Positions 1-64,000 of a stretch of DNA of 64,000 bases are shown here, piece by piece. The position numbers and the translations under genes were made by a program. Within the stretch, counting starts at the first letter, position 1. Every line of letters starts with the position of its first letter. The notes under the pieces are model-generated. The model was not told the origin of the DNA and made no database searches. It saw only the letters and a list, made by a program, of their open reading frames with translations. The DNA comes from Oscillibacter sp. (GTDB lineage: Bacteria > Bacillota > Clostridia > Oscillospirales > Oscillospiraceae): contig JAAVZX010000024.1 in NCBI GenBank assembly GCA_022791875.1, forward strand, positions 62,001 through 126,000, given 5' to 3'.

Positions 1-2
1 AG

Positions 3-893
3 ACGGCCCAGGGCATCCACCTGGACCGCCACGGCGAGATGCGCAATCTGCGCCGCACCCCCGCCACCCGCGCCGCCGGGACCCTGCGTTTTTCGGTCAG
101 CGCGCCGCCGGTGGTGGACATCACGATCCCGGCGGGGACCGTGTGCATGACGGCGGACGAGGTGCGTTTTCAGACGGCGGCGGACACGGTGCTGGCGGCG
201 GGAAGCACCTGGGCGGACGCCCCGGCGGAGGCCCTGGAGCCCGGAACGGGGGGCAACGTGGTGCCGGGGGCGGTGCGCTTCCTGACGGCCTGCCCCCTGG
301 CCGTCACAGCGGTGACGAACCCCAACGCCTTCACCGGCGGCGCGGACCAGGAGGACGACGCCGCCTTCCGGACCCGGATTATGGAGAGCTACCACCGCCT
401 CCCCAACGGGGCCAACGCCGCCTGGTACGAGGAGACGGCGATGAATTTTGCAGGCGTCACCGCCGCGAAAGCGGTGGGCCGCGCCCGCGGCATCGGGACG
501 GTAGACGTATACGTGACAGGGGAGAACGGCCTGCCGGACCCAGATTTGCTGACCGCCCTGAAAGCGGAATTCCAGGAGAAGCGTGAAATCGCCGTGGACG
601 TAGAGGTAAAGGCCCCCGCGCCCCAGCCGGTGAATGTGGCCGTGGCCGTCCTGGCGAAGGAGGGGGCGGACAAGGCGGCGGTCCTGGAGGCCGCAGGCCG
701 CGCTGTCACGGATTTTTTCAGCGGGCGTCTTCTGGGACGCCCCGTCCGTCTTGCGGAGCTGGGGAGCCGCCTGTTCGCCCTGGAGGATGTGGAGAATTAC
801 AGATTCACGTCCCCCACAGCCGACCTCCTCGCCGACAACACAATCCTCCCGGTCCTGGGCACGCTGAGCGTGACGGAAATGGAGGAGCCGTAA
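3..893 (+). CDS. Phage baseplate assembly protein J (5' truncated)
   Basis: This is the C-terminal 296 residues of a baseplate J / gp47 family protein, a wedge component of contractile phage tails and phage-tail-like particles. The frame is open from base 3 with no stop, so the true start lies outside the window; the ATG at 39 is internal. Family-like features are the N-terminal LDR-x-G stretch followed by RxxAxxAxGTLRF, a central ENGLPDP turn, and APxPQPVNVxV before the C-terminal domain. The next gene starts immediately after its stop, as in PBSX-type tail operons (XkdT then XkdU). Family assignment is confident; phage, tailocin or remnant cannot be decided. Confidence 0.85.
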   Translation, partial: TAQGIHLDRHGEMRNLRRTPATRAAGTLRFSVSAPPVVDITIPAGTVCMTADEVRFQTAADTVLAAGSTWADAPAEALEPGTGGNVVPGAVRFLTACPLAVTAVTNPNAFTGGADQEDDAAFRTRIMESYHRLPNGANAAWYEETAMNFAGVTAAKAVGRARGIGTVDVYVTGENGLPDPDLLTALKAEFQEKREIAVDVEVKAPAPQPVNVAVAVLAKEGADKAAVLEAAGRAVTDFFSGRLLGRPVRLAELGSRLFALEDVENYRFTSPTADLLADNTILPVLGTLSVTEMEEP

Positions 894-1466
894 ATGTACG
901 AGGCATATTTAAGGGGGCTGCTGGCGCCCCTGGGGGTCTACGACCTGTCAGACAGCGCGGTCAACGCCGCGGAGCTCCACGCCCTGGGCCGGCTCATGGA
1001 CGCCGTCAGCGCGAAACTGGACGAAGCGGAACGGGAGTCCCATTTGACCACCGCGGAGGACGAGGGCCTCCGCCGCCGCGAGTCGCTCCTGGCCAGGAAG
1101 CCCGCGGCATCGACCCTCCAGGAGCGCCGCGCCGCCATAGCGGCCCTCTTCCAGATCGCGGGCGACAGCCTGACCCCGGAGGCCATCAACCGCACCATCC
1201 GAGGCTGCGGCATCCGCGCCAGAGCGACAGAAAAGGGAGACGGCGAAATCCGCATCACCTTCCCCGACAAGCCCGGCGTCCCCGACGAATTCGACAAAAT
1301 CCAGAAAATCATCCTGGATATCCTCCCCTGCCACCTGGCCGTCGAATTCTATTTCCGCTACCTGACCTGGCGCGAATGCGAAGCAGAGCGCTGCACCTGG
1401 CAGACCGTGCAGGCCTACCCCCACACCTGGCAGACCTTCCAGCTCTCCGTCCCGCCGGAAGACTAA
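894..1466 (+). CDS. Phage tail protein, DUF2313 / YmfQ-XkdU-like
   Basis: A 190-residue protein of the YmfQ/XkdU (DUF2313) family, a small baseplate-associated tail protein usually encoded right after baseplate J. Its ATG abuts the TAA of the J gene and a GGAGGAG ribosome site lies in the J gene's last codons, so the two are translationally coupled. The N-terminus (YLRGLLAPLGVYDL) and the TxEDEGLRRRE segment fit the family. The C-terminus is rich in Trp, Cys and Tyr, common in these proteins. No tail-fibre gene follows on this strand; a repeat comes next. Confidence 0.8.
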   Translation: MYEAYLRGLLAPLGVYDLSDSAVNAAELHALGRLMDAVSAKLDEAERESHLTTAEDEGLRRRESLLARKPAASTLQERRAAIAALFQIAGDSLTPEAINRTIRGCGIRARATEKGDGEIRITFPDKPGVPDEFDKIQKIILDILPCHLAVEFYFRYLTWRECEAERCTWQTVQAYPHTWQTFQLSVPPED

Positions 1467-1495
1467 TCGGCCTCCGGCGGGCGGGGGACGAGGGA

Positions 1496-1579
1496 CGGGG
1501 GGCCTCCGGCGGCCAAAGGGCTTTGCCCTCTGGACTCCCACCAGGGGAAACGGTTTCCCCTGGACCCCGCCAGATCACC
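1496..1579 (-). repeat. Dispersed repeat family A, copy 1
   Basis: GC-rich palindromic unit: an end block (GGCCTCCGGCGGCC), then nested small palindromes built as 'AGGGCTTTGCCCT' and 'CAGGGGAAACGGTTTCCCCTG'. The same modules recur at least a dozen times in the window, always between genes. Confidence 0.8.
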
Positions 1580-1744
1580 CTGGACTATAACCCGAAGCAT
1601 CTATCAAAACCTGTGCTCAGAAGTCCAGGGTGCAAAGGGGGCAGTCTGTACTTTTGTAAATATTGATTCGCGATCACGTTTCCGCCGTTTCAATCACGGC
1701 GATCTGCATCCGGCGGGAACAACGGCGCTGAATTGGGGCATCTT

Positions 1745-1772
1745 GTAGGGGCGGGCCTCTGTGCCCGCCCGT
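1745..1772 (+). repeat. Dispersed short palindrome family C
   Basis: A 28-base unit beginning GTAGGGGCGGGCC and ending in its complement GCCCGCCCGT, with a short TCTGT-type loop. Close copies occur at 2346, 2408, 8566, 41177, 53719 and 53758. Confidence 0.75.
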
Positions 1773-1841
1773 TTGGCAGGAACTTGCGGAAAACAGTCCG
1801 GGACAGAGCCAGGCCCCTGCAAAATGTCCAAAAACATGGAA

Positions 1842-1879
1842 AAAAGGGAACGGCCTCAAGAAAGAAGCCGTTCCCTTTT
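1842..1879. terminator. Bidirectional intrinsic terminator
   Basis: A 13-bp stem (AAAAGGGAACGGC with GCCGTTCCCTTTT) with A and T runs on both sides. It lies just past the minus-strand NTF2-like gene and probably ends that transcript. Confidence 0.75.
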
Positions 1880-1914
1880 GTTCTGTTTTTACGGAAATTT
1901 ATGCCCTTTTTCAA

Positions 1915-2334
1915 TTATTCAATCGGCAAATTATGCTGCTTTAAGAAAGAGAGCTTATCCCAATATCCACGTTGGAACAGAATTTTCCCCCTGACGACGT
2001 GGAAAAAACCACATCCCCGCAGTCCCAAAGGGTCTTTCCACTCCAAAATCGCCCATTGTCCATCTTCAAAAATGTTTTCAACAACAGCCGTCATATCAGC
2101 GGCAGAAAATTCCTCGGTGAACATTTTCCGGATGGCATCTATTCCCACAACAGGTTCATTGGCGACCTGATGGTTGACGGCATTTTCATGATAAAGGCTC
2201 ACAATAGCCTCCACATCATGCTCATTAAAAGCGTCCACCCACATGCAGACAACATCTTTCGGACTCACCAAAACCACGCCCCCCTGTTTTTCAACACAAA
2301 TGTGGAACAGCCCCCGAGACCACCATCCCAACAA
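1915..2334 (-). CDS. SnoaL/NTF2-like domain protein
   Basis: A small protein (about 117-139 residues) with the SnoaL/NTF2-like layout: an N-terminal helix (WVDAFNEHDVEAIVSLYHENAVNHQV) then IxxMFxEEFSA and alternating strands WAILEWKDP and GCGFFHVVRGKI. Such proteins bind small hydrophobic ligands or act as isomerases; no specific function can be given. The coordinates are the longest frame from an ATG. A TTG or GTG about 63-66 bases downstream is a likelier start because a GGGGGG ribosome site precedes it. The gene stands alone and ends at a strong terminator. Confidence 0.65.
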   Translation of the reverse strand: MLGWWSRGLFHICVEKQGGVVLVSPKDVVCMWVDAFNEHDVEAIVSLYHENAVNHQVANEPVVGIDAIRKMFTEEFSAADMTAVVENIFEDGQWAILEWKDPLGLRGCGFFHVVRGKILFQRGYWDKLSFLKQHNLPIE

Positions 2335-2345
2335 GGATGCACCCC

Positions 2346-2435
2346 GTAGGGGCGGACCTATGTGTCCGCCCGTCCTCCGCGCCTACCGCATTCAAATAGA
2401 CGCATCCGTAGGGGCCGCCGCCCTCGGCGGCCCGT
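2346..2435 (+). repeat. Two family C palindromes in tandem
   Basis: Two short units, 2346-2373 and 2408-2435, each starting GTAGGGGC and folding on itself, separated by 34 bases of unique sequence. The second is the GTAGGGGCCGCCGCC variant. Confidence 0.7.
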
Positions 2436-2495
2436 CCCCCGCGCCCACCGCACTCAAACAAACGCCCCCGCAGGGAACGCCGCCCGGCGAAAACG

Positions 2496-4016
2496 TCACC
2501 CCATCTCTCCGCCCCGGCAAATCTTCACCCCCGCCAGCGCGACAGCAAAGGTAAACCAGAAAATGCACATCACGCGGGGATAATTCCAAAGGTAATCCGC
2601 GAGCCCGTTGACCATAGACCCGCAGAGCGCCGCCGCGGCCCCGCAGGTAATCGTTCTTGCCGCCGAGCTTCCACAGTGCCGCACGGTATGCGCGGCCCGC
2701 TTGATGTTCCAGAGCATGGAGGCCACAAAGCTCCCCACGCCCAGAAGCCCCGCCTCCAGCCAGATCTGGAGGTAGAAGTTGTGCGCGTGAACGAAGGGTG
2801 CGGAGCCCCGGTACAAGTACCTCAGCTTGATAAACCGCTGTACCGCCGCAGTCCCCAGCCCGGCCCCGGCGACAGGCGAGACCTGGATCACCTTCAAAGC
2901 CGCCTGATACAGCGGAAAGCGGCTGGCCGTAGAGGAATCCGACAGATTCCCGATGGTAAGAATCCGGTTCCAGACCGTCTCCGGCAGCAGCGGCACCGCC
3001 AGACAGCACAGTACCACAAATCCCGGCAGCAGCTTCGGTTTCCATAGGAACACCATGACCACCATCGCGCAGGCCATACCGACCCAGCTGGCTCTGGAAT
3101 AAGTCATCAGCAGCGCCCCGCAGCCCACGAGGAAGGTCCCCCCAAAGAAGACCCGCCCCCAAAGCGTCCGGACGCAGAGCGCCAGCGCCAGCACCAGCGG
3201 CAGCAGCAGAACCAGAACTTCTGCAAAGGCGTTGGGATTCTGATAAAAGGAGAAGACCCGCCCCGGCATCCCGGCGTTCAGCTCCACATCGACGTAGGAC
3301 TTATTAACCTCCACGCCCTGAATCCGCTGCAAGACGGCATAAAGCCCCGACACCAGCACGCACATGCCCCCCCCCGCCGCAACGCGGATCAGATCCTCCG
3401 CCCGCCGCACGACGCTGACCGTCACCAGAACGCAGAGCGCGGCGGAGATATGGTAAACCAAAAAGCGCATAGAGAGGGACCGCGCACTGGAATAAATAGC
3501 CGCCAGGAAGATGGACCCGAAGAAGACGAGCGGGTAAAATCCGATACTCCTGATATCCAAGCGGCAGTCAGCGCGGTGCATCACGGCGGCATGGAAGAGC
3601 AGGAGCAGGAAAGCGAAAGCGGTCATGGAATACGCATTATTCCAGTAGTCATAAGGGATAATCCAAAGAAGGGCAATGAGCCAGAACTGGGCAGAGGGCG
3701 CCGCGTCGCCAGCGGCAAAAACCAGCCGCGCGGCATAGCTGCCGTCCCAGGTAGGCTGGAGCACGCGGTAGAGCCAGTGAAGCAGCGCCGCCGGAATCCC
3801 GGCGAGCCAGGACAGGAACCCGCACAAAACGCTCCCCTCCCAAGCCCGCGCCACGCATCCCTCCCGGCACAACGGTTTCAGAATCCAGCTCCCATCGATC
3901 TGCGCATTACACCAAGCCCCGGCCCGAACAAGGAGCCTGTGCAGACCGCTGTCCAGGTAAGCGGCATAAAGCCAAACACAGAAGCGGCAGAGGAAACTCT
4001 CACGAAAAGCAGACAT
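2496..4016 (-). CDS. O-antigen ligase family membrane protein
   Basis: A 506-residue polytopic membrane protein of the O-antigen ligase / Wzy polymerase (Wzy_C) superfamily, which joins lipid-linked glycans at the outer face of the membrane. The N-terminal ~80 residues are amphipathic, followed by about ten hydrophobic helices. The family signature appears late: a TYSRASW segment, then a large outside loop with FPLYQAALKV and SPVAGAGLGT, and an HAHNFYLQIWLEAGLLG block carrying the conserved His. The start at 4016 has an AGAGG site; a longer in-frame extension upstream has no family similarity and runs through the repeat at 4074. The glycosyltransferase gene lies just upstream on the same strand. 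Confidence 0.85.
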   Translation of the reverse strand: MSAFRESFLCRFCVWLYAAYLDSGLHRLLVRAGAWCNAQIDGSWILKPLCREGCVARAWEGSVLCGFLSWLAGIPAALLHWLYRVLQPTWDGSYAARLVFAAGDAAPSAQFWLIALLWIIPYDYWNNAYSMTAFAFLLLLFHAAVMHRADCRLDIRSIGFYPLVFFGSIFLAAIYSSARSLSMRFLVYHISAALCVLVTVSVVRRAEDLIRVAAGGGMCVLVSGLYAVLQRIQGVEVNKSYVDVELNAGMPGRVFSFYQNPNAFAEVLVLLLPLVLALALCVRTLWGRVFFGGTFLVGCGALLMTYSRASWVGMACAMVVMVFLWKPKLLPGFVVLCCLAVPLLPETVWNRILTIGNLSDSSTASRFPLYQAALKVIQVSPVAGAGLGTAAVQRFIKLRYLYRGSAPFVHAHNFYLQIWLEAGLLGVGSFVASMLWNIKRAAHTVRHCGSSAARTITCGAAAALCGSMVNGLADYLWNYPRVMCIFWFTFAVALAGVKICRGGEMG

Positions 4017-4073
4017 AGCAAAACCTCTATTCAAAGATAAGCACTGAAGCAAAGCAGGCACCAGCAAAAATAG

Positions 4074-4160
4074 ACTGATCTGCCAGGGTCCAGGGAGGCG
4101 CACGCCTCCCTGGTGGGAGTCCAGAGGGCAAAGCCCTCTGGCCGCCGGAGGCCCCCCGTT
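4074..4160 (+). repeat. Dispersed repeat family A, copy 2
   Basis: Full-length unit starting GATCTGCCAGGGTCC, followed by the palindromes GGGAGGCGCACGCCTCCC and AGAGGGCAAAGCCCTCT and ending GCCGCCGGAGGCCCCCCG. It separates the glycosyltransferase from the ligase gene. Confidence 0.85.
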
Positions 4161-4180
4161 CCCCGTCCCCCGCGGGAAAA

Positions 4181-5194
4181 TCAGATACGGTTTTTCAGCC
4201 GGTAGAGCTGTGTAAGGGTAAAAAAGTGATGTCCCCGGACCAGGTTGGCGACCATTTGCTTGTTGGGGCTGAGGCCGGTAGGGGCAAGGGTGGAGATGGC
4301 GTGGGACATGTCGGGGCGGGCGCAGAGGGCTTGGACGGCTTTTTGGCGCTGGCGGATGGTTTTGGGGTTGTCTTTGGCGTACTCGTTGCCGATGGCGATG
4401 AGGAGGCCCGCCCAGTTGGTGTTCTCGCGCCATTGGGGACGGCCCGCTTCGAGCTGGCAGCGCTGGCAGATGGCTTCCTTGCGCTCCATGAAGCGGTCGA
4501 AGACGGTCATGAAATCCTTCATGTATTTGTGGGTGGCGGAGTTCAGATTTAAGAGATAACGGTAGAGCGGGGTCTCCGTGACGGCCAGGCGTCTGGCATT
4601 GCAAAAATACTCCATCAGGAACAGCTCGTCCTCCAGATACGCGCCCTCGAAGGTGATATGGGCGGCGCGGAGAATGGAGGCGGAAAAGAGATAACGCCAG
4701 ATGAAGCCGTTGAAAACCGGCTGGCGAAGCCGGTCCCCCAAAAGGGGATACACGATCTGCTCCCTGATATCCTCCTGGCCGTAAACCCCAGCGGGCAGAA
4801 GGAGTTCCGCCGCATTGCCGGAGGGCGTCAGGTTGATATGGGCACAGCCCGCGGTATCCGCCTGATTCTGCTCCAAAAGCGCCCAAAGCGTCTCCAGCGC
4901 CTGGGGTTCAAAGGCGTCGTCGGAATCCAGAAAGGCGATATAATCCCCCTTCGCCTCCCGAAGCCCCAGATTCCGCGCCTCACTGACGCCATGGTTTTTC
5001 TTGCGATGGAAGACACGCACCCGCCCGTCCTCCGCGGCGAACTGATCACAAATCGCAGGCGAACCATCCGTACACCCATCCGTCACGAGAATCAGCTCCC
5101 AATCCTGAAAGGACTGCGCAAGCACACTCTCCACACAGGGCCTGATAAACCGTTCCGCCTGGTAAACAGGGACAATCACAGAAATGCAGGGCAT
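4181..5194 (-). CDS. Family 2 glycosyltransferase
   Basis: A 337-residue GT-A fold glycosyltransferase that transfers a sugar from a nucleotide donor, presumably in surface glycan synthesis. The N-terminus MPCISVIVPVYQAE, the VTDGCTDGS nucleotide-binding loop and the metal-binding DSDD (residues 90-93) are typical of family 2. An EDELFL motif near residue 190 fits the acceptor/catalytic region. The C-terminus has no membrane helix, so it is probably cytosolic and membrane-associated. An AGGTCC ribosome site precedes the ATG. It likely shares a transcript with the downstream O-antigen-ligase-like gene despite the intervening repeat. Donor and acceptor are unknown. Confidence 0.85.
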   Translation of the reverse strand: MPCISVIVPVYQAERFIRPCVESVLAQSFQDWELILVTDGCTDGSPAICDQFAAEDGRVRVFHRKKNHGVSEARNLGLREAKGDYIAFLDSDDAFEPQALETLWALLEQNQADTAGCAHINLTPSGNAAELLLPAGVYGQEDIREQIVYPLLGDRLRQPVFNGFIWRYLFSASILRAAHITFEGAYLEDELFLMEYFCNARRLAVTETPLYRYLLNLNSATHKYMKDFMTVFDRFMERKEAICQRCQLEAGRPQWRENTNWAGLLIAIGNEYAKDNPKTIRQRQKAVQALCARPDMSHAISTLAPTGLSPNKQMVANLVRGHHFFTLTQLYRLKNRI

Positions 5195-5274
5195 AAAAAG
5201 GACCTCCCAAGCTGTACAAAATACGGTATTTTCCTATTGTATCGCATTTTTCGCGGGAGGTCAACGATTTTTGT

Positions 5275-5587
5275 GCCTCCGGCGGCTTACTTTTCTTGAA
5301 AGAAAAGTAAGCAAAAGAACTTTTTAATACCGCTCTATGCCCTGGTGGTCGCGTAAGACTGTCACACGGTAACGGGGGAGTTGCGGGGTGGTCCTTACCT
5401 CGGAACGAGGTAAGGACCACGGGATTTTTGGGATCTATAAAAAAATCTGCGGAATCTTTCATGACAATGAAAGATTCCGCACGCAGGCACCCGTTCCGGT
5501 GCAAACGCCACAACGCCCACCGGATTCGCGTCGAGTTAAAGCTCTTTTCGCTTCCTTTTCTCTCGAGAAAAGGAAGCCGCCGGAGGC
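5275..5587. repeat. MITE-like composite of two inverted family B ends
   Basis: A 313-base element bounded by near-perfect terminal inverted repeats: GCCTCCGGCGGCTTACTTTTC at the left and its counterpart ending AAGCCGCCGGAGGC at the right. Inside are a GGTCCTTACCTC/GAGGTAAGGACC hairpin and a perfect 14-bp hairpin at 5449-5480. No transposase frame is present. Similar ends recur at 13932, 31607, 38790 and 45060. It fills the gap between the glycosyltransferase and the 48-residue gene. Confidence 0.75.
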
Positions 5588-5596
5588 AGCCCCCCG

Positions 5597-5743
5597 TTAC
5601 TTTGCGCCCCCCGCACCCTCCAGGTACAGCTCCTCCGCCCGCTGCTGGGCGAGGATCAGGGACTGCTCCAGTTGGGCCATGGCTTCGCGGATGTCGGTGA
5701 GGGCGTTGAAGAGAAAGATGTACTCCTTGGACAGTTCATTCAT
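5597..5743 (-). CDS. Small hypothetical protein (48 aa)
   Basis: A 48-residue protein starting MNELSKEYIFLFNALTDIREAM. The sequence is predicted to be one long amphipathic helix (Leu/Ile/Ala with Glu/Gln), ending in Ala/Gly. The ATG at 5743 has a GAAAGGA site nine bases upstream. I do not recognise it. The length, regular spacing and clean ribosome site make it believable. Its stop lies only nine bases from the end of the MITE-like element. Confidence 0.5.
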   Translation of the reverse strand: MNELSKEYIFLFNALTDIREAMAQLEQSLILAQQRAEELYLEGAGGAK

Positions 5744-6122
5744 GTTGTTCCATTCCTTTCGTTGATATTTGTTTAGAGATACCAAATGTGGCCGCGGTCT
5801 GAAAGTATCATACACAGAACCGCTGTGCGGAATCTGCTGGAATTTGTCGAAGAAATCTGAAAAATGAAAATTTTTTGTGAACGCGGTGCAGAAATGACGG
5901 GAAAAGGTTAAAATAAATGAAAAAGGCTGGTTTTTGTGTCTGAGGATTTTAGTATGTCGTAAAATTAACAAATGGGGCGGAAAGGGGGGCATGGGGGAGC
6001 AGGAGGGGAGCGGGGCGGGCGGCTTGACGGGGTGAAAAGAAATGGGTTATGCTAGTGGCGGTTCAAAAAAACGGAAAAAAACCTTGCGGCGCGCTGCGCC
6101 GCGGGGGGAAGGAGAGACGACG
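5744..6122. other. Intergenic region before TetR gene
   Basis: This 380-base region is AT-richer than its surroundings up to about 5970 and then very GC-rich. Apart from the promoter at 6024-6053 I see no gene or RNA element in it. Confidence 0.5.
6024..6053 (+). promoter_or_regulatory. Promoter of the TetR-type gene
   Basis: TTGACG and TATGCT separated by 18 bases, about 70 bases before the start codon at 6123. Confidence 0.6.
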
Positions 6123-6719
6123 ATGCCGGAGGGAGAGACTCGGACCCGGAGGGAATTGGACGCCGCGCTGCGGGCGCTTCTGAACGAAAAGCCCCTGGCC
6201 CGGATTCGGGTGCGGGAGCTGACGGAGCGCTGCGGCCTCCGGCGGCAGTCCTTTTACTACCACTTCAAGGACGTGTACGACCTGTTTGACTGGTGCGTGG
6301 AGCGGGAGCGGGGCGTGCTGCGGGCGCGGCGGGGGGAGTGCGTCACCTGGGAGCAGGTTCTGCGGGACCTGTGGGGGCGGACGGCGGAGCACGGGGCCTT
6401 TTACCGCGCCGTGGCGGAGCAGCGGGGCCGGCGGGGCCTGGGAGACCTGCTGGAACTCCGGGAACCTCTGGGGCAGGCGTATACATACTACCGGAACCGC
6501 TGCGGCGCGCCCCCGGACCCGGCGGCGGAGGAGATGCGCCTGGGCTGGGGGGAGGCGGTGCTGCTGTCCCTGTTGGAGGACCGGATGCGGGGGGATCTGG
6601 ACCTGGAGCCGGAGACGATGCTGCAAATGCTGGAGAAGGTGGTGCGCCAGAGCGTGGCGGGGGCCACGGCCCAGACCCTGCGGCGGCAGCGGGAGGAGGA
6701 GCCCTGGGGGGAATTGTGA
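6123..6719 (+). CDS. TetR/AcrR-family transcriptional regulator
   Basis: A 198-residue one-component regulator. The N-terminal ~55 residues form the TetR helix-turn-helix: ALRALLNEKPLARIRVRELTERCGLRRQSFYYHFKDVYDLFDW, with the family-defining FYYHF recognition-helix end. The rest is an all-helical ligand domain of the TetR_C type seen in many Firmicutes. The ATG at 6123 is preferred because of the GGGAAGGAGAG site; an in-frame ATG at 6042 would overlap the promoter. The gene is monocistronic, with its own promoter and a terminator immediately after. The effector and target are unknown; it may act on the genes that follow or on itself. Confidence 0.85.
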   Translation: MPEGETRTRRELDAALRALLNEKPLARIRVRELTERCGLRRQSFYYHFKDVYDLFDWCVERERGVLRARRGECVTWEQVLRDLWGRTAEHGAFYRAVAEQRGRRGLGDLLELREPLGQAYTYYRNRCGAPPDPAAEEMRLGWGEAVLLSLLEDRMRGDLDLEPETMLQMLEKVVRQSVAGATAQTLRRQREEEPWGEL

Positions 6720-6743
6720 GCGGAATATGGAACCATGGACGAG

Positions 6744-6777
6744 GACGAGGACAGAATGACTGCCCTCGTCTTTTTTT
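6744..6777 (+). terminator. Intrinsic terminator after TetR gene
   Basis: Stem GACGAGG / CCTCGTC followed by seven T residues. Confidence 0.8.
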
Positions 6778-6829
6778 GACAGTTTTTCAAGACTGTCGAA
6801 AAACGGACGTTTTCGCGGAAAGTGTCTCT

Positions 6830-6857
6830 TTGGCGATCCAGGAGGCTCTTTTATAAT
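6830..6857 (+). promoter_or_regulatory. Promoter of the 107-residue gene
   Basis: TTGGCG and a perfect TATAAT 16 bases apart, about 30 bases before the GTG start at 6886. Confidence 0.6.
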
Positions 6858-6885
6858 GTGCGCATAACGGGAGCGGAGGGATGAT

Positions 6886-7209
6886 GTGAAAACAGTGTGC
6901 TACACGGTGGTGCTGCAAAGCCAGCTGGGCCCCCGGGCGGGAGAGCTGCTCTTGCAGGAGGACACCACGGCCGTCTCCGGGGAGCTGCGGCTGCTGGGGC
7001 GGCGGAACCGCTTCTCGGGCAGCGTGCTGCAAAGCGGGAAGTACCTGATCTCCGGGGCCCTGCGGTCCCGGGTGGACAAGGAGCCCTACGACGCCATTTT
7101 CACCGTACGGCAGGGGCGGCTGGCCGGGGGCCTGGTGACCAGGCACGGCTGCTGGGACCTGACGGGGGTGGAGGCGCCGGAGCCGCCCCGCAGGGCGGAG
7201 CAGGGCTGA
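6886..7209 (+). CDS. Hypothetical protein, beta-rich (107 aa)
   Basis: I do not recognise this 107-residue protein. It starts at GTG (6886) with a GGAGCGGAGG site. The sequence alternates short strands (VCYTVVLQSQ, GELRLLGRRNRFSGSV, KYLISGALRS, DAIFTVRQGRL) in a way that suggests a small beta-barrel, and it has no signal peptide or membrane helix. It has its own promoter with TATAAT and lies 85 bases before the recombinase-like gene on the same strand, so the two may be co-transcribed. No function is proposed. Confidence 0.6.
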   Translation: MKTVCYTVVLQSQLGPRAGELLLQEDTTAVSGELRLLGRRNRFSGSVLQSGKYLISGALRSRVDKEPYDAIFTVRQGRLAGGLVTRHGCWDLTGVEAPEPPRRAEQG

Positions 7210-7294
7210 GGCGGAGGCGGTCGGAACAGGGAGCAATTTCCATAAGTCCGCCTCATTTGCCATGAAACCGTAACGTTAGGAGAGGAGGGTCCCG

Positions 7295-8569
7295 ATGGCT
7301 GGGGAGGGGAACCGCAGGCCGGACGAGGTGAAGATGCGGCGGCTTCTGGAGCGGGAGCGGACGGGGCCGGAGGGCCTGGTCCTGCGCCTGGCCTGGCTGG
7401 AGGGGCTGTCCCGGGACGAGATCGGGGCCCTGACCTGGGACCAGGTGTCCTTCCTGGACGACCGGCTGGAGCTGCCGGACCGGATGACGCCCCTGGACCC
7501 GGACGTGCGGGCCTGCCTGTGGCGGCTCCACGAGGCGCGGGAGGTGCCGGAGGGGTCCCGGGAGAAGGTGCTGCTGTCGGCCAGGGGGAAGCGGCCCCCA
7601 AGGATGGAGTCGATTTCGCGGATGGCCCGCTCGGCCCTGGACCGGGGCGGGATGCCGGAGATCCGGTTGGTGGATCTGCGCTATGACTGGATGCTGAGGC
7701 AGGTGGAGCGGCTGGACTGGCCGGAGGCGGCGCGGGTGTGCGGCGTGGAGGTGTCCACGCTGCAAAGCCGCTTCGCGGGGCTGGTGCCGGAGCGGAAGCC
7801 GGCGGTGGCTGAGCCGGCAGCGGAGCTGGACGAGTTCAAGCTGTGGAAGATTTTGCAGACGGAGCGGAGGACTCCGGCGGGGCTGGCGCTGTGGATGGCG
7901 TGGCAGCTGGGCTTGCAGGCCAAGGAGATGACGGAGCTCACCTGGGACCGGGTGGATTTCCGGAAGAATCTGATCCGCCTGCCGGACCGGGACGTGCCTT
8001 TAACCAGCGCCGTGCGCCGTCTTTTGGAAGAGGCTCCGAGGTCCGATGAGGACAGCCACGTGCTCCTGACGGCCCGGTCCAGGAAGCCCATCGACCTGCC
8101 CCACCTGTCCCGGATGACCCGTTCGGCCCTGATTCGGGGCGGGCTGGACCACGCGGCCCTCCGGGACCTGCGGCGGAACGACAGCCGGAGCGAGGACGAC
8201 GCCCAGCTCCTTCGCCTGGCGGCGGAGCAGGGGACTATTACCCGTCAGGATGTGTCGGATCTGCTGGGGCTGTCCAAGACGGCCTCGTACAGCCGCCTGC
8301 GGCGTCTGACGGACCAGAAGCGGCTGGTGCGGGTGGGGGGCAAGTATTACCTCTCCGGCACCGTGGTGCCCCCTGAGCGGCATCTGGAGGCCATCAAGGG
8401 CTATCTGGAACAAGCGGGCTTTGCGTACCGGCAGGATATCGTCGAGCTGCTCCATATCCAGCCGAAGCAGTGCAGTCTGGTGCTGCGGCATTTCGTGGAG
8501 GCGGGGGACCTGATCCAGAGGGGGCAGCGCTACTTCCTGCCGCTGGAAGGGGAAAGGAAGGCCGAGTAG
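7295..8569 (+). CDS. Tandem degenerate tyrosine-recombinase domains with winged helices
   Basis: A 424-residue protein with two copies of a tyrosine-recombinase catalytic-domain-like unit (about 25-135 and 190-295). Each has the helix-strand pattern GLxxxEIxxLTWDxVxF then LxLPDR, a VLLxARxxKP segment, and an SRMxRSALxRGG segment. The catalytic Arg expected after GL is Ser in copy 1 and Gln in copy 2, the HxxR box is reduced to LRxD/LRRN, and no nucleophilic Tyr is evident, so it should not recombine DNA. Residues 313-418 hold two winged-helix-like units (ITRQDVSDLLGLSKTASYSRLRRL and YRQDIVELLHIQPKQCSLVLRHF). I infer a DNA-binding regulator. AGGAGAGGAGGG precedes the ATG. The stop codon lies in a family C repeat. 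Confidence 0.7.
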   Translation: MAGEGNRRPDEVKMRRLLERERTGPEGLVLRLAWLEGLSRDEIGALTWDQVSFLDDRLELPDRMTPLDPDVRACLWRLHEAREVPEGSREKVLLSARGKRPPRMESISRMARSALDRGGMPEIRLVDLRYDWMLRQVERLDWPEAARVCGVEVSTLQSRFAGLVPERKPAVAEPAAELDEFKLWKILQTERRTPAGLALWMAWQLGLQAKEMTELTWDRVDFRKNLIRLPDRDVPLTSAVRRLLEEAPRSDEDSHVLLTARSRKPIDLPHLSRMTRSALIRGGLDHAALRDLRRNDSRSEDDAQLLRLAAEQGTITRQDVSDLLGLSKTASYSRLRRLTDQKRLVRVGGKYYLSGTVVPPERHLEAIKGYLEQAGFAYRQDIVELLHIQPKQCSLVLRHFVEAGDLIQRGQRYFLPLEGERKAE

Positions 8570-8593
8570 GGGCCGCCGCCCTCGGCGGCCCGT
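8566..8593 (+). repeat. Dispersed short palindrome family C at a stop codon
   Basis: GTAGGGGCCGCCGCC variant. Its first bases overlap the TAG stop of the recombinase-like gene. Confidence 0.7.
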
Positions 8594-9072
8594 GCAGGCA
8601 GTTTCGTACAACGCAAGACTATTTGTATTATTTCGTTGCGTTTTTTCTAATTGTATTTTTCCTGAATATCTATACCCAATTTCTATATAGTTCAAAATCT
8701 CAAAAAATCTGAAAATCCGTTACGCACATGACGGAGAGCCAGGATCGCCAAAGTTATACATAGCCGGGAGGGGCCTCGTATAGGGACCCTTCCCGGCCCT
8801 TTGATTGCCCCCGCGAAAAATGGGAAAATCCGCCTCCGTTACGCTTTTCAGGCAAAAGAATGAAGCGGATCGTACCGCGGTTTTCAGTTCCGTTAAAAGG
8901 GCAGAAAAAGCCTTTACAGGGCGCTTTTTCCGTTGTAAAGTTCACCCATGTGAGGCCCCGGAGCGTCCTTGCCCGTCCGGAAACAATACGGGGTTGGCTA
9001 GCCCCCGGTTCCGTGGAGACGGACCGGCGGGAGGGTCCGGGGAACCCACAAATCTTAAAGGAGGAATGTTTC
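8570..9072. other. Long regulatory region upstream of the S-layer gene
   Basis: A 500-base gap. 8600-8720 is unusually AT-rich for this genome. A GC-rich hairpin (CCGGGAGGGGCC with GGGACCCTTCCCGG) occupies 8764-8797 and may end upstream transcription. A good promoter lies at 8913-8941, followed by a GC-rich, probably folded leader of about 125 bases ending in AAAGGAGG. Confidence 0.6.
8913..8941 (+). promoter_or_regulatory. Promoter of the S-layer-like gene
   Basis: TTTACA and TAAAGT separated by 17 bases, about 130 bases before the ATG at 9073. Confidence 0.6.
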
Positions 9073-12000
9073 ATGAAGAAATTCCTGTCCCTGGTTCTGG
9101 CTCTGGTTATGACCATGTCCCTGGTCACCATCAGCGCCGGAGCCACCGAGTACAAGGATTTCACCGACAAGAGTGAGATCCAGTACGCGGAAGCCGTCAC
9201 CGTTCTGAATAAGCTGGGCATCATCACCGGCTATTCCGAGGGTGATTTCCGCCCCCAGGGCGAGCTGACCCGCGGCGCTGCCGCAAAGATTATCGTTTCC
9301 CTGCTGATCGGCCCCGACGCGGCCGCGGCCCTGGGCAACGAGACCAGCCCCTATCCCGACGTTCCCGCCGGCAACAACTTCGCGGGCGTCATCAGCTTCT
9401 GCAAGACCTCTGAGATCATCAGCGGCTATGGCGACGGCACCTTCCGTCCCCAGGGCACCCTGACTGGTTACGCTTTCGCCAAGATGCTCCTCGGCGCGCT
9501 GGGTTACAGCAGCGATTACGAGGGCTTCACCGGCCCCGGCTGGAACATGAAGGTTGCCAAGCTGGGCGGCGAGGCTGGTTTGTTTGACCGGATCAGCTTC
9601 AACGGCAACGCTACCGTGACCCGTGAGCAGGCTTGCCAGCTGGCGCTGAACACCTTGAAGGGCACTATGGTTGAGTACAGCGGCGGCATGAATATCTCCG
9701 CTGGCGAGGCCCATATCGTTGCCAACCCCACTCGCGACTACAAGACCAGCAACCAGGAATTCGCTCAGCACATCAACAACCGTAAGGCCGGCAACCAGCA
9801 GGCCAGCGACGAGACCTGGTACACCGTCGAGTTCGGCGAGGAGCACTTCGTCGACCTGCGCATGGAGCGCGAGCAGTCCAACGCCGACTCCTTCGGCCGT
9901 CCCGCCAACGTGTGGAGCTGGAAGAAGGTCACTATCGGCACCTTCCCCATCGAGGCTGACTATGTCTTCGATCATCAGCTGACCCACAAGGACGCCACCG
10001 ACGCCGCGAAGAACCGCGCTACCGGCCTGGGCGGCTTCAAGCTGACGAACACCAACACCAGCGTTCTGTCCCAGACTGCTACCCGCGTTTGGGTCAACGG
10101 CAAGACCGACTATGTCAACAACAGCAGCGACCTCGTTCCCGCTCTGGGCAAGGTTGCGGAAATCGCGGATCTGACCGATAACGGTACCATCGTTGAGGTC
10201 TATGTCTCCGATCTGGTGGCTGACTTCATCACCGATATCGTGGTCCTCAAGACCCAGCTGATGGAAGTCCGCCGTGTTGGCAGCGATTACGTCGCCATCC
10301 AGAAGGAAGACAACAAGGACGTTGACAAGATGGTGGCGGGCGCTGAGGCGTTCAACCAGACTCCCATCGATGTTACCGTCGAGAACGTTCTCGCTGAGGA
10401 CGATCTGTACAGCGTGGTTTCCGGCCTGAAAGCTGGCGATCTTGTGGCCGTGATCCCCGTGGCGCAGGATGAGACCGGCGCGACCAAGTGGGATGTGGGC
10501 GACGTCTACGTTCCCGAGACTGTTACCGGCGCGCTGACCGCCGTGAACACCTACGGCAAGTCCGGCCAGGGCGCCGGCAGCAAACAGGGCGCTGTTGACG
10601 TCACCGTCGGCGGCACCAAGTACAACGTCGCTCTGTGGAGCCGCGATATGTACGACATCGATCCCGACGCCGTCAAGGTTACCCGCAAGGACGTGACCCT
10701 GGTTCTGGACCGCAACGGCAACGCCCTCAAGGCGAAGGACGTGGGCGACACCAGCGACTGGTTCATCGTCGGCAATTACTACAGCACTATGGTCAACGGC
10801 AAGATCGTCACCATGGTTGACGGCTGGGATGTTTCCGGCAACAAGATGACCCTGAACCTGGGCACCGCTTTCAATTCCAGCTCTACCCAGTACCGCCCCG
10901 GCGATCTGGTGCGCTACGGCAACTCCACCAAGAACGGCGCCGACTGGGCTCTGGACGACGGCCAGGTCAAGAACGTCAACTCCAAGGGCAATAGGTACGA
11001 GATCAAGAGCAGCGACGTGTTCATCCCCCTGGTGGGCATGACTCCCGACCTGTATACCGCGAAGGACATCAAGTTCATCTATGTGAACTTCGACGAGGAG
11101 AGCGGCGACGTTGACTCCATCGAGATCAAGACCGGCGTGCAGGGTGTGAAGCCCGACGAGATCGACGCTTTCTACAGCAAGGGCGCTGCCACTCCGGATA
11201 CCCGCTACAATCCTGCTCAGGCTGGCTACAGCTACAAGAGCGGCACCACTACTCCCGACGTCATCAAGGTTGTGGTCATCAAGGAAGAGTCCAATGACGC
11301 CATGGCCAGCAACATGATGTACATCCGCGCCCAGATCGGCGGCGGCGTGAAGGACGAGAACGGCGATATGATTTATCATTACACCGCCGCGAAGCTGACC
11401 GCTGACGGCCTGGAAGAGATGGTCGACGTCTACACCGACGACCAGGTCCGCGTGGATACCTTCGTTGCTTACACCGAGCGCGAGCACAAGGATTACAGCA
11501 ACTTCTACGACCTGCGCAACCACAACAACTTCACCACCCGCACCACCTCCACCTTCCAGGCTCAGCTGGGCAGCGTGATCGATGGCAACAACGGCCTGAT
11601 CCGCCTGGCTCCCGCCAGCGTCAACTACGTGCTGGGCACTCAGGGCACTACCGCCGCTTCCTGGAATGGCAGTCCTACTCCTAACGTGTTCGGCGATCCC
11701 CGGAACAACATCGCTCCTGATACTGAGGGCCAGAACGGCGGCGAGAGCCGGAACGTCCGCATCCGCAACGCTGTGTTTGTGGACCTGCGCACTACCACTA
11801 CCATCAACAGCACCCGCGAGATCAACAGCCTGGACGACTTCAACTGGGTCTTCGAGCACTACCTGGATAAGACCAACACCGGCAACAACAAGGGCTATCT
11901 GGGCAGCGGCGACGACACCCTGGTGATGCAGATGATCATCAACGACAACGAGACCAGCAACAGCTTCCGCGACGTTGCCATGATCGTTATCACTAACCAG

Positions 12001-13281
12001 ATCGAGATTCAGCCCGCCAACTATGACGGCAAGGTGCTGAGCAGCAACAAGGACCTCACCGTTAACGTCGCGAAGGCTCTGACTGCTGACAACGGCAACC
12101 ATGCCCTGACCAGCACCAGCAATTCCCTGACTGTTACCGCTCCTGCCGGTGGGCTGGGCAGCCTGGAGCTGAAATTCAGCTGCAGCGGCACGGCTGCTAT
12201 GAAGGTGACTGGCGGCAGCGCTCAGATCAACGGCGCGGCTATCGCTACTGATTCCGAGAACCGTACGAATCCCTTCACGCTGACTGGTATCACGGGTGTC
12301 GGCACCATCATTGTGACCGTTACTGCCGAGGACAACACCACTCAGACTTACACCATCACTGTGGCTGAGGATAACGGCCTGTATGTCAACGAGAGGGCTA
12401 ACGAGATTGGTGAGGGCGCGACTGACTTCACTCCGGCTAATTACAATCAGGCTGATGATGCGCATCCCATCGTGTCTATCTCTGGCGGTGTGCTGACTGC
12501 TCCTGTGCTGGACAACGGCGTTGAGGCTGATGTGAAGGCTCAGCTCCAGAGCGCTCTGGATTGGCTGGCTGAGAAGAACGGCAAGACCTACACCCAGCTG
12601 ACCAACCGCGGCGGCGGTGTCTGGGCCTTCATGGAAGACGGCTTCTCCAGTTCTTGGACTGCTCCTGCCAATATCGATACCCTCGTCAAGATTGACGACG
12701 GCACCAATGTTACTGCGAAGGTTGTTGCTGCTGGTACCAAGATTGGCGGTAGTACTCCCAACCTGAACCTGAGTGGCCACGTCTTGGTGACTCCGCTCAC
12801 TGGCGATCCCTACTTCGTAGAGGGTGGCTCCGGTGATGGAAAGACTGAGAATACCGCTGTTGTTGCCGGTGCTACGTACAAGGCCGACGCTGGTGCGAAG
12901 GTTACGCTTACTCCTTGGGCGGCAGGAACTGACGACGCTGCTATCGCTGCCTTTGAGGCGACCTACTCTGTGGAGAGTGGTATTGTTGCTAAGGGTTCCA
13001 CGGTAACTGTTACTTTGAAGGCAAAGAACGCTATCACAAACCCGGAGAACAGTGTTACTGCGGCTGCCACCATTGCTTTTGGTACTGGTGCTACTAACCT
13101 GAAGAAGTCTGGGGATACTGTGACTGGTGCGGTTGATACTGGTGTTGCTACAACTTGGAAGTTTGGTAATACCAAAGGGGCGACCATCATTGCGAAGGAT
13201 GACACTCTGAGTGCGACTTACACGATTAGCAGAGATGTTACTCTGGATAAGGTTGTTTATACCGCTGCTACTGGCACCTGA
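9073..13281 (+). CDS. SLH-domain surface (S-layer-like) protein
   Basis: A 1402-residue secreted protein. Residues 1-24 form a signal peptide (MKKFLSLVLALVMTMSLVTISAGA). Two clear SLH domains follow (about 27-75 and 90-140, with SxGYxDGTFRPQG-type motifs) and a weaker third ends near residue 200; SLH domains bind pyruvylated cell-wall polymer. The long remainder is beta-rich, Asn/Thr/Asp/Gly-rich, with a cadherin-like sandwich around residues 1025-1098 (VTVTAEDNTTQTYTITV). There is no LPXTG signal. The ATG at 9073 has AAAGGAGGA; an upstream in-frame ATG at 8860 precedes the promoter. Highly biased codons suggest strong expression, but codon choice changes in the last ~0.9 kb. Probably a major cell-surface layer protein. 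Confidence 0.88.
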   Translation: MKKFLSLVLALVMTMSLVTISAGATEYKDFTDKSEIQYAEAVTVLNKLGIITGYSEGDFRPQGELTRGAAAKIIVSLLIGPDAAAALGNETSPYPDVPAGNNFAGVISFCKTSEIISGYGDGTFRPQGTLTGYAFAKMLLGALGYSSDYEGFTGPGWNMKVAKLGGEAGLFDRISFNGNATVTREQACQLALNTLKGTMVEYSGGMNISAGEAHIVANPTRDYKTSNQEFAQHINNRKAGNQQASDETWYTVEFGEEHFVDLRMEREQSNADSFGRPANVWSWKKVTIGTFPIEADYVFDHQLTHKDATDAAKNRATGLGGFKLTNTNTSVLSQTATRVWVNGKTDYVNNSSDLVPALGKVAEIADLTDNGTIVEVYVSDLVADFITDIVVLKTQLMEVRRVGSDYVAIQKEDNKDVDKMVAGAEAFNQTPIDVTVENVLAEDDLYSVVSGLKAGDLVAVIPVAQDETGATKWDVGDVYVPETVTGALTAVNTYGKSGQGAGSKQGAVDVTVGGTKYNVALWSRDMYDIDPDAVKVTRKDVTLVLDRNGNALKAKDVGDTSDWFIVGNYYSTMVNGKIVTMVDGWDVSGNKMTLNLGTAFNSSSTQYRPGDLVRYGNSTKNGADWALDDGQVKNVNSKGNRYEIKSSDVFIPLVGMTPDLYTAKDIKFIYVNFDEESGDVDSIEIKTGVQGVKPDEIDAFYSKGAATPDTRYNPAQAGYSYKSGTTTPDVIKVVVIKEESNDAMASNMMYIRAQIGGGVKDENGDMIYHYTAAKLTADGLEEMVDVYTDDQVRVDTFVAYTEREHKDYSNFYDLRNHNNFTTRTTSTFQAQLGSVIDGNNGLIRLAPASVNYVLGTQGTTAASWNGSPTPNVFGDPRNNIAPDTEGQNGGESRNVRIRNAVFVDLRTTTTINSTREINSLDDFNWVFEHYLDKTNTGNNKGYLGSGDDTLVMQMIINDNETSNSFRDVAMIVITNQIEIQPANYDGKVLSSNKDLTVNVAKALTADNGNHALTSTSNSLTVTAPAGGLGSLELKFSCSGTAAMKVTGGSAQINGAAIATDSENRTNPFTLTGITGVGTIIVTVTAEDNTTQTYTITVAEDNGLYVNERANEIGEGATDFTPANYNQADDAHPIVSISGGVLTAPVLDNGVEADVKAQLQSALDWLAEKNGKTYTQLTNRGGGVWAFMEDGFSSSWTAPANIDTLVKIDDGTNVTAKVVAAGTKIGGSTPNLNLSGHVLVTPLTGDPYFVEGGSGDGKTENTAVVAGATYKADAGAKVTLTPWAAGTDDAAIAAFEATYSVESGIVAKGSTVTVTLKAKNAITNPENSVTAAATIAFGTGATNLKKSGDTVTGAVDTGVATTWKFGNTKGATIIAKDDTLSATYTISRDVTLDKVVYTAATGT

Positions 13282-13327
13282 TCTGATTCCTATGGCTTAA
13301 TATTGTAAGAGTCAGAATCAATCAAAG

Positions 13328-13356
13328 AGGACCCGCCCAGATGGGCGGGTCCTTTC
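13328..13356. terminator. Bidirectional terminator between S-layer and tail-like genes
   Basis: Stem AGGACCCGCCC / GGGCGGGTCCT with a four-base loop and a short T run; serves both convergent genes. Confidence 0.8.
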
Positions 13357-13360
13357 TTGC

Positions 13361-13849
13361 TTAGAGAATGCCTAAAACTTGGACGGCGTATTTTCCGGTG
13401 AGCTTTGCGCCGGAGTTGTAGGTGATGTACATGGACGTCAAATTCTGTGCCATGATGGAGGCGGTGGGGATTGCGTAGCTTCCTGAAACCGGGAGAAAAT
13501 TGAGGGAAAGGCTGGGATTCCGGAAGGGGAGCAGCAGGTAGGCGCTGGGGTGGGTGAGGGTTATGACGGGCTGGTTCATGACGGAGCCGACCCGCAGGGC
13601 GTGCTGGACGATGTTGGGGATGTAGATGTAGAGAAGGATGGCGACGCAGTCCTTGGGCTGGATGCCGGTGAGTTCTACCTTAAAATGGGGCGCGTCCGTC
13701 AGGACGGCGGATTCGTTGGCGAGTTCTACGAGTTCCAGTTTGCGGGAGAGGGCGGCGTCTATGATGGCGTTGTTGTCGTTGAAGTCCTGCATAAGAATGC
13801 GGTCGGTCAGGTCCCATTGGGTCAGGTTGTAGGTTGGTGTGTGTTTCAT
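13361..13849 (-). CDS. Phage-tail-like hypothetical protein
   Basis: A 162-residue protein. Its N-terminus (YNLTQWDLTDRILMQDFNDNNAIIDAAL) resembles the opening of phage tail and tail-fibre proteins, where a short motif precedes 'DFN.N...ID.AL'. The rest is beta-rich with hydrophobic strands (VAILLYIYIP, AYLLLPFR, SMYITYNSG), as in receptor-facing or collar domains. The ATG at 13849 has a GGAGG site; a longer frame upstream runs through the palindrome and repeat. It lies about 12 kb from the baseplate genes and on the opposite strand. A 20-base palindrome upstream is shared with the lysis cassette. The phage link is an inference. Confidence 0.5.
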   Translation of the reverse strand: MKHTPTYNLTQWDLTDRILMQDFNDNNAIIDAALSRKLELVELANESAVLTDAPHFKVELTGIQPKDCVAILLYIYIPNIVQHALRVGSVMNQPVITLTHPSAYLLLPFRNPSLSLNFLPVSGSYAIPTASIMAQNLTSMYITYNSGAKLTGKYAVQVLGIL

Positions 13850-13911
13850 GTTGTCCTCCGATCTTTCGGAGTTGACTAGCCCCTCTATAGATCCCTTCCA
13901 AAAGGGTAAAA

Positions 13912-13931
13912 GTTGCACGCGTGCGTGCAAC
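13912..13931. promoter_or_regulatory. Palindrome upstream of the tail-like gene (candidate operator)
   Basis: Perfect GTTGCACG - 4 bases - CGTGCAAC. It lies 63 bases upstream of the start at 13849. The same arms and spacing recur at 33460-33479 upstream of the XhlA-like gene, and the next ~30 bases on the minus strand are also similar (shared CCC-n-TTTGGA-nn-GG). Confidence 0.65.
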
Positions 13932-14001
13932 TTTTCGTTAAAAAGTTCTTTTTTCGGTTCCTTTTTTCTTTCAAGAAAAAAGGAACCCGCCGGAGGCACA
14001 A
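13932..14001 (-). repeat. Dispersed repeat family B, single end
   Basis: CTTTTCGTTAAAAAGTTC, then a TTCCTTTTTTC/GAAAAAAGGAA hairpin, then CCGCCGGAGGC. It overlaps the last codons of the radical SAM gene. Confidence 0.75.
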
Positions 14002-14855
14002 AAATCTGGGGTATAGGCCGAGACAGCCGATGAAGGGTCCTGTGTGTAGCCGTCGGTCAGGCCGCAGTTGCGGAGGTACTCGACGGCGGCGCGGTATTCG
14101 GCGCCGGTGACGCGGCGGGTCAGGTGGCCCGTGGCGCCCGGCTGGGGGGTGTATTGGCGCATGAGGGAGATTAGAACTTCGCCGGGGCGGAAGGTGCGGG
14201 AGAGCCAGTCGATGATTAGACGGGTGTTTTCCAGGTGGCCGGGGAGGATTAGGTGGCGGATGAGAACGCCGCGGGTTAGGAGGCCGTTTTCGAGGCGGTA
14301 GGGGCCGGTTTGGCGGTACATTTCTTCGATGGCTTCGGTGGCGCGGGCGAAGTAGTCGGGGGCCGAGGAGAGAGATTCGGATAGGGCGGGGAGGGCGTAT
14401 TTCAGGTCGGGGAGGTAGACGTTTACTTTGTTGCGCAGTTGGTGTAAAGTGTCTGTGCTTTCGTAGCCGCCGGTGTTCCAGACGATGGGGACCGGCCATG
14501 TGATGTCGCCCAGGGCTTCTATGATCGCCGGGGTGTAGTGGGTGGGCGTTACCAGGTCCAGGCAGGACGCGCCTTGGGCGACCAGGTCTTTGAAGAGACT
14601 GCGGAGTTCCGGGGGCGTCAGGGGCTGGCCTTTGGGGGCGCGGGATATGGCGTGGTTCTGGCAGTAGACGCAGCGGAGATTGCAGCCGGAGAAGAAGACT
14701 GCGCCTGCACCGTGGGCGCCGGTCAGGCAGGGTTCCTCCCATTCGTGCAGCATCGCTTTCGCTACGATTGGCAGGCTCGGGGAGGCGCAGCAGCCGCCGG
14801 GGCGGTCGGGAAGGCGTTCCGCGTGGCAGCGGCGGGGACAGAGGGTGCAGGTCAT
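13971..14855 (-). CDS. Radical SAM protein, PflX / PflA-like activase
   Basis: A 294-residue radical SAM enzyme. The N-terminus has a Cys cluster (C3, C6, C10, C22), then a WEEPC-x-G segment, then the 4Fe-4S motif CNLRCVYC (C58, C62, C65). LVTPTHYTPAIIEAL, NTGGYES and the VYLPDLKY segment match the PflX subfamily annotated as putative pyruvate formate-lyase activating enzymes, whose true substrates are largely unknown. Its ATG overlaps the tdk stop (ATGA), so it is the last gene of the mutY-tdk operon. The C-terminal residues (CASGGFLFS) are encoded by a family B repeat, so the native end appears replaced. Confidence 0.82.
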   Translation of the reverse strand: MTCTLCPRRCHAERLPDRPGGCCASPSLPIVAKAMLHEWEEPCLTGAHGAGAVFFSGCNLRCVYCQNHAISRAPKGQPLTPPELRSLFKDLVAQGASCLDLVTPTHYTPAIIEALGDITWPVPIVWNTGGYESTDTLHQLRNKVNVYLPDLKYALPALSESLSSAPDYFARATEAIEEMYRQTGPYRLENGLLTRGVLIRHLILPGHLENTRLIIDWLSRTFRPGEVLISLMRQYTPQPGATGHLTRRVTGAEYRAAVEYLRNCGLTDGYTQDPSSAVSAYTPDFCASGGFLFS

Positions 14856-15430
14856 AGGCCGAAGTCCGGGCCTAAGTTGCCCTCCATCCAGTGGCGGCGG
14901 CAGAGGCCGATGTATTGGTCGTTCGCGCCCAGAACTACCTGCTCGCCTTCTTTCAGGACCTTGCCGTTGGCGTCGAAACGGGCGTTGAAGGTGGCTTTCT
15001 TGCCGCACCAGCAGATGGTTTTTACCTCTTCCAGCTTGTCCGCCATCACCAGGAGGGCGCAGCTGCCGGGGAAGAGGTCGCCTTTGAAGTCCGCCCGGAG
15101 GCCGTAGCACATCACCGGGATGTCCAGGTGGTCTACCAGGTAGACCAGGTACATCACTTCCTCTTTCGTCAGGAATTGGGCCTCATCTACGATGATGCAG
15201 GCGTTTTGCTGGAGCTCCATGACCGTCATCCGGCGCATTTCGTCGAAGTAGACGCAGGGGTGGGTCAGGCCGATGCGGGAGACCACCATGTGGTCGCCGT
15301 CCCGGGTGTCCAGGCGGGGCTTTACCATCAGGGCCTGCTGGCCCCGTTCCTCGTAGTTGAAGCGGGCCATGAGGGCGTTCGCCGATTTGCTGGAGCCCAT
15401 GGCTCCGTACTTGAAGTATAGTTGTGCCAT
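14852..15430 (-). CDS. tdk: Thymidine kinase
   Basis: A 192-residue type II thymidine kinase, which phosphorylates thymidine with ATP in nucleotide salvage. The P-loop GAMGSSKS is at residues 9-16, the DEAQF motif at 82-86 and the YGLRADF segment at 109-115. The lasso-domain zinc ligands are C140, C142, C177 and H180. Length is typical. It starts four bases after the upstream zinc-ribbon gene ends and overlaps the radical SAM gene by four bases, so it sits in a tight five-gene operon led by mutY. Confidence 0.95.
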   Translation of the reverse strand: MAQLYFKYGAMGSSKSANALMARFNYEERGQQALMVKPRLDTRDGDHMVVSRIGLTHPCVYFDEMRRMTVMELQQNACIIVDEAQFLTKEEVMYLVYLVDHLDIPVMCYGLRADFKGDLFPGSCALLVMADKLEEVKTICWCGKKATFNARFDANGKVLKEGEQVVLGANDQYIGLCRRHWMEGNLGPDFGL

Positions 15431-15434
15431 TTTA

Positions 15435-15848
15435 TTACAGAGGGTTTTCGGGTTCCTCTGGTTCCTCCTTTTCTTCGGGGTTGCGGGGGGTGGTGTCGAT
15501 GACGATTTTTTCGCAGGGCTTGCAGCGCCAGGCGATTTTGTAGCTGTAGGAGCCGCCTTCGCTGAGACGGACCGTTTCGGGGTAGACCGGGATGGACTCG
15601 AACAGTTTACGCGTGAACAGGCCGGGGTTCCACCATAGGAATTCGCCGCGGCCGTAGATGTAGCCCTGGGTCATGGGGCGGGCGCACCAGGGGCATTTCA
15701 GCGGGGGGAGATCGGCGTCTCCGCTTTTGGCCTCGGCGGCATCGCGGCGCTTCGCCAGGAAGCGGTCCAGAAGTGCGCCGGGGTTCCGGGACGCTTGGGG
15801 GGCCTGCTCCGGCGGGGTCCAGGGGTCTTCACTCTTTTTGCGGAACAT
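15435..15848 (-). CDS. Zinc-ribbon protein (DUF6487-like), copy 1
   Basis: A 137-residue protein with a split zinc ribbon: CPWCARPMTQGYIYGRGEFLWW and, about 50 residues later, WRCKPCEK. It resembles the DUF6487 (PF20097) domain, of unknown function. The N-terminal third is charged and Pro-rich, starting with a DPWTPPEQ motif, and the C-terminus is acidic and Pro-rich. It overlaps the next paralogue upstream by 20 bases and tdk follows four bases after its stop. It and its neighbour are clear tandem duplicates. Confidence 0.75.
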   Translation of the reverse strand: MFRKKSEDPWTPPEQAPQASRNPGALLDRFLAKRRDAAEAKSGDADLPPLKCPWCARPMTQGYIYGRGEFLWWNPGLFTRKLFESIPVYPETVRLSEGGSYSYKIAWRCKPCEKIVIDTTPRNPEEKEEPEEPENPL

Positions 15849-16308
15849 CGGGGGCCTCCGTTTCTTCGGATTCTTCTGCGGGGGCGATGTAGGGGTCTTC
15901 CAGGCTCGTCAGGTTCGATGCGTCGAAGACCATTTTTTGGCATTTTTCACAGTGCCACGTGATTTTGTGCATGATGAAATCGCCGTCGGTGTCCACCCGG
16001 TACGCGCCGGTTTTGTCCTTTACGAACCAGGCCGTTTTGTAGATGCCGGGATACCAGTGGATGGAGTCGCGGCCTGTGATCATGTAGCCCTGCGTCATGG
16101 GCGCGCCGCACCAGGGGCAGGGTTCCGGGGGCAGGAGCTTGGACGCGTCCTTCGCTTTCGCGTCCGATTTGCGCTTCGCGTTCCAGGCTTCCAGGGCCTC
16201 CAGGGGGCTCTTTTTCGGGGCGGCTTCCCGGGGCGTTTCATGGACCGTGGGCTTCCGGCGCTCCGGCTTGCGGTCCCAGGGGTCGTCACTCTTGTTCCAG
16301 ATTGCCAT
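15829..16308 (-). CDS. Zinc-ribbon protein (DUF6487-like), copy 2
   Basis: A 159-residue paralogue of the following gene. It carries CPWCGAPMTQGYMITGRDSIHWYPG and a distal WHCEKCQK ribbon half, plus an N-terminal DPWDRKPERRK motif shared with copy 1. It is presumably cytosolic; no membrane segment is visible. The ATG at 16308 has a GGAGGAAG site inside the end of mutY, giving a 23-base overlap. Family DUF6487-like; function unknown. Confidence 0.75.
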   Translation of the reverse strand: MAIWNKSDDPWDRKPERRKPTVHETPREAAPKKSPLEALEAWNAKRKSDAKAKDASKLLPPEPCPWCGAPMTQGYMITGRDSIHWYPGIYKTAWFVKDKTGAYRVDTDGDFIMHKITWHCEKCQKMVFDASNLTSLEDPYIAPAEESEETEAPDVPQKE

Positions 16309-17371
16309 GTTCTTCCTCCTGTTCCAGGACTTTCAGCGCTTCCGCGCAGCAGCGGGAAAAGGCCGAGGGGACGGCGTGAGAGCGCAGGGCGGCGGCGTCC
16401 ATCCATACAAATTCCGGAGGGCCGCTGCCGGAAACTTCCAGCGTGTAGTTGATCATACGCCACTCCACATGGGTAAAAATATGCCTGGACAGCAGCTTTG
16501 AACGCCATGCTTTGGGCGTCAGGCCCCAGGCGCTGACGGCCTCGGACGCGGCGGGCTCGGAGAGGGTGCTTTCCGCGTTCGGGAACTCCCAGAGGCTGGC
16601 CAGGAGGCCGGTGGGGGGGCGCTTGCGCAGGGCGATTTGGCTGCCGCGCAGGAGTAAGAAGACGGTTTTTTCTTCGATGCGGCGGGTCTTTTTCGGGGGC
16701 TTGACGGGAAGCGTCGGGGCGGTGCCGCGGGCGTGGCCCAGGCAGTTGTCCCGCAGGGGGCACAAAAAACATTGGGGCGGGCCGTTGGGGCCGCAGATGG
16801 TGGCTCCCAGCTCCATCAGGGCTTGGTTGAAGATGGGGATGTCCGATGCGTCTTCGGGGAAGATGCTTTGGACTTGGGCGCGGATTTTTTTCCGGGCTGC
16901 GGGGGCTATTATGTCGTCGCGGCAGTCCGTCAGGCGCGTGACGAGGCGCAGGACGTTTCCGTCTACGGCGGCTTCCCGTTGGCCGAAGGCCGCGGACGCG
17001 ATGGCGGCGGCGGTGTATTCGCCGATGCCGGGGAGGGTCAGGAGGCCCGTGTAGTCCTCCGGAAAGCCGCCGCGGGCCGCGACGATTTGGGCCGCTTTTT
17101 GCAGATTGCGGGCGCGGCTGTAGTAGCCTAGACCCTCCCAGTGCTTGAGAAGCACGTCCTCCGGGGCCTCCGCTAAAGCCTCCACCGACGGGAACGCTTC
17201 GAGAAAACGGGCATAGTAGCCCAGGACCGCCGCTACCCGCGTCTGCTGGAGCATGATCTCTGATACCCATATTTTGTAGGGGTCCCGCGTGTTCCGCCAG
17301 GGGAGGGGGCGGGCGTTCGCGCGGAACCAGGTCAGAAGCGGCGGTACGATGGTTGATAAATTTTGTTTCAT
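16286..17371 (-). CDS. mutY: A/G-specific adenine glycosylase
   Basis: A 361-residue MutY, which removes adenine mispaired with 8-oxoguanine in base excision repair. It has the SEIMLQQTRV motif with E38, the helix-hairpin-helix LPGIGEYTAAAI (from residue 113), the catalytic Asp D137 in AVDGNV, and iron-sulfur ligands C193, C201, C204 and C210 (one residue longer than usual in the first gap). The C-terminal ~110 residues are the NUDIX-like 8-oxoG-recognition domain. The ATG at 17371 fits the family start. The promoter's -10 element ends only seven bases before it, so the mRNA may be leaderless. It leads a five-gene operon. Confidence 0.93.
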   Translation of the reverse strand: MKQNLSTIVPPLLTWFRANARPLPWRNTRDPYKIWVSEIMLQQTRVAAVLGYYARFLEAFPSVEALAEAPEDVLLKHWEGLGYYSRARNLQKAAQIVAARGGFPEDYTGLLTLPGIGEYTAAAIASAAFGQREAAVDGNVLRLVTRLTDCRDDIIAPAARKKIRAQVQSIFPEDASDIPIFNQALMELGATICGPNGPPQCFLCPLRDNCLGHARGTAPTLPVKPPKKTRRIEEKTVFLLLRGSQIALRKRPPTGLLASLWEFPNAESTLSEPAASEAVSAWGLTPKAWRSKLLSRHIFTHVEWRMINYTLEVSGSGPPEFVWMDAAALRSHAVPSAFSRCCAEALKVLEQEEEHGNLEQE

Positions 17372-17378
17372 GGGTTGT

Positions 17379-17406
17379 ATTATACCATATAACTTGGAGT
17401 TTGCAA
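17379..17406 (-). promoter_or_regulatory. Promoter of the mutY operon
   Basis: TTGCAA and TATAAT on the minus strand, 16 bases apart. Only seven bases separate TATAAT from the ATG. Confidence 0.6.
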
Positions 17407-17410
17407 GAGC

Positions 17411-17525
17411 CTGGAGGGGGGCCTTTTCGCACGGCCCCCTGGCCCCCCACCAGGGGCGCTGCCCCTGGACCCTGCCAGGGGGAACGTTTCCCCTGCCAGC
17501 CGGGCACCCGGCCTGGACCCCTCCA
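17411..17525 (+). repeat. Dispersed repeat family A, variant copy 3
   Basis: Variant assembled from A-type modules: CACCAGGGGCGCTGCCCCTGGACCC, GGGGGAACGTTTCCCC and GCCGGGCACCCGGC. It lies between the divergent mutY and MerR promoters. Confidence 0.7.
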
Positions 17526-17569
17526 AACCGCGCTCTTTTGTTACTTTTTGCAAATTCACAAATTTGCTC

Positions 17570-17600
17570 TTGACCTTCCACCTGCTGGAAGGTGTATGAT
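17570..17600 (+). promoter_or_regulatory. MerR-type promoter with 19-bp spacer and operator dyad
   Basis: TTGACC and TATGAT are separated by 19 bases, the overlong spacing typical of MerR-controlled promoters. A perfect dyad ACCTTCCA - 5 bases - TGGAAGGT (17573-17593) fills the spacer. It lies 25 bases before the merR-like ATG, indicating autoregulation. Confidence 0.85.
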
Positions 17601-17624
17601 AGGCATATCAAGGGGGTGGTTCCC

Positions 17625-18269
17625 ATGAAAATCAATGAGGTGGAGGCCTTGGTGGGCATCACGCGGAAAAATATCCGCTTCTATGAGTCCGAGGGGCTGC
17701 TGGCGCCGCGGCGGAACTCGGAGAACGGGTACCGCGATTACGGCGAGGCCGAGGTCGAGGTGCTCCAGCGGATTAAGCTCTTTCGGAAGCTGGGCGTGCC
17801 CCTGGAGGAGATTCGCCAGATGCAGAGCGGGACCCATACCGTCGGGGACGGGATGCGGCGGCACCTTGTCTCGCTGGAGCGGGATCGGGAAAATTTGGAG
17901 CAGTCTATCCGGCTTTGTACCCGGCTTACCGGGTGCCAGGAGCGCTTTGGGGATTTGGACGCCGCTGCCGTGCTGGACGAGATGTCCGTTATGGAACAGA
18001 CGGGGACTACTTTCCAGAATAAGCAGAAAAGGGACGTCGGGATTCGGTACGTGGCTCCGGTGGCGATTACCTTGGCGATTGTGCTGCTGATGGGGGCGTT
18101 CTGCGCGGTGCTGGTGTGGGGGCTCCTGTTCGAGGGGGCGTCGCCGTGGCCGCTGGTCGTGACCGTGCTGGCGGTGCCGCTGGTCATTATCGCGGGCGTT
18201 GTGTACGCGCTGGTGCAGAGGATTCGGGAAATCGGAAAGGGGGAGGAAGATGATGCGAAAAACTACTGA
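17625..18269 (+). CDS. MerR-family regulator with C-terminal membrane helices
   Basis: A 214-residue regulator. Residues 1-70 form the MerR winged HTH (MKINEVEALVGITRKNIRFYESEGLL, then NGYRDYG). Residues 80-125 form a coiled-coil dimer helix. Two strongly hydrophobic segments follow (about 143-169 and 175-198), and the chain ends in RIREIGKGEEDDAKNY. A MerR protein with its own membrane anchor is unusual; it suggests sensing at the membrane while DNA-bound. Start at 17625 with AAGGGGGTGG. It overlaps the next gene by about 17-20 bases; that gene and the third share the same hydrophobic-plus-tail C-terminus. The promoter has a MerR-type operator. Confidence 0.85.
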   Translation: MKINEVEALVGITRKNIRFYESEGLLAPRRNSENGYRDYGEAEVEVLQRIKLFRKLGVPLEEIRQMQSGTHTVGDGMRRHLVSLERDRENLEQSIRLCTRLTGCQERFGDLDAAAVLDEMSVMEQTGTTFQNKQKRDVGIRYVAPVAITLAIVLLMGAFCAVLVWGLLFEGASPWPLVVTVLAVPLVIIAGVVYALVQRIREIGKGEEDDAKNY

Positions 18270-18516
18270 CAGGAATCGTAAGAAAATCGCGCCGGTTGTG
18301 GTGGCGGTTCTGGTGGTGGTGTATCTTGCGCCGATCCTCTTGTTTGTGCTGTTGGCATTGGCGGGGGCGGCCGGGATGGAGGCAAGGCTGGCGCTGCCAA
18401 TTCTGGTGGGCTACCTCGTTCTGGGCGGGGCGGTGATCGGGGGCGTGGTGAAGGCTATGATGGAACGGCTCAGGGAGATCGATGGGGGCGAAGAGGATGA
18501 GGCAAGCAAATACTAG
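18253..18516 (+). CDS. Small two-helix membrane protein sharing the MerR tail
   Basis: An 87-residue protein with a basic N-terminus (RKTTDRNRKK), two hydrophobic segments and the tail RLREIDGGEEDEASKY. The helices and tail match the C-terminal half of the preceding MerR protein. The start at 18253 gives good spacing from GGAGG; an ATG at 18250 is equally in frame. It overlaps the end of the MerR gene and is surely in the same operon. I infer a partner or modulator that could pair with the regulator in the membrane. Function unknown. Confidence 0.7.
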   Translation: MRKTTDRNRKKIAPVVVAVLVVVYLAPILLFVLLALAGAAGMEARLALPILVGYLVLGGAVIGGVVKAMMERLREIDGGEEDEASKY

Positions 18517-18751
18517 GCGGGAGGTCAAGCGCAGGAACGCGGTGCGGGGGGCCGTGTCGTCCACGGTGTTCCAGCTGGCGGCGGCGGGGCTGCTGCTGTG
18601 GCTGCGGACGGGGATGGACGGCGTGCTCTCAATGTTGCTGCTGATTCTTGCCGTGTCCAATATCATTACCGTTGTGCCGATGTGGGTGTCCCTGCGGGAA
18701 CGGCTCAGGGAAATAGAAGGGGGTGAGGAAGAAGAAGCGGGCCAATATTAG
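18482..18751 (+). CDS. Second small membrane protein sharing the MerR tail
   Basis: An 89-residue protein with a basic N-terminus (RREVKRRNAVR), two hydrophobic segments (AVSSTVFQLAAAGLLLW and MLLLILAVSNIITVVPMWV) and the tail RLREIEGGEEEEAGQY. It is the third member of the operon to end in R-[IL]-R-E-I-x-[GK]-G-E-E. It overlaps the previous gene by 35 bases if the ATG at 18482 is used; an ATG at 18497 with a GGGGG site is a possible alternative. Function unknown; it may form membrane complexes with the two upstream products. Confidence 0.68.
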   Translation: MGAKRMRQANTRREVKRRNAVRGAVSSTVFQLAAAGLLLWLRTGMDGVLSMLLLILAVSNIITVVPMWVSLRERLREIEGGEEEEAGQY

Positions 18752-18756
18752 GGTGA

Positions 18757-18838
18757 TCTGGCGGAGTTCAGAGGGAACCGTTCCCTCTGGCAGGGTCCAG
18801 GGGCAGCGCCCCTGGCGGGGTCTGGGGCGGAGCCCCAG
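18757..18838 (+). repeat. Dispersed repeat family A, variant copy 4
   Basis: Modules GAGGGAACCGTTCCCTC, CAGGGGCAGCGCCCCTG and GGGGCGGAGCCCC in tandem, between the MerR operon and the YbjQ gene. Confidence 0.7.
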
Positions 18839-18873
18839 TGCGGAGACTAACAATATACAGGAGGTTGTTTATT

Positions 18874-19185
18874 ATGCTGCTTTTGAACATTGACCATGTG
18901 CCGGGAAAGGAAATCGAGGCTTTGGGGATCGTGAAGGGAACGGTCGTGCAGTCCAAGAATTTCGGCAAGGATTTTATGGCCGGGATGAAGACGCTGGTGG
19001 GCGGCGAGATCGTCGGGTATACCGAGATGTTGATCGAGGCGCGGCAGATCGCTACCAAGCGGATGGTGGACGAGGCCCAGGCGCTGGGGGCCGATGCCGT
19101 TGTCAATATCCGGTTCGGGTCCTCGTCTGTGATGCAGGGGGCCGCGGAGGTCATCGCTTATGGCACCGCTGTGAAGGTGCGGTGA
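18874..19185 (+). CDS. YbjQ / UPF0145 family protein
   Basis: A 103-residue YbjQ-family (UPF0145) protein, a small oligomeric cytosolic fold sometimes labelled heavy-metal-binding. Typical segments are VPGKEIEALGIVKGTVV, a GGEIVGYTEMLIEAR helix, and a MVDEAQALGADAVVNIRF repeat near the end. The ATG has CAGGAGG nine bases upstream. Length is normal. Its stop overlaps the next gene's start (TGATG), so the two are coupled. Biochemical role is not known. Confidence 0.85.
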   Translation: MLLLNIDHVPGKEIEALGIVKGTVVQSKNFGKDFMAGMKTLVGGEIVGYTEMLIEARQIATKRMVDEAQALGADAVVNIRFGSSSVMQGAAEVIAYGTAVKVR

Positions 19186-19895
19186 TGCGGGTTACGTTTC
19201 TGGAGCACAGCGGGTTTCTGGTGGAGACCGGGAGCGCCGCGCTGCTGTTTGATTGGTGGAAAGGGGAACTCCCGGCGGTCGCGCCGGGGGTCCCTTTGTG
19301 CGTGTTCGTCAGCCATTGGCATGAGGACCATTTCAGCCCGCGGGTGTTTTCCCTGGACGATGGGGCGCGGGAGGTGCGGTTTGTGCTGGGGCATGGGATT
19401 CGGCTGAGCGAGCGGAATCTGGAGCGGTGGGGCGTCTCGCAGGGGACGGCGGAGAAGTGCCGGGTTCTGCGGGGCGGGGAGCGCTGTGCGCTGCCGTGGT
19501 GCGGGGTGGAGGCGCTCTCGTCTACCGACGAGGGGGTCGCGTTTTTGGTTTCCGTGGATGGAAAGACCGTGTTCCATGCCGGGGATTTGAATTGGTGGCA
19601 TTGGGAGGGGGAGGATAAGGCGTGGAATCATAATATGGCCGCTAATTTTAAGAGGTTCGCGGAGCCGCTTCGGGGGCGGCGGATCGATCTGGCTATGCTT
19701 CCGCTGGATTCGCGGCTGGGAGAGGCCGGGTTCTGGGGGCCGAAGTATTTTCTGGAGCTGGCGGAGATTCGGACGTTTCTGCCCATGCACCAGTGGGGGG
19801 ATTTCGGGTTTACCGGGATGTTTCTGGAACGGTATCCGGAGTTTGTGGGGCGGACGGTGCCGGTGGAACATGATAAGCAACAGTTTATTTTATAA
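19185..19895 (+). CDS. MBL-fold metallo-hydrolase
   Basis: A 236-residue metallo-beta-lactamase-fold protein. The metal-binding HxHxDH motif is at H44, H46, D48 and H49 (SHWHEDHF), followed by GHGIRLSE and an HAGDLNWWHW segment with the second-metal ligands. This is the UlaG-like/YycJ-distant class used for hydrolysis of phosphoesters or lactones; the substrate cannot be told. The ATG overlaps the TGA of the YbjQ gene, and a strong bidirectional terminator follows. Confidence 0.82.
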   Translation: MRVTFLEHSGFLVETGSAALLFDWWKGELPAVAPGVPLCVFVSHWHEDHFSPRVFSLDDGAREVRFVLGHGIRLSERNLERWGVSQGTAEKCRVLRGGERCALPWCGVEALSSTDEGVAFLVSVDGKTVFHAGDLNWWHWEGEDKAWNHNMAANFKRFAEPLRGRRIDLAMLPLDSRLGEAGFWGPKYFLELAEIRTFLPMHQWGDFGFTGMFLERYPEFVGRTVPVEHDKQQFIL

Positions 19896-19900
19896 ATGAA

Positions 19901-19926
19901 GACCGCCGGGGGGCCGGCGGTCTTTT
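19901..19926. terminator. Bidirectional terminator between MBL gene and cdd
   Basis: Stem GACCGCCGG / CCGGCGGTC with four-base loop and T run. Confidence 0.8.
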
Positions 19927-19929
19927 GGG

Positions 19930-20328
19930 TTATTCTTTTAATAGGTAGTCGGGGCCGAAGCCGTGGGGGAGGAGGACCCGGAGGGGGACGGACAGTTCTT
20001 CGCCTTTGGCGTTGAGGGAGATGACCTCCATGTCGGGGTTGAACTCGTACAGGAGCTGGCGGCAGACGCCGCAGGGGGTGCAGAAGTTTTCGCTGCGTCC
20101 GGCGACTACGATGCGGACGAAGTCGGTGTGGCCCTCACTGACGGCTTTGCCGACGGCGACGCGCTCGGCGCAGAGGGTTGGAGAGTAGGCAGCGTTTTCG
20201 ATGTTGCAGCCGGTGAAGACCTCGCCGTCGGAGCATTCCAGGGCCGCGCCGACGGGAAAGTGGGAATAGGGCACATAGGAACGGTCCAGCATGGAGACAG
20301 CCAGTTTTTTCAGTTCATCCAAAGTCAT
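19930..20328 (-). CDS. cdd: Cytidine deaminase
   Basis: A 132-residue homotetrameric-type cytidine deaminase, converting (deoxy)cytidine to (deoxy)uridine in pyrimidine salvage. Zinc ligands are C53, C86 and C89 in CAERVA and PCGVCRQ, with E55 as the proton shuttle; the substrate loop SHFPVGAAL is at 22-30. Length matches the family. AAGGAGG precedes the ATG. It is flanked by the terminator on one side and a family A repeat on the other, so it is probably monocistronic. Confidence 0.95.
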   Translation of the reverse strand: MTLDELKKLAVSMLDRSYVPYSHFPVGAALECSDGEVFTGCNIENAAYSPTLCAERVAVGKAVSEGHTDFVRIVVAGRSENFCTPCGVCRQLLYEFNPDMEVISLNAKGEELSVPLRVLLPHGFGPDYLLKE

Positions 20329-20396
20329 AGTAAACCTCCTTCGCAGAAAGCCGCAAGATATGAAAAGACCACAATAAGCAATTGTTTACAAAAGAG

Positions 20397-20492
20397 GACT
20401 GATCTGCCAGGGCCCAGGGAGGCGCACGCCTCCCTGGTGGGAGTCCAGAGGGCAAAGCCCTCTGGCCGCCGGAGGCCCCCCGTAGGCAGGCA
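20397..20492 (+). repeat. Dispersed repeat family A, copy 5
   Basis: Nearly identical to the copies at 4074 and 63741: GATCTGCCAGGG start, GGGAGGCGCACGCCTCCC palindrome, GGAGGCCCCCCGTAGGCAGG end. Confidence 0.85.
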
Positions 20493-20500
20493 CCATTCGA

Positions 20501-21742
20501 TCACCACTTGATTTCGCGTTGGGGCCGGGAGGCTACGTCCATGATGTCCTTGGCGTCGTAGAACTGGAGGTACTGGTCGCGGGCGCGGCGGAGGGTGATG
20601 CCGTCGGGGTGGAGGCGGTCGCAGATAACGGCGCAGATGTCTTTTTTGATATAGCTAAAACTCTCGACGCCTACGGAGCAGAAGACACGGAAGCCGGTGG
20701 ATTGGAGATATTGGAAGATGGGGCCGGTCTGGGTCCAGTCGTTGCCGTCGGGGCGTTCGCCGTGGGGGTAGAAGAGGATTGTGGTGTCGCCTACCAGGGA
20801 GGCTACTTCGTCTTGCCAGCGTTGGGTGTCGGCTTGGATTTCGGCCAGAGTCAGCTTCTTGCCTGCCAGGCGGATGTGGCCCCAGGTGTGGCTGCCGAAG
20901 GTCCAGCCGGTGCGTTTGAGCTCGGCTACGATGGGGGCTACGGCTTCCCGTTCCTTTTGGCGGGCGGCTTCGCGTTGGTCATCCCAGCTTTTGGTGGACT
21001 TGGCGGTGCGGTAGCCTAAGATGCCCTCGTAGCCGGTGAGGCTGAGACAGCCTTTCGCGCCGAAGGGGGAGAAGTCGGGGTGTTCTTCTACGAACTTGTC
21101 CAGAATGGGAATGGCGTCCAGGTCGCGGCTGACGGTTTCCTGACCTTGGGGGTCCAGGCCCCAGGACCAGATCTTGCCGTCTTCGCCGATGATCAGCTTG
21201 TGGGTGAAGCCGTTTTCAAGCATGTAGGGGTAGTAGTTCGTGTCGTCGTAGGAGAGAATCAGGGGCTTCTTGCCCTCGGGGAGGTAGAGGGTGTTGCGGA
21301 CCATTTTGGGCTGGCCGTCGTCGCCGGTGGTTTCGCTCCAGACGTCGGCAATGTCTACGAGGACGTAGCCTTTTTCGTAGACGCTTTGCAGGATTTTGTT
21401 GTATTCGCCGACCGTGACCATGTAGTCGTCAATGCCGTTGGCCTGGGCGTCGCCGTCGAAGGCCAGCTCGGGGTAGGCGACGACCGGGTGGAAGAAGAGG
21501 TGCTCTACAATGCCGTCCCAGGGGACATAGCCCTCCTTCGGGTCCGCGGGATTGCTGATTTCGTAGGGCTCCGGGGCGGGCGGCTCCGGTTCCTCCGGTT
21601 CTTCCGGCTCCGCGGGGTCCTCGGGGGGCTGCTCCTGACCGCCTGCGGCGGCTTGCTGGGTGCTGCCGCCGCCGGTTTGGGCCGGGGCCGCACAGGCGGT
21701 CAGCAGGATCAGCGCTAACATGAGGGTGATGATTCGGCGCAT
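20501..21742 (-). CDS. Polysaccharide deacetylase lipoprotein
   Basis: A 413-residue exported protein. The N-terminus MRRIITLMLALILLTAC is a lipoprotein signal peptide with a lipobox, so the mature protein starts at a lipid-anchored Cys. A Pro/Glu-rich linker (PEEPEEPEPPAPEPYE) spans the wall. The rest has carbohydrate esterase 4 (NodB) features: LSYDDTNYY as the first motif, HTWGH as the metal motif, and FYPHGERPDGND later. The spacing is longer than in small NodB enzymes and the metal ligands deviate, so activity on peptidoglycan or teichoic glycans is inferred. AAAGGACC precedes the ATG; a TATAAT-like -10 lies at 21774-21779 on the minus strand. Confidence 0.8.
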   Translation of the reverse strand: MRRIITLMLALILLTACAAPAQTGGGSTQQAAAGGQEQPPEDPAEPEEPEEPEPPAPEPYEISNPADPKEGYVPWDGIVEHLFFHPVVAYPELAFDGDAQANGIDDYMVTVGEYNKILQSVYEKGYVLVDIADVWSETTGDDGQPKMVRNTLYLPEGKKPLILSYDDTNYYPYMLENGFTHKLIIGEDGKIWSWGLDPQGQETVSRDLDAIPILDKFVEEHPDFSPFGAKGCLSLTGYEGILGYRTAKSTKSWDDQREAARQKEREAVAPIVAELKRTGWTFGSHTWGHIRLAGKKLTLAEIQADTQRWQDEVASLVGDTTILFYPHGERPDGNDWTQTGPIFQYLQSTGFRVFCSVGVESFSYIKKDICAVICDRLHPDGITLRRARDQYLQFYDAKDIMDVASRPQREIKW

Positions 21743-21837
21743 AGGGTCGGTCCTTTCTGTCGAAAATTGATGGATTATAGTATATCATGGTTTCGACAAA
21801 AAAGAGCAACAATTTGGTGACAAATTCTTTAATCGGT

Positions 21838-21943
21838 GCGGAGGGGGGCTTTGCCCCCTAGACCCCCACCAGAGGCTCTGCCTCTGGACTCCGCCAGGGG
21901 AAACAGTTTCCCTGCCAGCCGGGCTTCCGGCCTGGACCCCGCT
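21838..21943 (+). repeat. Dispersed repeat family A, variant copy 6
   Basis: Modules GGGGGGCTTTGCCCCC, CAGAGGCTCTGCCTCTG, GGGGAAACAGTTTCCC and GCCGGGCTTCCGGC. It lies between the deacetylase promoter and spoVAE. Confidence 0.7.
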
Positions 21944-21968
21944 AACTGGGCTTCTCCTGGGGTGCGGT

Positions 21969-22328
21969 TCAACGCTTGCTGCTTGGTTTGAAGATCGCGG
22001 CCATCAGAACGCCGAAGACTACGGCCGCCGCAATGCCCCCCGCCGCCGCCGACAGACCGCCCGTCAGCACGCCCAGCCAGCCCTTTTCCGCGACCGCCAG
22101 GCGGACGCCCTTTGCCAGCGTGTGGCCGAAGCCCGTCAGGGGGACCGACGCGCCTGCGCCGCCCCATTCCGCAATCGGTTGGTACAGGCCCAGAGCGCTG
22201 AGCAGAACGCCCGCTACTACGTAGCCCGTCAGGATGCGGGCCGGGGTCAGCTTCGTTTTGTCGATCAGAATCTGGCCGATGGCGCAGAGGACGCCGCCGC
22301 AGAGAAATGCGTGCAGATATTCTTGCAT
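21969..22328 (-). CDS. spoVAE: Stage V sporulation protein AE
   Basis: A 119-residue membrane protein of the SpoVAE family, part of the channel that moves dipicolinic acid into and out of the spore. The opening FLCGGVLCAIGQILIDKTKLTPARIL and the later GAGASVPLTGFGHTLAKG block are diagnostic; about four membrane helices are visible. AGGAGG precedes the ATG. In many Clostridia this gene follows spoVAC and spoVAD; neither is next to it here, and rarA is divergent on the other side. Confidence 0.9.
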   Translation of the reverse strand: MQEYLHAFLCGGVLCAIGQILIDKTKLTPARILTGYVVAGVLLSALGLYQPIAEWGGAGASVPLTGFGHTLAKGVRLAVAEKGWLGVLTGGLSAAAGGIAAAVVFGVLMAAIFKPSSKR

Positions 22329-22439
22329 ACTGCCTCCTGTTTCATGAGAATTGATAGGAGGTTTTCCGCGGGGCGGCGTTTTTATGTTGGTTGTTTTTAC
22401 CGAAAGTGCGTTTTGGTGGTGGAAAGCGGCGGCGTGCTG

Positions 22440-22448
22440 TGGTATAAT
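22440..22448 (+). promoter_or_regulatory. Extended -10 promoter of rarA
   Basis: TGG followed by TATAAT, about 50 bases before the rarA ATG; the -35 region is weak, which fits an extended -10 promoter. Confidence 0.5.
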
Positions 22449-22498
22449 TAAAATGTTACGCAGTTCTTTGCGGATTTCTTTGATGGGAGGGAGCGTTT

Positions 22499-23767
22499 AT
22501 GCAGCGTCCCTTGGCGGACGAGATCCGTCCGAAAGGATTGGAGGAGGTGGTGGGGCAGAGGCATTTGCTGGCTCCGGGGGCCGTCCTCAGAAGGCTGATT
22601 GAGAGCGGGGCGGAGGTCAATATGGTCTTTTACGGGCCCTCGGGCACCGGGAAGACCACGATTGCCAATATTATCGCCCAGAAGACGCGGAAGACTTTGT
22701 ACCGGCTCAACGCGACCACCGCGTCCCTCCAGGACGTGAAGGATATTATCGCCGACGTGGATACCCTGCTGGCGCCGGGGGGGATTCTGCTGTATCTGGA
22801 CGAGATCCAGTATTTTAATAAGAAGCAGCAGCAGAGCCTTTTGGAATTTATGGAGAACGGGAAGCTGACTTTGATCGCTTCTACTACGGAAAATCCGTAC
22901 TTTTATGTGTATAACGCGCTGCTGTCCCGGAGTACCGTGTTCGAGTTCAAGAGCGTGCCGCCGGAGGAGGTTTTGCCTGCTGTGGTGCGGGCGCTGGAGA
23001 TTGCGAAGGAGCGGGCACAGCTGCCGTTAGAGTGGGAGGAAGGTCTGCCGGGGCAGATCGCCCACGCCTGCGGCGGGGACGTGCGGAAGGCCGTCAACGC
23101 CGTGGAGCTGCTTTGCCAGGCGGCGCAGGTGCGGGACGGGAAGCTCTGGCTCACCTGCGGGGACGCGGAACAGGTTGCGCAGAAGAGCGCCATGCGCTAT
23201 GATAAGGGAGGCGACGCCATGTACGACATCGCCTCCGCGCTGATGAAGTCTCTGCGGGGGAGTGACCCCGACGCCGCGCTCCATTATCTGGCGCGGTTCC
23301 TGGAGGCCGGAGATCTGGTCACGCCCTGCCGGCGGCTGCTTTGCTCCGCCAGCGAGGACGTGGGGATGGCGTACCCCCAGGCGGTGGCGATTGTGAAAGC
23401 CTGCGTGGACACCGCGATGCAGCTGGGACTCCCGGAGGCGCAGTTGCCGCTGGCCCAGGCGGCGGTGCTGCTGGCTACCGCGCCGAAGTCCAACAGTATT
23501 GTGGAGGGCATCGGGCGGGCCAGGGCCGACGTGCGGGCGGGGCGGACCGGGGACGTGCCCAGGCAGCTCCAGAACGTCCACGCTGATACGACCGGGTTTG
23601 ATAAGAAGCAGCATTACCTGTATCCCCATAATTTCCCGGGGCATTGGGTGGATCAGCAGTATCTGCCTGACGCTTTGAAGGGGGTTAAGTACTACGAGTG
23701 GGGGCCCAATAAGACCGAACAGGCCGCTAAGGCGTATTGGGAGAAGATTAAGGGGAAAGAATTGTAG
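22499..23767 (+). CDS. rarA: Replication-associated recombination protein A (AAA+ ATPase)
   Basis: A 422-residue RarA/MgsA ATPase related to clamp loaders, acting at stalled replication forks. Walker A is GPSGTGKT (46-53) and Walker B is LLYLDEIQ (D101, E102); TTENPYFYVYNALLSRS is the sensor-1/arginine-finger block. The C-terminal half has the tetramerisation motifs KSNS, VPRQLQN and GKGYLYPHNFPGHWVDQQYLP-like sequence. GGGAGGGAG precedes the ATG. Its 3' end overlaps the convergent S1 gene by 20 bases. Confidence 0.94.
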   Translation: MQRPLADEIRPKGLEEVVGQRHLLAPGAVLRRLIESGAEVNMVFYGPSGTGKTTIANIIAQKTRKTLYRLNATTASLQDVKDIIADVDTLLAPGGILLYLDEIQYFNKKQQQSLLEFMENGKLTLIASTTENPYFYVYNALLSRSTVFEFKSVPPEEVLPAVVRALEIAKERAQLPLEWEEGLPGQIAHACGGDVRKAVNAVELLCQAAQVRDGKLWLTCGDAEQVAQKSAMRYDKGGDAMYDIASALMKSLRGSDPDAALHYLARFLEAGDLVTPCRRLLCSASEDVGMAYPQAVAIVKACVDTAMQLGLPEAQLPLAQAAVLLATAPKSNSIVEGIGRARADVRAGRTGDVPRQLQNVHADTTGFDKKQHYLYPHNFPGHWVDQQYLPDALKGVKYYEWGPNKTEQAAKAYWEKIKGKEL

Positions 23768-24701
23768 ACTCCGGGGCCTCGCGGCGGAAAACCGTCTCTA
23801 TCGGCGGCTTTTCGTAGTTGGGCGGGGAGTAGACCCAGCGGTCCAGTACGCCATCCGTCACCTGATACCGCAGGGGTTCCGGCTCCGGCGGGGGGAGGCG
23901 CTCGATGACCTGCAGTTTGATCTTCATGCGCTCGGGGCGGATGCTCTTGATGTACACCGACACGCCGTCGCCGGGGGCCAGGGGGTCCCGGGCGTCGGCC
24001 AGGCCGGAGAGGTTCGGGGCCAGCTCGATGAAGCTGCCGTAGTCCTTCACGCTGCGGACCGTGCCGCGGACTGTCTCGCCGGGGCGGAAGCGGCTGGCGT
24101 TTTCCAGCCAGGTGCCCAGGAGCTCCTTGTGGGTTAACGTGATCCGCTTTTTCTCCCGGTCGATGGACCAGACCGCGGCCAGGATTTTGCCGCCGGGGCG
24201 GAAGCGGTCGCCGGGGTGGGCGATGCGGGAGACGGAGATGTGCTCGATGGGGAGCATGGCGATGATGCCGCAGCCGATGTCCACGAAGGCCCCGAAGGGC
24301 TCCAGGCGGGTGACCAGGCCCGTGAGGACGGAGCCGGGGACCAGGCGGTCCAGGAACCAGGCCAGGGCCTGCTTCTGGGCTGCGCGGCGGGAGAGGACCG
24401 CAGTGGGCGCGCCTTTTTCGTCGGCGGAGAGGGACGTGACGGTGAAGCAGGTGGGCTTGCCGACCCGGGAGAGAACCGCTATGTCCCGGTCTGAGCCGCT
24501 GATCCAGGGGGCCACCGCCTCCTGGCGGGGGATGTGGGCCTGGACGGCCCCCAGGGCCAGGTGGAGGGTGTGGTCGGGGGCGCAGCGCTGGACGGGGGCT
24601 TCCAGGATGGTTTGGGCTTCCATGGCCTCCTTGAGAAGGTCCAGGGTGAAGGGTTCGGAGGGGCGGAGGCCCTCGGGGGGATATGATTTATTTTCCGGCA
24701 T
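23748..24701 (-). CDS. S1 RNA-binding domain protein (RpsA-like)
   Basis: A 317-residue protein with at least two S1 domains: residues ~135-205 (GSVLTGLVTRLEPFGAFVDI...GIIAMLPIEHISVSR) and ~218-275 (GETVRGTVRSVKDYGSFIELAPNLSGLADARD). An N-terminal region of about 130 residues probably holds a degenerate S1-like fold (VGKPTCFTVTSLSADEKG). It resembles the short ribosomal-protein-S1-like proteins of Firmicutes, thought to bind RNA or mRNA on the ribosome. I take the ATG at 24701; an ATG at 24716 in the same frame is possible. It converges on rarA with a 20-base overlap. Confidence 0.8.
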   Translation of the reverse strand: MPENKSYPPEGLRPSEPFTLDLLKEAMEAQTILEAPVQRCAPDHTLHLALGAVQAHIPRQEAVAPWISGSDRDIAVLSRVGKPTCFTVTSLSADEKGAPTAVLSRRAAQKQALAWFLDRLVPGSVLTGLVTRLEPFGAFVDIGCGIIAMLPIEHISVSRIAHPGDRFRPGGKILAAVWSIDREKKRITLTHKELLGTWLENASRFRPGETVRGTVRSVKDYGSFIELAPNLSGLADARDPLAPGDGVSVYIKSIRPERMKIKLQVIERLPPPEPEPLRYQVTDGVLDRWVYSPPNYEKPPIETVFRREAPESTILSP

Positions 24702-24797
24702 GATTACACATCGCATCCTATCTGCCGCGGACGGCGGCGTGGTTTTTAGCTGGGACAGTATATGCGGCGGGATGGGTGAGATTGACAGGAGGCGGGT

Positions 24798-24989
24798 ATG
24801 GAACTGCATTTGCATGATTGGGTGGAGCTGAAAAAGCCCCATCCGTGCGGGAGCGTCCGGTGGGAAATCCTGCGGGTGGGGATGGATATCAAGCTGCGGT
24901 GTTTGGGCTGCGGGCATGAGCTGATGCTGCCGCGGAGCAAGGCGGAGAAAAGCATCCGCAGGATTCTGACAAAGGAGGGGACGGAATGA
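24798..24989 (+). CDS. DUF951 domain protein
   Basis: A 63-residue DUF951 protein. The conserved KKPHPCGS (12-19), RVGMDIKLRCLGCG (26-39) and LPRSKAEK segments are all present; C17, C35 and C38 look like metal ligands. Function is unknown, though the family is widespread in Firmicutes and often lies near rpsF, ychF or parB. GGAGG precedes the ATG. The TGA stop overlaps the ATG of the next small gene (ATGA). Confidence 0.88.
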   Translation: MELHLHDWVELKKPHPCGSVRWEILRVGMDIKLRCLGCGHELMLPRSKAEKSIRRILTKEGTE

Positions 24990-25081
24990 GCGACAAAATG
25001 AAGCGGATCGCCGCCATGGCGCTGGCCTTATTGCTGGTGATCTCTATGTTGTTTTCGATGATTTTATCCTTCATCGGATAA
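24986..25081 (+). CDS. 31-residue membrane peptide
   Basis: A 31-codon gene directly coupled to the DUF951 gene (ATGA overlap) with an excellent AAAGGAGGGG site. The product has a basic start (MSDKMKRIA) and one membrane helix (MALALLLVISMLFSMILSFI). It resembles the small single-helix proteins found after short housekeeping genes in Firmicutes (DUF4044-like), though I cannot assign it. The overlap and ribosome site argue that it is translated. Confidence 0.55.
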   Translation: MSDKMKRIAAMALALLLVISMLFSMILSFIG

Positions 25082-25141
25082 GGTGTGAAATTCTGGTAAA
25101 ATATGGAATTTTCATAGGCTAAAAAAGCCACCATGAAAGGG

Positions 25142-25250
25142 TGATCTAGCGGGGTTCAGGGGAAACTGTTTCCCCTGGTGGAGGAGTGCAGAGGAGGCAA
25201 AGCCTCCTTTGCAGCTAGGAGTCTGAGGGCGGGAGCCCTCAGAACCCCTC
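25142..25250 (+). repeat. Dispersed repeat family A, variant copy 7
   Basis: Modules CAGGGGAAACTGTTTCCCCTG, AGGAGGCAAAGCCTCCT and GAGGGCGGGAGCCCTC, upstream of the PilZ gene. Confidence 0.7.
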
Positions 25251-25286
25251 GCTCGGACGCATTACGAACGATATGAGAGGTGCAAT

Positions 25287-25973
25287 GTGGGTATTTTTGA
25301 TTGGCTGCTGGGAAAGCGGTCTGAGAAAGTGCGGGAGGACGAGGAGAAGGACGAGGCGCTTCTGTCGGTTTACACGGGGATGCGTGTGGAGGTGACGGAG
25401 GAGGACGGGCGGTTTCTGTTTGTGGCGAAGCTGATGAACCTCCATCGGGATATGGGGGATCTGCATCAGTATTCGGAGACGGCGGTTCCCGTCGAAGAGG
25501 GCGCGGAGCCGATGGCGGTGCGGATTCGGGGGTACAGCGATCACGAGCGGAAGGCGGTCTATATGACCGGGGTGGCCCACCCGGAGGCGGAGCGGATCTG
25601 GCCGGTGACGAAGCTGGTGGTGGAGAAGATCGAAAACGCCCGGGCCTTTTACCGCCTGGACACGGATCTGCCCGCCACGATGACCATGTTCAGCGGGATT
25701 CTGGCGGGGGAGAAGCCCTGCCGGATGCTCAATATCAGCATCGGCGGGGCGCGGCTGTTCTCCGAAAACGAGTACCACGAGAAGGACCGGTTCATGCTCA
25801 AAGTCAAGCTGCTGGAGGAGCGGCCCCAGTCGGTGATGTACTGCGAGGTCCTGCGGACCTTCAAGCGGGAGGAGGGCTGGGAGTACGGCTGCCAGTTCCT
25901 GGAGCTGACGGAGGAGGACCAGGAGAAAATCTCCCAGAACATCTTCGACGCCCAGAGGAAAAAGAGAATGTGA
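25287..25973 (+). CDS. PilZ-domain protein
   Basis: A 228-residue protein with a YcgR-like N-terminal beta domain (about 25-110) and a C-terminal PilZ domain (about 115-220). The PilZ part has RLDTDLPAT in place of the usual RxxxR-type c-di-GMP motif and a good NISIGGARL (D/NxSxxG) motif. It probably responds to cyclic di-GMP and alters motility, adhesion or surface synthesis; the weak first motif leaves ligand binding uncertain. The GTG start at 25287 has GAGAGG. No flagellar genes are nearby. Confidence 0.75.
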   Translation: MGIFDWLLGKRSEKVREDEEKDEALLSVYTGMRVEVTEEDGRFLFVAKLMNLHRDMGDLHQYSETAVPVEEGAEPMAVRIRGYSDHERKAVYMTGVAHPEAERIWPVTKLVVEKIENARAFYRLDTDLPATMTMFSGILAGEKPCRMLNISIGGARLFSENEYHEKDRFMLKVKLLEERPQSVMYCEVLRTFKREEGWEYGCQFLELTEEDQEKISQNIFDAQRKKRM

Positions 25974-25981
25974 CGCGGGGC

Positions 25982-26010
25982 TTGACTTGCGGGAAATTGT
26001 GGATTATGAT
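25982..26010 (+). promoter_or_regulatory. Promoter of the yjdF transcript
   Basis: TTGACT and TATGAT separated by 17 bases, followed by a 130-base leader. Confidence 0.75.
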
Positions 26011-26019
26011 CACTTTGCG

Positions 26020-26148
26020 GAGATAAAAACACGGTCCGGTCGGTAGTCCGGACGTATTTCCGGGATACGCGGCCCGTTCCGGGAATATCAGTAGCCTGCC
26101 TCCTTGGCTGTCCGGTCTCCGCGCAGATGCGATAAGGAGGAAATGAAT
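26020..26148 (+). ncRNA. Candidate yjdF riboswitch
   Basis: The 130-base leader between a strong promoter and a yjdF gene. It is GC-rich and foldable: TCCGGTCGG-type and AGTCCGGA elements near 26035-26055, a CCGGGATACGCGGCCCGTTCCGGG stem near 26058-26082, and a final segment ending at the AAGGAGG ribosome site. yjdF genes in Firmicutes are commonly preceded by the yjdF RNA motif, which binds azaaromatic compounds and controls translation. I place it by context and general shape, not by a full consensus match. Confidence 0.6.
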
Positions 26149-26565
26149 ATGGAATGCGGTTATTCCAGTTTGACGGTGTGCTTTCAGGAGCCCTTCTGGG
26201 TGGGCCTGTACCAGCGGGACGGCGGGGACGGCTGCGAGCTGTGCCGGATCGTCTTCGGCGGGGAGCCGGGGGACGGGGAGGTCTACGCCTGGCTTCTGGA
26301 GCACTGGCGGGGGCTGGTGTTCGGCCCTGTGGAGGGGGAATGGGTAAAAAAAGAGCCCGCGAACCCGAAGCGGCGGCAGCGGGAGATCCACAGGGCAGTC
26401 CGGCCCGCGGGCGTGGGGACCAGGGCCCAGGAGGCGCTGAAACGCCAGCATGCCCAGGGGAAGGAGGCGCGGAAGCGCCTTGGCCGCGCAGAGCGGGAGG
26501 CGGAGCGGGAGCGCCGCTTTGTCCTCCGGCAGGAGAAACGCAGGAAGAAGCACAGCGGGCATTGA
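26149..26565 (+). CDS. yjdF: YjdF family protein (DUF2992)
   Basis: A 138-residue YjdF protein. The start SLTVCFQEPFWVGLYQRDGG, IVFGGEPGDGEVYAWLLEHW and LVFGPV are the family's signature; the last ~60 residues are a very basic Arg/Lys/Glu helix, also typical. YjdF is thought to help cells cope with toxic azaaromatic compounds; the mechanism is unknown. The ATG at 26149 sits eight bases from GGAGG; an ATG at 26143 is too close to it. It has its own promoter, a likely riboswitch leader and a terminator. Confidence 0.85.
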   Translation: MECGYSSLTVCFQEPFWVGLYQRDGGDGCELCRIVFGGEPGDGEVYAWLLEHWRGLVFGPVEGEWVKKEPANPKRRQREIHRAVRPAGVGTRAQEALKRQHAQGKEARKRLGRAEREAERERRFVLRQEKRRKKHSGH

Positions 26566-26586
26566 GGGCCCGTTACAGGGCCGCGG

Positions 26587-26613
26587 GAGGGGTGCGTCTG
26601 CACCCCTCTTTTT
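26587..26613 (+). terminator. Intrinsic terminator after yjdF
   Basis: Stem GAGGGGTGC / GCACCCCTC, four-base loop, five T. Confidence 0.85.
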
Positions 26614-27117
26614 CCGTATTTTTCCCGGCGGGGCGGAGGTTCGTTTTTCCTCGAATTGACGCGGGGTTTTTCCAATTTTGACGGCGCGGATTTCCAGATT
26701 CAGTATTTCAGGGCATGAAAAAAGCCGGAATTCCTCTAATTCCGGTGGGAAAACGGAACGATTTGGCAGTTCCAGTTTGAGAGAAGGAATCTGGGGGCGG
26801 CAGCTCCGCGGCCTTCCAGAAATAGGGCTGGAAGCGATTTTAAGGGGCCTGGGAGCCGTTGGAGGGGCGGGGGCGGTGTCCCATGTCAGGGAGGGGCGCG
26901 GGACGCTCAGAGGCGTTTTGGCGGGGAGGAAATTTGAGGGAGCCGCGGGGGGGCTCTGTCCGCCATGGGCGGGCACGGGCTCCGGCGGGGCCCGGCGGCA
27001 TTTCCTCCGTGCCCCCTTCCGAGTGATCGGGCGGCGGGGGCGGCAGGACGCTCCGTCGGGCCTCAGAGCCGGGGGCTGGAAGGAATTCCCGGAGGGCCTA
27101 TGGACAAAAGGGGGTAA

Positions 27118-27157
27118 AAAAGTAAAAACCGGCCGGAGCTGGACGCCAGCCCCGGCC
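27118..27157 (-). terminator. Terminator of the AbrB-family gene
   Basis: On the minus strand: a GC-rich stem built from CCAGC / GCTGG and GGCCGG / CCGGCC arms, followed by a T run. Confidence 0.65.
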
Positions 27158-27198
27158 CCATGACTGTACTGCCTTGTTCCATCTGCACCTCCGCCTTT

Positions 27199-27441
27199 TT
27201 ACAGCAGCTTCAGCGCTTTCAGGCATTTCGGGCACACGTTTTTCTCTTTGAACACGGTGATGTCCTTGGTGACATTGCAGAAAATGCAGCTCGGTTTGTA
27301 CTTCTTGAGAATAACCGACGAGCCCTCTACATAGATTTCGAGTGCGTCCCGCTCCGCGATGTCCAGCGTCCGCCGCATCTCGATGGGCAGGACGATCCGC
27401 CCAAGCTCGTCTACCTTCCGTACGATTCCTGTCGATTTCAC
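27199..27441 (-). CDS. AbrB/SpoVT-family regulator with zinc ribbon
   Basis: An 80-residue transition-state-type regulator. The swapped-hairpin DNA-binding domain MKSTGIVRKVDELGRIVLPIEMRRTLDI is classic AbrB; residues 52-73 add CxxC...CxxC (C52, C55, C70, C73), the small zinc-finger extension seen in AbrB-like proteins of Clostridia. These regulators control growth-phase transition and sporulation genes. The GTG start has AAAGGAG. It is divergent from spmA-spmB. Confidence 0.88.
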   Translation of the reverse strand: MKSTGIVRKVDELGRIVLPIEMRRTLDIAERDALEIYVEGSSVILKKYKPSCIFCNVTKDITVFKEKNVCPKCLKALKLL

Positions 27442-27608
27442 AATATACTCCTTTCTCCGGTTTGGCAGCCCACTGTGCTTGTTGGGTGGTTTGACAATAG
27501 CATTCTCTACCGGTATTTGTCAACCGTTTGTCAACAGTTTGACGAGTATTTACAATTTGTTCATATTTGAAGCCTGTTTTTGGGCCCTTTTTGGGGGGAG
27601 GTATTCCG

Positions 27609-28193
27609 ATGGCAATGGCATGGGTATGGTCCGGGATGGTGGTTTTGTCCCTGTGCTTCGGTATGAGTTCGGGGCGGCTGGACGCTGTTGCAAATGCCGC
27701 TTTGGAGGGGGCCCGGGCCGCCGTGGACCTCAGTATTTCCATGGCGGGGGTTTTGTGCCTCTGGAGCGGGGTCATGGAGGTCATGAACGCCTGCGGGCTG
27801 TCGGAAAAGCTGGCGGGGGCCTTCCGGCCAATTTTGAAGCGGCTTCTGCCGGAGGCGTCCAGGGACCCGGAGACGCTGGCGGCGGTGTCCGCCAATGTGT
27901 CGGCCAATCTGCTGGGGCTGGGGAACGCGGCTACGCCTCTGGGAATCCGGGCGGCGCGGCGGATGGCCAGGGGCTGCGGGGGGACGGCCAGCGATGAGCT
28001 GTGCCTGCTGGTGGTGATGAACACGGCGTCCATTCAGCTGATTCCGGCTACGATTGCCTCCGTGCGGGCGGCGGCGGGCTGCGAGACGCCCTTTGACATC
28101 CTGCCGGCGGTGTGGATGGCGTCGGCGCTGTCGGTGGCGGCGGGGATCGCGGCGGCGAAATTGCTGGAGAGAGGGGGGAGAGGGCGTTGGTAA
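27609..28193 (+). CDS. spmA: Spore maturation protein A
   Basis: A 194-residue integral membrane protein with nucleoside-recognition (Gate) domain features: SISMAGVLCLWSGVMEVMNACGL, SANVSANLLGLGNAATPLGI, and a later NTASIQLIPATI segment. SpmA works with SpmB in spore core dehydration in Bacillus. The ATG at 27609 has GGAGG; an upstream in-frame start is less likely. The last codons overlap the TTG start of spmB. Confidence 0.9.
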   Translation: MAMAWVWSGMVVLSLCFGMSSGRLDAVANAALEGARAAVDLSISMAGVLCLWSGVMEVMNACGLSEKLAGAFRPILKRLLPEASRDPETLAAVSANVSANLLGLGNAATPLGIRAARRMARGCGGTASDELCLLVVMNTASIQLIPATIASVRAAAGCETPFDILPAVWMASALSVAAGIAAAKLLERGGRGRW

Positions 28194-28705
28194 ATCTCAG
28201 TTCCCTGGTGATTCCCCTGCTTCTGGCAGGGACGGCGGTTTATGGGCTGGGAAAACGTGTAAACGTTTACGCGGCGCTGACCCGCGGCGCGGAGGAGGGC
28301 TTGGGGGTCCTCCTGCGGATCGTGCCGGCTCTGGTGGGGCTGCTGACGGCGGTTTATATGCTCCGCGCCTCCGGGGCGATGGAGGCGTTGTCGGGGCTCT
28401 GCGCGCCGCTGCTGGAGGCGCTGGGGATTCCGCCGGAGACGGTGCCGCTCATGCTGATCCGGCCTGTTTCCGGGAACGGGGCGCTGGCGGTGGCCAGCGA
28501 TTTGATGGGCGCCTACGGGCCGGACAGCACCGTCGGACGGACTGCGGCGGTTATGCTCGGGAGCACGGAGACGACGTTTTACACCATCGCCGTCTACTTC
28601 GGCTCCGCGGGGATCGTCAGGACGCGGCATACGCTGCCTGCCGCCCTGGTCGCGGACTTGACCGGGTTTGCCGCGGCGGCGCTGGCGGTGCGGGTCTTCT
28701 TCTGA
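28187..28705 (+). CDS. spmB: Spore maturation protein B
   Basis: A 172-residue membrane protein, partner of SpmA. RIVPALVGLLTAVYMLRASGAM, PVSGNGALAV and the MLGSTETTFYTIAVYFGS segment are family hallmarks; four or five helices are visible. The start is TTG at 28187, preceded by GGGGGGAGAGGG and overlapping the spmA stop by seven bases. A terminator follows. Confidence 0.9.
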   Translation: MVNLSSLVIPLLLAGTAVYGLGKRVNVYAALTRGAEEGLGVLLRIVPALVGLLTAVYMLRASGAMEALSGLCAPLLEALGIPPETVPLMLIRPVSGNGALAVASDLMGAYGPDSTVGRTAAVMLGSTETTFYTIAVYFGSAGIVRTRHTLPAALVADLTGFAAAALAVRVFF

Positions 28706-28746
28706 GGGGGCCGGACCCGCCGGCTTTGCCGTGTTTCCACACAAAG

Positions 28747-28780
28747 CAGGGAAGGATCGGAAATCCTTCCCTGTGATTTT
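28747..28780 (+). terminator. Terminator after spmAB
   Basis: Stem CAGGGAAGGAT / ATCCTTCCCTG with a five-base loop and a T-rich tail. Confidence 0.8.
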
Positions 28781-28833
28781 GTGCGTATTTGGAAAATGAT
28801 GTGCGGAAAATTGGAAATTGTGTTTCCTTGATT

Positions 28834-29841
28834 TTACAGGAGCGTGATCCCCGCCTGCTCGCAGGCTTCCGCCGTCTCCCGATCCCACAGGCTCGCCTGG
28901 ACCTCCCCGATGTGGCAGGCTCCCAGCAGAAGCATACACAGACGGGACTGGCCGATGCCGCCGCCGATGGACTGGGGCAGCTCTCCGTTCAGAAGCATTT
29001 TGTGGAAGGGCAGGGCGCGGCGGCTGTCGCAGCCGGAGGCCGTCAGCTGGCGGTCTAGGGCCGCGGCGTCTACGCGGATGCCCATGGACGAGACCTCGAA
29101 GGCCCGCTTTAAGACCGGGTTCCACATGAGAATGTCGCCGTTCAGCTCCCAGTCGTCGTAGTCGGGGGCGCGGCCATCGTGGCGCTGGCCGGATTTCAGC
29201 GTCTTGCCGATCTGCATCAGGAAGACCGTCCGGTGCAGGCGGCAGATCTCGTTTTCTCGCTCCTGGGGGGTGAGGTTGGGGAAGCGGTCCTCCAGCTCCT
29301 GGGTGGTGGTGAAGTACACGTCCCGGTCGGGGCGGAAGGTCAGGGCGGGGAAGTGGTTCCGCAGGACCGACGCCGTGTCGCAGATGGCCCCTACGATGTC
29401 CCGCACCGTGTCTTTCAGGTACTGCGGGCGGCGGTCCCGGGGATTGATGTGCTTCTCCCAGTCCCATTGGTCCACGTAGATGGAGTGGAGATTGTCTACC
29501 TCCTCGTCCCGGCGGATGGCGTTCATGTCCGTGAAGAGGCCCATGCCCTCCGGGAATTCGTAGCGTTTCAGGGCGAGGCGCTTCCACTTCGCCAGGGAGT
29601 GGACCACCTGGCCCTCTGCGCCCACGTCGGGGATGTCGAAGCTCACGGGGCGCTCCACGCCGTTCAGGTCGTCGTTCAGGCCCGTGCCGCCGTCCACGAA
29701 CAGGGGGGCGGAGACCCGGTGGAGGTTCAGGCGGACCGTCAGGTTGTGCTGGAAGTCCGCGTGGATCAGCTCGATGGCCCGCTGGAGCTCGTTGTTCGTC
29801 AGGGGCATCCGGTAGTTCTGGGGAATGGTGAGTTTACTCAT
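28834..29841 (-). CDS. asnA: Aspartate-ammonia ligase
   Basis: A 335-residue ammonia-dependent asparagine synthetase, related to class II tRNA synthetases, making asparagine from aspartate, ammonia and ATP. Recognisable blocks are IPQNYRMPLTNNE, APLFVDGGTGLNDDLNG, RDEEVDNLHSIYVDQWDWEK and IGGGIGQSRLCMLLL at the C-terminus. Length fits (E. coli ~330). The ATG at 29841 with GGACAGG is preferred to the in-frame TTG at 29850. The upstream gap is short and shows no T-box. Confidence 0.95.
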   Translation of the reverse strand: MSKLTIPQNYRMPLTNNELQRAIELIHADFQHNLTVRLNLHRVSAPLFVDGGTGLNDDLNGVERPVSFDIPDVGAEGQVVHSLAKWKRLALKRYEFPEGMGLFTDMNAIRRDEEVDNLHSIYVDQWDWEKHINPRDRRPQYLKDTVRDIVGAICDTASVLRNHFPALTFRPDRDVYFTTTQELEDRFPNLTPQERENEICRLHRTVFLMQIGKTLKSGQRHDGRAPDYDDWELNGDILMWNPVLKRAFEVSSMGIRVDAAALDRQLTASGCDSRRALPFHKMLLNGELPQSIGGGIGQSRLCMLLLGACHIGEVQASLWDRETAEACEQAGITLL

Positions 29842-30005
29842 GGTTTGCAACCTGTCCTTTGATGTGATTTTGGCTTTCCCTGCCCCGCCTCCCGGGGCCG
29901 TTTGGGGGGCTGGGAGGCTTTGGGGAAATTGGGAAATTTTGAATACATATATATATTAAATGTATATCCCATGGGAGATGAGGCGGCGGGGGCTCCGGCC
30001 GGGGG

Positions 30006-31496
30006 TCAGGCCCCCAGCCGCGCAAGCCCTGCGCGGAGGCGTTTTACGGCCTCGTTTTTTCCCAGAATATGGCAGATTTCCACGGCGCCGCCGGGGGTTA
30101 CCTGCCTGCCTGCCGCCGCGATGCGCACCGGCCACATCAGCGTCGCGTTTTTCACGCCCAGATGTTCCGCCAGGGCGATCAGGCAGTCGTGTACCGACGC
30201 CTGGGTCCATTCGGGAAGGGACTCCAGGGCGGGGATGGCCGCTTCCAGCATCCGTTTGGAGACTTCGGCGTCGGTTTTGGCCTTCTTGTTGGTGAAGAGG
30301 GCGGTGTCGTAGTCCGGGAGGGCGTCGAAGAAGTCCACCTTTTCGGGGATGTCCGTCAGGCGTTCGCAGCGGGCCTGGAGGAGGGACGCGACTGCGGCGG
30401 CGTCGATGGCGGGGTTTTTGACGGTCTGGCGGATATAGGGCTCCGCCGCCTTGGCAAACGCCTCCGGGCTGAGGGCGCGGAGGTAGACGGCGTTGAAGTG
30501 GTCCAGCTTGGCGGGGTCGAAGATGGCGGGGGATTTGGAGATGCCCGCTACGTCGAAGGCGTCTGCCAGCTCGGACAGGGAGAAGATTTCCTGCTCGCTC
30601 AGGTCGCCCTTGGGGGCCCAGCCCAGGAGGGCCACGTAGTTCAGGACGGCCTCGGTCAGGTAGCCGTTTGCGATCAGGTCCTCATAGGAGGGGTCGCCGT
30701 GGCGCTTGGACATCTTGTTGTGCTGGTCCCGCATGACGGGGGAGCAGTGGACGTAGACGGGGATCTCCCAGCCGAAGGCTTCGTAGAGCAGGTTGTACTT
30801 GGGGGCGGAGGAGAGGTACTCGCTGCCCCGGACCACGTGGGTGATGCCCATGAGGTGGTCGTCTACGACGTTGGCGAAGTTGTAGGTGGGCAGGCCGTCC
30901 CGTTTCAGGAGGACTTGATCGTCAAGCGTCTTGTTTTCCACGGTGACATCGCCGAAGGAGACGTCGTGGAAGGTGGTGGTCCCCTCCCGGGGGATGCGCT
31001 GGCGGATGACGTAGGGCGCGCCGCTGTCCAGCTTGGCCTGGACGGCTTCGGGGCTGAGGTCCCGGCAGGGGTCCGCGGCGCGGTCCCACTCGCCTGCGGG
31101 CTCGCTTTCCTCGGTCTTCTCGCAGAAGCAGTAGTAGGCCGCGCCTTTCTCCACCAGCAGGTGGGCGTACTTCGCGTAGAGGTCCCGGCGCTGGGACTGG
31201 ATATAGGGGCCTACGGGGCCCCCGATGTCGGGGCCTTCGTCGTGGGTCAGGCCGCATTCCGCCATGGTGCGGTAGATCACGTCGGTGGCTCCTTCCACGA
31301 GACGGCCCTGGTCGGTGTCCTCGATGCGGAGAATGAAGGTTCCCTGAGCGTGGCGGGCGATGAGCCAGGCGTAGAGGGCGGTGCGCAGGTTCCCCACGTG
31401 CATGTAGCCCGTGGGAGACGGCGCGAAGCGCGTCCGGACCCCGCCCTTCGGTATGCGGGCCTCCATGTCTTCAAAAAAACGGCGGTCGAGTGCCAT
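30006..31496 (-). CDS. gltX: Glutamyl-tRNA synthetase
   Basis: A 496-residue class I synthetase charging tRNA-Glu. The HIGH-type motif is HVGN at 33-36 (APSPTGYMHVGN) and KMSKR is at 261-265. C123, C125 and C144 suggest the zinc-binding insert. The C-terminal helical anticodon-binding domain is present. It may be discriminating or non-discriminating; with no gatCAB in view this cannot be judged. It lies upstream of asnA on the same strand, with a 164-base gap. Confidence 0.95.
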   Translation of the reverse strand: MALDRRFFEDMEARIPKGGVRTRFAPSPTGYMHVGNLRTALYAWLIARHAQGTFILRIEDTDQGRLVEGATDVIYRTMAECGLTHDEGPDIGGPVGPYIQSQRRDLYAKYAHLLVEKGAAYYCFCEKTEESEPAGEWDRAADPCRDLSPEAVQAKLDSGAPYVIRQRIPREGTTTFHDVSFGDVTVENKTLDDQVLLKRDGLPTYNFANVVDDHLMGITHVVRGSEYLSSAPKYNLLYEAFGWEIPVYVHCSPVMRDQHNKMSKRHGDPSYEDLIANGYLTEAVLNYVALLGWAPKGDLSEQEIFSLSELADAFDVAGISKSPAIFDPAKLDHFNAVYLRALSPEAFAKAAEPYIRQTVKNPAIDAAAVASLLQARCERLTDIPEKVDFFDALPDYDTALFTNKKAKTDAEVSKRMLEAAIPALESLPEWTQASVHDCLIALAEHLGVKNATLMWPVRIAAAGRQVTPGGAVEICHILGKNEAVKRLRAGLARLGA

Positions 31497-31606
31497 AGTC
31501 GTTGTCTTCCTCCTTAGTTGCGCCGGGGTGAACCGGCTGTGTTGCAGATATTGCCATTATCCACGCTTTGGGGGGAAAAGTCAAGGGAGTTGGGGCGCGG
31601 GGGGTT

Positions 31607-31756
31607 ACTTTTTTTCTTGAAAGAAAAAAAGTAACCAAAAAAAGAACTTTTTAGTACCGCTCTACGGTGCATAGGGCGTTAAAGCCTGTCACACGGTAAC
31701 GCAGCTGTGTGCAAGGTGGTCCTTACCTCGAAGCGAGGTAAGGACCACGGGATTTT
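31607..31756. repeat. Dispersed repeat family B, long copy
   Basis: Starts with a TTACTTTTTTTC/GAAAGAAAAAAAGTAA hairpin, then AACTTTTTAGTACCGCTCTA, then a GTCACACGGTAACG block and a closing GGTCCTTACCTC/GAGGTAAGGACC hairpin. Nearly the same as the left part of the element at 5275. Confidence 0.8.
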
Positions 31757-31761
31757 TTTAT

Positions 31762-32412
31762 TCAGCGTGCTTCAAGCATCTTGTAGAAATTATGGAGCAT
31801 CGTGCAGAGCTGCTGGCGGGTAACAGGCTGAGAGAGCATCAGGTCCCCAGCAGCCGTGCCCCTGAGAATGCCATGGCTTTGCGCCCACGCTACCCCCTCC
31901 TTATGCGCAGGACTGGGGGTATTATCCAGCTCCAGAGGCTCCGCATACTTGGGCCGGACCGCTCCGGTAATCAGCTGGCTTTTCCGCGTTTTCCGACAGA
32001 CCATGCCGCCGTTGGACTGACTGCCCGCAGTGCTGGTATTGCCCTCAATCGCCGTGACGCCGGAGGCATCCACCGTTTCAACGATGCCTGTATGCTCTGT
32101 GCCGCGCCGCTTTCCCGTGAAATCGTAGATCACGATGTCGCCGGGACGGAAGTCCTGCGTAACCCAGCAGCCCGCCTCCTGGGCGGCACGCATCAGAGCT
32201 CCGCAAGAAGCCGTGCGGGTGGGCAGCAGGTCCGATGCTCCTGCTTCGTGGAAGCACCACTGCACAAAGACCATGCACCACGGATACGCCGCGCCGGAAA
32301 CCTCGCGGCCATAGAACCAGGTGTTGTACTTCACGCGGTTGGAGTTCGCAGGGAGTTCCGTGGTTCCCAGCTCCCTGCGGGCGGCGGTGAGGACGGAATC
32401 AATCGTTTTCAT
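31762..32412 (-). CDS. CHAP-domain endolysin with SLH-like C-terminus
   Basis: A 216-residue cell-wall hydrolase. Residues ~10-130 form a CHAP amidase/endopeptidase domain: catalytic C46 in PWCMVFVQW, H107 in TEHTGIVE, and an acidic/Asn partner in IEGNTS (E123, N125). Residues ~165-216 (GVAWAQSHGILRGTAAGDLMLSQPVTRQQLCTMLHNFY) look like one SLH-type wall-binding domain. There is no signal peptide, so it needs a holin. The adjacent holin and XhlA-like genes make a phage-style lysis cassette. Its start overlaps the holin gene by 14 bases. Confidence 0.85.
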   Translation of the reverse strand: MKTIDSVLTAARRELGTTELPANSNRVKYNTWFYGREVSGAAYPWCMVFVQWCFHEAGASDLLPTRTASCGALMRAAQEAGCWVTQDFRPGDIVIYDFTGKRRGTEHTGIVETVDASGVTAIEGNTSTAGSQSNGGMVCRKTRKSQLITGAVRPKYAEPLELDNTPSPAHKEGVAWAQSHGILRGTAAGDLMLSQPVTRQQLCTMLHNFYKMLEAR

Positions 32413-32608
32413 CGTTGACGCCTCCCTCCTGGGTCTTCTTGGCCTGGGTGCCGAAGTAGAAGGCGATTACTATGGCGTAGACGGTCATAAAATCCTGCGA
32501 GATCGTCCCGGCGAGGGACATATATGCGAATACGGCGGTGAGCGTCAGCGTTACCAGGGATTTCACGCTCAGCAGATTGGAAATGCGCTTGTTGATCGGT
32601 TTGTACAT
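32399..32608 (-). CDS. Phage-type holin
   Basis: A 69-residue small membrane protein with two hydrophobic segments (SLVTLTLTAVFAYMSLAG and FMTVYAIVIAFYFG) and a charged C-terminus (TQAKKTQEGGVNDEND), like many Firmicutes phage holins that permeabilise the membrane for the endolysin. The ATG at 32608 has AGGAGG. Its 3' end overlaps the CHAP endolysin gene, the standard order in lysis cassettes. Confidence 0.75.
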   Translation of the reverse strand: MYKPINKRISNLLSVKSLVTLTLTAVFAYMSLAGTISQDFMTVYAIVIAFYFGTQAKKTQEGGVNDEND

Positions 32609-32654
32609 TGATAGCCTCCTGAAAATTTCCGGCGGCAAAATGCCGCCCTGGCTC

Positions 32655-32682
32655 TTGACAGGGCGGCGGGGTTTGGTATAAT
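32655..32682 (+). promoter_or_regulatory. Plus-strand promoter within the lysis cassette
   Basis: Consensus TTGACA and TATAAT 16 bases apart (with TGG before TATAAT). It faces against all neighbouring genes and would make an RNA running into the 3' end of the 31-residue peptide gene. Confidence 0.75.
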
Positions 32683-32688
32683 AGAGAA

Positions 32689-32774
32689 CAGAAGGGCGCT
32701 GTTACTAAGACGGTTGGCCCAAGGAACAGCTTAACTTACGTTAGCCGCTCGGGTAGGGACCGGGCGGCTAACAC
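32689..32774 (+). ncRNA. Candidate antisense RNA
   Basis: Predicted transcript from the promoter at 32655. It contains GCGCTGTTAC and CGGTTGGCCCA, then GGAACAGC, which can pair back to GCTGTT. It ends in a strong hairpin GTTAGCCGCTCGG-7-CCGGGCGGCTAAC (32742-32774) overlapping the stop codon of the convergent 31-residue gene. There is no clear T run, so the 3' end is uncertain. Antisense control of the peptide is an inference. Confidence 0.5.
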
Positions 32775-32863
32775 GCGTATGGGGTCGTGTACCAGATGAC
32801 CCAGAGGACCACCAGCACAGTCACCACGAAACGCAGGACTTTCATCCAGCGTCCATGACCCAT
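32768..32863 (-). CDS. 31-residue hydrophobic peptide, candidate type I toxin
   Basis: A 31-codon gene with a strong GGGGGGAGGTGG site. The product has a short basic start (GHGRWMK) and one membrane helix (VLRFVVTVLVVLWVIWY) ending TTPYAC. It has its own minus-strand promoter (32971-32998) with a ~100-base leader and faces a convergent plus-strand promoter. This layout matches type I toxin/antisense pairs of Firmicutes such as txpA/ratA or fst. It could instead be a phage-associated small holin-like protein. Confidence 0.55.
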   Translation of the reverse strand: MGHGRWMKVLRFVVTVLVVLWVIWYTTPYAC

Positions 32864-32970
32864 AGCACCACCTCCCCCCTTTGTGGATTTTGCAGGGGTT
32901 CTAACGGTGGGCCAACCGCCTATTGATGTAACAGCGCGCCTTCTGACTGTCCTGGCGGGACAGCGCACTT

Positions 32971-32998
32971 ATTCTACCATGCCGCGCTTTTTTGTCAA
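32971..32998 (-). promoter_or_regulatory. Promoter of the 31-residue peptide gene
   Basis: TTGACA and TAGAAT on the minus strand, 16 bases apart, about 100 bases before the ATG at 32863. Confidence 0.7.
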
Positions 32999-33043
32999 TT
33001 TCCGCTCCGGTTCGGGGCGGATTTTTTCTTTTTCGCTCCGGAC

Positions 33044-33373
33044 TCACAGGCCCAGATGGGCCAGCGCGCCGCCTATCAGAGCGGCCAGGACCAGCCAGAT
33101 CGCTTTTTCTGCCAGGTTCTCCCAGCGCCGTCCGGGCTTGGACTCCAGCTCGCTCAGCTTGTGGTTCAGCGCGTCGTGCTTCTTCGTGAGGCGGTCCAGC
33201 TTTTCCAGGATGGCGTCGTATTTCGCGTTCTGGACTGCGTTCGTCAGCTCTGCCTGGCTGAGGCGTTCCCGAAGCTCTTTGTGGTCCTTTCCGTTCTGCT
33301 CGGCCAGGTCACGCAGCTGCTGCTCCAGGCGCGTTAGGTCTGCGCAGGGCTCTGTGCATTTTGTTTCAGACAT
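33044..33373 (-). CDS. XhlA-like phage protein
   Basis: A 109-residue protein with a long heptad-rich coiled coil (about 15-80, Leu/Glu/Lys-rich) and one C-terminal membrane helix (AIWLVLAALIGGALAHLGL) after GRRWENLAEK. This is the layout of the haemolysin XhlA family, membrane proteins of PBSX-type lysis cassettes that work with a holin. The ATG at 33373 has GAGGGGAGCG twelve bases upstream; a longer in-frame start at 33448 exists. It is the first gene of the lysis cassette, which reads toward the holin and endolysin. Confidence 0.78.
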   Translation of the reverse strand: MSETKCTEPCADLTRLEQQLRDLAEQNGKDHKELRERLSQAELTNAVQNAKYDAILEKLDRLTKKHDALNHKLSELESKPGRRWENLAEKAIWLVLAALIGGALAHLGL

Positions 33374-33459
33374 TTTCTGTTTTTCGCTCCCCTCGTTTGG
33401 TTTCAGCGCGGGACCCGCTGGGTTCCGCCCTTCACTATGCCGCTCCAAAGGGGGGATAG

Positions 33460-33479
33460 TTGCACGGTTTCGTGCAACC
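33460..33479. promoter_or_regulatory. Palindrome upstream of the lysis cassette (candidate operator)
   Basis: Perfect GTTGCACG - 4 bases - CGTGCAAC, 87 bases upstream of the XhlA-like start. Identical arms and spacing to the site at 13912-13931. Confidence 0.65.
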
Positions 33480-33517
33480 GGTTCCGGATTTTTACAATTT
33501 TGTCACATTTTTGGGCG

Positions 33518-33557
33518 CAAAAAAGAGCACCAGGGCCTTGGGCCGCGGGTGCTCTTT
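33518..33557 (-). terminator. Terminator after the YhaO-like gene
   Basis: Stem AAAGAGCACC / GGTGCTCTTT with a T run on the minus strand; it separates the yhaO transcript from the lysis cassette. Confidence 0.8.
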
Positions 33558-33590
33558 GTGCTGTGTTTATTCATATTGGATGGGTAGGGA

Positions 33591-34688
33591 CTAACCTAGT
33601 TCGCGGTGGTCCAGTGCGGCCAAGCCGAAGCGGACGGCAAGCGTGATGGTGTCGCGTTCCTCCGGGGTTTCGGCGGCGCTCCACTGGGTCTTCATCTCCC
33701 GCAGGAACAGGCCCCGCAGGGAGTCTTCTCCGGACCGCGCCCAGATGTCTTCCGCAAGGCGGGTCTGGTCACGGATTTCCAGGGCGCAGAAGCGGTCTGC
33801 AAGGGCGGCTTCCAGCTGAGACGCACCCGCACCGCCTGCGCCGGATTCGCCGGTCAGCAGGATGCGGTAAAAGTCGCTTTCGGTGTCCTCCGGGAGCGCT
33901 GACTCTACGGCTTCGCGGGGGGTGCGGCCTGTTACGTCGACCTCCAGAATCTGGTAGCGGCGGCGGGCGAAGGGGACGAAGGTCAGGTCGACCTGCCCGT
34001 TGTCGATCACGCCGCGGTAGAAGCCTTTTTCGCCCAGCTCGTCGAAGCCGCGGCCCTCGGGACAGCCGGGCCAGGCGCAGACCGTGCGGCCATAAGTGTG
34101 AGGGGCGCCGCGCCTGTGGATGTGGCCCAGGGCCAGGTAGTGGAGGTTGCTGGCGGCGATTTCCTCATGGCGGATGGGGTTGTAGCGTTCCTCGGGAGGG
34201 TCCACTTCGCCGTGTAGGAGGCCGATGTGAATTTTTCCGTCTTCCGGGGCGGAAAAGTCGGCCAGCAGGCTCCGAGTCTGCTCGGAGGACTGGAAGGCCG
34301 CGCCGTGGATGACGGCGTTCCACTCGGGGAGTTCTACCGACTCCATCTGGGGCGTTTGGAAGATGTACACGTTTTCGGGCCATTCGGTCTGGGTCCAGAG
34401 GGTGTTGGGGGCGTACCAGTCGTGGTTGCCGGGGGCGATGAAGATCCGCGCGTGTTCCATGCGGCCCAGGGCCTGGGAGAGCTGCTCGCAGGTTTCCAGA
34501 TAGGCCGCGGCGCTGTCGAAGAGGTCCCCGGCCAGGAGGACCAGGGGGATTTTCTCCTGGTTGACATAATCCGCCATGCGGAAGACAAGCTCCCGAAGCT
34601 CCTGACGGCGGGCCTTGGCCTGTTGGGAGGGCAGGGCCCCGAAGGGGCTGTCCAAGTGGAAATCTGCGCTGTGCAGAAAGGTCAGCAT
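33591..34688 (-). CDS. DNA repair exonuclease, YhaO/SbcD-like metallophosphoesterase
   Basis: A 365-residue calcineurin-like phosphoesterase of the YhaO/SbcD/Mre11 type. The metal motifs are all present: HSADFHLD (H6, D9, H11), GDLFDS, GNHDW, LLHGEV and GHIHRRG. The C-terminal ~120 residues form the capping/dimer domain. YhaO normally pairs with the ATPase YhaN in double-strand break repair; no yhaN gene is next to it here (the lysis cassette follows). Confidence 0.88.
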   Translation of the reverse strand: MLTFLHSADFHLDSPFGALPSQQAKARRQELRELVFRMADYVNQEKIPLVLLAGDLFDSAAAYLETCEQLSQALGRMEHARIFIAPGNHDWYAPNTLWTQTEWPENVYIFQTPQMESVELPEWNAVIHGAAFQSSEQTRSLLADFSAPEDGKIHIGLLHGEVDPPEERYNPIRHEEIAASNLHYLALGHIHRRGAPHTYGRTVCAWPGCPEGRGFDELGEKGFYRGVIDNGQVDLTFVPFARRRYQILEVDVTGRTPREAVESALPEDTESDFYRILLTGESGAGGAGASQLEAALADRFCALEIRDQTRLAEDIWARSGEDSLRGLFLREMKTQWSAAETPEERDTITLAVRFGLAALDHRELG

Positions 34689-34722
34689 ATCGAAAATAGC
34701 CTCCTATTCAGGTTCCGGCGCG

Positions 34723-35199
34723 TCACGCCTGCCAGCCTTTGCACACGTCTATCCAGGCGGTGAAATTGCTGGCGGATTCTTCCAGCTCCTGGCAGCTCAG
34801 CTCGATGGCGCTATGGTCGTTTCCGGCGGCGGGGAAGATGGTCTCGAAGCGTTTCAGGGACACGTCCAGGTACACCGCTACGCCTTCCGGGAGGGCGAAG
34901 GGACAGACGCCGCCTACGTCGTGGCCGATCAGGGTGTGGGCCTCCTCGTGGGTCAGCATCTTCGCCTTCGTGTGGAACTGGGCCTTGTATTTCGGGTTGT
35001 CAACCTTGGCGTCTCCGGCGGCGACGATGATGATGGGGCGCTCGTCTACCTTGAAACTGAGGCTTTTCGCAATCCGCGCCCCCTCTACGCCTACGGCTTC
35101 CGCCGCCAGGTCGACGGTGGCGGAGGATACCTCAAACTCACGGATGCGGCCCGCCAGGCCAAGAGGCTCCATGTAGGCCCGTACTTTTTCAATAGACAT
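34723..35199 (-). CDS. YbaK/EbsC-family aminoacyl-tRNA deacylase-like protein
   Basis: A 158-residue YbaK/ProX-like protein, which hydrolyses mischarged Cys-tRNA-Pro or similar. Typical blocks are AEAVGVEGARIAKSLSFKVDERPIIIVAAGDAKVD, LTHEEAHTLIGHDVGGVCPFAL and the late NDHSAIELSCQEL. K45 in the IAKSLSF stretch is the likely key Lys. The ATG at 35199 is chosen; an ATG nine bases upstream is too close to the GGAG site. It overlaps the preceding membrane-protein gene by 11 bases. Confidence 0.88.
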   Translation of the reverse strand: MSIEKVRAYMEPLGLAGRIREFEVSSATVDLAAEAVGVEGARIAKSLSFKVDERPIIIVAAGDAKVDNPKYKAQFHTKAKMLTHEEAHTLIGHDVGGVCPFALPEGVAVYLDVSLKRFETIFPAAGNDHSAIELSCQELEESASNFTAWIDVCKGWQA

Positions 35200-35644
35200 C
35201 GTAATCATTTCTCCTTTTCTTTTTCCATTCCCGATGCTGGGACCAGAAGATTCCCAGGACGGCTGCGCCGGATACGGCGCACACAAGCAGGCTGAACAGC
35301 GGTTCAGCCCCTACATAGGCGCTGTTTCCGTTTACAGCCCGCGCAAAGACGGTCAGGCCCTCTTCCAGGACAAAAAATCCGGCGATCAGGACGTTGACCG
35401 CGGCCAGTCCCGCGGCCCGTTTTTGGTCTATCCAGAGGGTTGCAGCGGCAATCAGGGCGGTGATGAACGGCCCCAGAAACAGCGCCGCGAACAGGAGCGT
35501 CCATGGGAGGCTGAGCCCGCCGCCCACCATGTAAAAGGCTGTCACGCTCTCCCGGTTTCCGGCGATACGGAGCACCCGCAATGCTATAGTGCCCAGCAGA
35601 AGTGTGGTGCCGCCGATCCGGAGCGCGAGGCCCAGGCCCTTCAT
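35189..35644 (-). CDS. Hypothetical membrane protein (151 aa)
   Basis: A 151-residue protein with four hydrophobic segments and a very basic C-terminus (REWKKKRRNDYDVY). I do not recognise a family. Its ATG overlaps the stop of the YmdB gene (ATGA) and its end overlaps ybaK, so it is in the middle of a three-gene operon. Composition and codon use match the neighbours. Confidence 0.7.
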   Translation of the reverse strand: MKGLGLALRIGGTTLLLGTIALRVLRIAGNRESVTAFYMVGGGLSLPWTLLFAALFLGPFITALIAAATLWIDQKRAAGLAAVNVLIAGFFVLEEGLTVFARAVNGNSAYVGAEPLFSLLVCAVSGAAVLGIFWSQHREWKKKRRNDYDVY

Positions 35645-36414
35645 CGGATGTCCACCCGCTCCACGGACGTGCAGAGTCCTGTGTCGCTGTCCAGGGTGAA
35701 GATCGCGCCCTGCATTTTGCAGGGGCCCTCCGGCTGCTTGTAGCGGCCTGGAAGCCCGCCGAGAAAGTTCTCTACCGACTGCCAGGGCTCGATGCCCAGC
35801 ACCGACTCCACCGCGCCGGTCATGCCCAGGTCGGTGATGTAGCCGGTGCCTTTGGGGAAGACCCGCTCGTCGGCGGTGGGGACGTGGGTGTGGGTGCCCC
35901 AGAGGGCGGAGACGCGGCCATCCAGGTAGTAGGCCAGGGCCAGCTTTTCGCTGGTGGCCTCGGCGTGGAAGTCTATCAGGGTGAAATCGGCGGAGGGGTC
36001 CTCCAGGAGGCGGTCGGAGGCAAAGAAGGGGTTGTCGGCCCCCCAGGCCAGGTCGCAGCGGCCGATGAGGTTTACGACCCGGATGCGGACGCTGCCCAGG
36101 TCGAAGAGCTCACAGCCGTGTCCGGGGGCGCGGCCTGTGTAGTTGCCGGGGCGGAGCAGCCAAGGGGTGTCGTCGAGGAAATTCCGGATCTGGGGACGGC
36201 CAAAGGCGTGGTTTCCCAGGGTGACGGCGTCGGCTCCAGCGTCCCGGATGCGCCGGGCCTGCTCCGGCGTCAGCCCCACGCCGGAGGCGTTTTCGCCGTT
36301 TACTACGGTAAAAGCGATCTGCTTGAAGCGCTGGAGGGGCCGCAGGACCCGCTCCAGGTGTTCCAACCCCGGCTCCCCCACCACATCTCCTACCGCCAGA
36401 ATATGATACAGCAT
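35641..36414 (-). CDS. YmdB-family metallophosphoesterase (TIGR00282)
   Basis: A 257-residue YmdB-type calcineurin-like phosphodiesterase; in Bacillus subtilis YmdB hydrolyses cAMP and affects biofilm and motility gene expression. Motifs are AVGDVVGEPG (D8), VNGENASGVGLT, TLGNHAFG, DFHAEATSEK and GTHTHVPTADER. The ATG at 36414 has AGGAGG; an upstream in-frame ATG at 36447 lacks a site. It heads the ymdB-membrane protein-ybaK operon. Confidence 0.9.
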   Translation of the reverse strand: MLYHILAVGDVVGEPGLEHLERVLRPLQRFKQIAFTVVNGENASGVGLTPEQARRIRDAGADAVTLGNHAFGRPQIRNFLDDTPWLLRPGNYTGRAPGHGCELFDLGSVRIRVVNLIGRCDLAWGADNPFFASDRLLEDPSADFTLIDFHAEATSEKLALAYYLDGRVSALWGTHTHVPTADERVFPKGTGYITDLGMTGAVESVLGIEPWQSVENFLGGLPGRYKQPEGPCKMQGAIFTLDSDTGLCTSVERVDIR

Positions 36415-36518
36415 ACACGGTACGCCTCCTTTCCATCCGCCTATCATACCACGCTTTCACGCAAATGTCCACCCTTCCCCACCCAACCATAACAGAAGCA
36501 GGCAGTCCAAAAATGGCC

Positions 36519-36608
36519 GATCTGCCAGGGTCCAGGGAGGCGCGTGCCTCCCTGGTGGGGTCCAGGGGCAAAGCCCCTGGCCGCCGGAGGCCCCCCGTAG
36601 GGAAGGTA
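36519..36608 (+). repeat. Dispersed repeat family A, copy 8
   Basis: Full copy: GATCTGCCAGGGTCC start, GGGAGGCGCGTGCCTCCC, CAGGGGCAAAGCCCCTG, GCCGCCGGAGGCCCCCCGTAGG end. Confidence 0.85.
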
Positions 36609-36641
36609 CTTTCGATTTGGGAAAATATTTCAAAAAATTCC

Positions 36642-36670
36642 TTGCATTGTCGGTAAAATTTGTTTATAAT
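36642..36670 (+). promoter_or_regulatory. Promoter of the glycerol-dehydrogenase-like gene
   Basis: TTGCAT and TATAAT separated by 17 bases, 39 bases before the ATG. Confidence 0.8.
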
Positions 36671-36708
36671 GGAAACGCAGACCCCAAATTTGAAAGGAGA
36701 GATTTCTT

Positions 36709-37824
36709 ATGCCCGCTGGAAAAGCTGGAGAGTGCCGCTGCTTTCAGGCCCCTTCCCGTTATATGCAGGGTCCTGGCCTGATCAACCGTCTCCACAAATT
36801 CGCCGCTAACTTCGGCAAAACCGCCCTTCTGATCATCGACCCCTACTTCTACGATGACTTCTCCGTCCGCGTCCCCGCTCAGTTCGAGGAGCATGGGATG
36901 AAGGCTTATACCGTGAAGTTTCCCGGGTACGCCGGACATAAGGAGCTTCAGGAGCTGATCGACTTCGTGAAGACCCTTCCGGAGATCCCCGAGACCTTCA
37001 TCGGCATGGGCGGCGGACAGGCTATGGACCTGAACAAGGCTGTGGCCGCGCATTACCGTAAGAACTGGATCAGCTTCGCTACCGCCCTTACCACCGACGC
37101 GCCTACCTTCATGCACACCATCATCAACAATCCCGGCGGGCAGAATGAGCTCATGTTCCACTACAAGAACCCGGATTATGTCGTGGTGGACACCGAGATC
37201 ACCATCAAGTCCCCCGCCTGGATGCTCACCTCCGGCATCGGCGACGCCCTGGCCACCTACATCGAGGCCGAGGCTTCCGCCGCCAACAACAACGTCTGCA
37301 ACTCCGGCCTCGAGGACTACAAGCCCTCCATGCTGGGCATGGCTGCAGCCAAGCTCTGCTACGACATCCTGCTCAAGGACGGCGTCGCCGCCATGCGGGC
37401 CGCGAAACAGCAGCTTCGTACCCCTGCCTATGAGAACGTGGTGGAGGCCGCGACGCTGCTCTCCGGCGTCGGCTGCGAGAATACCGGCGTGTCCATCTCT
37501 CACGGACTCCAGGCTGGCTTCGGCGTCCTGCCCAAGCACTTCCTCCACGGCACCGGCGTGGGTTACTGCGTCCTGGTCCAGCTGGTGGTCCAGAACGACG
37601 AGCGCTTCCCCGAGGTCTTCCAGTTCTGCAAGGACGTGGGCATCCCCGTCTGCACCGCTGATTTGGAGATTCCGGCTGAGGAGCGGGATATGTACATCGA
37701 AAAGCTGGTGGACAGCGTTTACGGCAAGCGCTGGAATGTCACCAACGTGCCCTTCTTCTTCGAGAAGAGCACCTTGGTGGACGCTATCAAGTATCTGGAT
37801 CTGTACGCTGCTGAGCATAAGTAA
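36709..37824 (+). CDS. Iron-containing alcohol dehydrogenase, glycerol-dehydrogenase-like
   Basis: A 371-residue NAD-dependent polyol dehydrogenase of the GldA-like branch. The nucleotide-binding part has GMGGGQAMDLNKAVA, and the metal ligands are the Asp in SGIGDALATY and His residues in VSISHGLQ and LHGTGVGYC. Catalyses oxidation of glycerol or a related diol, or the reverse; substrate unknown. Codons are strongly biased (GCC, CTG, AAG), as in the S-layer gene, so it is probably highly expressed. Good promoter, GAAAGGAGAG site and terminator: a monocistronic unit. Confidence 0.88.
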   Translation: MPAGKAGECRCFQAPSRYMQGPGLINRLHKFAANFGKTALLIIDPYFYDDFSVRVPAQFEEHGMKAYTVKFPGYAGHKELQELIDFVKTLPEIPETFIGMGGGQAMDLNKAVAAHYRKNWISFATALTTDAPTFMHTIINNPGGQNELMFHYKNPDYVVVDTEITIKSPAWMLTSGIGDALATYIEAEASAANNNVCNSGLEDYKPSMLGMAAAKLCYDILLKDGVAAMRAAKQQLRTPAYENVVEAATLLSGVGCENTGVSISHGLQAGFGVLPKHFLHGTGVGYCVLVQLVVQNDERFPEVFQFCKDVGIPVCTADLEIPAEERDMYIEKLVDSVYGKRWNVTNVPFFFEKSTLVDAIKYLDLYAAEHK

Positions 37825-37842
37825 GCGGAAATGTGCGCAAAA

Positions 37843-37875
37843 AAGGTGCTGGCCGGGAGGCCAGCGCCTTTTTCT
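37843..37875. terminator. Bidirectional terminator between GldA-like gene and ribF
   Basis: Stem AAGGTGCTGGCC / GGCCAGCGCCTT with A and T runs. Confidence 0.85.
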
Positions 37876-37881
37876 GTTTTT

Positions 37882-38784
37882 TCAGATGGGGTTTTCCAGG
37901 AAGTAGCGGCGGGTGCTTTCCGCGTCGGCGGCGATTTGCGCCCGCAGGGCGTCCAGGGAGTCGAAGCGGATTTCGTCGCGGAGGTGGGCGTAGAATTCGA
38001 CTCGGAGGGTTTGGCCGTACAGGTCCCCCTCGAAGTCAAGGAGGCAGGCTTCCACCGTTACGCCGCCGCTGTTGTCTACCGTGGGCCGCGTTCCGACGTT
38101 AGTGACGGCGGCACAGCTGTGTCCGTCAGGGAGATACACACGGGTTACATAAACACCGTGGCTGGGCACCAGCACCCGAGGCGGAATCGCCACATTCGCA
38201 GTCGGAAACAGGCGCGAGGAACCAAGCCCGCGGCCATGGCCGACTACGCCGGTCAGCGTGTGAGGGTGCCCCAAAAAGCGGTTGGCCCGGTCAATCTGCC
38301 CCAGCTCCACCAAACGGCGGATGTACGTAGAACTGACCGTCACCCCCCCAATCTCTACCTTCGGCACAATGTCGCACCCCAGCCCAAGCTCCGCGCATTT
38401 CGCCGCCAAAAGCTCAGGCGTCCCCAGATTCTTATGCCCAAACCGATGGTCATGCCCCGCCACAAGATGCACCGCGTTCCACTTCCCCACCAGCAGCCGC
38501 GTCACAAAATCCTCCCACGAGGTCGTCATCATCTCCCGATCAAACGGCGCCATGATCACATCCCGTATCCCATAAATCCGCCGCACCAATTCCTTCCGAT
38601 CCTCCGGCGAATTGATCAGCGGACACGGCACCCCCGTCACAACCTCCTTCGGCGGCCGGTCAAACGTAAACACCGCAGGCACACACCCGCGCCGTGCCGC
38701 CTCCTCCGCTGTCCTGCGCAGAAGCGCACCGTGGCCTACGTGGACGCCGTCGAAAAATCCTAACGCTATTACTCGTTGCTTCAT
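37882..38784 (-). CDS. ribF: Bifunctional riboflavin kinase / FAD synthetase
   Basis: A 300-residue RibF making FMN and then FAD from riboflavin. The N-terminal nucleotidyltransferase domain has GFFDGVHVGHGALL and GHDHRFGHKNLG with SSTYIRR; the C-terminal kinase domain has GHGRGLGSSRLFPTANV and TNVGTRPTVD. Last gene of the rimP-nusA-infB operon; a family B repeat separates it from truB. Confidence 0.95.
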   Translation of the reverse strand: MKQRVIALGFFDGVHVGHGALLRRTAEEAARRGCVPAVFTFDRPPKEVVTGVPCPLINSPEDRKELVRRIYGIRDVIMAPFDREMMTTSWEDFVTRLLVGKWNAVHLVAGHDHRFGHKNLGTPELLAAKCAELGLGCDIVPKVEIGGVTVSSTYIRRLVELGQIDRANRFLGHPHTLTGVVGHGRGLGSSRLFPTANVAIPPRVLVPSHGVYVTRVYLPDGHSCAAVTNVGTRPTVDNSGGVTVEACLLDFEGDLYGQTLRVEFYAHLRDEIRFDSLDALRAQIAADAESTRRYFLENPI

Positions 38785-38789
38785 GTTTT

Positions 38790-38865
38790 TTATGCCTCCG
38801 GCGGCTTACTTTTTCTTGGAAGAAAAAGTAAGCAAAAAGAACTTTTTTACTCGACGCGAATCCGG
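38790..38865 (+). repeat. Dispersed repeat family B, single end
   Basis: GCCTCCGGCGGCTTACTTTTTC hairpin with its GAAAAAGTAAGC partner, then AAAAAGAACTTTTTTACTCGACGCG. It lies between truB and ribF inside an operon. Confidence 0.75.
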
Positions 38866-38938
38866 TGGTCGGCGTGGCCTCTGCGCCGGACGGCGCGTGG
38901 TGCGGGCGGACGCATTTTCATGCGCCCGCCAGGGTTTT

Positions 38939-39799
38939 TTAGAAGAAATTTTTTTGGGAGGTTAGGACGCCGCTTTCGGCTCTGGATAGGCAGAGAAAAG
39001 CGCCGTCTTGGCCGTAGACGCGGTACGTGCCGTCTGGCAGGCTGGGGAGCGTGATCGGGTTGCCGCAGCGGACCCGCTTCTCCTGCGCCGCTGAACGGAC
39101 CGTTACGGCGGGGTGGTTCGTGAACAGGCTGTCAAGGGGGCGCAGGAGCACTTCACCCTTGTCCTGCAAGGCTTCCAGCGTTACCGCGTCGCTCAGCGTG
39201 AAGCCCGCGGCCATCGTCCGGCGCAGACTGCTCATGCAGCCGCCGCAGCCCAGATACGTGCCCAGATCGTGGCACAGCGTTCGGATATAGGTGCCCTTCG
39301 AGCAGCGGACCCGGATCAGCCAGTCCGCGCCGCCGCCCTCCAGAACCTCCGTCTCGAAGATGGTCACTTGGCGGGGCTTCCGCGCTACCTCCTGGCCCTT
39401 GCGGGCCAGTTCGTAGAGCTTCTTTCCGTTGATTTTGACGGCGGAATACATCGGCGGGAGCTGGGAAATTTCTCCTGAAAAATGTGCCGATAATGCGGCC
39501 TCCAGGGAGGCGCGATCCACTTGGACAGAGCGCTCTTCCAAGATTTCCCCGGTGGTGTCCTGGGTGTTGGTGACGACGCCCAGGCGCAGACCGGCGACAT
39601 ATTCCTTGTCCCCATTTTCGGCGAATTCCACCGCGCGGGTGGCGCGGCCTACGAAGACGGGGAGAACGCCTGTGGCCATGGGGTCCAGAGTGCCGCCGTG
39701 GCCGACCCGCTTCTCGTGGAGGATTCCGCGGACTTTTGCGCATACGTCCATCGAGGTCCACCCAGCGGGCTTGTCGATGATCAGAATCCCACTCGGCAT
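38939..39799 (-). CDS. truB: tRNA pseudouridine(55) synthase
   Basis: A 286-residue TruB forming pseudouridine 55 in the T-loop of tRNA. The catalytic Asp is D39 in GHGGTLDPMATGVLPV; other blocks are LIIDKPAGWTSMDV, LPPMYSAVKINGKKLYELAR and SKGTYIRTLCHDLG. The C-terminal PUA-like part is present. Follows nrnA by four bases in the operon. Confidence 0.95.
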   Translation of the reverse strand: MPSGILIIDKPAGWTSMDVCAKVRGILHEKRVGHGGTLDPMATGVLPVFVGRATRAVEFAENGDKEYVAGLRLGVVTNTQDTTGEILEERSVQVDRASLEAALSAHFSGEISQLPPMYSAVKINGKKLYELARKGQEVARKPRQVTIFETEVLEGGGADWLIRVRCSKGTYIRTLCHDLGTYLGCGGCMSSLRRTMAAGFTLSDAVTLEALQDKGEVLLRPLDSLFTNHPAVTVRSAAQEKRVRCGNPITLPSLPDGTYRVYGQDGAFLCLSRAESGVLTSQKNFF

Positions 39800-39803
39800 G
39801 GCC

Positions 39804-40754
39804 TTACTCGGATGCCGTCTGGGCGATGGCGGCGAGGATGCGGAGCTTCGCGTCTTCGAAGGTAGTCTCTACGGTGCAGCCGCCTGCGGCGGCGTGGCCT
39901 CCGCCGCCCAGGAGGGAACAGGCGCGGGTCGCGTTGACCGCCTGGGGGTTCGTCCGCAGGGAGATGCGCCAGACGCCGGGCTTCCGTTCCCGCATGGTCA
40001 CGGCGCAGTCTACGCCCTCAATGGAGCCGCCGAGGGCGGCCAGGTCGTCGGTGTCGGAGTCGTCCGCGCCGATGCGCTCGATCAGGTCCAGAGGGACGGC
40101 CAGGACGGCGATGCGGCCTTCGTCGTGGTACTCGATGGCACTGAGCATCGCGGCCTCCAGGGCCAGGCGCTTCCGGGTCTTGGTGCGGAAAAAGCGCTTG
40201 TTTACGGTCAGGAAGTCGATGCCGGTGTTCATCAGGGCGGCGGCTACGGCGTGGGTTCGGGCGGTGGTGTTGTTATAGGCGAAGCAGCCGGTGTCCGTCG
40301 CCACAGCCACATAGAGGGGGAGGGCGATCTCGGGGGTCACGGGGCCCAGGCAGGCTATGATGTCGTAGAGAAGCTCGCCGCAGGCGGCGGAGGTGGGGCG
40401 GACCAGGTTGTGCTTGCCGAAGTGCTCGAAAGAGGGGTGGTGGTCCAGGGCCAGGTCGATGCGGTCCGCGTAGCGCTGGGCGTTGTCGGGGATCAGGGCG
40501 GGGGTTGCGATGTCTACGGAGACCACCCGGTCCGGCGCGAAGCCGTCGGGGGCGGCGTAGGGCTGGAAGTAGGGAGCGGTGAGGCTGGTGATTTCGGGGT
40601 TGGGGGAGAGATAGGCGGTTTTGCCCAGGGCGCGGAGGGCGGCGCAGAGGCCGGCGGCACAGCCGACGGTGTCGCCGTCGGGGCGGACGTGGGTGAGGAT
40701 CAGGACGTTGTCATAGGACCGCAGAAGGGCGGCGGCTTCGGGGATGGTGAGCAT
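39804..40754 (-). CDS. nrnA: DHH-family oligoribonuclease / pAp phosphatase
   Basis: A 316-residue NrnA-type DHH/DHHA1 phosphodiesterase that degrades short oligoribonucleotides and dephosphorylates pAp. Metal motifs are THVRPDGDTVG (H22, D26, D28), VSVDIA, ALDHHPS and TDTGCF; the DHHA1 domain ends with GGGGHAAAGG. It is encoded between rbfA and truB, the usual position in Clostridia. Confidence 0.93.
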   Translation of the reverse strand: MLTIPEAAALLRSYDNVLILTHVRPDGDTVGCAAGLCAALRALGKTAYLSPNPEITSLTAPYFQPYAAPDGFAPDRVVSVDIATPALIPDNAQRYADRIDLALDHHPSFEHFGKHNLVRPTSAACGELLYDIIACLGPVTPEIALPLYVAVATDTGCFAYNNTTARTHAVAAALMNTGIDFLTVNKRFFRTKTRKRLALEAAMLSAIEYHDEGRIAVLAVPLDLIERIGADDSDTDDLAALGGSIEGVDCAVTMRERKPGVWRISLRTNPQAVNATRACSLLGGGGHAAAGGCTVETTFEDAKLRILAAIAQTASE

Positions 40755-40759
40755 GGGGG

Positions 40760-41134
40760 TCAGTCCTCCTTTTTTTCGCGGGCTTGGTCGTCCCGCTCCG
40801 CCTGGCGCAGGACTTCGAGGATATGCGCGCCATGCTGGATGGAATCGTCTCCGATGAACTGGAGCTCGGGGGTATAGCGGAGCTGGAGGGCGTGTCCCAG
40901 TTCCCGGCGCAGGAAGCCGGAGGCGGATTTCAGCCCTTTCAGCACGTCCTTTTCCTGCGTTTTGTCCAGGACGCTGACGTAGACACGGGCGTAGCGCAGA
41001 TCGCTGGTGGTATCGACGTGGGTAATGGACACCATCCCGACCTGAGAGACGCGAGGGTCTTTCAGGGAGCGGAACTGCGCAGCCAGTTCCCGCTGAATCT
41101 CCTCATTGATCCGGTTAATACGATTAGAAGCCAT
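40760..41134 (-). CDS. rbfA: Ribosome-binding factor A
   Basis: A 124-residue RbfA, a 30S maturation factor needed for 16S 5' end processing. RINRINEEIQRELAAQF, VSITHVDTTSDLRYARVYVSVL and FLRRELGHALQLRYTPELQF are conserved. It lies downstream of infB in the operon, after a 200-base gap filled with repeats. Confidence 0.95.
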   Translation of the reverse strand: MASNRINRINEEIQRELAAQFRSLKDPRVSQVGMVSITHVDTTSDLRYARVYVSVLDKTQEKDVLKGLKSASGFLRRELGHALQLRYTPELQFIGDDSIQHGAHILEVLRQAERDDQAREKKED

Positions 41135-41176
41135 TTAGAATCTCCTTACAAACGAAATAGCCGCAAAACGGGAAAA

Positions 41177-41202
41177 GGGCGGGCGCAGAGGCCCACCCCT
41201 AC
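41177..41202 (-). repeat. Dispersed short palindrome family C
   Basis: Reverse-oriented GTAGGGGTGGGCCTCTGCGC unit between infB and rbfA. Confidence 0.65.
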
Positions 41203-41238
41203 GAAAGGTTTTCCAGGAGAAGCAGGGGGACAATAAAA

Positions 41239-41323
41239 GGACTGATCTGCCAGGGTCCAGGGAGGCGCATGCCTCCCTGGTGGGGTCCAGGGGCAAAGCC
41301 CCTGGCCGCCGGAGGCCCCCCGT
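41239..41323 (+). repeat. Dispersed repeat family A, copy 9
   Basis: Full copy with GGGAGGCGCATGCCTCCC and CAGGGGCAAAGCCCCTG modules, ending 14 bases before the infB stop codon. Confidence 0.85.
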
Positions 41324-41336
41324 CCTTCGTCCAACG

Positions 41337-43793
41337 TTACTGCGGGATTTCCTCCATAGTATACCCCTCGATGATGTCTCCCTCTTTGATATCGTTGAAT
41401 TTGTCGATGGTCATGCCGCACTCGTAGCCGCTGGCGACTTCTTTGGCGGCGTCTTTGAAGCGCTGGAGGGAGGCGAGCTGGCCTTCGTGGATGACGATGC
41501 CGTCGCGGACGAGGCGGATGGAGCAGTTGCGGACGATTTTGCCGTCCTGGACGTAGCAGCCGGCGACGGTGCCGACGCCGGAGACTTTGTAGGTCTGGCG
41601 GACTTCGGCGTGGCCCAGGAGGGCCTCACGGAATTTCGGGGCCAACATGCCCTTCATGGCGGCGGTGATCTCGTCGATGCAGTCGTAAATCACGCGGTAC
41701 ATGCGCATGTCGACGTTCTGGCGGGCGGCTCCGTCCCGGGCGGCGGCGTCGGGACGGACGTTGAAGCCGACGATGATGGCGTTGGAAGAGCTTGCCAGCA
41801 TGACGTCGGACTCGTTTACCGCGCCTACGCCGCCGTGGATCACGCGAACGTTTACCTCGTCGTTGCTGAGCTTTTCCAGAGACGCCTTGACGGCCTCCAC
41901 GCTGCCCTGGACGTCGGCCTTGACGATCAGAGCCAGCTCCTTGCGCTCGCCTGCCTGGATCTGGTCGAAAAGATTCTCCAGGGACACCTTCTGGGCGGGG
42001 CCTGCGGCCTTGGCGCGTTCCTCGGCCTTGCGCTGCTCTACCAGAGTGCGGGCCATGCGCTCATCCGTGACCACGAAGAAGGGACTGCCTGCCGCGGGGG
42101 CCTCGCTGAGGCCCGCAACCTCTACGGGGACAGAGGGTCCCGCCTCGGTGAGGCGTCCGCCGCGGTAGTCTACCATGGTGCGGATGCGGCCTACGGCGGT
42201 GCCTGCGATGATGATGTCGCCCTGCTTCAGGGTGCCGTTCTGGACCAGGAGGGTGGCTACGGGGCCGCGGCCTTTGTCCAGACGGGCTTCAATGACGGTG
42301 CCCTGACCGGCGCGGTTCGGGTTGGCTTTCAGCTCCTGGATTTCGGCTAAGACTACCAGGTTTTCCAGGAGGTTTTCAATGCCGATGTTCTTCTTGGCGG
42401 ACACCTTGCAGCAGATGGTCTCGCCGCCCCAGATCTCGGGGACCAGGCCGTGCTCCGTGAGCTGCTGCATCACCTTGTCAGGGTTGGCGTTCTCCTTGTC
42501 GATCTTGTTGATGGCCACGATGATGGGGATGTTCGCCGCCTTGGCGTGGCTGATGGACTCGATGGTCTGGGGCATGATGCCGTCGTCCGCCGCTACCATC
42601 AGAATGGCAATGTCCGTGACCATGGCGCCGCGGGCGCGCATGGAAGTGAACGCCTCGTGGCCCGGGGTGTCCAGGAAGGTGATGGGCTTGCCGTTGATCT
42701 GGACCTGATACGCGCCGATGTGCTGGGTGATGCCGCCGGCTTCGCCGGAGGCGACGGAGGTGTTGCGGATCGTGTCCAGGAGGGAGGTCTTGCCGTGGTC
42801 CACGTGGCCCATGACCACGACGACGGGGGCGCGGGGGACCAGGTCCTCGGGACGGTCCTCGTGGTCGTCGATGAGCTTTTCTTCAATGGTAATGACGACT
42901 TCCTTCTCCACCTTGCAGCCCAGTTCCATGGCCACCAGGGCGGCGGTGTCGAAGTCAATGAGCTGGCTGACGGAGGCCATGACGCCGTTCTTCATCAGGC
43001 ATTTTACGACCTCTGCGCCCGTCTTCTTCATCCGGGAGGCCAGCTCACCGACGGAGATTTCGTCGGGGATGGAGACTTTCACGGGGGCCTTTTTCGCGAT
43101 CTCAAGCTGGAGGCGGCGCATCCGCTCCTGCTCGTCCTGACGGCGCTTGTTGGAGAAGGTGGGGGCTCCGCTGCGGCGCTGGGGGCCCTTCTGGACCTTC
43201 TCGCGGCCGCTGCGCTGCTGGCGCTGCATCCGCTCGCCCTGCTGGCCGCCCAGGGCCTCCAGGCGTTCGTCGTATTTGGCAAGGTTTACGTCGCCGCCCT
43301 TCCGGGTGTCGATGATCTTCTTCTGGGGCACCCGGCTCATGGGGGCGGCGGGCTTGGCGGGCTGCTGCTGCACAGGGGGCCTGCCGCCCTGCTGCTGGGC
43401 GGGACGATCCTGACGCCTGCCGCCTTGCTGCTGGCCGGAGGCCGCGGGCTGGGCGGGTTTCGCAGGCTGCTGTGCGGGCTTGCCGCCCTGCTTCTGGGCA
43501 GGGGCGGGGGCGGGCTTCGCCGCCGGAGCGGGAGCCCCCTTCTGCCCGGCGGGAGCCGCTTTGGGAGGCTCGGGCGGGGCTTCCTGGTAGGTATCCTGGA
43601 AGATGACCTGGATGTCGGAGACGGGGTTGCGCTGGGTGAGGCTGTCGAAAATGAGGGACAGCTCGTGGTCCGTCAGGACCTGCATGTGGTTCTTGGGGGC
43701 GGACGCGTATTTCGTCAGGATTTCCGTGATGGTCCGGGTGGGAACGCCGAAGTCCTTCGCCACCTCGTGAACTCTGTATTTTTCAGTAGCCAA
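41337..43793 (-). CDS. infB: Translation initiation factor IF-2
   Basis: An 818-residue IF-2, the GTPase that brings initiator tRNA to the 30S subunit. It has an IF2N domain at the N-terminus ([23 protein letters not shown]), a low-complexity Ala/Pro/Gln/Lys linker, a second IF2N domain ([23 protein letters not shown]), then the GTPase with [17 protein letters not shown] and NKIDK motifs and domains II-IV. The start is TTG at 43793 with a GAGGTG site seven bases upstream; this places MATEKYRV at the N-terminus. The longer frame upstream overlaps ylxQ. Confidence 0.95.
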
Positions 43794-43944
43794 TATCAAA
43801 CACCTCGTTACTTTCCGGCCCGGGAGTCCGCTTGAAAACCGCGCGAAGCACACGCGGCTTTCAGCCGGACTCAGGGCCGCAGGATTTTTAGTAGTTACAT
43901 GGAAGGGGACCGTGCCGCCGCCGCGGCCTGCGCAGGGGGGCACG

Positions 43945-44613
43945 TCAGCGCCCCCTGCCGGGACCGCGGCTGCGTCCGCCGGGTCCGCTGTGTCCGTTGG
44001 GACCGTTAGGTTTACCGGGGCCGCGGCGTCCCTTGCTGGGGACGTGGGCACGGCTGCGGGGCGGCGGTCCGTCCCGCCGGGGCGGAGAGCTGCCGCCGCT
44101 TCCGGAACGCTGGCGGCGGGCCTCCGGGGACCCCGGGGGTCCCTTGCGCCTCTGACCGCCGGGGGAACCGGGTCCGCCTTTGGCGGGCGGCGGACGGCGG
44201 GGCGGCTTCTTCGTGTTCACCTTCCCGCGGGAGGGCGCGTCCTTCCGCTCGGCGGCACGGCGGACTTTCAGGTCCATCCGGGCAGCGGCGTCTCCGTAGC
44301 GCTCCGGGTCCATGAGGGCCAGGCGGCTCACCGCCGCAGAGGCCAGCCCCAGGTCCGTCACCGCCGCCATGGCCACCGTGGCCCGCCCAAGGGCCCCGCC
44401 AAGTTCAGACTTCGTAAAGGGGATGATCAGCCAGAGACAGTGGCCCGCCTCCGCCAAGTGCTCCACCCGGCGGAGCGTGTTCCCGGAGGCGTCCGACGAG
44501 GCCAGAATCAGCCGTGCCTTCCCGCCCTCCGCGGCCAGCGTCACGGGCTCTTCACCGGCAACGAGGCGGTTTCCCCGCAGAGCCAGACCTAACAGTGAGA
44601 GAAAATTGTTCAT
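43945..44613 (-). CDS. ylxQ: L7Ae-family ribosomal protein YlxQ with long basic tail
   Basis: A 222-residue protein. Residues 1-105 are an L7Ae/L30e-type kink-turn RNA-binding domain ([34 protein letters not shown]). Bacillus YlxQ ends there at ~100 residues. Here residues ~112-222 form an extra tail of Arg, Gly, Pro and Lys with no predicted fold, resembling RGG-rich RNA-binding tails. Its ATG overlaps the ylxR stop (ATGA). Confidence 0.8.
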
Positions 44614-44882
44614 GTCCCGCCTCCCAGCTCCGCCTCCATGGCGTCGTAGACTTCGCCGGGAATCTGCACGGCGAAGGCCCGCTCCAGCGCCCTGGACTTC
44701 CGCGCCTTTTTCAGACACGCCACATCCCGGCACACATAGGCCCCCCGCCCCGGCTTCTTCCCGCCAAAATCCAGGCTGACCGCCCCCTCCGGCGACCGCA
44801 CCACCCGCAGAAGCACCTTCTTATCCTTCATCTCCCGGCACCCTACGCACTGGCGCTGGGGGACCTTCTTCGGTTTTTGCAT
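44610..44882 (-). CDS. ylxR: YlxR-family RNA-binding protein (DUF448)
   Basis: A 90-residue YlxR/DUF448 protein. RQCVGCREMKDKKVLLRVV and KPGRGAYVCRDVACLKKARK are the conserved blocks. It always follows nusA in Firmicutes; Bacillus and Clostridioides homologues have been linked to transcription regulation and RNase P. The ATG at 44882 has GGAGGAGG. It overlaps ylxQ by four bases. Confidence 0.92.
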   Translation of the reverse strand: MQKPKKVPQRQCVGCREMKDKKVLLRVVRSPEGAVSLDFGGKKPGRGAYVCRDVACLKKARKSRALERAFAVQIPGEVYDAMEAELGGGT

Positions 44883-44901
44883 GATTGTCAGCCTCCTCCA
44901 T

Positions 44902-44985
44902 ACGGGGGGCCTCCGGCGGCCAGGGGCTTTGCCCCTGGACCCCACCAGCCCTTTGAAAAGGGCTGGACCCCAAACTTTATCTGCG
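44902..44985 (-). repeat. Dispersed repeat family A, variant copy 10
   Basis: Reverse-oriented copy whose second half is the CCAGCCCTTTGAAAAGGGCTGG module followed by CCCCAAACTTTATCTG, as at 56214 and 56703. Confidence 0.8.
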
Positions 44986-45059
44986 GGTAAACGGTCGTTT
45001 ACCCGCCGAGTCTTTATTTTTTACTATCCTGTGGGTCCTTTCATGCCAATGGAAGGACC

Positions 45060-45182
45060 CACATGCAATTCCTACGTTACCGTGTGACAGGCTTTAACAA
45101 CCTCCAGCAGCATAGAGCGGTATTAAAGCTCTTTTCGGTTCCTTTTCTCTCGAGAAAAGGAACCCGCCGGAGGCCCCCCGTA
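45060..45182 (-). repeat. Dispersed repeat family B, reverse copy
   Basis: CGTTACCGTGTGACAGGC block, then AGAGCGGTATTAAAGCTC, then TTCCTTTTCTCTCGAGAAAAGGAA and CCGCCGGAGGC. It lies between nusA and ylxR. Confidence 0.8.
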
Positions 45183-45192
45183 GGCAGGCACC

Positions 45193-46359
45193 TTACTCCT
45201 CCACCGGGGCCTCTTCTTCGATCAGGTCTTCATCATCCTCGATGGCGTTTTCCTCGTCGGGAGCGTCCTTTTGGCTGAGGGGTTTGATGTCGATTTTGTA
45301 GCCTGTGAGGCGAGCGGCGAGGCGGGCGTTTTGGCCCTCTTTGCCGATGGCGAGGGAGAGCTGGTCGTCGGGGACGAAGCAGCGGCAGGCTTTGCCTTCG
45401 TCGGCCATCCAGACCTCGGAAACGTCGGCGGGGGCGAGGGCGGCGGCGATGAATTCGGCGGGGTTTTCGCTGTACTTGATGATGTCGATTTTTTCGCCGC
45501 GGAGTTCGTCTACAATGGCGGCGACGCGCTGGCCCTTGGGGCCTACGCAGGCGCCGATGGGGTCGATGTTCTCGTCGTTGGACCAGACGGCCATTTTGGT
45601 GCGGCTTCCGGCCTCGCGGGCGACGTTCTTGACCTCCACCAGGCCGTCGGCGATCTCGGGGACCTCGTTTTCAAAGAGGCGCTTGACGAGGCCCGGGTGG
45701 GTGCGGGAGATCAGGATCTGGGGGCCTCTTGTGGAGCGGCGGACGTCCACCACGTAGACCTTGACGTGCATTCCCTCCTCCAGCTTCTCGTTGGGGACCT
45801 GCTCGCCGGCCATGAGGACGGCCTCGGTGGAGTCGGGGCCGGAGCCGCCGATGCGGATGGAGACGGAGCCGTTGCGGGGGTCGATGCGGGTGACGGCGCC
45901 GGTGAGGATCTCGTGCTGCTTGGAGTTGAACTCGTCGTAGACCATGCCGCGCTCGGCCTCCCGGAGGCCCTGGATGATGACCTGCTTTCCGTTTCCGGCG
46001 GCGATGCGTCCGAACTCCATCTTGTCCACGGGGATGTTCACCACGTCGCCGATCTCGTAGCGGGCGGAGAGGGCCTTGGCCTCCTCCAGGGGCATCTCGT
46101 TGCCGGGGTCCACGTAGTCCTCCTCGTCCACCACGGCCTTCTGGACGAACATGCGCAGGTCCTTGTGCTCCTCGTCCGCCTCCACCACCACGTTTTCCAC
46201 CTCCGGGTGGTCCCGCTTGTAGGCGGTGGTGATGGCCTGGATGATTTTTTCCAGCATGAAGCTCTTGGGAATATTGCGCTCCGCCTCCAGCAGTTCCAGG
46301 GCGGCGAAGATTTCCGCGGGATTCATACCAGCGGGCTCCTTCTTCTTTTTGCCTTTCAT
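45193..46359 (-). CDS. nusA: Transcription termination/antitermination protein NusA
   Basis: A 388-residue NusA with the N-terminal RNA-polymerase-binding domain (PAEIFAALELLEAERNIPKSFMLEKI), an S1 domain (about 140-205), and two KH domains (DPIGACVGPKGQRV and LSLAIGKEGQNARLAARLTGYKIDI). The C-terminus is acidic (DEENAIEDDEDLIEEEAPVEE) without the extra repeats of proteobacterial NusA. The ATG at 46359 (MKGKKKKEPAG) has an AAGGAG site; a later ATG is also conserved. Confidence 0.95.
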   Translation of the reverse strand: MKGKKKKEPAGMNPAEIFAALELLEAERNIPKSFMLEKIIQAITTAYKRDHPEVENVVVEADEEHKDLRMFVQKAVVDEEDYVDPGNEMPLEEAKALSARYEIGDVVNIPVDKMEFGRIAAGNGKQVIIQGLREAERGMVYDEFNSKQHEILTGAVTRIDPRNGSVSIRIGGSGPDSTEAVLMAGEQVPNEKLEEGMHVKVYVVDVRRSTRGPQILISRTHPGLVKRLFENEVPEIADGLVEVKNVAREAGSRTKMAVWSNDENIDPIGACVGPKGQRVAAIVDELRGEKIDIIKYSENPAEFIAAALAPADVSEVWMADEGKACRCFVPDDQLSLAIGKEGQNARLAARLTGYKIDIKPLSQKDAPDEENAIEDDEDLIEEEAPVEE

Positions 46360-46394
46360 CGCTTGATTCTCCTTATATTCAATCACTGCACTTT

Positions 46395-46500
46395 TTAATT
46401 GATAATTGACAATTGACAATTGATAATTGACAATTGATAATTGATAATGGGGTGCGTTTGGGGGACCATTATCCATTGTCAATTATCCATTATCAATTCG
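46395..46500. repeat. AT-rich dispersed repeat family D
   Basis: Tandem ATTGATAATTGACA-type units, then an inverted set (CCATTATCCATTGTCAATT). It fills the gap between rimP and nusA and can form a large AT-rich hairpin. Another copy lies at 49846-49935. Confidence 0.85.
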
Positions 46501-46962
46501 TTAGAATTCTACCCGCAGGCGCACGAGGGCCACGTCCTTTTTCGCCAGGGTGAGGGTTTCGCGGCCCAGGGCGAGGGTCACGCTGCCGGAGGCTTCGTCG
46601 TAGGCCTCCAGGACGCCGGGGAGCTCTTTGCGGCCGTCCAGGGCGCGGTAGAGCTTTACCAGGACGGGGCTTCCCAGGAAGCGGCGGAAGTCGGAGGGGC
46701 GCTTGAGGGCCCGTTCCGCACCGGCGGAGCCGACCTCGAGGGTGTAGCTGCCCTCGATGGGGTCCGCTTCGTCCAGGAGGTCCGAGAGCTTGCGGGAGAC
46801 GGCTTCGCAGTCCAGAATGTCCACGCCGCCCTCCTTGTCCAGAAGGACGCGGAGATACCAGGTGCCGCCCTCCTTGACGTACTCCACATCCCAGATGGTG
46901 CAGCCGGCCTCGGCGACGGCGGGAGCAGCCAGTTCGGCGGTCAGTTCGGTGATTTTCTTCAT
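46501..46962 (-). CDS. rimP: Ribosome maturation factor RimP
   Basis: A 153-residue RimP for 30S maturation. VAEAGCTIWDVEYVKEGGTWYLRVLLDKEGGVDILDCEAVSRKLSDLLD and SYTLEVGSAGAERALKRPSDF(RRF) are conserved. First gene of the long operon; AAAGGAGG precedes the ATG. The C-terminal stop lies at the edge of the family D repeat. Confidence 0.94.
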   Translation of the reverse strand: MKKITELTAELAAPAVAEAGCTIWDVEYVKEGGTWYLRVLLDKEGGVDILDCEAVSRKLSDLLDEADPIEGSYTLEVGSAGAERALKRPSDFRRFLGSPVLVKLYRALDGRKELPGVLEAYDEASGSVTLALGRETLTLAKKDVALVRLRVEF

Positions 46963-46991
46963 ACAGCCTCCTTTGGCAGAAAAAGGCTAAC

Positions 46992-47017
46992 AAAAAGAGC
47001 GGACCCGCGGTCCACTC
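46992..47017 (-). terminator. Candidate attenuator in the rimP-nusA leader
   Basis: On the minus strand: stem GAGTGGACC / GGTCCGCTC with three-base loop, followed by TTTTT. It lies only 30-55 bases after the predicted transcript start and 30 bases before rimP. Confidence 0.65.
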
Positions 47018-47053
47018 ATCTCCTTTACTCTACCATCTTACTCTAACATCAGC

Positions 47054-47082
47054 AATATACCACAACAGACAGGAAAACGCAA
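47054..47082 (-). promoter_or_regulatory. Promoter of the rimP-nusA-infB operon
   Basis: TTGCGT and TATATT on the minus strand, 17 bases apart. Confidence 0.65.
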
Positions 47083-47115
47083 GCCTTTTAGAGAAAAAAC
47101 TTGCGCGTTTTCCAA

Positions 47116-47361
47116 TTATTTTTCTTTGGCGGGCTCGTAGGTGATGATATCCTGGACCTGACAGTCCAAAACGTGGCAGATTCTTGCTAAAATATCTGCG
47201 TCAATCCGGGCCACTTCGCCCTGATACCACTTGTCAACCACTTCAAACCTGGCGTCAATCGCTCTGGCTAATTGGTTTCTGGAAATCTGCTTGGCATCCA
47301 TCAGTTCACGGAGATGGACGGACACGTGGCCGTATTCCTGCCAGGCATAGATACTTTTCAT
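47116..47361 (-). CDS. XRE-family transcriptional regulator
   Basis: An 81-residue single-domain Cro/CI-type repressor. The HTH is VHLRELMDAKQISRNQLARAIDARFEVVDKWYQGEVARIDADILARICHVLDCQVQDII. The ATG at 47361 has GTAGGAGGTG. It is divergent from a 54-residue gene; the two promoters overlap at their -35 elements and palindromes sit on both, so it very probably represses both genes. Confidence 0.88.
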   Translation of the reverse strand: MKSIYAWQEYGHVSVHLRELMDAKQISRNQLARAIDARFEVVDKWYQGEVARIDADILARICHVLDCQVQDIITYEPAKEK

Positions 47362-47404
47362 CCAATCACCTCCTACGTTCATACTATCTGCATAGGAATG
47401 AATT

Positions 47405-47459
47405 TGTAATTACATATTGATAGAAACTATTTGACAATTACTGTAATATAAGTTACTAT
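47405..47459. promoter_or_regulatory. Overlapping divergent promoters with palindromic operators
   Basis: Plus strand: TTGACA (47431-47436), 17 bases, TACTAT (47454-47459). Minus strand: TTGTCA (47432-47437), 17 bases, TGTAAT (47409-47414). Palindromes TGTAATTACA (47405-47414) and ATTAC-T-GTAAT (47437-47447) overlie the minus -10 and the plus spacer; a third TGTAAT lies at 47465. Confidence 0.75.
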
Positions 47460-47489
47460 ATAAATGTAATCGAAAAGGGGGCGAAAAAA

Positions 47490-47654
47490 ATGCCTGACAA
47501 TGAATTTTATAAGAAGCAGTATGCCAGCCTGGTCGGCGCGATTGACAGGGCAATCACGGCTCTGGACAACGACAGCCCCTTTAAGGCGCGGATCATTCTG
47601 CTGAAAGCCATTCAGGAGTGCGAAGAGGCTTACATCCAGGAAAAGGGCGAATGA
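47490..47654 (+). CDS. Small hypothetical protein (54 aa) divergent from XRE regulator
   Basis: A 54-codon gene with an AGGGGG ribosome site and a good promoter. The product (MPDNEFYKKQYASLVGAIDRAITALDN, then ARIILLKAIQECEEAYI) is predicted to be two amphipathic helices and is not membrane-bound. It is followed by a strong terminator, so it is a complete transcription unit. I do not recognise the family; a small helical partner of the regulator or a stress protein are possibilities. Confidence 0.65.
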   Translation: MPDNEFYKKQYASLVGAIDRAITALDNDSPFKARIILLKAIQECEEAYIQEKGE

Positions 47655-47659
47655 AAGAC

Positions 47660-47694
47660 GCGGATACCTGAAAAATGGTATCCGCGCCTTTTTT
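47660..47694. terminator. Terminator after the 54-residue gene
   Basis: Stem GCGGATACC / GGTATCCGC, eight-base loop, six T; may also serve the convergent ABC permease gene. Confidence 0.88.
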
Positions 47695-47705
47695 GATTCC
47701 GTTGT

Positions 47706-49826
47706 TTACCTTATTTCCTCCCAGACCTTTTTCAGCGTCAGGCGGTACACGCCGTACAGCAGGGCCGATACCGCGGCCACTACCAGGGTGCTGGACAGGA
47801 GGCCCGCCAGCTCGCTGGGGGTGATCTCCGGCGTGCCGCCGTTGAAGGTCAGCATCAGGACGTAGAAAGCGTAAATCAGGGCGGTGCCCGTCAGGATCGG
47901 CGTGAGGAAGACCCGTTTTACCTGGCCGCGGACCGAACGGCGGAGGTAGGCGTCGGAGGCCCCCAGATGGCGGAGGTCGTCGTAGACCTTCCGGTTCGTC
48001 AGGGCGATGGTCATGCAGCGGGTGAAGGCAATTACGATGACCGCCGCGAAACATACGATGGCGATGAAGATGAACAGAATCAGAAACACCGCCATTGTCT
48101 TCACAAAGTCCAGCTTGTCCAGAATGCGGAATGTGGGCATGTACTGCCAGCCCAGGCGGAACGCGGAGCTGTCCCGCTGGTCGTAGTCGATGGCGGTGAA
48201 GCCGTTTTCCTCGCAGTTCTCCCGGTCCAGGAAGTACGCGCCCTCTTCCGCTATGCGGCGGTCCCGGATCACCGGGTCCCAGCCGTTGTACTGGGCTACT
48301 TCGATGGCGGATCGGTCGACTATTTCGTTGAAGAGGGCATTGGCGAATTCGTAGGTTTCCGCGCAGTTCTCCACGTTGAAGCAGATTTGAGTTTCGCGCC
48401 ACGCGTCGGGGAGGCCCGCGCTGAGGGCGGCGAAGTCGGCGTCGTTCATGACGTAGCGGCCAAAGAGGCTGTCATAGCGAAGGGGTTCCAGGGGGGTGAC
48501 GGGGAGGGCGTCCTTCGTGATGTAGTTGGTGAGGATATGGGCGTCGGAGGCGAAGCCCAGCTTGCTGCCCTCGGTGTCGATGATGCCGCGGATTTCGCCG
48601 AGGGCCAGGTCTACGCGCTGGCCCGTCAGGGCTTCGTAGCCGGAGGCGGAGAGGAACAGTTCGGAGGACATGACTTCCTCGTATTCCTTCCGCCAGGTGA
48701 CGCCCATGGGGCCGTCTTCCTCGATGTGGTTGTCGCCGTCCACCGCCAGGCGGACCATGGGGGCGGCGGCGAAGTCCGTGATGGTTACGCTGTAGTCCTC
48801 CGCAAGGGCGCAGACTTCCTGCTCTTGGGGGATGTCCTGGTCGGCGCGGAAGCGGTAGGCGTAATCTACGGGGCGGGCGTCGTAGCCGATCATGGATCCG
48901 GTGCCCATCATGGGGACGTAGAAGCTGCCGAAGTAGGCCCCCGCGATGAGCAGGGTCATGACCAGCATGTTCCGGACCGTCTGACGGCCCTGGAAGCGCA
49001 TCTGGCTGGTGGCGATCAGGTCCTTGTAGAGCTTTTTGCGGCTGTTCCAGCCGTTGACCACCGTGTGGAGCAGGATCATGTAGAGGCCCGCGAGGGCGGG
49101 GATGTAGAAGATGGCGTCCACCCAGCCGGGGGAGTACCAGTGGAGGACCAGGACGAAAAAGGTGGGCACCATGTAGCCCAGGACGCAGCCCAGGGCCAGC
49201 AGGCCGATTCCCACGGGGCCGTACCAGCGGGGGACGGCGTGGATGGGCTCGGACTTGTGGGACTCCTGAACGATGTCGATGATGTTGGTCCGCTTCACGG
49301 AGCGGGAACCAAGGAGGAACATCATGACGATGACGAAGAGGGAGAATAGTAGGGAGAGGCCGTAGGAGCTGAGGTCGAAGGTGAGGCGCATTTCCTCCGT
49401 GTCGACGACGCAGAGGCGGAAAATCTGCCAGAGCAGCCAGGCCATGGGGGAGCCCAGGATGGCGCCTGCGGCGCAGGAGCCGACGGATATGGCGCTGAGG
49501 TCCCGAAACAGCTCGCGGCGGACCTGGGCCTTGGAGGCCCCCAGGGCCAGAAAGATGCCGGTTTCCCGGGACTTCTGGCGGAGGAAGAGCCCGGAGGCGT
49601 AGGTGGTGAACACGGCGCAGCCGATGACGGCCAAAACGAAGATCATCATGACCTGCTTGCGGCTGTCGCCGCCCTCGGGCAGCACGTTCAGGACCGTAGG
49701 GGCGCGCATCATGCAGACATAAGCGGTAATCAGGAGCACGGAGAAAAAGCAGCACCCCGCAAGCAGGGCGTACTGGCTTCTGTTCTGCCGCCTCAAGTGC
49801 GCATAAACATCAGAAAAATGTCTCAA
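47706..49826 (-). CDS. ABC transporter permease, FtsX-like (BceB type)
   Basis: A 706-residue permease with two FtsX-like domains. The first follows a TM helix near residue 25 and includes SGLFLRQKSRETGIFLALGASKAQVRREL (coupling region); the second starts near residue 590. Between them, about residues 320-560 form a large extracellular domain. This is the layout of Bce-type peptide-antibiotic detoxification/sensing transporters and related lipoprotein or peptide exporters. The cognate ATPase gene is upstream, separated by a family D repeat. Confidence 0.85.
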   Translation of the reverse strand: MRHFSDVYAHLRRQNRSQYALLAGCCFFSVLLITAYVCMMRAPTVLNVLPEGGDSRKQVMMIFVLAVIGCAVFTTYASGLFLRQKSRETGIFLALGASKAQVRRELFRDLSAISVGSCAAGAILGSPMAWLLWQIFRLCVVDTEEMRLTFDLSSYGLSLLFSLFVIVMMFLLGSRSVKRTNIIDIVQESHKSEPIHAVPRWYGPVGIGLLALGCVLGYMVPTFFVLVLHWYSPGWVDAIFYIPALAGLYMILLHTVVNGWNSRKKLYKDLIATSQMRFQGRQTVRNMLVMTLLIAGAYFGSFYVPMMGTGSMIGYDARPVDYAYRFRADQDIPQEQEVCALAEDYSVTITDFAAAPMVRLAVDGDNHIEEDGPMGVTWRKEYEEVMSSELFLSASGYEALTGQRVDLALGEIRGIIDTEGSKLGFASDAHILTNYITKDALPVTPLEPLRYDSLFGRYVMNDADFAALSAGLPDAWRETQICFNVENCAETYEFANALFNEIVDRSAIEVAQYNGWDPVIRDRRIAEEGAYFLDRENCEENGFTAIDYDQRDSSAFRLGWQYMPTFRILDKLDFVKTMAVFLILFIFIAIVCFAAVIVIAFTRCMTIALTNRKVYDDLRHLGASDAYLRRSVRGQVKRVFLTPILTGTALIYAFYVLMLTFNGGTPEITPSELAGLLSSTLVVAAVSALLYGVYRLTLKKVWEEIR

Positions 49827-49845
49827 AAAAAATCACTCCAATCGA

Positions 49846-49935
49846 ATTGATAATTGATAATTGACAATTGATAATGGATAATGCCCGCACAGAAAAACAT
49901 TATCACTTATCCATTATCCATTATCAATTGAATCC
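49846..49935. repeat. AT-rich dispersed repeat family D, second copy
   Basis: AATTGATAATTGACAATTGATAATGG units and an inverted CCATTATCCATTATCAATT set. It overlaps the last four codons and stop of the ABC ATPase gene. Confidence 0.85.
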
Positions 49936-50684
49936 GTTGAATCCGTTTTTCCCATTTCACGCACAGCGTCCAGCAGATGATCCTGGAATTCCTCCCGTTC
50001 CGTCCCGGCGCGTTCCAGCGTCTTCCAGACCGTCCCGTCGCGGAGGATGACGACGCGGTCGCAGAAGGAGGCGGCGTAGGAGTCGTGGGTGACCATGAAG
50101 ATGGTGGCCTCCAGGGATTTTTTGGCCTGCTCGAAGGAGCGGATGACGGCGCGGGTGGACTTGCTGTCCAGGTTGCCGGTGGGTTCGTCGGCCAGGATCA
50201 GGAGGGGGTGGTTGATCAGGGCACGGGCGACGGCGGTGCGCTGCTTTTCGCCGCCGGAGATTTCCGCGGGGTATTTGTCGCGGATGGCGGTGATGTTGAA
50301 GAGCTCGCAGAGCTGGTCGGCGCGGTTTTCCGCCGTGTCGGAGATCAAGCCGCCGATGATGGAGGGGAGGAGGATGTTCTGGCGGACCGTCAGGCCGTCC
50401 AGGAGAAGGAAGTCCTGGAAGACGAAGCCCAGCTTCTTGTTGCGGATTTCCGCCAGGGCTTCCTCGGAGAGGGAGGCGAGTTCGGTGCTGTCCAGGCGGA
50501 TGCTGCCGGAGTTGACGGGGATGTAGCAGGAGATGCAGTTCAGAAGGGTGGTCTTGCCGGAGCCGGAGGGGCCCATGACGGCTACAAATTCGCCTTTGCC
50601 TACGTGGAGGGATACGCCCTTTAAGACCTCGTAGGAGGTCTTGGCGGTCTGGTAGGATTTGTGCAGGTTTTCTACGGTTAACAT
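49914..50684 (-). CDS. ABC transporter ATP-binding protein
   Basis: A 256-residue MacB/BceA-like ATPase. Walker A is GPSGSGKT (38-45), the signature is ISGGEKQR, Walker B is LLILADEPT, and MVTHD carries the switch His. It energises the FtsX-like permease encoded downstream. The last residues (IDNG) and the stop codon are provided by a family D repeat. TraX is 15 bases upstream in the same direction. Confidence 0.93.
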
Positions 50685-50699
50685 TGCTTGTGTCTCCTT

Positions 50700-51458
50700 T
50701 CAGCGGATGAATTGGATCAGGGCTATGATTGCCAGGTGGGCTGGGTAGAAGAGGTAGAAGAACCATTTCGGGATTTTCAGGCCGGAATGGGTGGGGAGGA
50801 AAATCAGGGGCGCGGCCAGGAGGGCGAAAATGGTCCAGTCTATCGTGAGGCCGCCCAGGGTCAGACAGAGGGGGTCCTCCGCATAGCCGCTCCAGAGGGC
50901 GGGGAGGTAGCTGGCGGTGTAGAGAAGCGCGCCCAGCTTGGGGCGGTTCCGGCAGAGGAAGAAAATCAGCATCAGTTGGATTCCGGTGCCGGAATAGTCG
51001 AAATTCCACCAGCTTACTATGAACAGCCCTCCCAGAAATAACCACCACTTGCGCTCCTTCCAGCCGTACATCGCCAGGAGGGACAGGAACAGGGTGAAGA
51101 AAATGTTCCAGTTGGCCCAGTTCATGTCCTGGGACCAGTCGTGGGGATGGAAGGCCAGGATGTAGAAGGGCTGGGAGACCAGGGCGAAGAGGGCCAGACG
51201 GGCCAGGTAGCGCTTGATGTTTCGGGTGTAGAGGAGGCCCACGGTCATGCAGTAGCAGAAGATGGGGAAGGCCGGACGGCCTATCCAGCGGAAGACGCCC
51301 ACCTCGGGGAAGAATGCGCCGCCGATGTGGTCAACCAGCATAGAGACGATGGCAGCCAGTTTCAGCAGGTCCGTGTCCAGGTTCGTGCGGAGGCGGGGGC
51401 CTGTTTCCGGGACGGCGGCGGGGGTGGTCAGGGCGCGGCGGATGGCGGATGCGTTCAT
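50700..51458 (-). CDS. TraX-family membrane protein
   Basis: A 252-residue polytopic membrane protein of the TraX family, related to pilin N-acetylase TraX and acyltransferase-like membrane proteins. Marks are LKLAAIVSMLVDHIGGAFFPEV near the N-terminus, GRPAFPIFCYCMTVGLLYT, and WWNFDYSGTGIQLMLIFF. About eight helices. In Firmicutes it probably modifies a surface molecule. The ATG at 51458 has AGGAGG; it likely shares a transcript with the ABC transporter. Confidence 0.85.
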   Translation of the reverse strand: MNASAIRRALTTPAAVPETGPRLRTNLDTDLLKLAAIVSMLVDHIGGAFFPEVGVFRWIGRPAFPIFCYCMTVGLLYTRNIKRYLARLALFALVSQPFYILAFHPHDWSQDMNWANWNIFFTLFLSLLAMYGWKERKWWLFLGGLFIVSWWNFDYSGTGIQLMLIFFLCRNRPKLGALLYTASYLPALWSGYAEDPLCLTLGGLTIDWTIFALLAAPLIFLPTHSGLKIPKWFFYLFYPAHLAIIALIQFIR

Positions 51459-51605
51459 TTCGGTTCCCTCCTTTTTCTGGAACCAGTTTAGCGCAAAAAA
51501 ATACGCCCCGCAAACGGGGGCGTCCTGTTTGGGGGCTTTGGTGTAAAGTTTGGCGGCGGCGGGGGATGAGTTGTCATTTTTGGCGGGTTTGGCGTCAAGT
51601 TTGGT

Positions 51606-51634
51606 TTGGCGTTTCCAGGTGAGTGTGGTATAAT
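51606..51634 (+). promoter_or_regulatory. Promoter of the LytTR/GHKL two-component genes
   Basis: TTGGCG and TATAAT separated by 17 bases, about 30 bases before the ATG. TTTGGCG-type direct repeats lie just upstream (51547-51612) and could bind the LytTR regulator. Confidence 0.7.
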
Positions 51635-51665
51635 CGGCGGGAGTACACGCAAAGGAGGGGACGCT

Positions 51666-52382
51666 ATGATCCGGATCGGGATCTGCGACGATAACGCCGG
51701 GGCGCGGATCGCCCTGGAGGCCGCGGTGGAGCGGGCCCTGGAGCGCCGCCGGAGCGGCGGGGCCGCGTTTTTCCACTTCTCCTCCGGCGAGGGCATCCTG
51801 CAATGGCTGGACAAGCACGCCGGGGAGATGGATTTGGTCTTTCTGGACATCGAAATGGGGGGCCTGGACGGTATGGAGACGGCCCGGCGCATCCGCGCCG
51901 CCGACGGGAGCCTTGCTATGGTCTTCGTGACCGGCTACTCGGACTACGTCTTCGACGGCTACGCCGTGGGGGCCCTGGGCTACCTGATGAAGCCGCCGAA
52001 GCCGGAGGCCCTGGACGATGTGCTGGAGCGGGCCGCGCTCCTGCGGCTCCGGGACGAGGACAGCGTGTTTGTCTGCCGGAGTGGGGAGACTTTGTACCGG
52101 ATTCCCAAAAAGAGCATCCTTTACTTCCGCTCCGAGCGGCGGCAAATCGCCTGCGTGGCCCAGCGGCGGACCTACGTGTTCTACGGGAAGCTGGACGAGA
52201 CGGAGGCGTCTGTGGGGGAGGGCTTCGTGCGGATTCACCAGCGGTATCTGGTGCGGGCGGGGGCCGTGGAGCGGATGGAGAGCACCCAGGTGGTCCTCAG
52301 CAGCGGGGAGGCTTTGCCGGTGAGCCGGGCCTGCCGCGCCGGGGCCATGGCCGCGTTGGCGCGGGAAGCGCTGGAGGGCTGA
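51666..52382 (+). CDS. LytTR-family response regulator
   Basis: A 238-residue response regulator. The receiver domain has the acidic pair D8-D9, phospho-acceptor D61 (LVFLDIEM) and a LMKPPKPE loop; residues ~135-235 are the LytTR DNA-binding domain (DEDSVFVCRSGETLYRI, GFVRIHQRYLVR). It pairs with the GHKL kinase that starts three bases after its stop. AAAGGAGGGG precedes the ATG. Target genes are unknown; the divergent TraX/ABC genes are candidates. Confidence 0.9.
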   Translation: MIRIGICDDNAGARIALEAAVERALERRRSGGAAFFHFSSGEGILQWLDKHAGEMDLVFLDIEMGGLDGMETARRIRAADGSLAMVFVTGYSDYVFDGYAVGALGYLMKPPKPEALDDVLERAALLRLRDEDSVFVCRSGETLYRIPKKSILYFRSERRQIACVAQRRTYVFYGKLDETEASVGEGFVRIHQRYLVRAGAVERMESTQVVLSSGEALPVSRACRAGAMAALAREALEG

Positions 52383-52385
52383 GGC

Positions 52386-53708
52386 GTGACGGTTTTTGTG
52401 TTCCATGCCGGGAACTTTGTCCTGGATTGGCTGCAGCACTGGTATATGTTTGTTCCGCTGCTGCTCAGCGCGTTTTTCCTCTGTAAAATCAGCGCGGCCT
52501 TCCTGCCGGTGAAACCCCAAAGAGGGTGGCGGGCGGCGCTCTTTGCCCTGATGGCCGGGGTGACGGGGATGGTCATCTGGGTGGGGGACGACAATATTCT
52601 GTTTACTATGCCCGTCTTTCTCGCCGCCATTTTGGCCTGCTCCAGGGGGGACCGGGCGGGACGGCTGGCGGTGGGCATCATCCTTTTCTGCCTCATCATG
52701 CCCGTCAGCGCCCTGCTGGACACGTACCTGGGGGAGCTGATGTGGAACCATAAGCATGACTGGGATGCGGTGTATGAGTTCATTGCACGTGTCCTGCGGC
52801 CTGTGATCTGGGGGAGCCTGTACCTGGGCGTGCGGCGGCGATTGCCGGAGCGGACACCCCAGCTGTCCCCCAGGCTCTGGAAGCTGGTGTTGGCGCTGTC
52901 TGTGCTGCCGTTCTGCTCTATGATGGCGGTGATGCTACTGACCAGCCAGATCCGCTATGAGTCCGACGTGCTCCACGGGCTGACCTTGACTTTGGGGCTG
53001 GCGGTGCTGCCGTTTGTGTTTTTGACGGCCCTGGCGCTGCTGTACGCCATTCTGCTTCTGGAGAACCATGAGCGTTTGGAAGAGGCGGATAAGCTGTCGT
53101 CCCTGCGGGAGAGCTACTATCAGGCGCTGAGGCGCGAGGACCGTCAGGTTCGGACTCTGCGGCATGATCTGCGCAACCATCTGACCGTGGTGCAGAGCCT
53201 GCTGGACCAGGGGGAGGCGGACCGCGCTGCGCGCTATCTCGAGGAGATAGCGGCGTCTCCCGCCATGGGCGGGAGACGAAGCCTTTGCGAGAATGAGACG
53301 GCCAATATCGTGCTGGCCGCGAAGGCGGAGGCCATGGAACAGGCGGGGGTTGAGGCGGATTTTTCCGTCACCCTGCCAAAGGAGCTGGCGATTGCGGATT
53401 TGGACCTGTGTGCGCTTTTGGGCAACGCTTTGGACAACGCGCTGGAGGCGGCGGTGAAAACGCCGGGGAAGTGGGTGAAGGTCCGCTGCCGGGTGGAGAA
53501 GGGGCTGTTTATGCTGAGGGTGGACAATGCCTTGCCAGCAGGCACTTTACCGGATTTGGAGACTACCAAAAAGGACAAATCCTCCCACGGCTTCGGACTG
53601 ACAGGAATGCGCGAGATTGCGGAGCGCTACGGGGGAAGCCTGGAGGTCCGTGCGCTGATGGGGCGGTTTGAGCTGGTGGCGTGTCTGCCTCTGCCGAAAG
53701 GTTCATAA
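52386..53708 (+). CDS. Sensor histidine kinase, GHKL/AgrC-like
   Basis: A 440-residue membrane sensor kinase. Six or seven helices span residues ~10-225, with no large extracellular domain, as in AgrC-type peptide sensors. The kinase part has a coiled coil, then H260 in TLRHDLRNHLTVVQ, then a GHKL ATPase domain with LLGNALDNALEA (N box) and HGFGLTGM (G box). The start is GTG at 52386. It acts with the LytTR regulator encoded just upstream. Confidence 0.88.
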   Translation: MTVFVFHAGNFVLDWLQHWYMFVPLLLSAFFLCKISAAFLPVKPQRGWRAALFALMAGVTGMVIWVGDDNILFTMPVFLAAILACSRGDRAGRLAVGIILFCLIMPVSALLDTYLGELMWNHKHDWDAVYEFIARVLRPVIWGSLYLGVRRRLPERTPQLSPRLWKLVLALSVLPFCSMMAVMLLTSQIRYESDVLHGLTLTLGLAVLPFVFLTALALLYAILLLENHERLEEADKLSSLRESYYQALRREDRQVRTLRHDLRNHLTVVQSLLDQGEADRAARYLEEIAASPAMGGRRSLCENETANIVLAAKAEAMEQAGVEADFSVTLPKELAIADLDLCALLGNALDNALEAAVKTPGKWVKVRCRVEKGLFMLRVDNALPAGTLPDLETTKKDKSSHGFGLTGMREIAERYGGSLEVRALMGRFELVACLPLPKGS

Positions 53709-53718
53709 GACTTGGGGG

Positions 53719-53783
53719 ACGGGCCGCCGAGGGCGGCGGCCCCTACGGGTGCAATGCGTAGGGGCCGCCCCCCTGGGCGGCCT
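53719..53783. repeat. Pair of family C palindromes in opposite orientation
   Basis: Units at 53719-53746 (reverse) and 53758-53783 (forward), after the kinase gene; they also form one larger inverted repeat. Confidence 0.75.
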
Positions 53784-53826
53784 GTCCTTCGCGACTGCCA
53801 GACTTCCGGGAGTGCTTTTTGCAATT

Positions 53827-54522
53827 TTACAGCTTCCGCAGAGCGTCGACTAATGCGGTTTTGCCCTCGGTCTTTTCGTCCTTCATCTTGATGATGCGGG
53901 CGGGGCTTCCCGCGACGACCGCGTTTTCGGGAACGTCCTCAATCACGATGGCTCCCGCGGCGACGACTGCGTTTTTGCCGATGTGAACGCCCTCGATTAC
54001 GACGGCGTTTGCGCCGATCAGCACGCCGTCTTCGACGATAACCGGGGTGGCGGAGGCGGGCTCCACCACGCCGGCCAGGACTGCGCCTGCGCCGATGTGG
54101 CAGTGGTCGCCGACGGTGGCGCGGCCTCCTAAGACGGTGCCCATGTCGATCATGGTGCCCTTGCCTACCACCGCGCCGATGTTGATCACCGCACCCATCA
54201 TGATCACCGCGCCTTCGCCGATGATCACTTTGTCGCGGATGATCGCGCCGGGCTCGATGCGGGCCTTGATGTTCTTCAAATCCAGCAGGGGGACCGCGGA
54301 GTTGCGGCGGTCATGCTCGATTTCACAGTCCACGATTTTGTCCGCGTTGGCCTCCAGAATCGGGGCCAGGTCCTCCCAGTCGCCGAAGACAATCTGGCTC
54401 AGGCGGGTGCCGAAGACCTTCGCAGAGCCGAAGTCCACGTCCTCCGTTAAGTTCACGTAGACCTTTACCGGGGTCTTTTTTTCTGCGTTGGCAATAAAAT
54501 TGATGATTTCCTGTGCGTCCAT
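53827..54522 (-). CDS. dapH: Tetrahydrodipicolinate N-acetyltransferase
   Basis: A 231-residue left-handed beta-helix acyltransferase of the DapH type, which acetylates tetrahydrodipicolinate from acetyl-CoA in the acetylase branch of lysine/DAP synthesis. An N-terminal ~75-residue domain ([23 protein letters not shown]) precedes hexapeptide repeats ([26 protein letters not shown]). It is the third gene of the dapA-dapB-dapH operon behind the lysine riboswitch. Confidence 0.95.
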
Positions 54523-54536
54523 AAAAACCTCCTGTT

Positions 54537-55262
54537 TTACGCCTTGTCCCCAAAGAGAATTTTTTGCAGATCGTAGAGCCCGTTGGGCTTGCCGGGGAGC
54601 AGACGGGCCATGTGGAGCGCGCCGTTGACGAAAATCTGACGGCTGGCGGCGCGGTGGGTTAACTCAAGCTCTTCGTCGGGTCCGAAGAAGTGGACGGAGT
54701 GGGTGCCCGCCACGGTGCCGCCCCGGAGGGCGTGGACGCCGATTTCCTGCTTCGTCCGCTTGCCCGTGTTCCCCTCCCGGCCGTAGACGGGGCGCAGGGC
54801 GTGCTCCGGGTCCATGGCCTCGATCAGGAGCTTCGCCGTGCCGCTGGGGGCGTCTTCTTTTTGGTTGTGGTGGGTTTCCGTCAGCTCAATGTCGAAGTCG
54901 GGCTTCAGGACGCCGGAGACTTCTTTCAGGGCCCGGACCAGGACCGCCACGCCCAGGGAGTAGTTGGCGGACCAGAGGATCGGGGCAGCGGTGCCCAGGC
55001 TTTCCAGCTGGCGGAATTCGTCGGGGCTGAACCCGGTGGTGCCGGAGAGAAGGGGGGTCCCGGTGCGGCGGACGTAGGAGGCGAGTTCGGGGAGGGCGCC
55101 GGGACGGGAGAAGTCGATCACTACGTCGGCGACCTTGCCTAAGCGGCCCAGGCGGTCGATATCGTTGATGTCGAACGCGGCCTGGATTTCGTCGCCTGCG
55201 GCCTGGGCGGTTTCCCGGATGAGGCTGCCCATTTTGCCGCGGCCTATCAGAACGTATTTCAC
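54537..55262 (-). CDS. dapB: 4-hydroxy-tetrahydrodipicolinate reductase
   Basis: A 241-residue DapB. The Rossmann start is [10 protein letters not shown], missing the usual second Gly of GxxGx[27 protein letters not shown], and the substrate-binding [18 protein letters not shown] and [16 protein letters not shown] blocks are conserved. The GTG start overlaps the dapA stop (GTGA). Slightly shorter than E. coli DapB (273), as in many Clostridia. Confidence 0.95.
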
Positions 55263-56146
55263 AGCAGTCCCGCCTCCTTCATGGTGGCCTTGAGGACGGC
55301 GGCGTGCTCCGCGCCCATCTCGCACAGGGGCAGGCGCATGGGGCCTACGTTCAGGCCCATGAAGTTCATGGCCGTCTTGACGGGAATGGGGTTCACTTCC
55401 AGGAAGAGGCCGTTCATGAGCCGGAGGTATTTCAGGTGGTTCGCCAGGGCCTGGGCCTGGTTGCCGCCCAGGAAGTCGGCCACGATCTGATGGCACATGG
55501 CGGGCATGACGTTGGCGTAGACGGAGATGACGCCGCTACCGCCGATGCTCATGAGGGGGACGGTGATGTCATCGTTGCCGGAGTAGAGGGCGAAGTCGGG
55601 GCCGACGCAGTGGGCGATTTTCATGGCGTAGCTCATGTCGCCGCTGGCTTCTTTGATGCCCGCGATGTTGGGATGGGCGCTGAGTTTTTCCACTACGGAG
55701 ACGGGGATGGAGCACCCGGTCCGGCCGGGGACGTTGTAGAGGATGCAGGGGACGTTCACCTTGTCAGCGGTTTCGGCGAAGTGGCGGTACATCCCTTCGG
55801 GATTGGCCTTGTTGTAGTAAGGCGCAATCAGAAGCAGCGCGTCCGCGCCCATGTTCTGGTATTCGATGCTTTTTTCGATTTGGGTAGCGGTACAATTGGA
55901 CCCACTGCCGACCATGACTGGCACCCGCCCGTCAACAACGCGGATCGTATGCTCCACAACGGCGGCGTCTTCCTCATGGGACATGGTAGAGTATTCGCCG
56001 GTAGTGCCAAGGGTGAGGATCGCGTCGGTCCCCTCGGCGATCTGACGCTCCAGAAGCTGCGTCAGAACGTCAAAGTTAACGGAACCATCCTCGTGGAACG
56101 GCGTGACCATGGCAACAATGGAGCCTTGCAGATGCTCGAATTTCAT
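55259..56146 (-). CDS. dapA: 4-hydroxy-tetrahydrodipicolinate synthase
   Basis: A 295-residue DapA aldolase condensing pyruvate and aspartate semialdehyde. TLGTTGEYSTM (T48, T49), Y137 in ILYNVPGRTG and the Schiff-base Lys K165 in GIKEASGD are present. The ATG at 56146 has GGAGG. First gene of the operon; its leader carries a lysine riboswitch and terminator. Confidence 0.96.
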   Translation of the reverse strand: MKFEHLQGSIVAMVTPFHEDGSVNFDVLTQLLERQIAEGTDAILTLGTTGEYSTMSHEEDAAVVEHTIRVVDGRVPVMVGSGSNCTATQIEKSIEYQNMGADALLLIAPYYNKANPEGMYRHFAETADKVNVPCILYNVPGRTGCSIPVSVVEKLSAHPNIAGIKEASGDMSYAMKIAHCVGPDFALYSGNDDITVPLMSIGGSGVISVYANVMPAMCHQIVADFLGGNQAQALANHLKYLRLMNGLFLEVNPIPVKTAMNFMGLNVGPMRLPLCEMGAEHAAVLKATMKEAGLL

Positions 56147-56213
56147 GATAAAACCTCCAAAAATGAAAATTGGTGAGATTTTTGTTACGGGGGGCTGCCA
56201 GCGGGGCTTCCCG

Positions 56214-56284
56214 CCTCCGGCGGCCAGGGGCTTTGCCCCTGGACCCCACCAGCCCTTTGAAAAGGGCTGGACCCTAAACTTTAT
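56214..56284 (-). repeat. Dispersed repeat family A, copy 12
   Basis: Reverse copy with CAGGGGCTTTGCCCCTG and CCAGCCCTTTGAAAAGGGCTGG modules, inside the dapA leader. It is inverted relative to the copy at 56703-56803. Confidence 0.8.
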
Positions 56285-56317
56285 CTGGGGCAAATTGGGG
56301 CAATTTGCCCCAGTGTA

Positions 56318-56348
56318 AAAAAATTGCCGGTGGAGGGGGGCTCCAACC
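56318..56348 (-). terminator. Riboswitch-controlled terminator upstream of dapA
   Basis: On the minus strand: GGTTGGAG / CTCCACC stem (one bulge), then GGCAA and seven T. Confidence 0.7.
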
Positions 56349-56402
56349 GACAGGCAGGCACGACGAGACGTGCGGAAACTGTACGGATAGCGCCCCTGCG
56401 GG

Positions 56403-56548
56403 GTGGGAGGCCCGCAGACAGTCCCGCAGGTATTTCCTGCGGACCCATCCGCCGTCCATGCCTGGGCGGTGGATTCGGCGGATTGGCCTCTGCCGTGCTC
56501 ACAGCCCGCCGGCTCCCACAGCATCATCGTCTCCGCGCCTCTATCTCA
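56403..56548 (-). ncRNA. Lysine riboswitch (L box)
   Basis: The minus-strand leader of dapA has the L-box hallmarks in order: GAGATAGAGGCGCGGA at the 5' side, GAGGCCAATCCGCCGAATCC in the middle (the conserved CCGCCGAA), then CGCCCAGGCATGGACGGCGG, a GCAGGAAATACCTGC hairpin and ACTGTCTGCGGGC near the 3' side. A terminator follows about 55 bases on. Lysine binding should stop transcription of dapA-dapB-dapH. Boundaries are approximate. Confidence 0.87.
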
Positions 56549-56557
56549 TTTTGGGTT

Positions 56558-56586
56558 ATCATATCATCTTCCAACCGCCGTTTCAA
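56558..56586 (-). promoter_or_regulatory. Promoter of the dapA-dapB-dapH operon
   Basis: TTGAAA and TATGAT on the minus strand, 17 bases apart, directly before the riboswitch. Confidence 0.75.
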
Positions 56587-56702
56587 TAGCATTTTACAAA
56601 AAACATATCGTCAATCTCTACAAAAACTGCGCTTCCCCCTGGCCGTTTCACCCAAACCGTGCTATAGTACAAAAGAAAAAAGCCCGCTGGGAAACAACGT
56701 TT

Positions 56703-56803
56703 CCCAGCAGATAAAGTTTGGGGTCCAGCCCTTTTCAAAGGGCTGGTGGGGTCCAGGGGCAAAGCCCCTGGCCGCCGGAGGCCCCCCGTAGGCAGGCACT
56801 ATC
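56703..56803 (+). repeat. Dispersed repeat family A, copy 13
   Basis: Forward copy: CAGATAAAGTTTGGGG, CCAGCCCTTTTCAAAGGGCTGG, CAGGGGCAAAGCCCCTG, GCCGCCGGAGGCCCCCCGTAGGCAGG. It ends 20 bases before the M20 gene. Confidence 0.85.
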
Positions 56804-56824
56804 GTTGTACAGGAGGTTTTCGTT

Positions 56825-57928
56825 ATGTTGCAGGTGGTAGAGTATCGCCGCGCGCTGCATGGGATTCCGGAGTTGGATGATAGGCTTCCAGAGACGGTGG
56901 CTTATGTGAGGGGGCGCCTTGCGTCCTTCGGACTCGCGGCGGAGTCACCGGTTGAGGGGAGTTTGTGCGCGTTTTTGGATGCGGGGAAGGGGGAGACGGT
57001 GGCGTTTCGGGCGGATATGGACGCGCTGCCGGTTGCGGAGGCGACCGGGCTGGCGTTTGCGTCGCGGAATGTGGGGTGTATGCACGCCTGTGGGCATGAT
57101 GGGCATACGGCGATTGCGCTGGCTTTGGCGGAGTTTGCGGCGGGGCATCGGGAAGCGCTGCCGCGGAATGTGTTGTTCGTGTTTCAGCCCGCTGAGGAGA
57201 CGACCGGGGGGGCGGCGCGGATTTGTGAGTCGGGGATTCTGGAGCGGTTTGGGGTGAGCCGGGTGTTTGGGCTGCATTTGTGGCCGCATTTGGACGAAGG
57301 GTTGGTGGCATCGCGGCCCGGGGCCTTGATGGCGCGGTCTAATGAGGTCACTGTGACGGTGACCGGGAAGAGCGTCCATCTGAGCCGCGCTGAGGAGGGG
57401 CGGGACGCTTTGCTGGCGGGCGTTGCGTATTTGCAGAAGGCTTATGCGCTGGTCGGGTCACTGCCGCCGGAGGAGCCGCGGGTGCTGCGGTTCGGGAAAA
57501 TGGTGTCCGGAAGCGTGCGGAACGCGGTCAGCGGGAAGACGGTGCTGGAGGGGAGCCTGCGGACGTATCGGGAAGAGACGTACCGCTTCTGCCGTAATGG
57601 TTTGGAGGCGCTTGGGCGGGATGTGGCCGCGGAGAGCGGGTGCGGGGTGGACGTGTATCTCAACGAAGGTTATCCCGCCGTGTGGAACCATGAGGGCCTT
57701 TACCGCGAAGTCTGCGGGGCGCTGGGGGACGACGCTCCGGCGGAGCTGCCCGCGCCCGCGCTGGCGGCGGAGGATTTCTCCTTTTACCAGCAGAGAGTGC
57801 CGGGGGTGTTCTTCTTCCTGGGAGTGGGGAATACGCCGGAGCTCCATGCACCAGATTTCTCCTTCCGGGATGAGGTGGTGCTGCCCGCCGGGGTGGAGTT
57901 TATGAAAAAGCTGATGCTGTTGGATTGA
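56825..57928 (+). CDS. M20-family amidohydrolase, probable N-acetyl-DAP deacetylase
   Basis: A 367-residue M20 peptidase/amidohydrolase. Motifs: FRADMDALP (62-69), HACGHDGH (87-94, with C89 and H91 as metal ligands) and QPAEETTGG (catalytic E124/E125 region), plus a dimerisation lid domain. Such enzymes remove acetyl or acyl groups from amino acids. Its position, divergent from dapA-dapB-dapH and in a genome using acetyl-DapH, favours N-acetyl-L,L-diaminopimelate deacetylase (YkuR/DapL-like); hippurate or other acyl-amino-acid hydrolase is the alternative. AGGAGG precedes the ATG. Confidence 0.8.
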   Translation: MLQVVEYRRALHGIPELDDRLPETVAYVRGRLASFGLAAESPVEGSLCAFLDAGKGETVAFRADMDALPVAEATGLAFASRNVGCMHACGHDGHTAIALALAEFAAGHREALPRNVLFVFQPAEETTGGAARICESGILERFGVSRVFGLHLWPHLDEGLVASRPGALMARSNEVTVTVTGKSVHLSRAEEGRDALLAGVAYLQKAYALVGSLPPEEPRVLRFGKMVSGSVRNAVSGKTVLEGSLRTYREETYRFCRNGLEALGRDVAAESGCGVDVYLNEGYPAVWNHEGLYREVCGALGDDAPAELPAPALAAEDFSFYQQRVPGVFFFLGVGNTPELHAPDFSFRDEVVLPAGVEFMKKLMLLD

Positions 57929-57935
57929 GGGAACG

Positions 57936-58598
57936 ATGAAAATTGATGTTGGGGAGGCGCTGCGGTATCTGGGGATCGGGGACGCGCCGGAGGACTTGCG
58001 GAGGCAGGCGGAGGAAATCGCCGCCGGGCTGGAAAAGGCGCTGAGGCCGCGGTACGTTTACCGCGTTTTTCCGCTGGAGCATACGCCGGAGGGCGTCCGC
58101 CTCGTGGGGGCGGACGCGGTCCTGACGGGGAAGAGCGCCGTGAACATGCTGGCGGACTGCGGTTTGGGGGCGCTGATGGCGTGTACGCTGGGAAGTGCGT
58201 TTGATCTGCGGCTGTCGGCTTTGCAGGCGCGGGATATGGCGAAGGCTGTGATTCTGGACGCCTGCGGGAGCGCTTACGTGGAAAGCGGCTGTGACGCGGT
58301 TGAGGCGGAGCTGTCTGCGCGTTTCCCTGGGAAGTATCTGACGGACCGGTTCAGTCCCGGCTACGGGGATTTGCCCCTCGATTTGCAGCCGCGGATCTGC
58401 GCGGCGCTGGACGCGTCCCGCCGTCTGGGACTCCATGTGACGGAGAGTTTGCTGCTGAACCCGGTGAAGTCCGTCACCGCCGTGATCGGCCTGTCGGAGC
58501 GGCCCCAGGCGGCGCGTATCCGGGGCTGTGCGCACTGTGCGCTCCGCGAGAGCTGCCCATACCGAAAAGGAGGAAAACGCTGTGGAGACGAAATTTGA
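57936..58598 (+). CDS. Methionine synthase activation-domain protein
   Basis: A 220-residue stand-alone version of the MetH C-terminal activation domain, which binds S-adenosylmethionine for reductive reactivation of cob(II)alamin. The RFSPGYGDLPLDLQ segment is the signature; the C-terminus has a Cys cluster (GCAHCALRESCPY, C near the end), unusual and possibly metal- or FeS-binding. It starts seven bases after the M20 gene and overlaps metH by 17 bases, supporting joint work with the truncated MetH. Confidence 0.87.
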   Translation: MKIDVGEALRYLGIGDAPEDLRRQAEEIAAGLEKALRPRYVYRVFPLEHTPEGVRLVGADAVLTGKSAVNMLADCGLGALMACTLGSAFDLRLSALQARDMAKAVILDACGSAYVESGCDAVEAELSARFPGKYLTDRFSPGYGDLPLDLQPRICAALDASRRLGLHVTESLLLNPVKSVTAVIGLSERPQAARIRGCAHCALRESCPYRKGGKRCGDEI

Positions 58599-60981
58599 GC
58601 TTCAATTTGGAAGCCGTTGCCGTACCCGTAATTTTTACCTGGAAAATACGCTGGTCCTGGACGGCGGGATGGGGACGGAGCTGCAAAAGCGGGGCCTGCC
58701 CGCCGGGGGCGTGCCGGAACTGCTGTGCCTGACGGACCCGGAACTGCTGAAAAGCGTACACCGGGACTACATCGCCGCCGGAAGCGAGGTGATCTATGCC
58801 AACACCTTCGGGGCCAACGCCCTGAAACTGGCCCGGACGGGACATGAACCGGCGGAGGTCATCACCGCCGCGATCCGGATCGCCCGGGAGGCGGCGGAGG
58901 GGACGGGAACCCGCGTGGCGCTGGACGTCGGACCTCTGGGAGAACTGCTGGAGCCTATGGGAACGCTGTCCTTTGAGCGGGCCTATGCGCTGTTCCGGGA
59001 GATGGTTACCGCAGGCGCGGCGGCGGGGGCGGAGCTGATCGTGATCGAAACCATGACGGACCTCCAGGAGGCCCGCGCCGCCCTCCTGGCGGCGAGGGAG
59101 TGGTCCCTTCTGCCGGTGTTTGTGACGATGTCCTTCGACGAGAGCGGACGGACTTTTACAGGCTGCACCGTGGAGTCTATGGCCCGGACGCTGGAGGGAT
59201 TGGGGGCGGACGCCATCGGGCTGAACTGCTCGCTGGGGCCGGACAAGCTGGCGCCGCTGCTGAAAGAGCTGTGCGAATATACCCGGCTTCCCGTGATCGC
59301 GAAGCCCAACGCGGGCCTCCCCGACCCCGTGGACGGACACTACGACATGGGGCCGGAGGCGTTTGTGGAGGCGCTGCTGCCCTGCGTGGAGGCGGGGGTC
59401 AGTATCGTGGGGGGCTGCTGCGGCACGTCGCCGGAGTATATCAGGCAATTGCGGAGCGCCCTGGAGGGGAAACGGCCTGGGCTGCGTCAGTACCGGGACG
59501 GCGGCTTCGTCTGCACGGCCCAGAATCCGGTGCGGCTGGAGGGCGTGCGGGTGATCGGGGAGCGGGTGAATCCCACGGGGAAAAAGCGCTTCCAGAAGGC
59601 CCTTCTGGAGGACGATCTCGACTATATCCTCGACGTGGCCATCCAGCAGGAGGAGGCCGGGGCCGATATCCTGGATGTGAACGTGGGCTTTCCCGGCGTG
59701 GACGAGGCGGCGATGCTGCCGCGGGTGGTGAAGAAGCTGCAAAGCGCGGTGTCGACGCCCTTGCAGCTGGATTCCTCCAACCCCGACGCGCTGGAGGCGG
59801 GACTGCGGGTCTGCTGCGGCAAGGCGGCGGTGAACTCCGTCAACGGGGACCCGGCGGTGCTGGAAAAGGTGCTGCCCGTCGTGAAAAGATACGGCGCGGC
59901 GGTGGTGGGGCTGACCCTCGATCAGGAGGGCATTCCTCAGACGGCGGAGGGGCGGGTCGCCATTGCGCGGCGGATTCTGGACGCGGCGCTGGCTTGCGGA
60001 ATCCCGCGGGAGGACGTGTGGATCGACTGCCTGACGCTGACGGTTTCCGCCCAGCAGGAGCAGGGGCGGGAGACTTTACGGGCCGTGCGGACCGTGCGGG
60101 AGGAATTGGGCTTGCAGACCCTGTTGGGGGTGTCCAATATCTCCTTCGGACTGCCGAACCGGTCCCTCATTACCCAGAATTTCCTTGTTCAGGCCCTGGG
60201 GGCGGGCTTGACCCTGCCGATCCTCAACCCGAACCAGAAGGAGATGATGGACGCGGTGTGCGCGTTCCGGGTGCTCTCGGGGGAGGATGAACAGTGCCGC
60301 GCTTACGTGGAGCGCTTCGCGGGGGACGCGGAGAAGAAGCCCGCCGCACCGGGGCCGGAGGGCCTCACCTTGGAGGACGCTATCGTGAAGGGCTTGCAGG
60401 GGGACGCGGGACGGCTGGCGCGGGAGGCGCTGGAGACGCAGGCGGAGCTGGAACTGGTGGAGAAGCGGCTGATTCCCGCCTTGGACCGGGTGGGGGACGG
60501 GTATGAAAAGGGGACCGTGTTCCTGCCGCAATTGCTCAGCGCCGCCCAGGCGGCCCAGGCCGTGTTTGAGGCGGTGCGGGCCTCCGTGGAGGCCAGGGGG
60601 GGAACGCCCGTGAAGAAGGGGGCCCTCGTTGTCGCTACCGTTCAGGGGGATATCCACGATATCGGAAAGAATATCGTGAAGACCGTGCTGGAGAATTACG
60701 GGTATGACGTGCTGGACCTGGGGCGGGATGTGCCGCCGGAGGCGGTTGTGGAGGCCGTGACGCGGCATGGGGTCCGGCTGGTGGGGCTGTCGGCTTTGAT
60801 GACCACTACCCTGCCCGCTATGGAGGAAACCGCGCGGCGGCTCAAGGCGCTGGAGAATCCGCCGGCTGTGTTCGTGGGCGGGGCGGTGGTCACGCCGGAG
60901 TACGCGCGGCGGATTGGAGCGGATTTCTACGCCAAGGATGCGCGGGAGTCCGTGGAGATTGCGAGGAAGGTGCTGGGATGA
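58582..60981 (+). CDS. metH: Cobalamin-dependent methionine synthase (lacking activation domain)
   Basis: A 799-residue MetH transferring methyl from methyl-THF to homocysteine. Residues ~15-300 are the homocysteine domain with zinc ligands C216 (LNCSLGP) and C279/C280 (GGCCGT). Residues ~320-590 are the pterin-binding domain (GERVNPTGKKRF, LQLDSSNPDAL, NPNQKEMMD). Residues ~600-799 bind cobalamin (DIHDIGKN, D690 and axial H692; then GLSALMTTT). The activation domain is a separate gene just upstream. The GTG start at 58582 has AAAAGGAGG; the frame could be extended upstream but without a site. Confidence 0.94.
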   Translation: METKFELQFGSRCRTRNFYLENTLVLDGGMGTELQKRGLPAGGVPELLCLTDPELLKSVHRDYIAAGSEVIYANTFGANALKLARTGHEPAEVITAAIRIAREAAEGTGTRVALDVGPLGELLEPMGTLSFERAYALFREMVTAGAAAGAELIVIETMTDLQEARAALLAAREWSLLPVFVTMSFDESGRTFTGCTVESMARTLEGLGADAIGLNCSLGPDKLAPLLKELCEYTRLPVIAKPNAGLPDPVDGHYDMGPEAFVEALLPCVEAGVSIVGGCCGTSPEYIRQLRSALEGKRPGLRQYRDGGFVCTAQNPVRLEGVRVIGERVNPTGKKRFQKALLEDDLDYILDVAIQQEEAGADILDVNVGFPGVDEAAMLPRVVKKLQSAVSTPLQLDSSNPDALEAGLRVCCGKAAVNSVNGDPAVLEKVLPVVKRYGAAVVGLTLDQEGIPQTAEGRVAIARRILDAALACGIPREDVWIDCLTLTVSAQQEQGRETLRAVRTVREELGLQTLLGVSNISFGLPNRSLITQNFLVQALGAGLTLPILNPNQKEMMDAVCAFRVLSGEDEQCRAYVERFAGDAEKKPAAPGPEGLTLEDAIVKGLQGDAGRLAREALETQAELELVEKRLIPALDRVGDGYEKGTVFLPQLLSAAQAAQAVFEAVRASVEARGGTPVKKGALVVATVQGDIHDIGKNIVKTVLENYGYDVLDLGRDVPPEAVVEAVTRHGVRLVGLSALMTTTLPAMEETARRLKALENPPAVFVGGAVVTPEYARRIGADFYAKDARESVEIARKVLG

Positions 60982-62738
60982 AGAAGCTGCGGGATTTCCT
61001 GGCAGAGGGAGGGACCCTGCTCTTTGATGGGGCGATGGGGACTTACTTCGCTGCTCAGCCGGGGCGCGCGGATGCGCGGTGTGAGCTGGCGAACCTGACG
61101 GAGCCGGAGGCCGTCGCGGCTGTCCACAGGGCTTACCTGGAGGCCGGGTGCCGGGCCGTGAAAACGAACACGTTTACCGCAGGAGTGGACCTGGCGGAGG
61201 GGTGCGAGGGGCAGGCCCTTGCGATGATTGAGGCCGGGTGCCGGATTGCGCGGGAGTGCGCGGAGCCTTACGGCGCGTACGTGTTTGCCGATATCGGACC
61301 TGCGCCGGAGGGCGGGACGCTCTCGCGGGGGGAGATCTATGTGCGTCAGGCGGAGGCGTTTCTGGAGCAGGGAGTGCGGGGCTTTCTGGCGGAGACGCTG
61401 CCGTCGGATGAGGGCGTGGCGGAGCTGGCGCGGTTTTTGAAGGGGCAGTGCCCTGACGCGTTTTTGATTGTGTCCTACGCCGCCGCTTTCGACGGGACTA
61501 CCAGGGAGGGCTACAGCGCGGAGGCGCTGTTCCGGCGGACCGCCGCGCTGGAGGACGTGGACGCGGTGGGGTTTAACTGCGTGTCCGGGCCTCAGCATCT
61601 GTTGAATTTGATCCGCCGCCTGGACCGGCGGGGGACGCGGCTTTGCGTCATGCCCAACGCCGGGTATCCGACCGTTCTGGGGCGGCGCACCGTCTACCAG
61701 GGCGGGGCGGACTATTTCGGCGGGAAGCTGGCGGAGATTGCCCAGGCGGGGGCGTGCATCGTGGGCGGGTGCTGTGGAACCACGCCTGCGCATATCGCTC
61801 AGGCGGCGGAGGCCCTTGCGAAGATGGGGCCTGTTGTCAGAGCGGCGGCGGAGGACAGAAGCGCGCCGCCGTCTGCCGCTCACGTGAACGCGCTGGCGGA
61901 CAAGCTGGACGCGGGGCGGCGGGTGGTTGCCGTGGAGCTGGACCCGCCGGCGGACGACGATATCGGCTTTTTCCTGGAGGGCGTGGGGGCTCTGCGGGAC
62001 GCGGGGGCGGACGCCGTGACCATCGCGGACTGTCCTATCGGGCGTCCCAGAGCTGACAGCAGCCTGCTGGCCTGCAAGATCCGGCGGGAGCTGGGGATCG
62101 AACCGCTGCCCCATATGACCTGCCGGGACCGGAACCTGAACGCGACCAAGGCGCTGCTTCTGGGGCTGTCTATCGAGGGGGTGCATAACGTCCTGCTGGT
62201 GACGGGGGACCCGATTCCGTCGGAGGCGCGGGACGAGGTGAAGAGCGTGTTCAACTTCAACTCGCGGAAGCTGGCGCGGTATGTGTCCGCGCTGAACGAG
62301 ACGGTTCTGCGGACGCCGTTCCGGATCTTCGGAGCGCTGAATGTAAATGCGCGTAATTTTGAGATGCAGCTGAAAATCGCGCGGGAGAAGGAGGAAAACG
62401 GCGTGTCCGGGTTCCTGACACAGCCGGTGTTGTCCAGGGAAGCCCTGGAAAATCTCAGAGCGGCGCGGGAGGCGCTTCATGGGAAAATCCTGGGGGGCAT
62501 TTACCCGGTGGTCAGCTATAAAAACGCCTGCTTCCTCCATAACGAGATCGCCGGAATGCGGATTTGTCCGGAGATTATCGGGCTTTACGAGGGGAAGGAG
62601 CGGGACACGGCGGAGGATTTGGCGGTGCGGATTTCCGTGGCTATTGCGGGGGAAATCGCGCCTTACACCGACGGGCTGTACCTGATGACGCCGTTCAAGC
62701 GGGTGGGGCTGATGGTGCGGATTCTGAAAAGCCTGTGA
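60978..62738 (+). CDS. Homocysteine S-methyltransferase / methylenetetrahydrofolate reductase fusion
   Basis: A 586-residue YitJ-like fusion. Residues 1-290 are a homocysteine S-methyltransferase domain (LLFDGAMGTYF, GFNCVSGP, GGCCGTTP zinc ligands); residues ~305-586 are a MetF-type reductase (AVELDPPADDDIGFF, PHMTCRDRNLNATKALLLGL, VLLVTGDP, GVSGFLTQPV). It should make 5-methyl-THF and pass it toward methionine. Its ATG overlaps the metH stop (ATGA); last gene of the operon, followed by a terminator. Confidence 0.92.
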   Translation: MKKLRDFLAEGGTLLFDGAMGTYFAAQPGRADARCELANLTEPEAVAAVHRAYLEAGCRAVKTNTFTAGVDLAEGCEGQALAMIEAGCRIARECAEPYGAYVFADIGPAPEGGTLSRGEIYVRQAEAFLEQGVRGFLAETLPSDEGVAELARFLKGQCPDAFLIVSYAAAFDGTTREGYSAEALFRRTAALEDVDAVGFNCVSGPQHLLNLIRRLDRRGTRLCVMPNAGYPTVLGRRTVYQGGADYFGGKLAEIAQAGACIVGGCCGTTPAHIAQAAEALAKMGPVVRAAAEDRSAPPSAAHVNALADKLDAGRRVVAVELDPPADDDIGFFLEGVGALRDAGADAVTIADCPIGRPRADSSLLACKIRRELGIEPLPHMTCRDRNLNATKALLLGLSIEGVHNVLLVTGDPIPSEARDEVKSVFNFNSRKLARYVSALNETVLRTPFRIFGALNVNARNFEMQLKIAREKEENGVSGFLTQPVLSREALENLRAAREALHGKILGGIYPVVSYKNACFLHNEIAGMRICPEIIGLYEGKERDTAEDLAVRISVAIAGEIAPYTDGLYLMTPFKRVGLMVRILKSL

Positions 62739-62744
62739 CGCGAA

Positions 62745-62774
62745 AAAACCAGAGGTGAGCCCTCTGGTTTTCTC
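62745..62774. terminator. Bidirectional terminator after the methionine operon
   Basis: Stem AAAACCAGAGG / CCTCTGGTTTT with a five-base loop. Confidence 0.87.
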
Positions 62775-63300
62775 ATTTCCAATTGTTCTTGACAGCCGCG
62801 TCCAGACGCCGCCGCAGGGGCTGGAACAGGACCAGCGCTATGACGAAGTTTCCGGCCCCGTGCATCAGGTCCATTGGGATTCCGGCCACCCACCAGGACA
62901 GCGCCGCGGCCCAGCCGCCTGTCACCAGGTACACCCCCGCGCACAGCCCGCCAAAGAGCAGGCCGAAACAGCCGGACAGCACCGCCCAGCCTGCGGGCGA
63001 CTGCATCCGGCGCAGGAGGCGCGCCGCCGCGAACAGAATCAGCCACACATATAAATAGGCCAGATTCCAGAGGCCCAGGCCCCAGACGGCGATTTCCAGG
63101 AAGACATACAGGTAGACCGCGATCAGGCTCCGACGTCCGAAGCAGACGGCCAGGAGCATCACGATCAGGGAGACCGGCTCGATGTTGGGGAGCTGGGCCA
63201 TGGCGGTTTTCAGGGCGAACATGAGGGCTCCCAGCATACTGTAGAGGGCCAGCTCTCGGGTGGAGAGGCGGCGGTCAGTTGGTGGTATAGATCCAGGCAT
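62773..63300 (-). CDS. ECF transporter S component
   Basis: A 175-residue membrane protein with about five or six helices, resembling substrate-binding S components of energy-coupling-factor vitamin transporters. The start RELALYSMLGALMFALKTAMAQLPNIEPVSLIVML is typical, as is the GIPMDLMHGAGNFVIALVLFQPLRRRL ending. It overlaps the DUF4430 gene by 26 bases. That partner and the adjacent B12-dependent methionine synthase suggest cobalamin uptake; substrate remains an inference. The ATG at 63300 with GGAG is chosen over 63330. Confidence 0.8.
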   Translation of the reverse strand: MPGSIPPTDRRLSTRELALYSMLGALMFALKTAMAQLPNIEPVSLIVMLLAVCFGRRSLIAVYLYVFLEIAVWGLGLWNLAYLYVWLILFAAARLLRRMQSPAGWAVLSGCFGLLFGGLCAGVYLVTGGWAAALSWWVAGIPMDLMHGAGNFVIALVLFQPLRRRLDAAVKNNWK

Positions 63301-63682
63301 AGACGTCTCCGTCGTGGAGCATGACTTCATCGACTCCGGTTTCGGCGTCCTGGCCGTTGCAGGTGAGCCGCCACCAGCCGCCGTCGGCGTCGAAGACCGC
63401 CGTTTCGCCGTCCACGGTGTCGACGAAAAGGCCGTAGGCGCTTTCCGTGCCGGAGATCAGGCCCTCCTGCTCCAGGAGTTCGCCGAGGGAGTCCAAGTCG
63501 GTCTGGTAGGTGAAGGTGTTGACGCTGCTGTCGCTGTGAGTGACTTCTACGGTGACGCTTTTCTCCCCCAAAGCAGGCGCGGGCCGCGTAAAGCGCCACA
63601 CGCCAAACAGCAGCAGCGCCAGAACCAAAAAGCCCGCAACAGCGATCCAAGTATGCTTTTTTCTCTCAGGCGCAGTATTCAT
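63275..63682 (-). CDS. DUF4430 (transcobalamin-like) membrane-anchored protein
   Basis: A 135-residue protein: a membrane anchor (about 11-31), then a DUF4430 domain with VTHSDSSVNTFTYQTDLDSLGELLEQEGLI, GGWWRLTCNGQ and DGDVYAWIYT. This fold resembles the C-terminal domain of transcobalamin and is often next to ECF transporter genes, probably capturing a vitamin outside the cell. Only one anchor and no lipobox, so it stays in the membrane. First gene of a two-gene operon. Confidence 0.85.
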   Translation of the reverse strand: MNTAPERKKHTWIAVAGFLVLALLLFGVWRFTRPAPALGEKSVTVEVTHSDSSVNTFTYQTDLDSLGELLEQEGLISGTESAYGLFVDTVDGETAVFDADGGWWRLTCNGQDAETGVDEVMLHDGDVYAWIYTTN

Positions 63683-63740
63683 GAATTCTCCTTCGTTCAG
63701 AATTTTTCACAACAGAAGCAGAGGTCCTAAAAAAAGGCCG

Positions 63741-63838
63741 ATCTGCCAGAGTCCAGGGAGGCGCGTGCCTCCCTGGTGGGAGTCCAGAGGGCAAAGCCCT
63801 CTGGCCGCCGGAGGCCCCCCGTCCCCCCGCGGGGCCTT
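63741..63838 (+). repeat. Dispersed repeat family A, copy 14
   Basis: Full copy: GATCTGCCAGAGTCC start, GGGAGGCGCGTGCCTCCC, AGAGGGCAAAGCCCTCT, GCCGCCGGAGGCCCCCCG end. It abuts the 3' end of cysK. Confidence 0.85.
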
Positions 63839-63848
63839 GCAGGCACCC

Positions 63849-64000
63849 TCAGTCTGCGAACAGCTGCGTGGAGAGATACCGGTCGCCGGTGTCGGGGAGG
63901 AGGACGACGATGGTTTTGTTTCGGTTTTCGGGGCGTTTTGCCAGGGTGATGGCGGCGTGGAGGGCGGCGCCGGAGGAGATGCCGACCAGGATGCCTTCGG
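63849..64000 (-). CDS. cysK: Cysteine synthase (3' end only)
   Basis: The last 49 codons of a PLP-dependent O-acetylserine sulfhydrylase; the rest lies beyond the window. The translation has [16 protein letters not shown], then [20 protein letters not shown] and a stop. GISSGA and [11 protein letters not shown] are diagnostic of CysK/CysM; the C-terminus fits CysK. Confidence 0.85.

Follow-up and report, generated by a model that had tools for sequence, protein, structure and literature searches.

Why should a MerR-type regulator carry membrane helices of its own, and why should it be followed by two small membrane proteins that end in the same tail? The question is raised by three overlapping plus-strand genes in a stretch of 64,000 nucleotides of Oscillibacter sp. 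DNA, the whole of which is called the window here (Table 1). An earlier note on this DNA had described a MerR helix-turn-helix protein with two C-terminal membrane helices, and two proteins of about 88 residues built of a basic head, two hydrophobic segments and a tail. Open reading frames, Pfam, hydropathy and a structural model bore out the first description; the second was confirmed for the two small proteins, called A and B below, and all three tails match the C-terminal motif that the note had drawn up for them. The unit extends to the next gene, which encodes a YbjQ family protein; the note had overlooked this constant partner, the operator and the overlap, in most relatives, of tail codons with the beginning and ribosome site of the gene that follows. 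The best explanation, to which we give a probability of about 60%, is a self-activating, membrane-tethered MerR switch for envelope stress that is linked to YbjQ through its tail. Oscillospiraceae gut bacteria appear to carry this membrane-tied switch, which probably turns on drug-efflux pumps and other genes that protect the envelope. The signal, the activation, the docking of YbjQ and the feedback by A and B are the parts of this reading that we infer.

Table 1. Positions in the window of the promoter, genes and C-terminal tails of the MerR-TM locus.
Feature	Positions	Strand	Remarks
Promoter	17570..17600	+	-35 TTGACC at 17570-17575, 19-bp spacer, -10 TATGAT at 17595-17600; same layout in relatives
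Candidate operator dyad ACCTTCC-N7-GGAAGGT	17573..17593	.	0 mismatches of 14; ≤2 in 76/80 relatives
MerR-TM: MerR regulator with C-terminal two-helix membrane hairpin and tail	17625..18269	+	214 aa; PF13411, model, relatives
MerR tail RIREIGKGEEDDAKNY	18219..18266	+	end overlaps start of A
Small protein A	18250..18516	+	88 aa; basic head, two helices, tail; kin of MerR membrane half and lone YbjQ partner
Tail of A, RLREIDGGEEDEASKY	18466..18513	+	end overlaps start of B
Small protein B	18497..18751	+	84 aa from inner ATG; basic head, two hydrophobic segments, tail
Tail of B, RLREIEGGEEEEAGQY	18701..18748	+	no gene overlaps this tail in the window
YbjQ family protein (PF01906)	18874..19185	+	E 7.8e-38; constant downstream partner
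Metallo-beta-lactamase fold protein (PF13483)	19185..19895	+	E 7.1e-8; downstream in part of the relatives

Among the five genes, the products of three exceeded a Pfam cut-off: the regulator, here MerR-TM (MerR_1, E 4e-20, 72.1 bits against a cut-off of 21.6), YbjQ (129.7 bits against 23) and the metallo-beta-lactamase-fold protein. A and B matched no Pfam family above cut-off, and an Rfam scan of positions 17000-20500 returned no family. The YbjQ gene is the sole copy found in this genome. A G+C-rich repeat that is dispersed between genes flanks the block of promoter, MerR-TM, A and B with two inverted 48-nt copies of 94% complementarity, at 17445-17492 and 18773-18820, the right copy sitting in the gap between B and YbjQ; with up to three mismatches allowed, the core pattern of this repeat turns up 11 times in the window, where 0.22 would be expected.

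The model of MerR-TM (mean pLDDT 85.6) has a winged helix-turn-helix, a helix at residues 73-102 that is taken as the dimerisation helix, a helix at 113-125, and two long helices at 135-170 and 175-213, with pLDDT below 50 for residues 207-214. Its nearest solved folds were CadR, a Listeria MerR-like protein and CueR, with MtaN also matched; for the membrane half, no solved relative was found (best E 0.78). Kyte-Doolittle averages over 19 residues exceeded 1.6 in two segments in all 80 MerR-TM relatives, in 39 of 39 A proteins and in 34 of 39 B proteins, and the outer loops had median lengths of 12-15.5 residues by hydropathy. Under the positive-inside rule, basic parts flanking membrane helices face the cytoplasm; because the heads are basic and the outer loops short, head and tail of these hairpins should both lie in the cytoplasm. 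A DNA-binding domain and a predicted transmembrane region are thus combined in one protein, as in the description of transmembrane transcription regulators given in PMC10269533. Membrane-bound MerR proteins may be commoner in the family than MerR-TM alone: MerR N-termini are joined to a membrane protein of about 370 residues, RDD-like by eye, in four other cases, and to other hydrophobic ends in three more.

Conservation was followed in two sets of genomes. A broad sample of 101 genomes of the family gave 17 loci, the window's own included, with full or nearly full MerR-TM, and YbjQ was nearby in all 17 by tblastn. Small tail genes were present in nine of these loci and absent from the other eight, where YbjQ overlaps the end of the MerR-TM gene. 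The close relatives are the best 80 of at least 501 confirmed in a scan of public genomes and are not independent of one another; they are named Oscillibacter, Dysosmobacter, Lawsonibacter, Colidextribacter, Oscillospiraceae or unresolved bins, with a few bins under other genera. All 80 of these best matches have YbjQ downstream and on the strand of MerR-TM, and between the two at least one tail-bearing small frame occurs in 77 and two occur in 60; the figure of 77 counts stop-to-stop frames that match a tail regular expression and takes in two loci, L059 and L070, in which the tail end is altered. Statistics for A and B refer to the 39 of the 80 loci that have exactly two regular small genes. 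A metallo-beta-lactamase-fold gene follows YbjQ in 36 of the 80, within the flanking DNA covered. The arrangement of MerR-TM is not a product of chance, since the profile of its C-terminal half is nearly specific in its own genome and the layout recurs in relatives. The expectation that the small genes stay beside the MerR gene was borne out in the close relatives but failed in the eight broader loci, and because of that absence we regard MerR-TM and YbjQ as the core.

The small genes vary in other respects. Three or four tail-bearing hairpins, some of them truncated or divergent, stand between MerR-TM and YbjQ in four of the 80 loci, which suggests ongoing duplication. About 0.9-1.1 kb parts A from B in nine Oscillibacter or Oscillospiraceae loci; there, the tail of A is kept without an ATG, and most B frames are without the usual N/T-T-D start. 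In one further locus, the gene that overlaps the MerR end by 20 nt has a start resembling the others (MTQNNTD), and its 99-residue product ends without the tail.

Is the tail peculiar to this regulator? Run against the window's own genome, which is 84.6% complete, the profile of the C-terminal half found the three window genes and one weak match (E 0.06) that stops short of the tail, a result that rules out a generic protein end there. The tail is not specific to MerR either, as it ends YbjQ partners in loci elsewhere that have no MerR. Among 290 other genomes of a class-wide sample, the profile matched 18, each with a lone hairpin protein whose gene overlaps that of YbjQ; these proteins are mostly of about 75-90 residues and end like ERIKEIRSGEEDDLSKY, and one of their frames has an internal stop. 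A phylum-wide sample of 398 genomes gave 19 matches, three of them seen in the earlier samples. YbjQ lies behind the tail protein in eight of the nine new loci that were read and was not found for the ninth; three of the seven weaker matches outside these nine are without the tail. The reverse search, upstream of 29 YbjQ loci in another class sample, found a tail protein directly before YbjQ in eight, two of them also among the earlier 18. All eight belong to the 11 loci in which YbjQ has a MILVNT-like start, as against none of the 18 with a MIITTT-like start; before one YbjQ with a MILVNT-like start stands a hairpin without the tail. On these comparisons, the tail is a feature of an older family of two-helix YbjQ partners that occurs without any MerR.

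Kinship among the hairpins was assessed with the tail removed. A profile of lone tail proteins (14 of the 18, near-identical, interrupted and incomplete ones having been dropped), shortened by its last 17 residues, matched 19 of 39 A proteins, 25 of 80 MerR-TM C-terminal halves and none of 39 B proteins at E<0.01, and no shuffled control. At the same threshold, the tailless MerR-TM C-terminal half likewise matched A in 18 of 39 cases, where shuffled controls reached at most 7.7 bits, and B in none of 39, the best B reaching 11.2 bits against a shuffled maximum of 15.0 bits; A recognised B weakly (5/39). The best view of MerR-TM is therefore that of a MerR domain joined to a YbjQ partner, with A as another copy of that partner. 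Once the tail is removed, the idea that B copies the MerR hairpin finds no support, and B is best taken for a tail-bearing protein whose hairpin is of unclear origin. The earlier note had called both small proteins "decoy" copies of the regulator's membrane half; A is detectable kin even without the tail, but B is linked mainly by the tail.

The decoy idea can be put more generally: A and B may be decoys or hetero-oligomer partners that pack on the MerR-TM hairpin and restrain or tune it, independently of YbjQ. The kinship of A would suit such packing, and the overlap of the genes suggests coupled dosage. B, with no likeness to the MerR hairpin beyond its tail, does not fit, nor does the occurrence of tail and hairpin beside YbjQ without MerR; and decoys cannot be essential, because eight of the 17 broader loci have no small gene. 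We consider this alternative unlikely.

The tail might also have no function as protein, being a frame shadow of the following gene's ribosome site and start codons that was copied along with the duplications. Among 229 tails, 188 run into the beginning of another tail gene or of YbjQ, by 17 or 20 nt and in a single case by 26 nt; the GEE codons serve as ribosome site for the gene that follows, and DDLSKY-stop, read by eye in another frame, is MILVNTD, the YbjQ start. Nine of the other 41 are overlapped by another open reading frame in a different frame, six of them by 17 or 20 nt and three by a weak TTG at 4 nt. The six include L059 and L070, where the overlapping gene is YbjQ itself with a different start and the tail has lost its final Y, in keeping with a frame shadow. 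Distant YbjQ pairs, too, retain little of the tail beyond the overlapped tip, and there frame overlap may explain the tip. The remaining 32 tails, overlapped by no frame of at least 40 codons and many of them without an ATG, count against the shadow: all 32, which come from related loci and are not independent cases, keep the A and the final Y, neither of which the search expression demanded. R, E and GE are also kept in 32 of 32, but the expression required them in the 26 small proteins, the six MerR tails having passed no such filter. In addition, R-x-x-E-I precedes the overlap. Frame overlap as the whole cause of the tail is ruled out by the 32 copies, and we regard a tail devoid of protein function as improbable, the least probable of the alternatives considered here. 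Six of the 80 loci have YbjQ fused in frame to a B-like hairpin whose tail has been lost, through linkers that differ in length by whole codons. Such fusions fit, without proving, a tail whose job is to hold YbjQ; a stretch resembling a ribosome site is kept before the YbjQ start, so that YbjQ is possibly also made alone.

What the switch might control was approached through its operator. A dyad inside a 19-20 bp promoter spacer, as is characteristic of the MerR family, is present in the window and before MerR-TM in 76 of the 80 relatives; all 76 share the 7-base centre, and in 74 of them the operator lies 46-88 nt before the MerR start. The window operator equals the published CueR signal, ACCTTCCC-(5)-TGGAAGGT with a 19-bp spacer (PMC1526738), so that another MerR could use the same sites. 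In its own genome, two further exact sites precede genes for a beta-lactamase-fold protein and a TolC-like protein. Exact sites were found in 27 of 200 family genomes, 23 of the 52 with the tail profile as compared with 4 of the 148 without (P 3.6e-12), an enrichment that is largely the operon's own promoter. Sites away from that promoter occurred in 10 of 52 and 4 of 148 genomes, respectively (P 2.9e-4).

The sites that were read comprise 16 of the 17 non-operon ones from the 200 family genomes (that of G456 was left out) and 41 from 50 of the 80 relatives. Of 58 operator sites, 46 have TANNNT at a spacing of 19 bp. Dropping the own-operon site of L255, a contig-end copy of another locus's operator (L224, copy of L090) and a 41-base stub (L227) left 55, of which 45 precede five gene groups, as sorted with representatives drawn from those same sites: beta-lactamase fold (16), HlyD-MacB (13, four of them behind a TetR gene), TolC-like (8, seven with an HlyD gene), ABC exporter (6) and YhfC (2). 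The other ten comprise three single cases, one internal and in front of YbjQ, one before a PLD-domain protein akin to cardiolipin synthase and one before a protein that by eye is alpha/beta hydrolase-like, and seven in no group, one of which precedes what reads by eye as another ABC exporter. The three sites read in genomes lacking the tail profile fell outside all groups. Directly behind YbjQ, five of the eight loci without small genes encode the ATPase of the ABC exporter group (58-62% identity), and the distant sites are therefore tied to the MerR-TM operon by an independent route. The earlier suggestion that membrane stress is sensed accords with this candidate regulon of efflux, exporter and beta-lactamase-fold genes. 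In two loci, L255 and L257, a gene for a YhfC-type intramembrane metalloprotease with its own operator copy lies just upstream of MerR-TM (PF10086 by Pfam in the former, 61% identical in the latter); this protease could cleave MerR-TM.

The identity of the operator with the CueR signal raises the alternative of a CueR-type metal or thiol sensor that happens to be membrane-bound, with YbjQ as its metal partner. CadR and CueR being among the closest folds would agree with this, as would a cysteine, C98, that is invariant in 40 of 40 proteins and the Pfam description of YbjQ as a putative heavy-metal-binding protein. MerR-TM nevertheless lacks the cysteine pair or triple of CueR and CadR sensors, no second conserved cysteine having been found (the next best is kept in 9 of 40), and it scores far below the equivalog cut-offs, 53.1 against 147.4 for CueR and 45.3 against 151.45 for CadR-PbrR; nor is there a metal pump within the five recurring target groups. 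We judge this alternative quite unlikely, slightly more so than the decoy one. C98, which lies in the long helix, could add thiol control to the preferred membrane-tethered switch.

In that switch, a MerR-TM dimer would sit on the 19-bp-spacer promoter of its own operon and of distant operons for efflux pumps, exporters and hydrolases. The two membrane helices, with their very short outer loop, would sense disturbance of the bilayer; relayed by the dimerisation helix, the signal would twist the DNA into an active promoter. The signal is probably borne by the membrane, because a short-loop hairpin leaves no room for a soluble ligand domain and the candidate targets concern efflux and the envelope; it would probably be the bilayer itself, a lipid-active compound or a membrane partner. 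The membrane half of MerR-TM would derive from a small two-helix partner of cytoplasmic YbjQ, and the shared tail would most likely hold YbjQ, or a factor shared with YbjQ, at the membrane. Produced in the same burst of expression, A, and B with it, would be additional carriers of the tail that strengthen the anchoring of YbjQ and damp the switch by competing for the same partner. Of these steps, YbjQ docking at the tails and feedback through the small proteins are those of which we are least sure. A more far-reaching version can be put forward only tentatively, namely a one-component envelope-stress system in which a MerR domain was fused to an ancestral YbjQ anchor, the tail arose from gene overlap and later became a protein motif that docks a YbjQ ring, and tailed hairpins compete for the ring and so set the output of the efflux regulon. 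If this version holds, YbjQ gains a role.

By comparison with known systems, the locus belongs with MerR regulators and with transmembrane transcription regulators, but not with the metal-sensing MerR groups, LytTR systems or ToxR/ToxS-type partners. MerR activators such as CueR, CadR, BmrR and Mta resemble it in their helix-turn-helix and dimerisation helix, their operator in a long promoter spacer and their efflux targets (PMC8113463, PMC11049809, PMC1526738), whereas MerR-TM has two C-terminal membrane helices in place of a soluble ligand domain and no metal cysteine pair. The word "membrane" is absent from the main text of a MerR review (PMC9909328), and in PMC10269533, on transmembrane regulators, the sole match to "merr" is the author name Merrell in the references. 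No title matching a membrane-bound MerR system of this design was found in the open-access literature searched, which is a part of all literature. If our reading is true, a membrane-sensing branch is added to the MerR family, and the locus shows a way in which bacteria of a gut lineage may perceive membrane-active compounds and induce MacAB-type pumps.

Classic examples of the ToxR, CadC and VtrA type are known for DNA-binding domains other than MerR. ToxR/ToxS, CadC and VtrA/VtrC share with this locus a membrane-tied DNA-binding domain and a small membrane partner in the operon (PMC10269533, PMC9214523); here, by contrast, the MerR domain is N-terminal to the helices, the partners have short outer loops and no outer domain of the kind that pairs with the regulator in ToxS-type partners, and YbjQ is in the operon. 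LytTR Regulatory Systems likewise join a regulator and a membrane protein in one operon, which is positively autoregulated there and in some cases includes an ABC transporter (PMC6193735). They differ in that their regulator is of the LytTR family with a separate membrane inhibitor and acts at direct repeats before the -35 (PMC6193735), unlike a MerR that bears the helices itself, has its dyad inside the spacer and is predicted to be autoregulated. Solved relatives of YbjQ (UPF0145, PF01906), namely 1Y2I, 2GTC and 1VR4, have five chains each, and what the locus adds to this picture is a two-helix tail partner and a link to MerR, of which earlier descriptions are possible. If true, the widespread and poorly understood YbjQ family gains a membrane partner and a setting, and the tail serves as an example of a C-terminal motif that possibly began as a by-product of gene overlap and was then kept for its own sake. 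In LiaS and SaeS, the intramembrane-sensing histidine kinases of Gram-positive envelope stress, a short-loop two-helix hairpin is the probable sensor. MerR-TM has the same kind of hairpin with a short outer loop, and differs from these kinases in being a one-component regulator.
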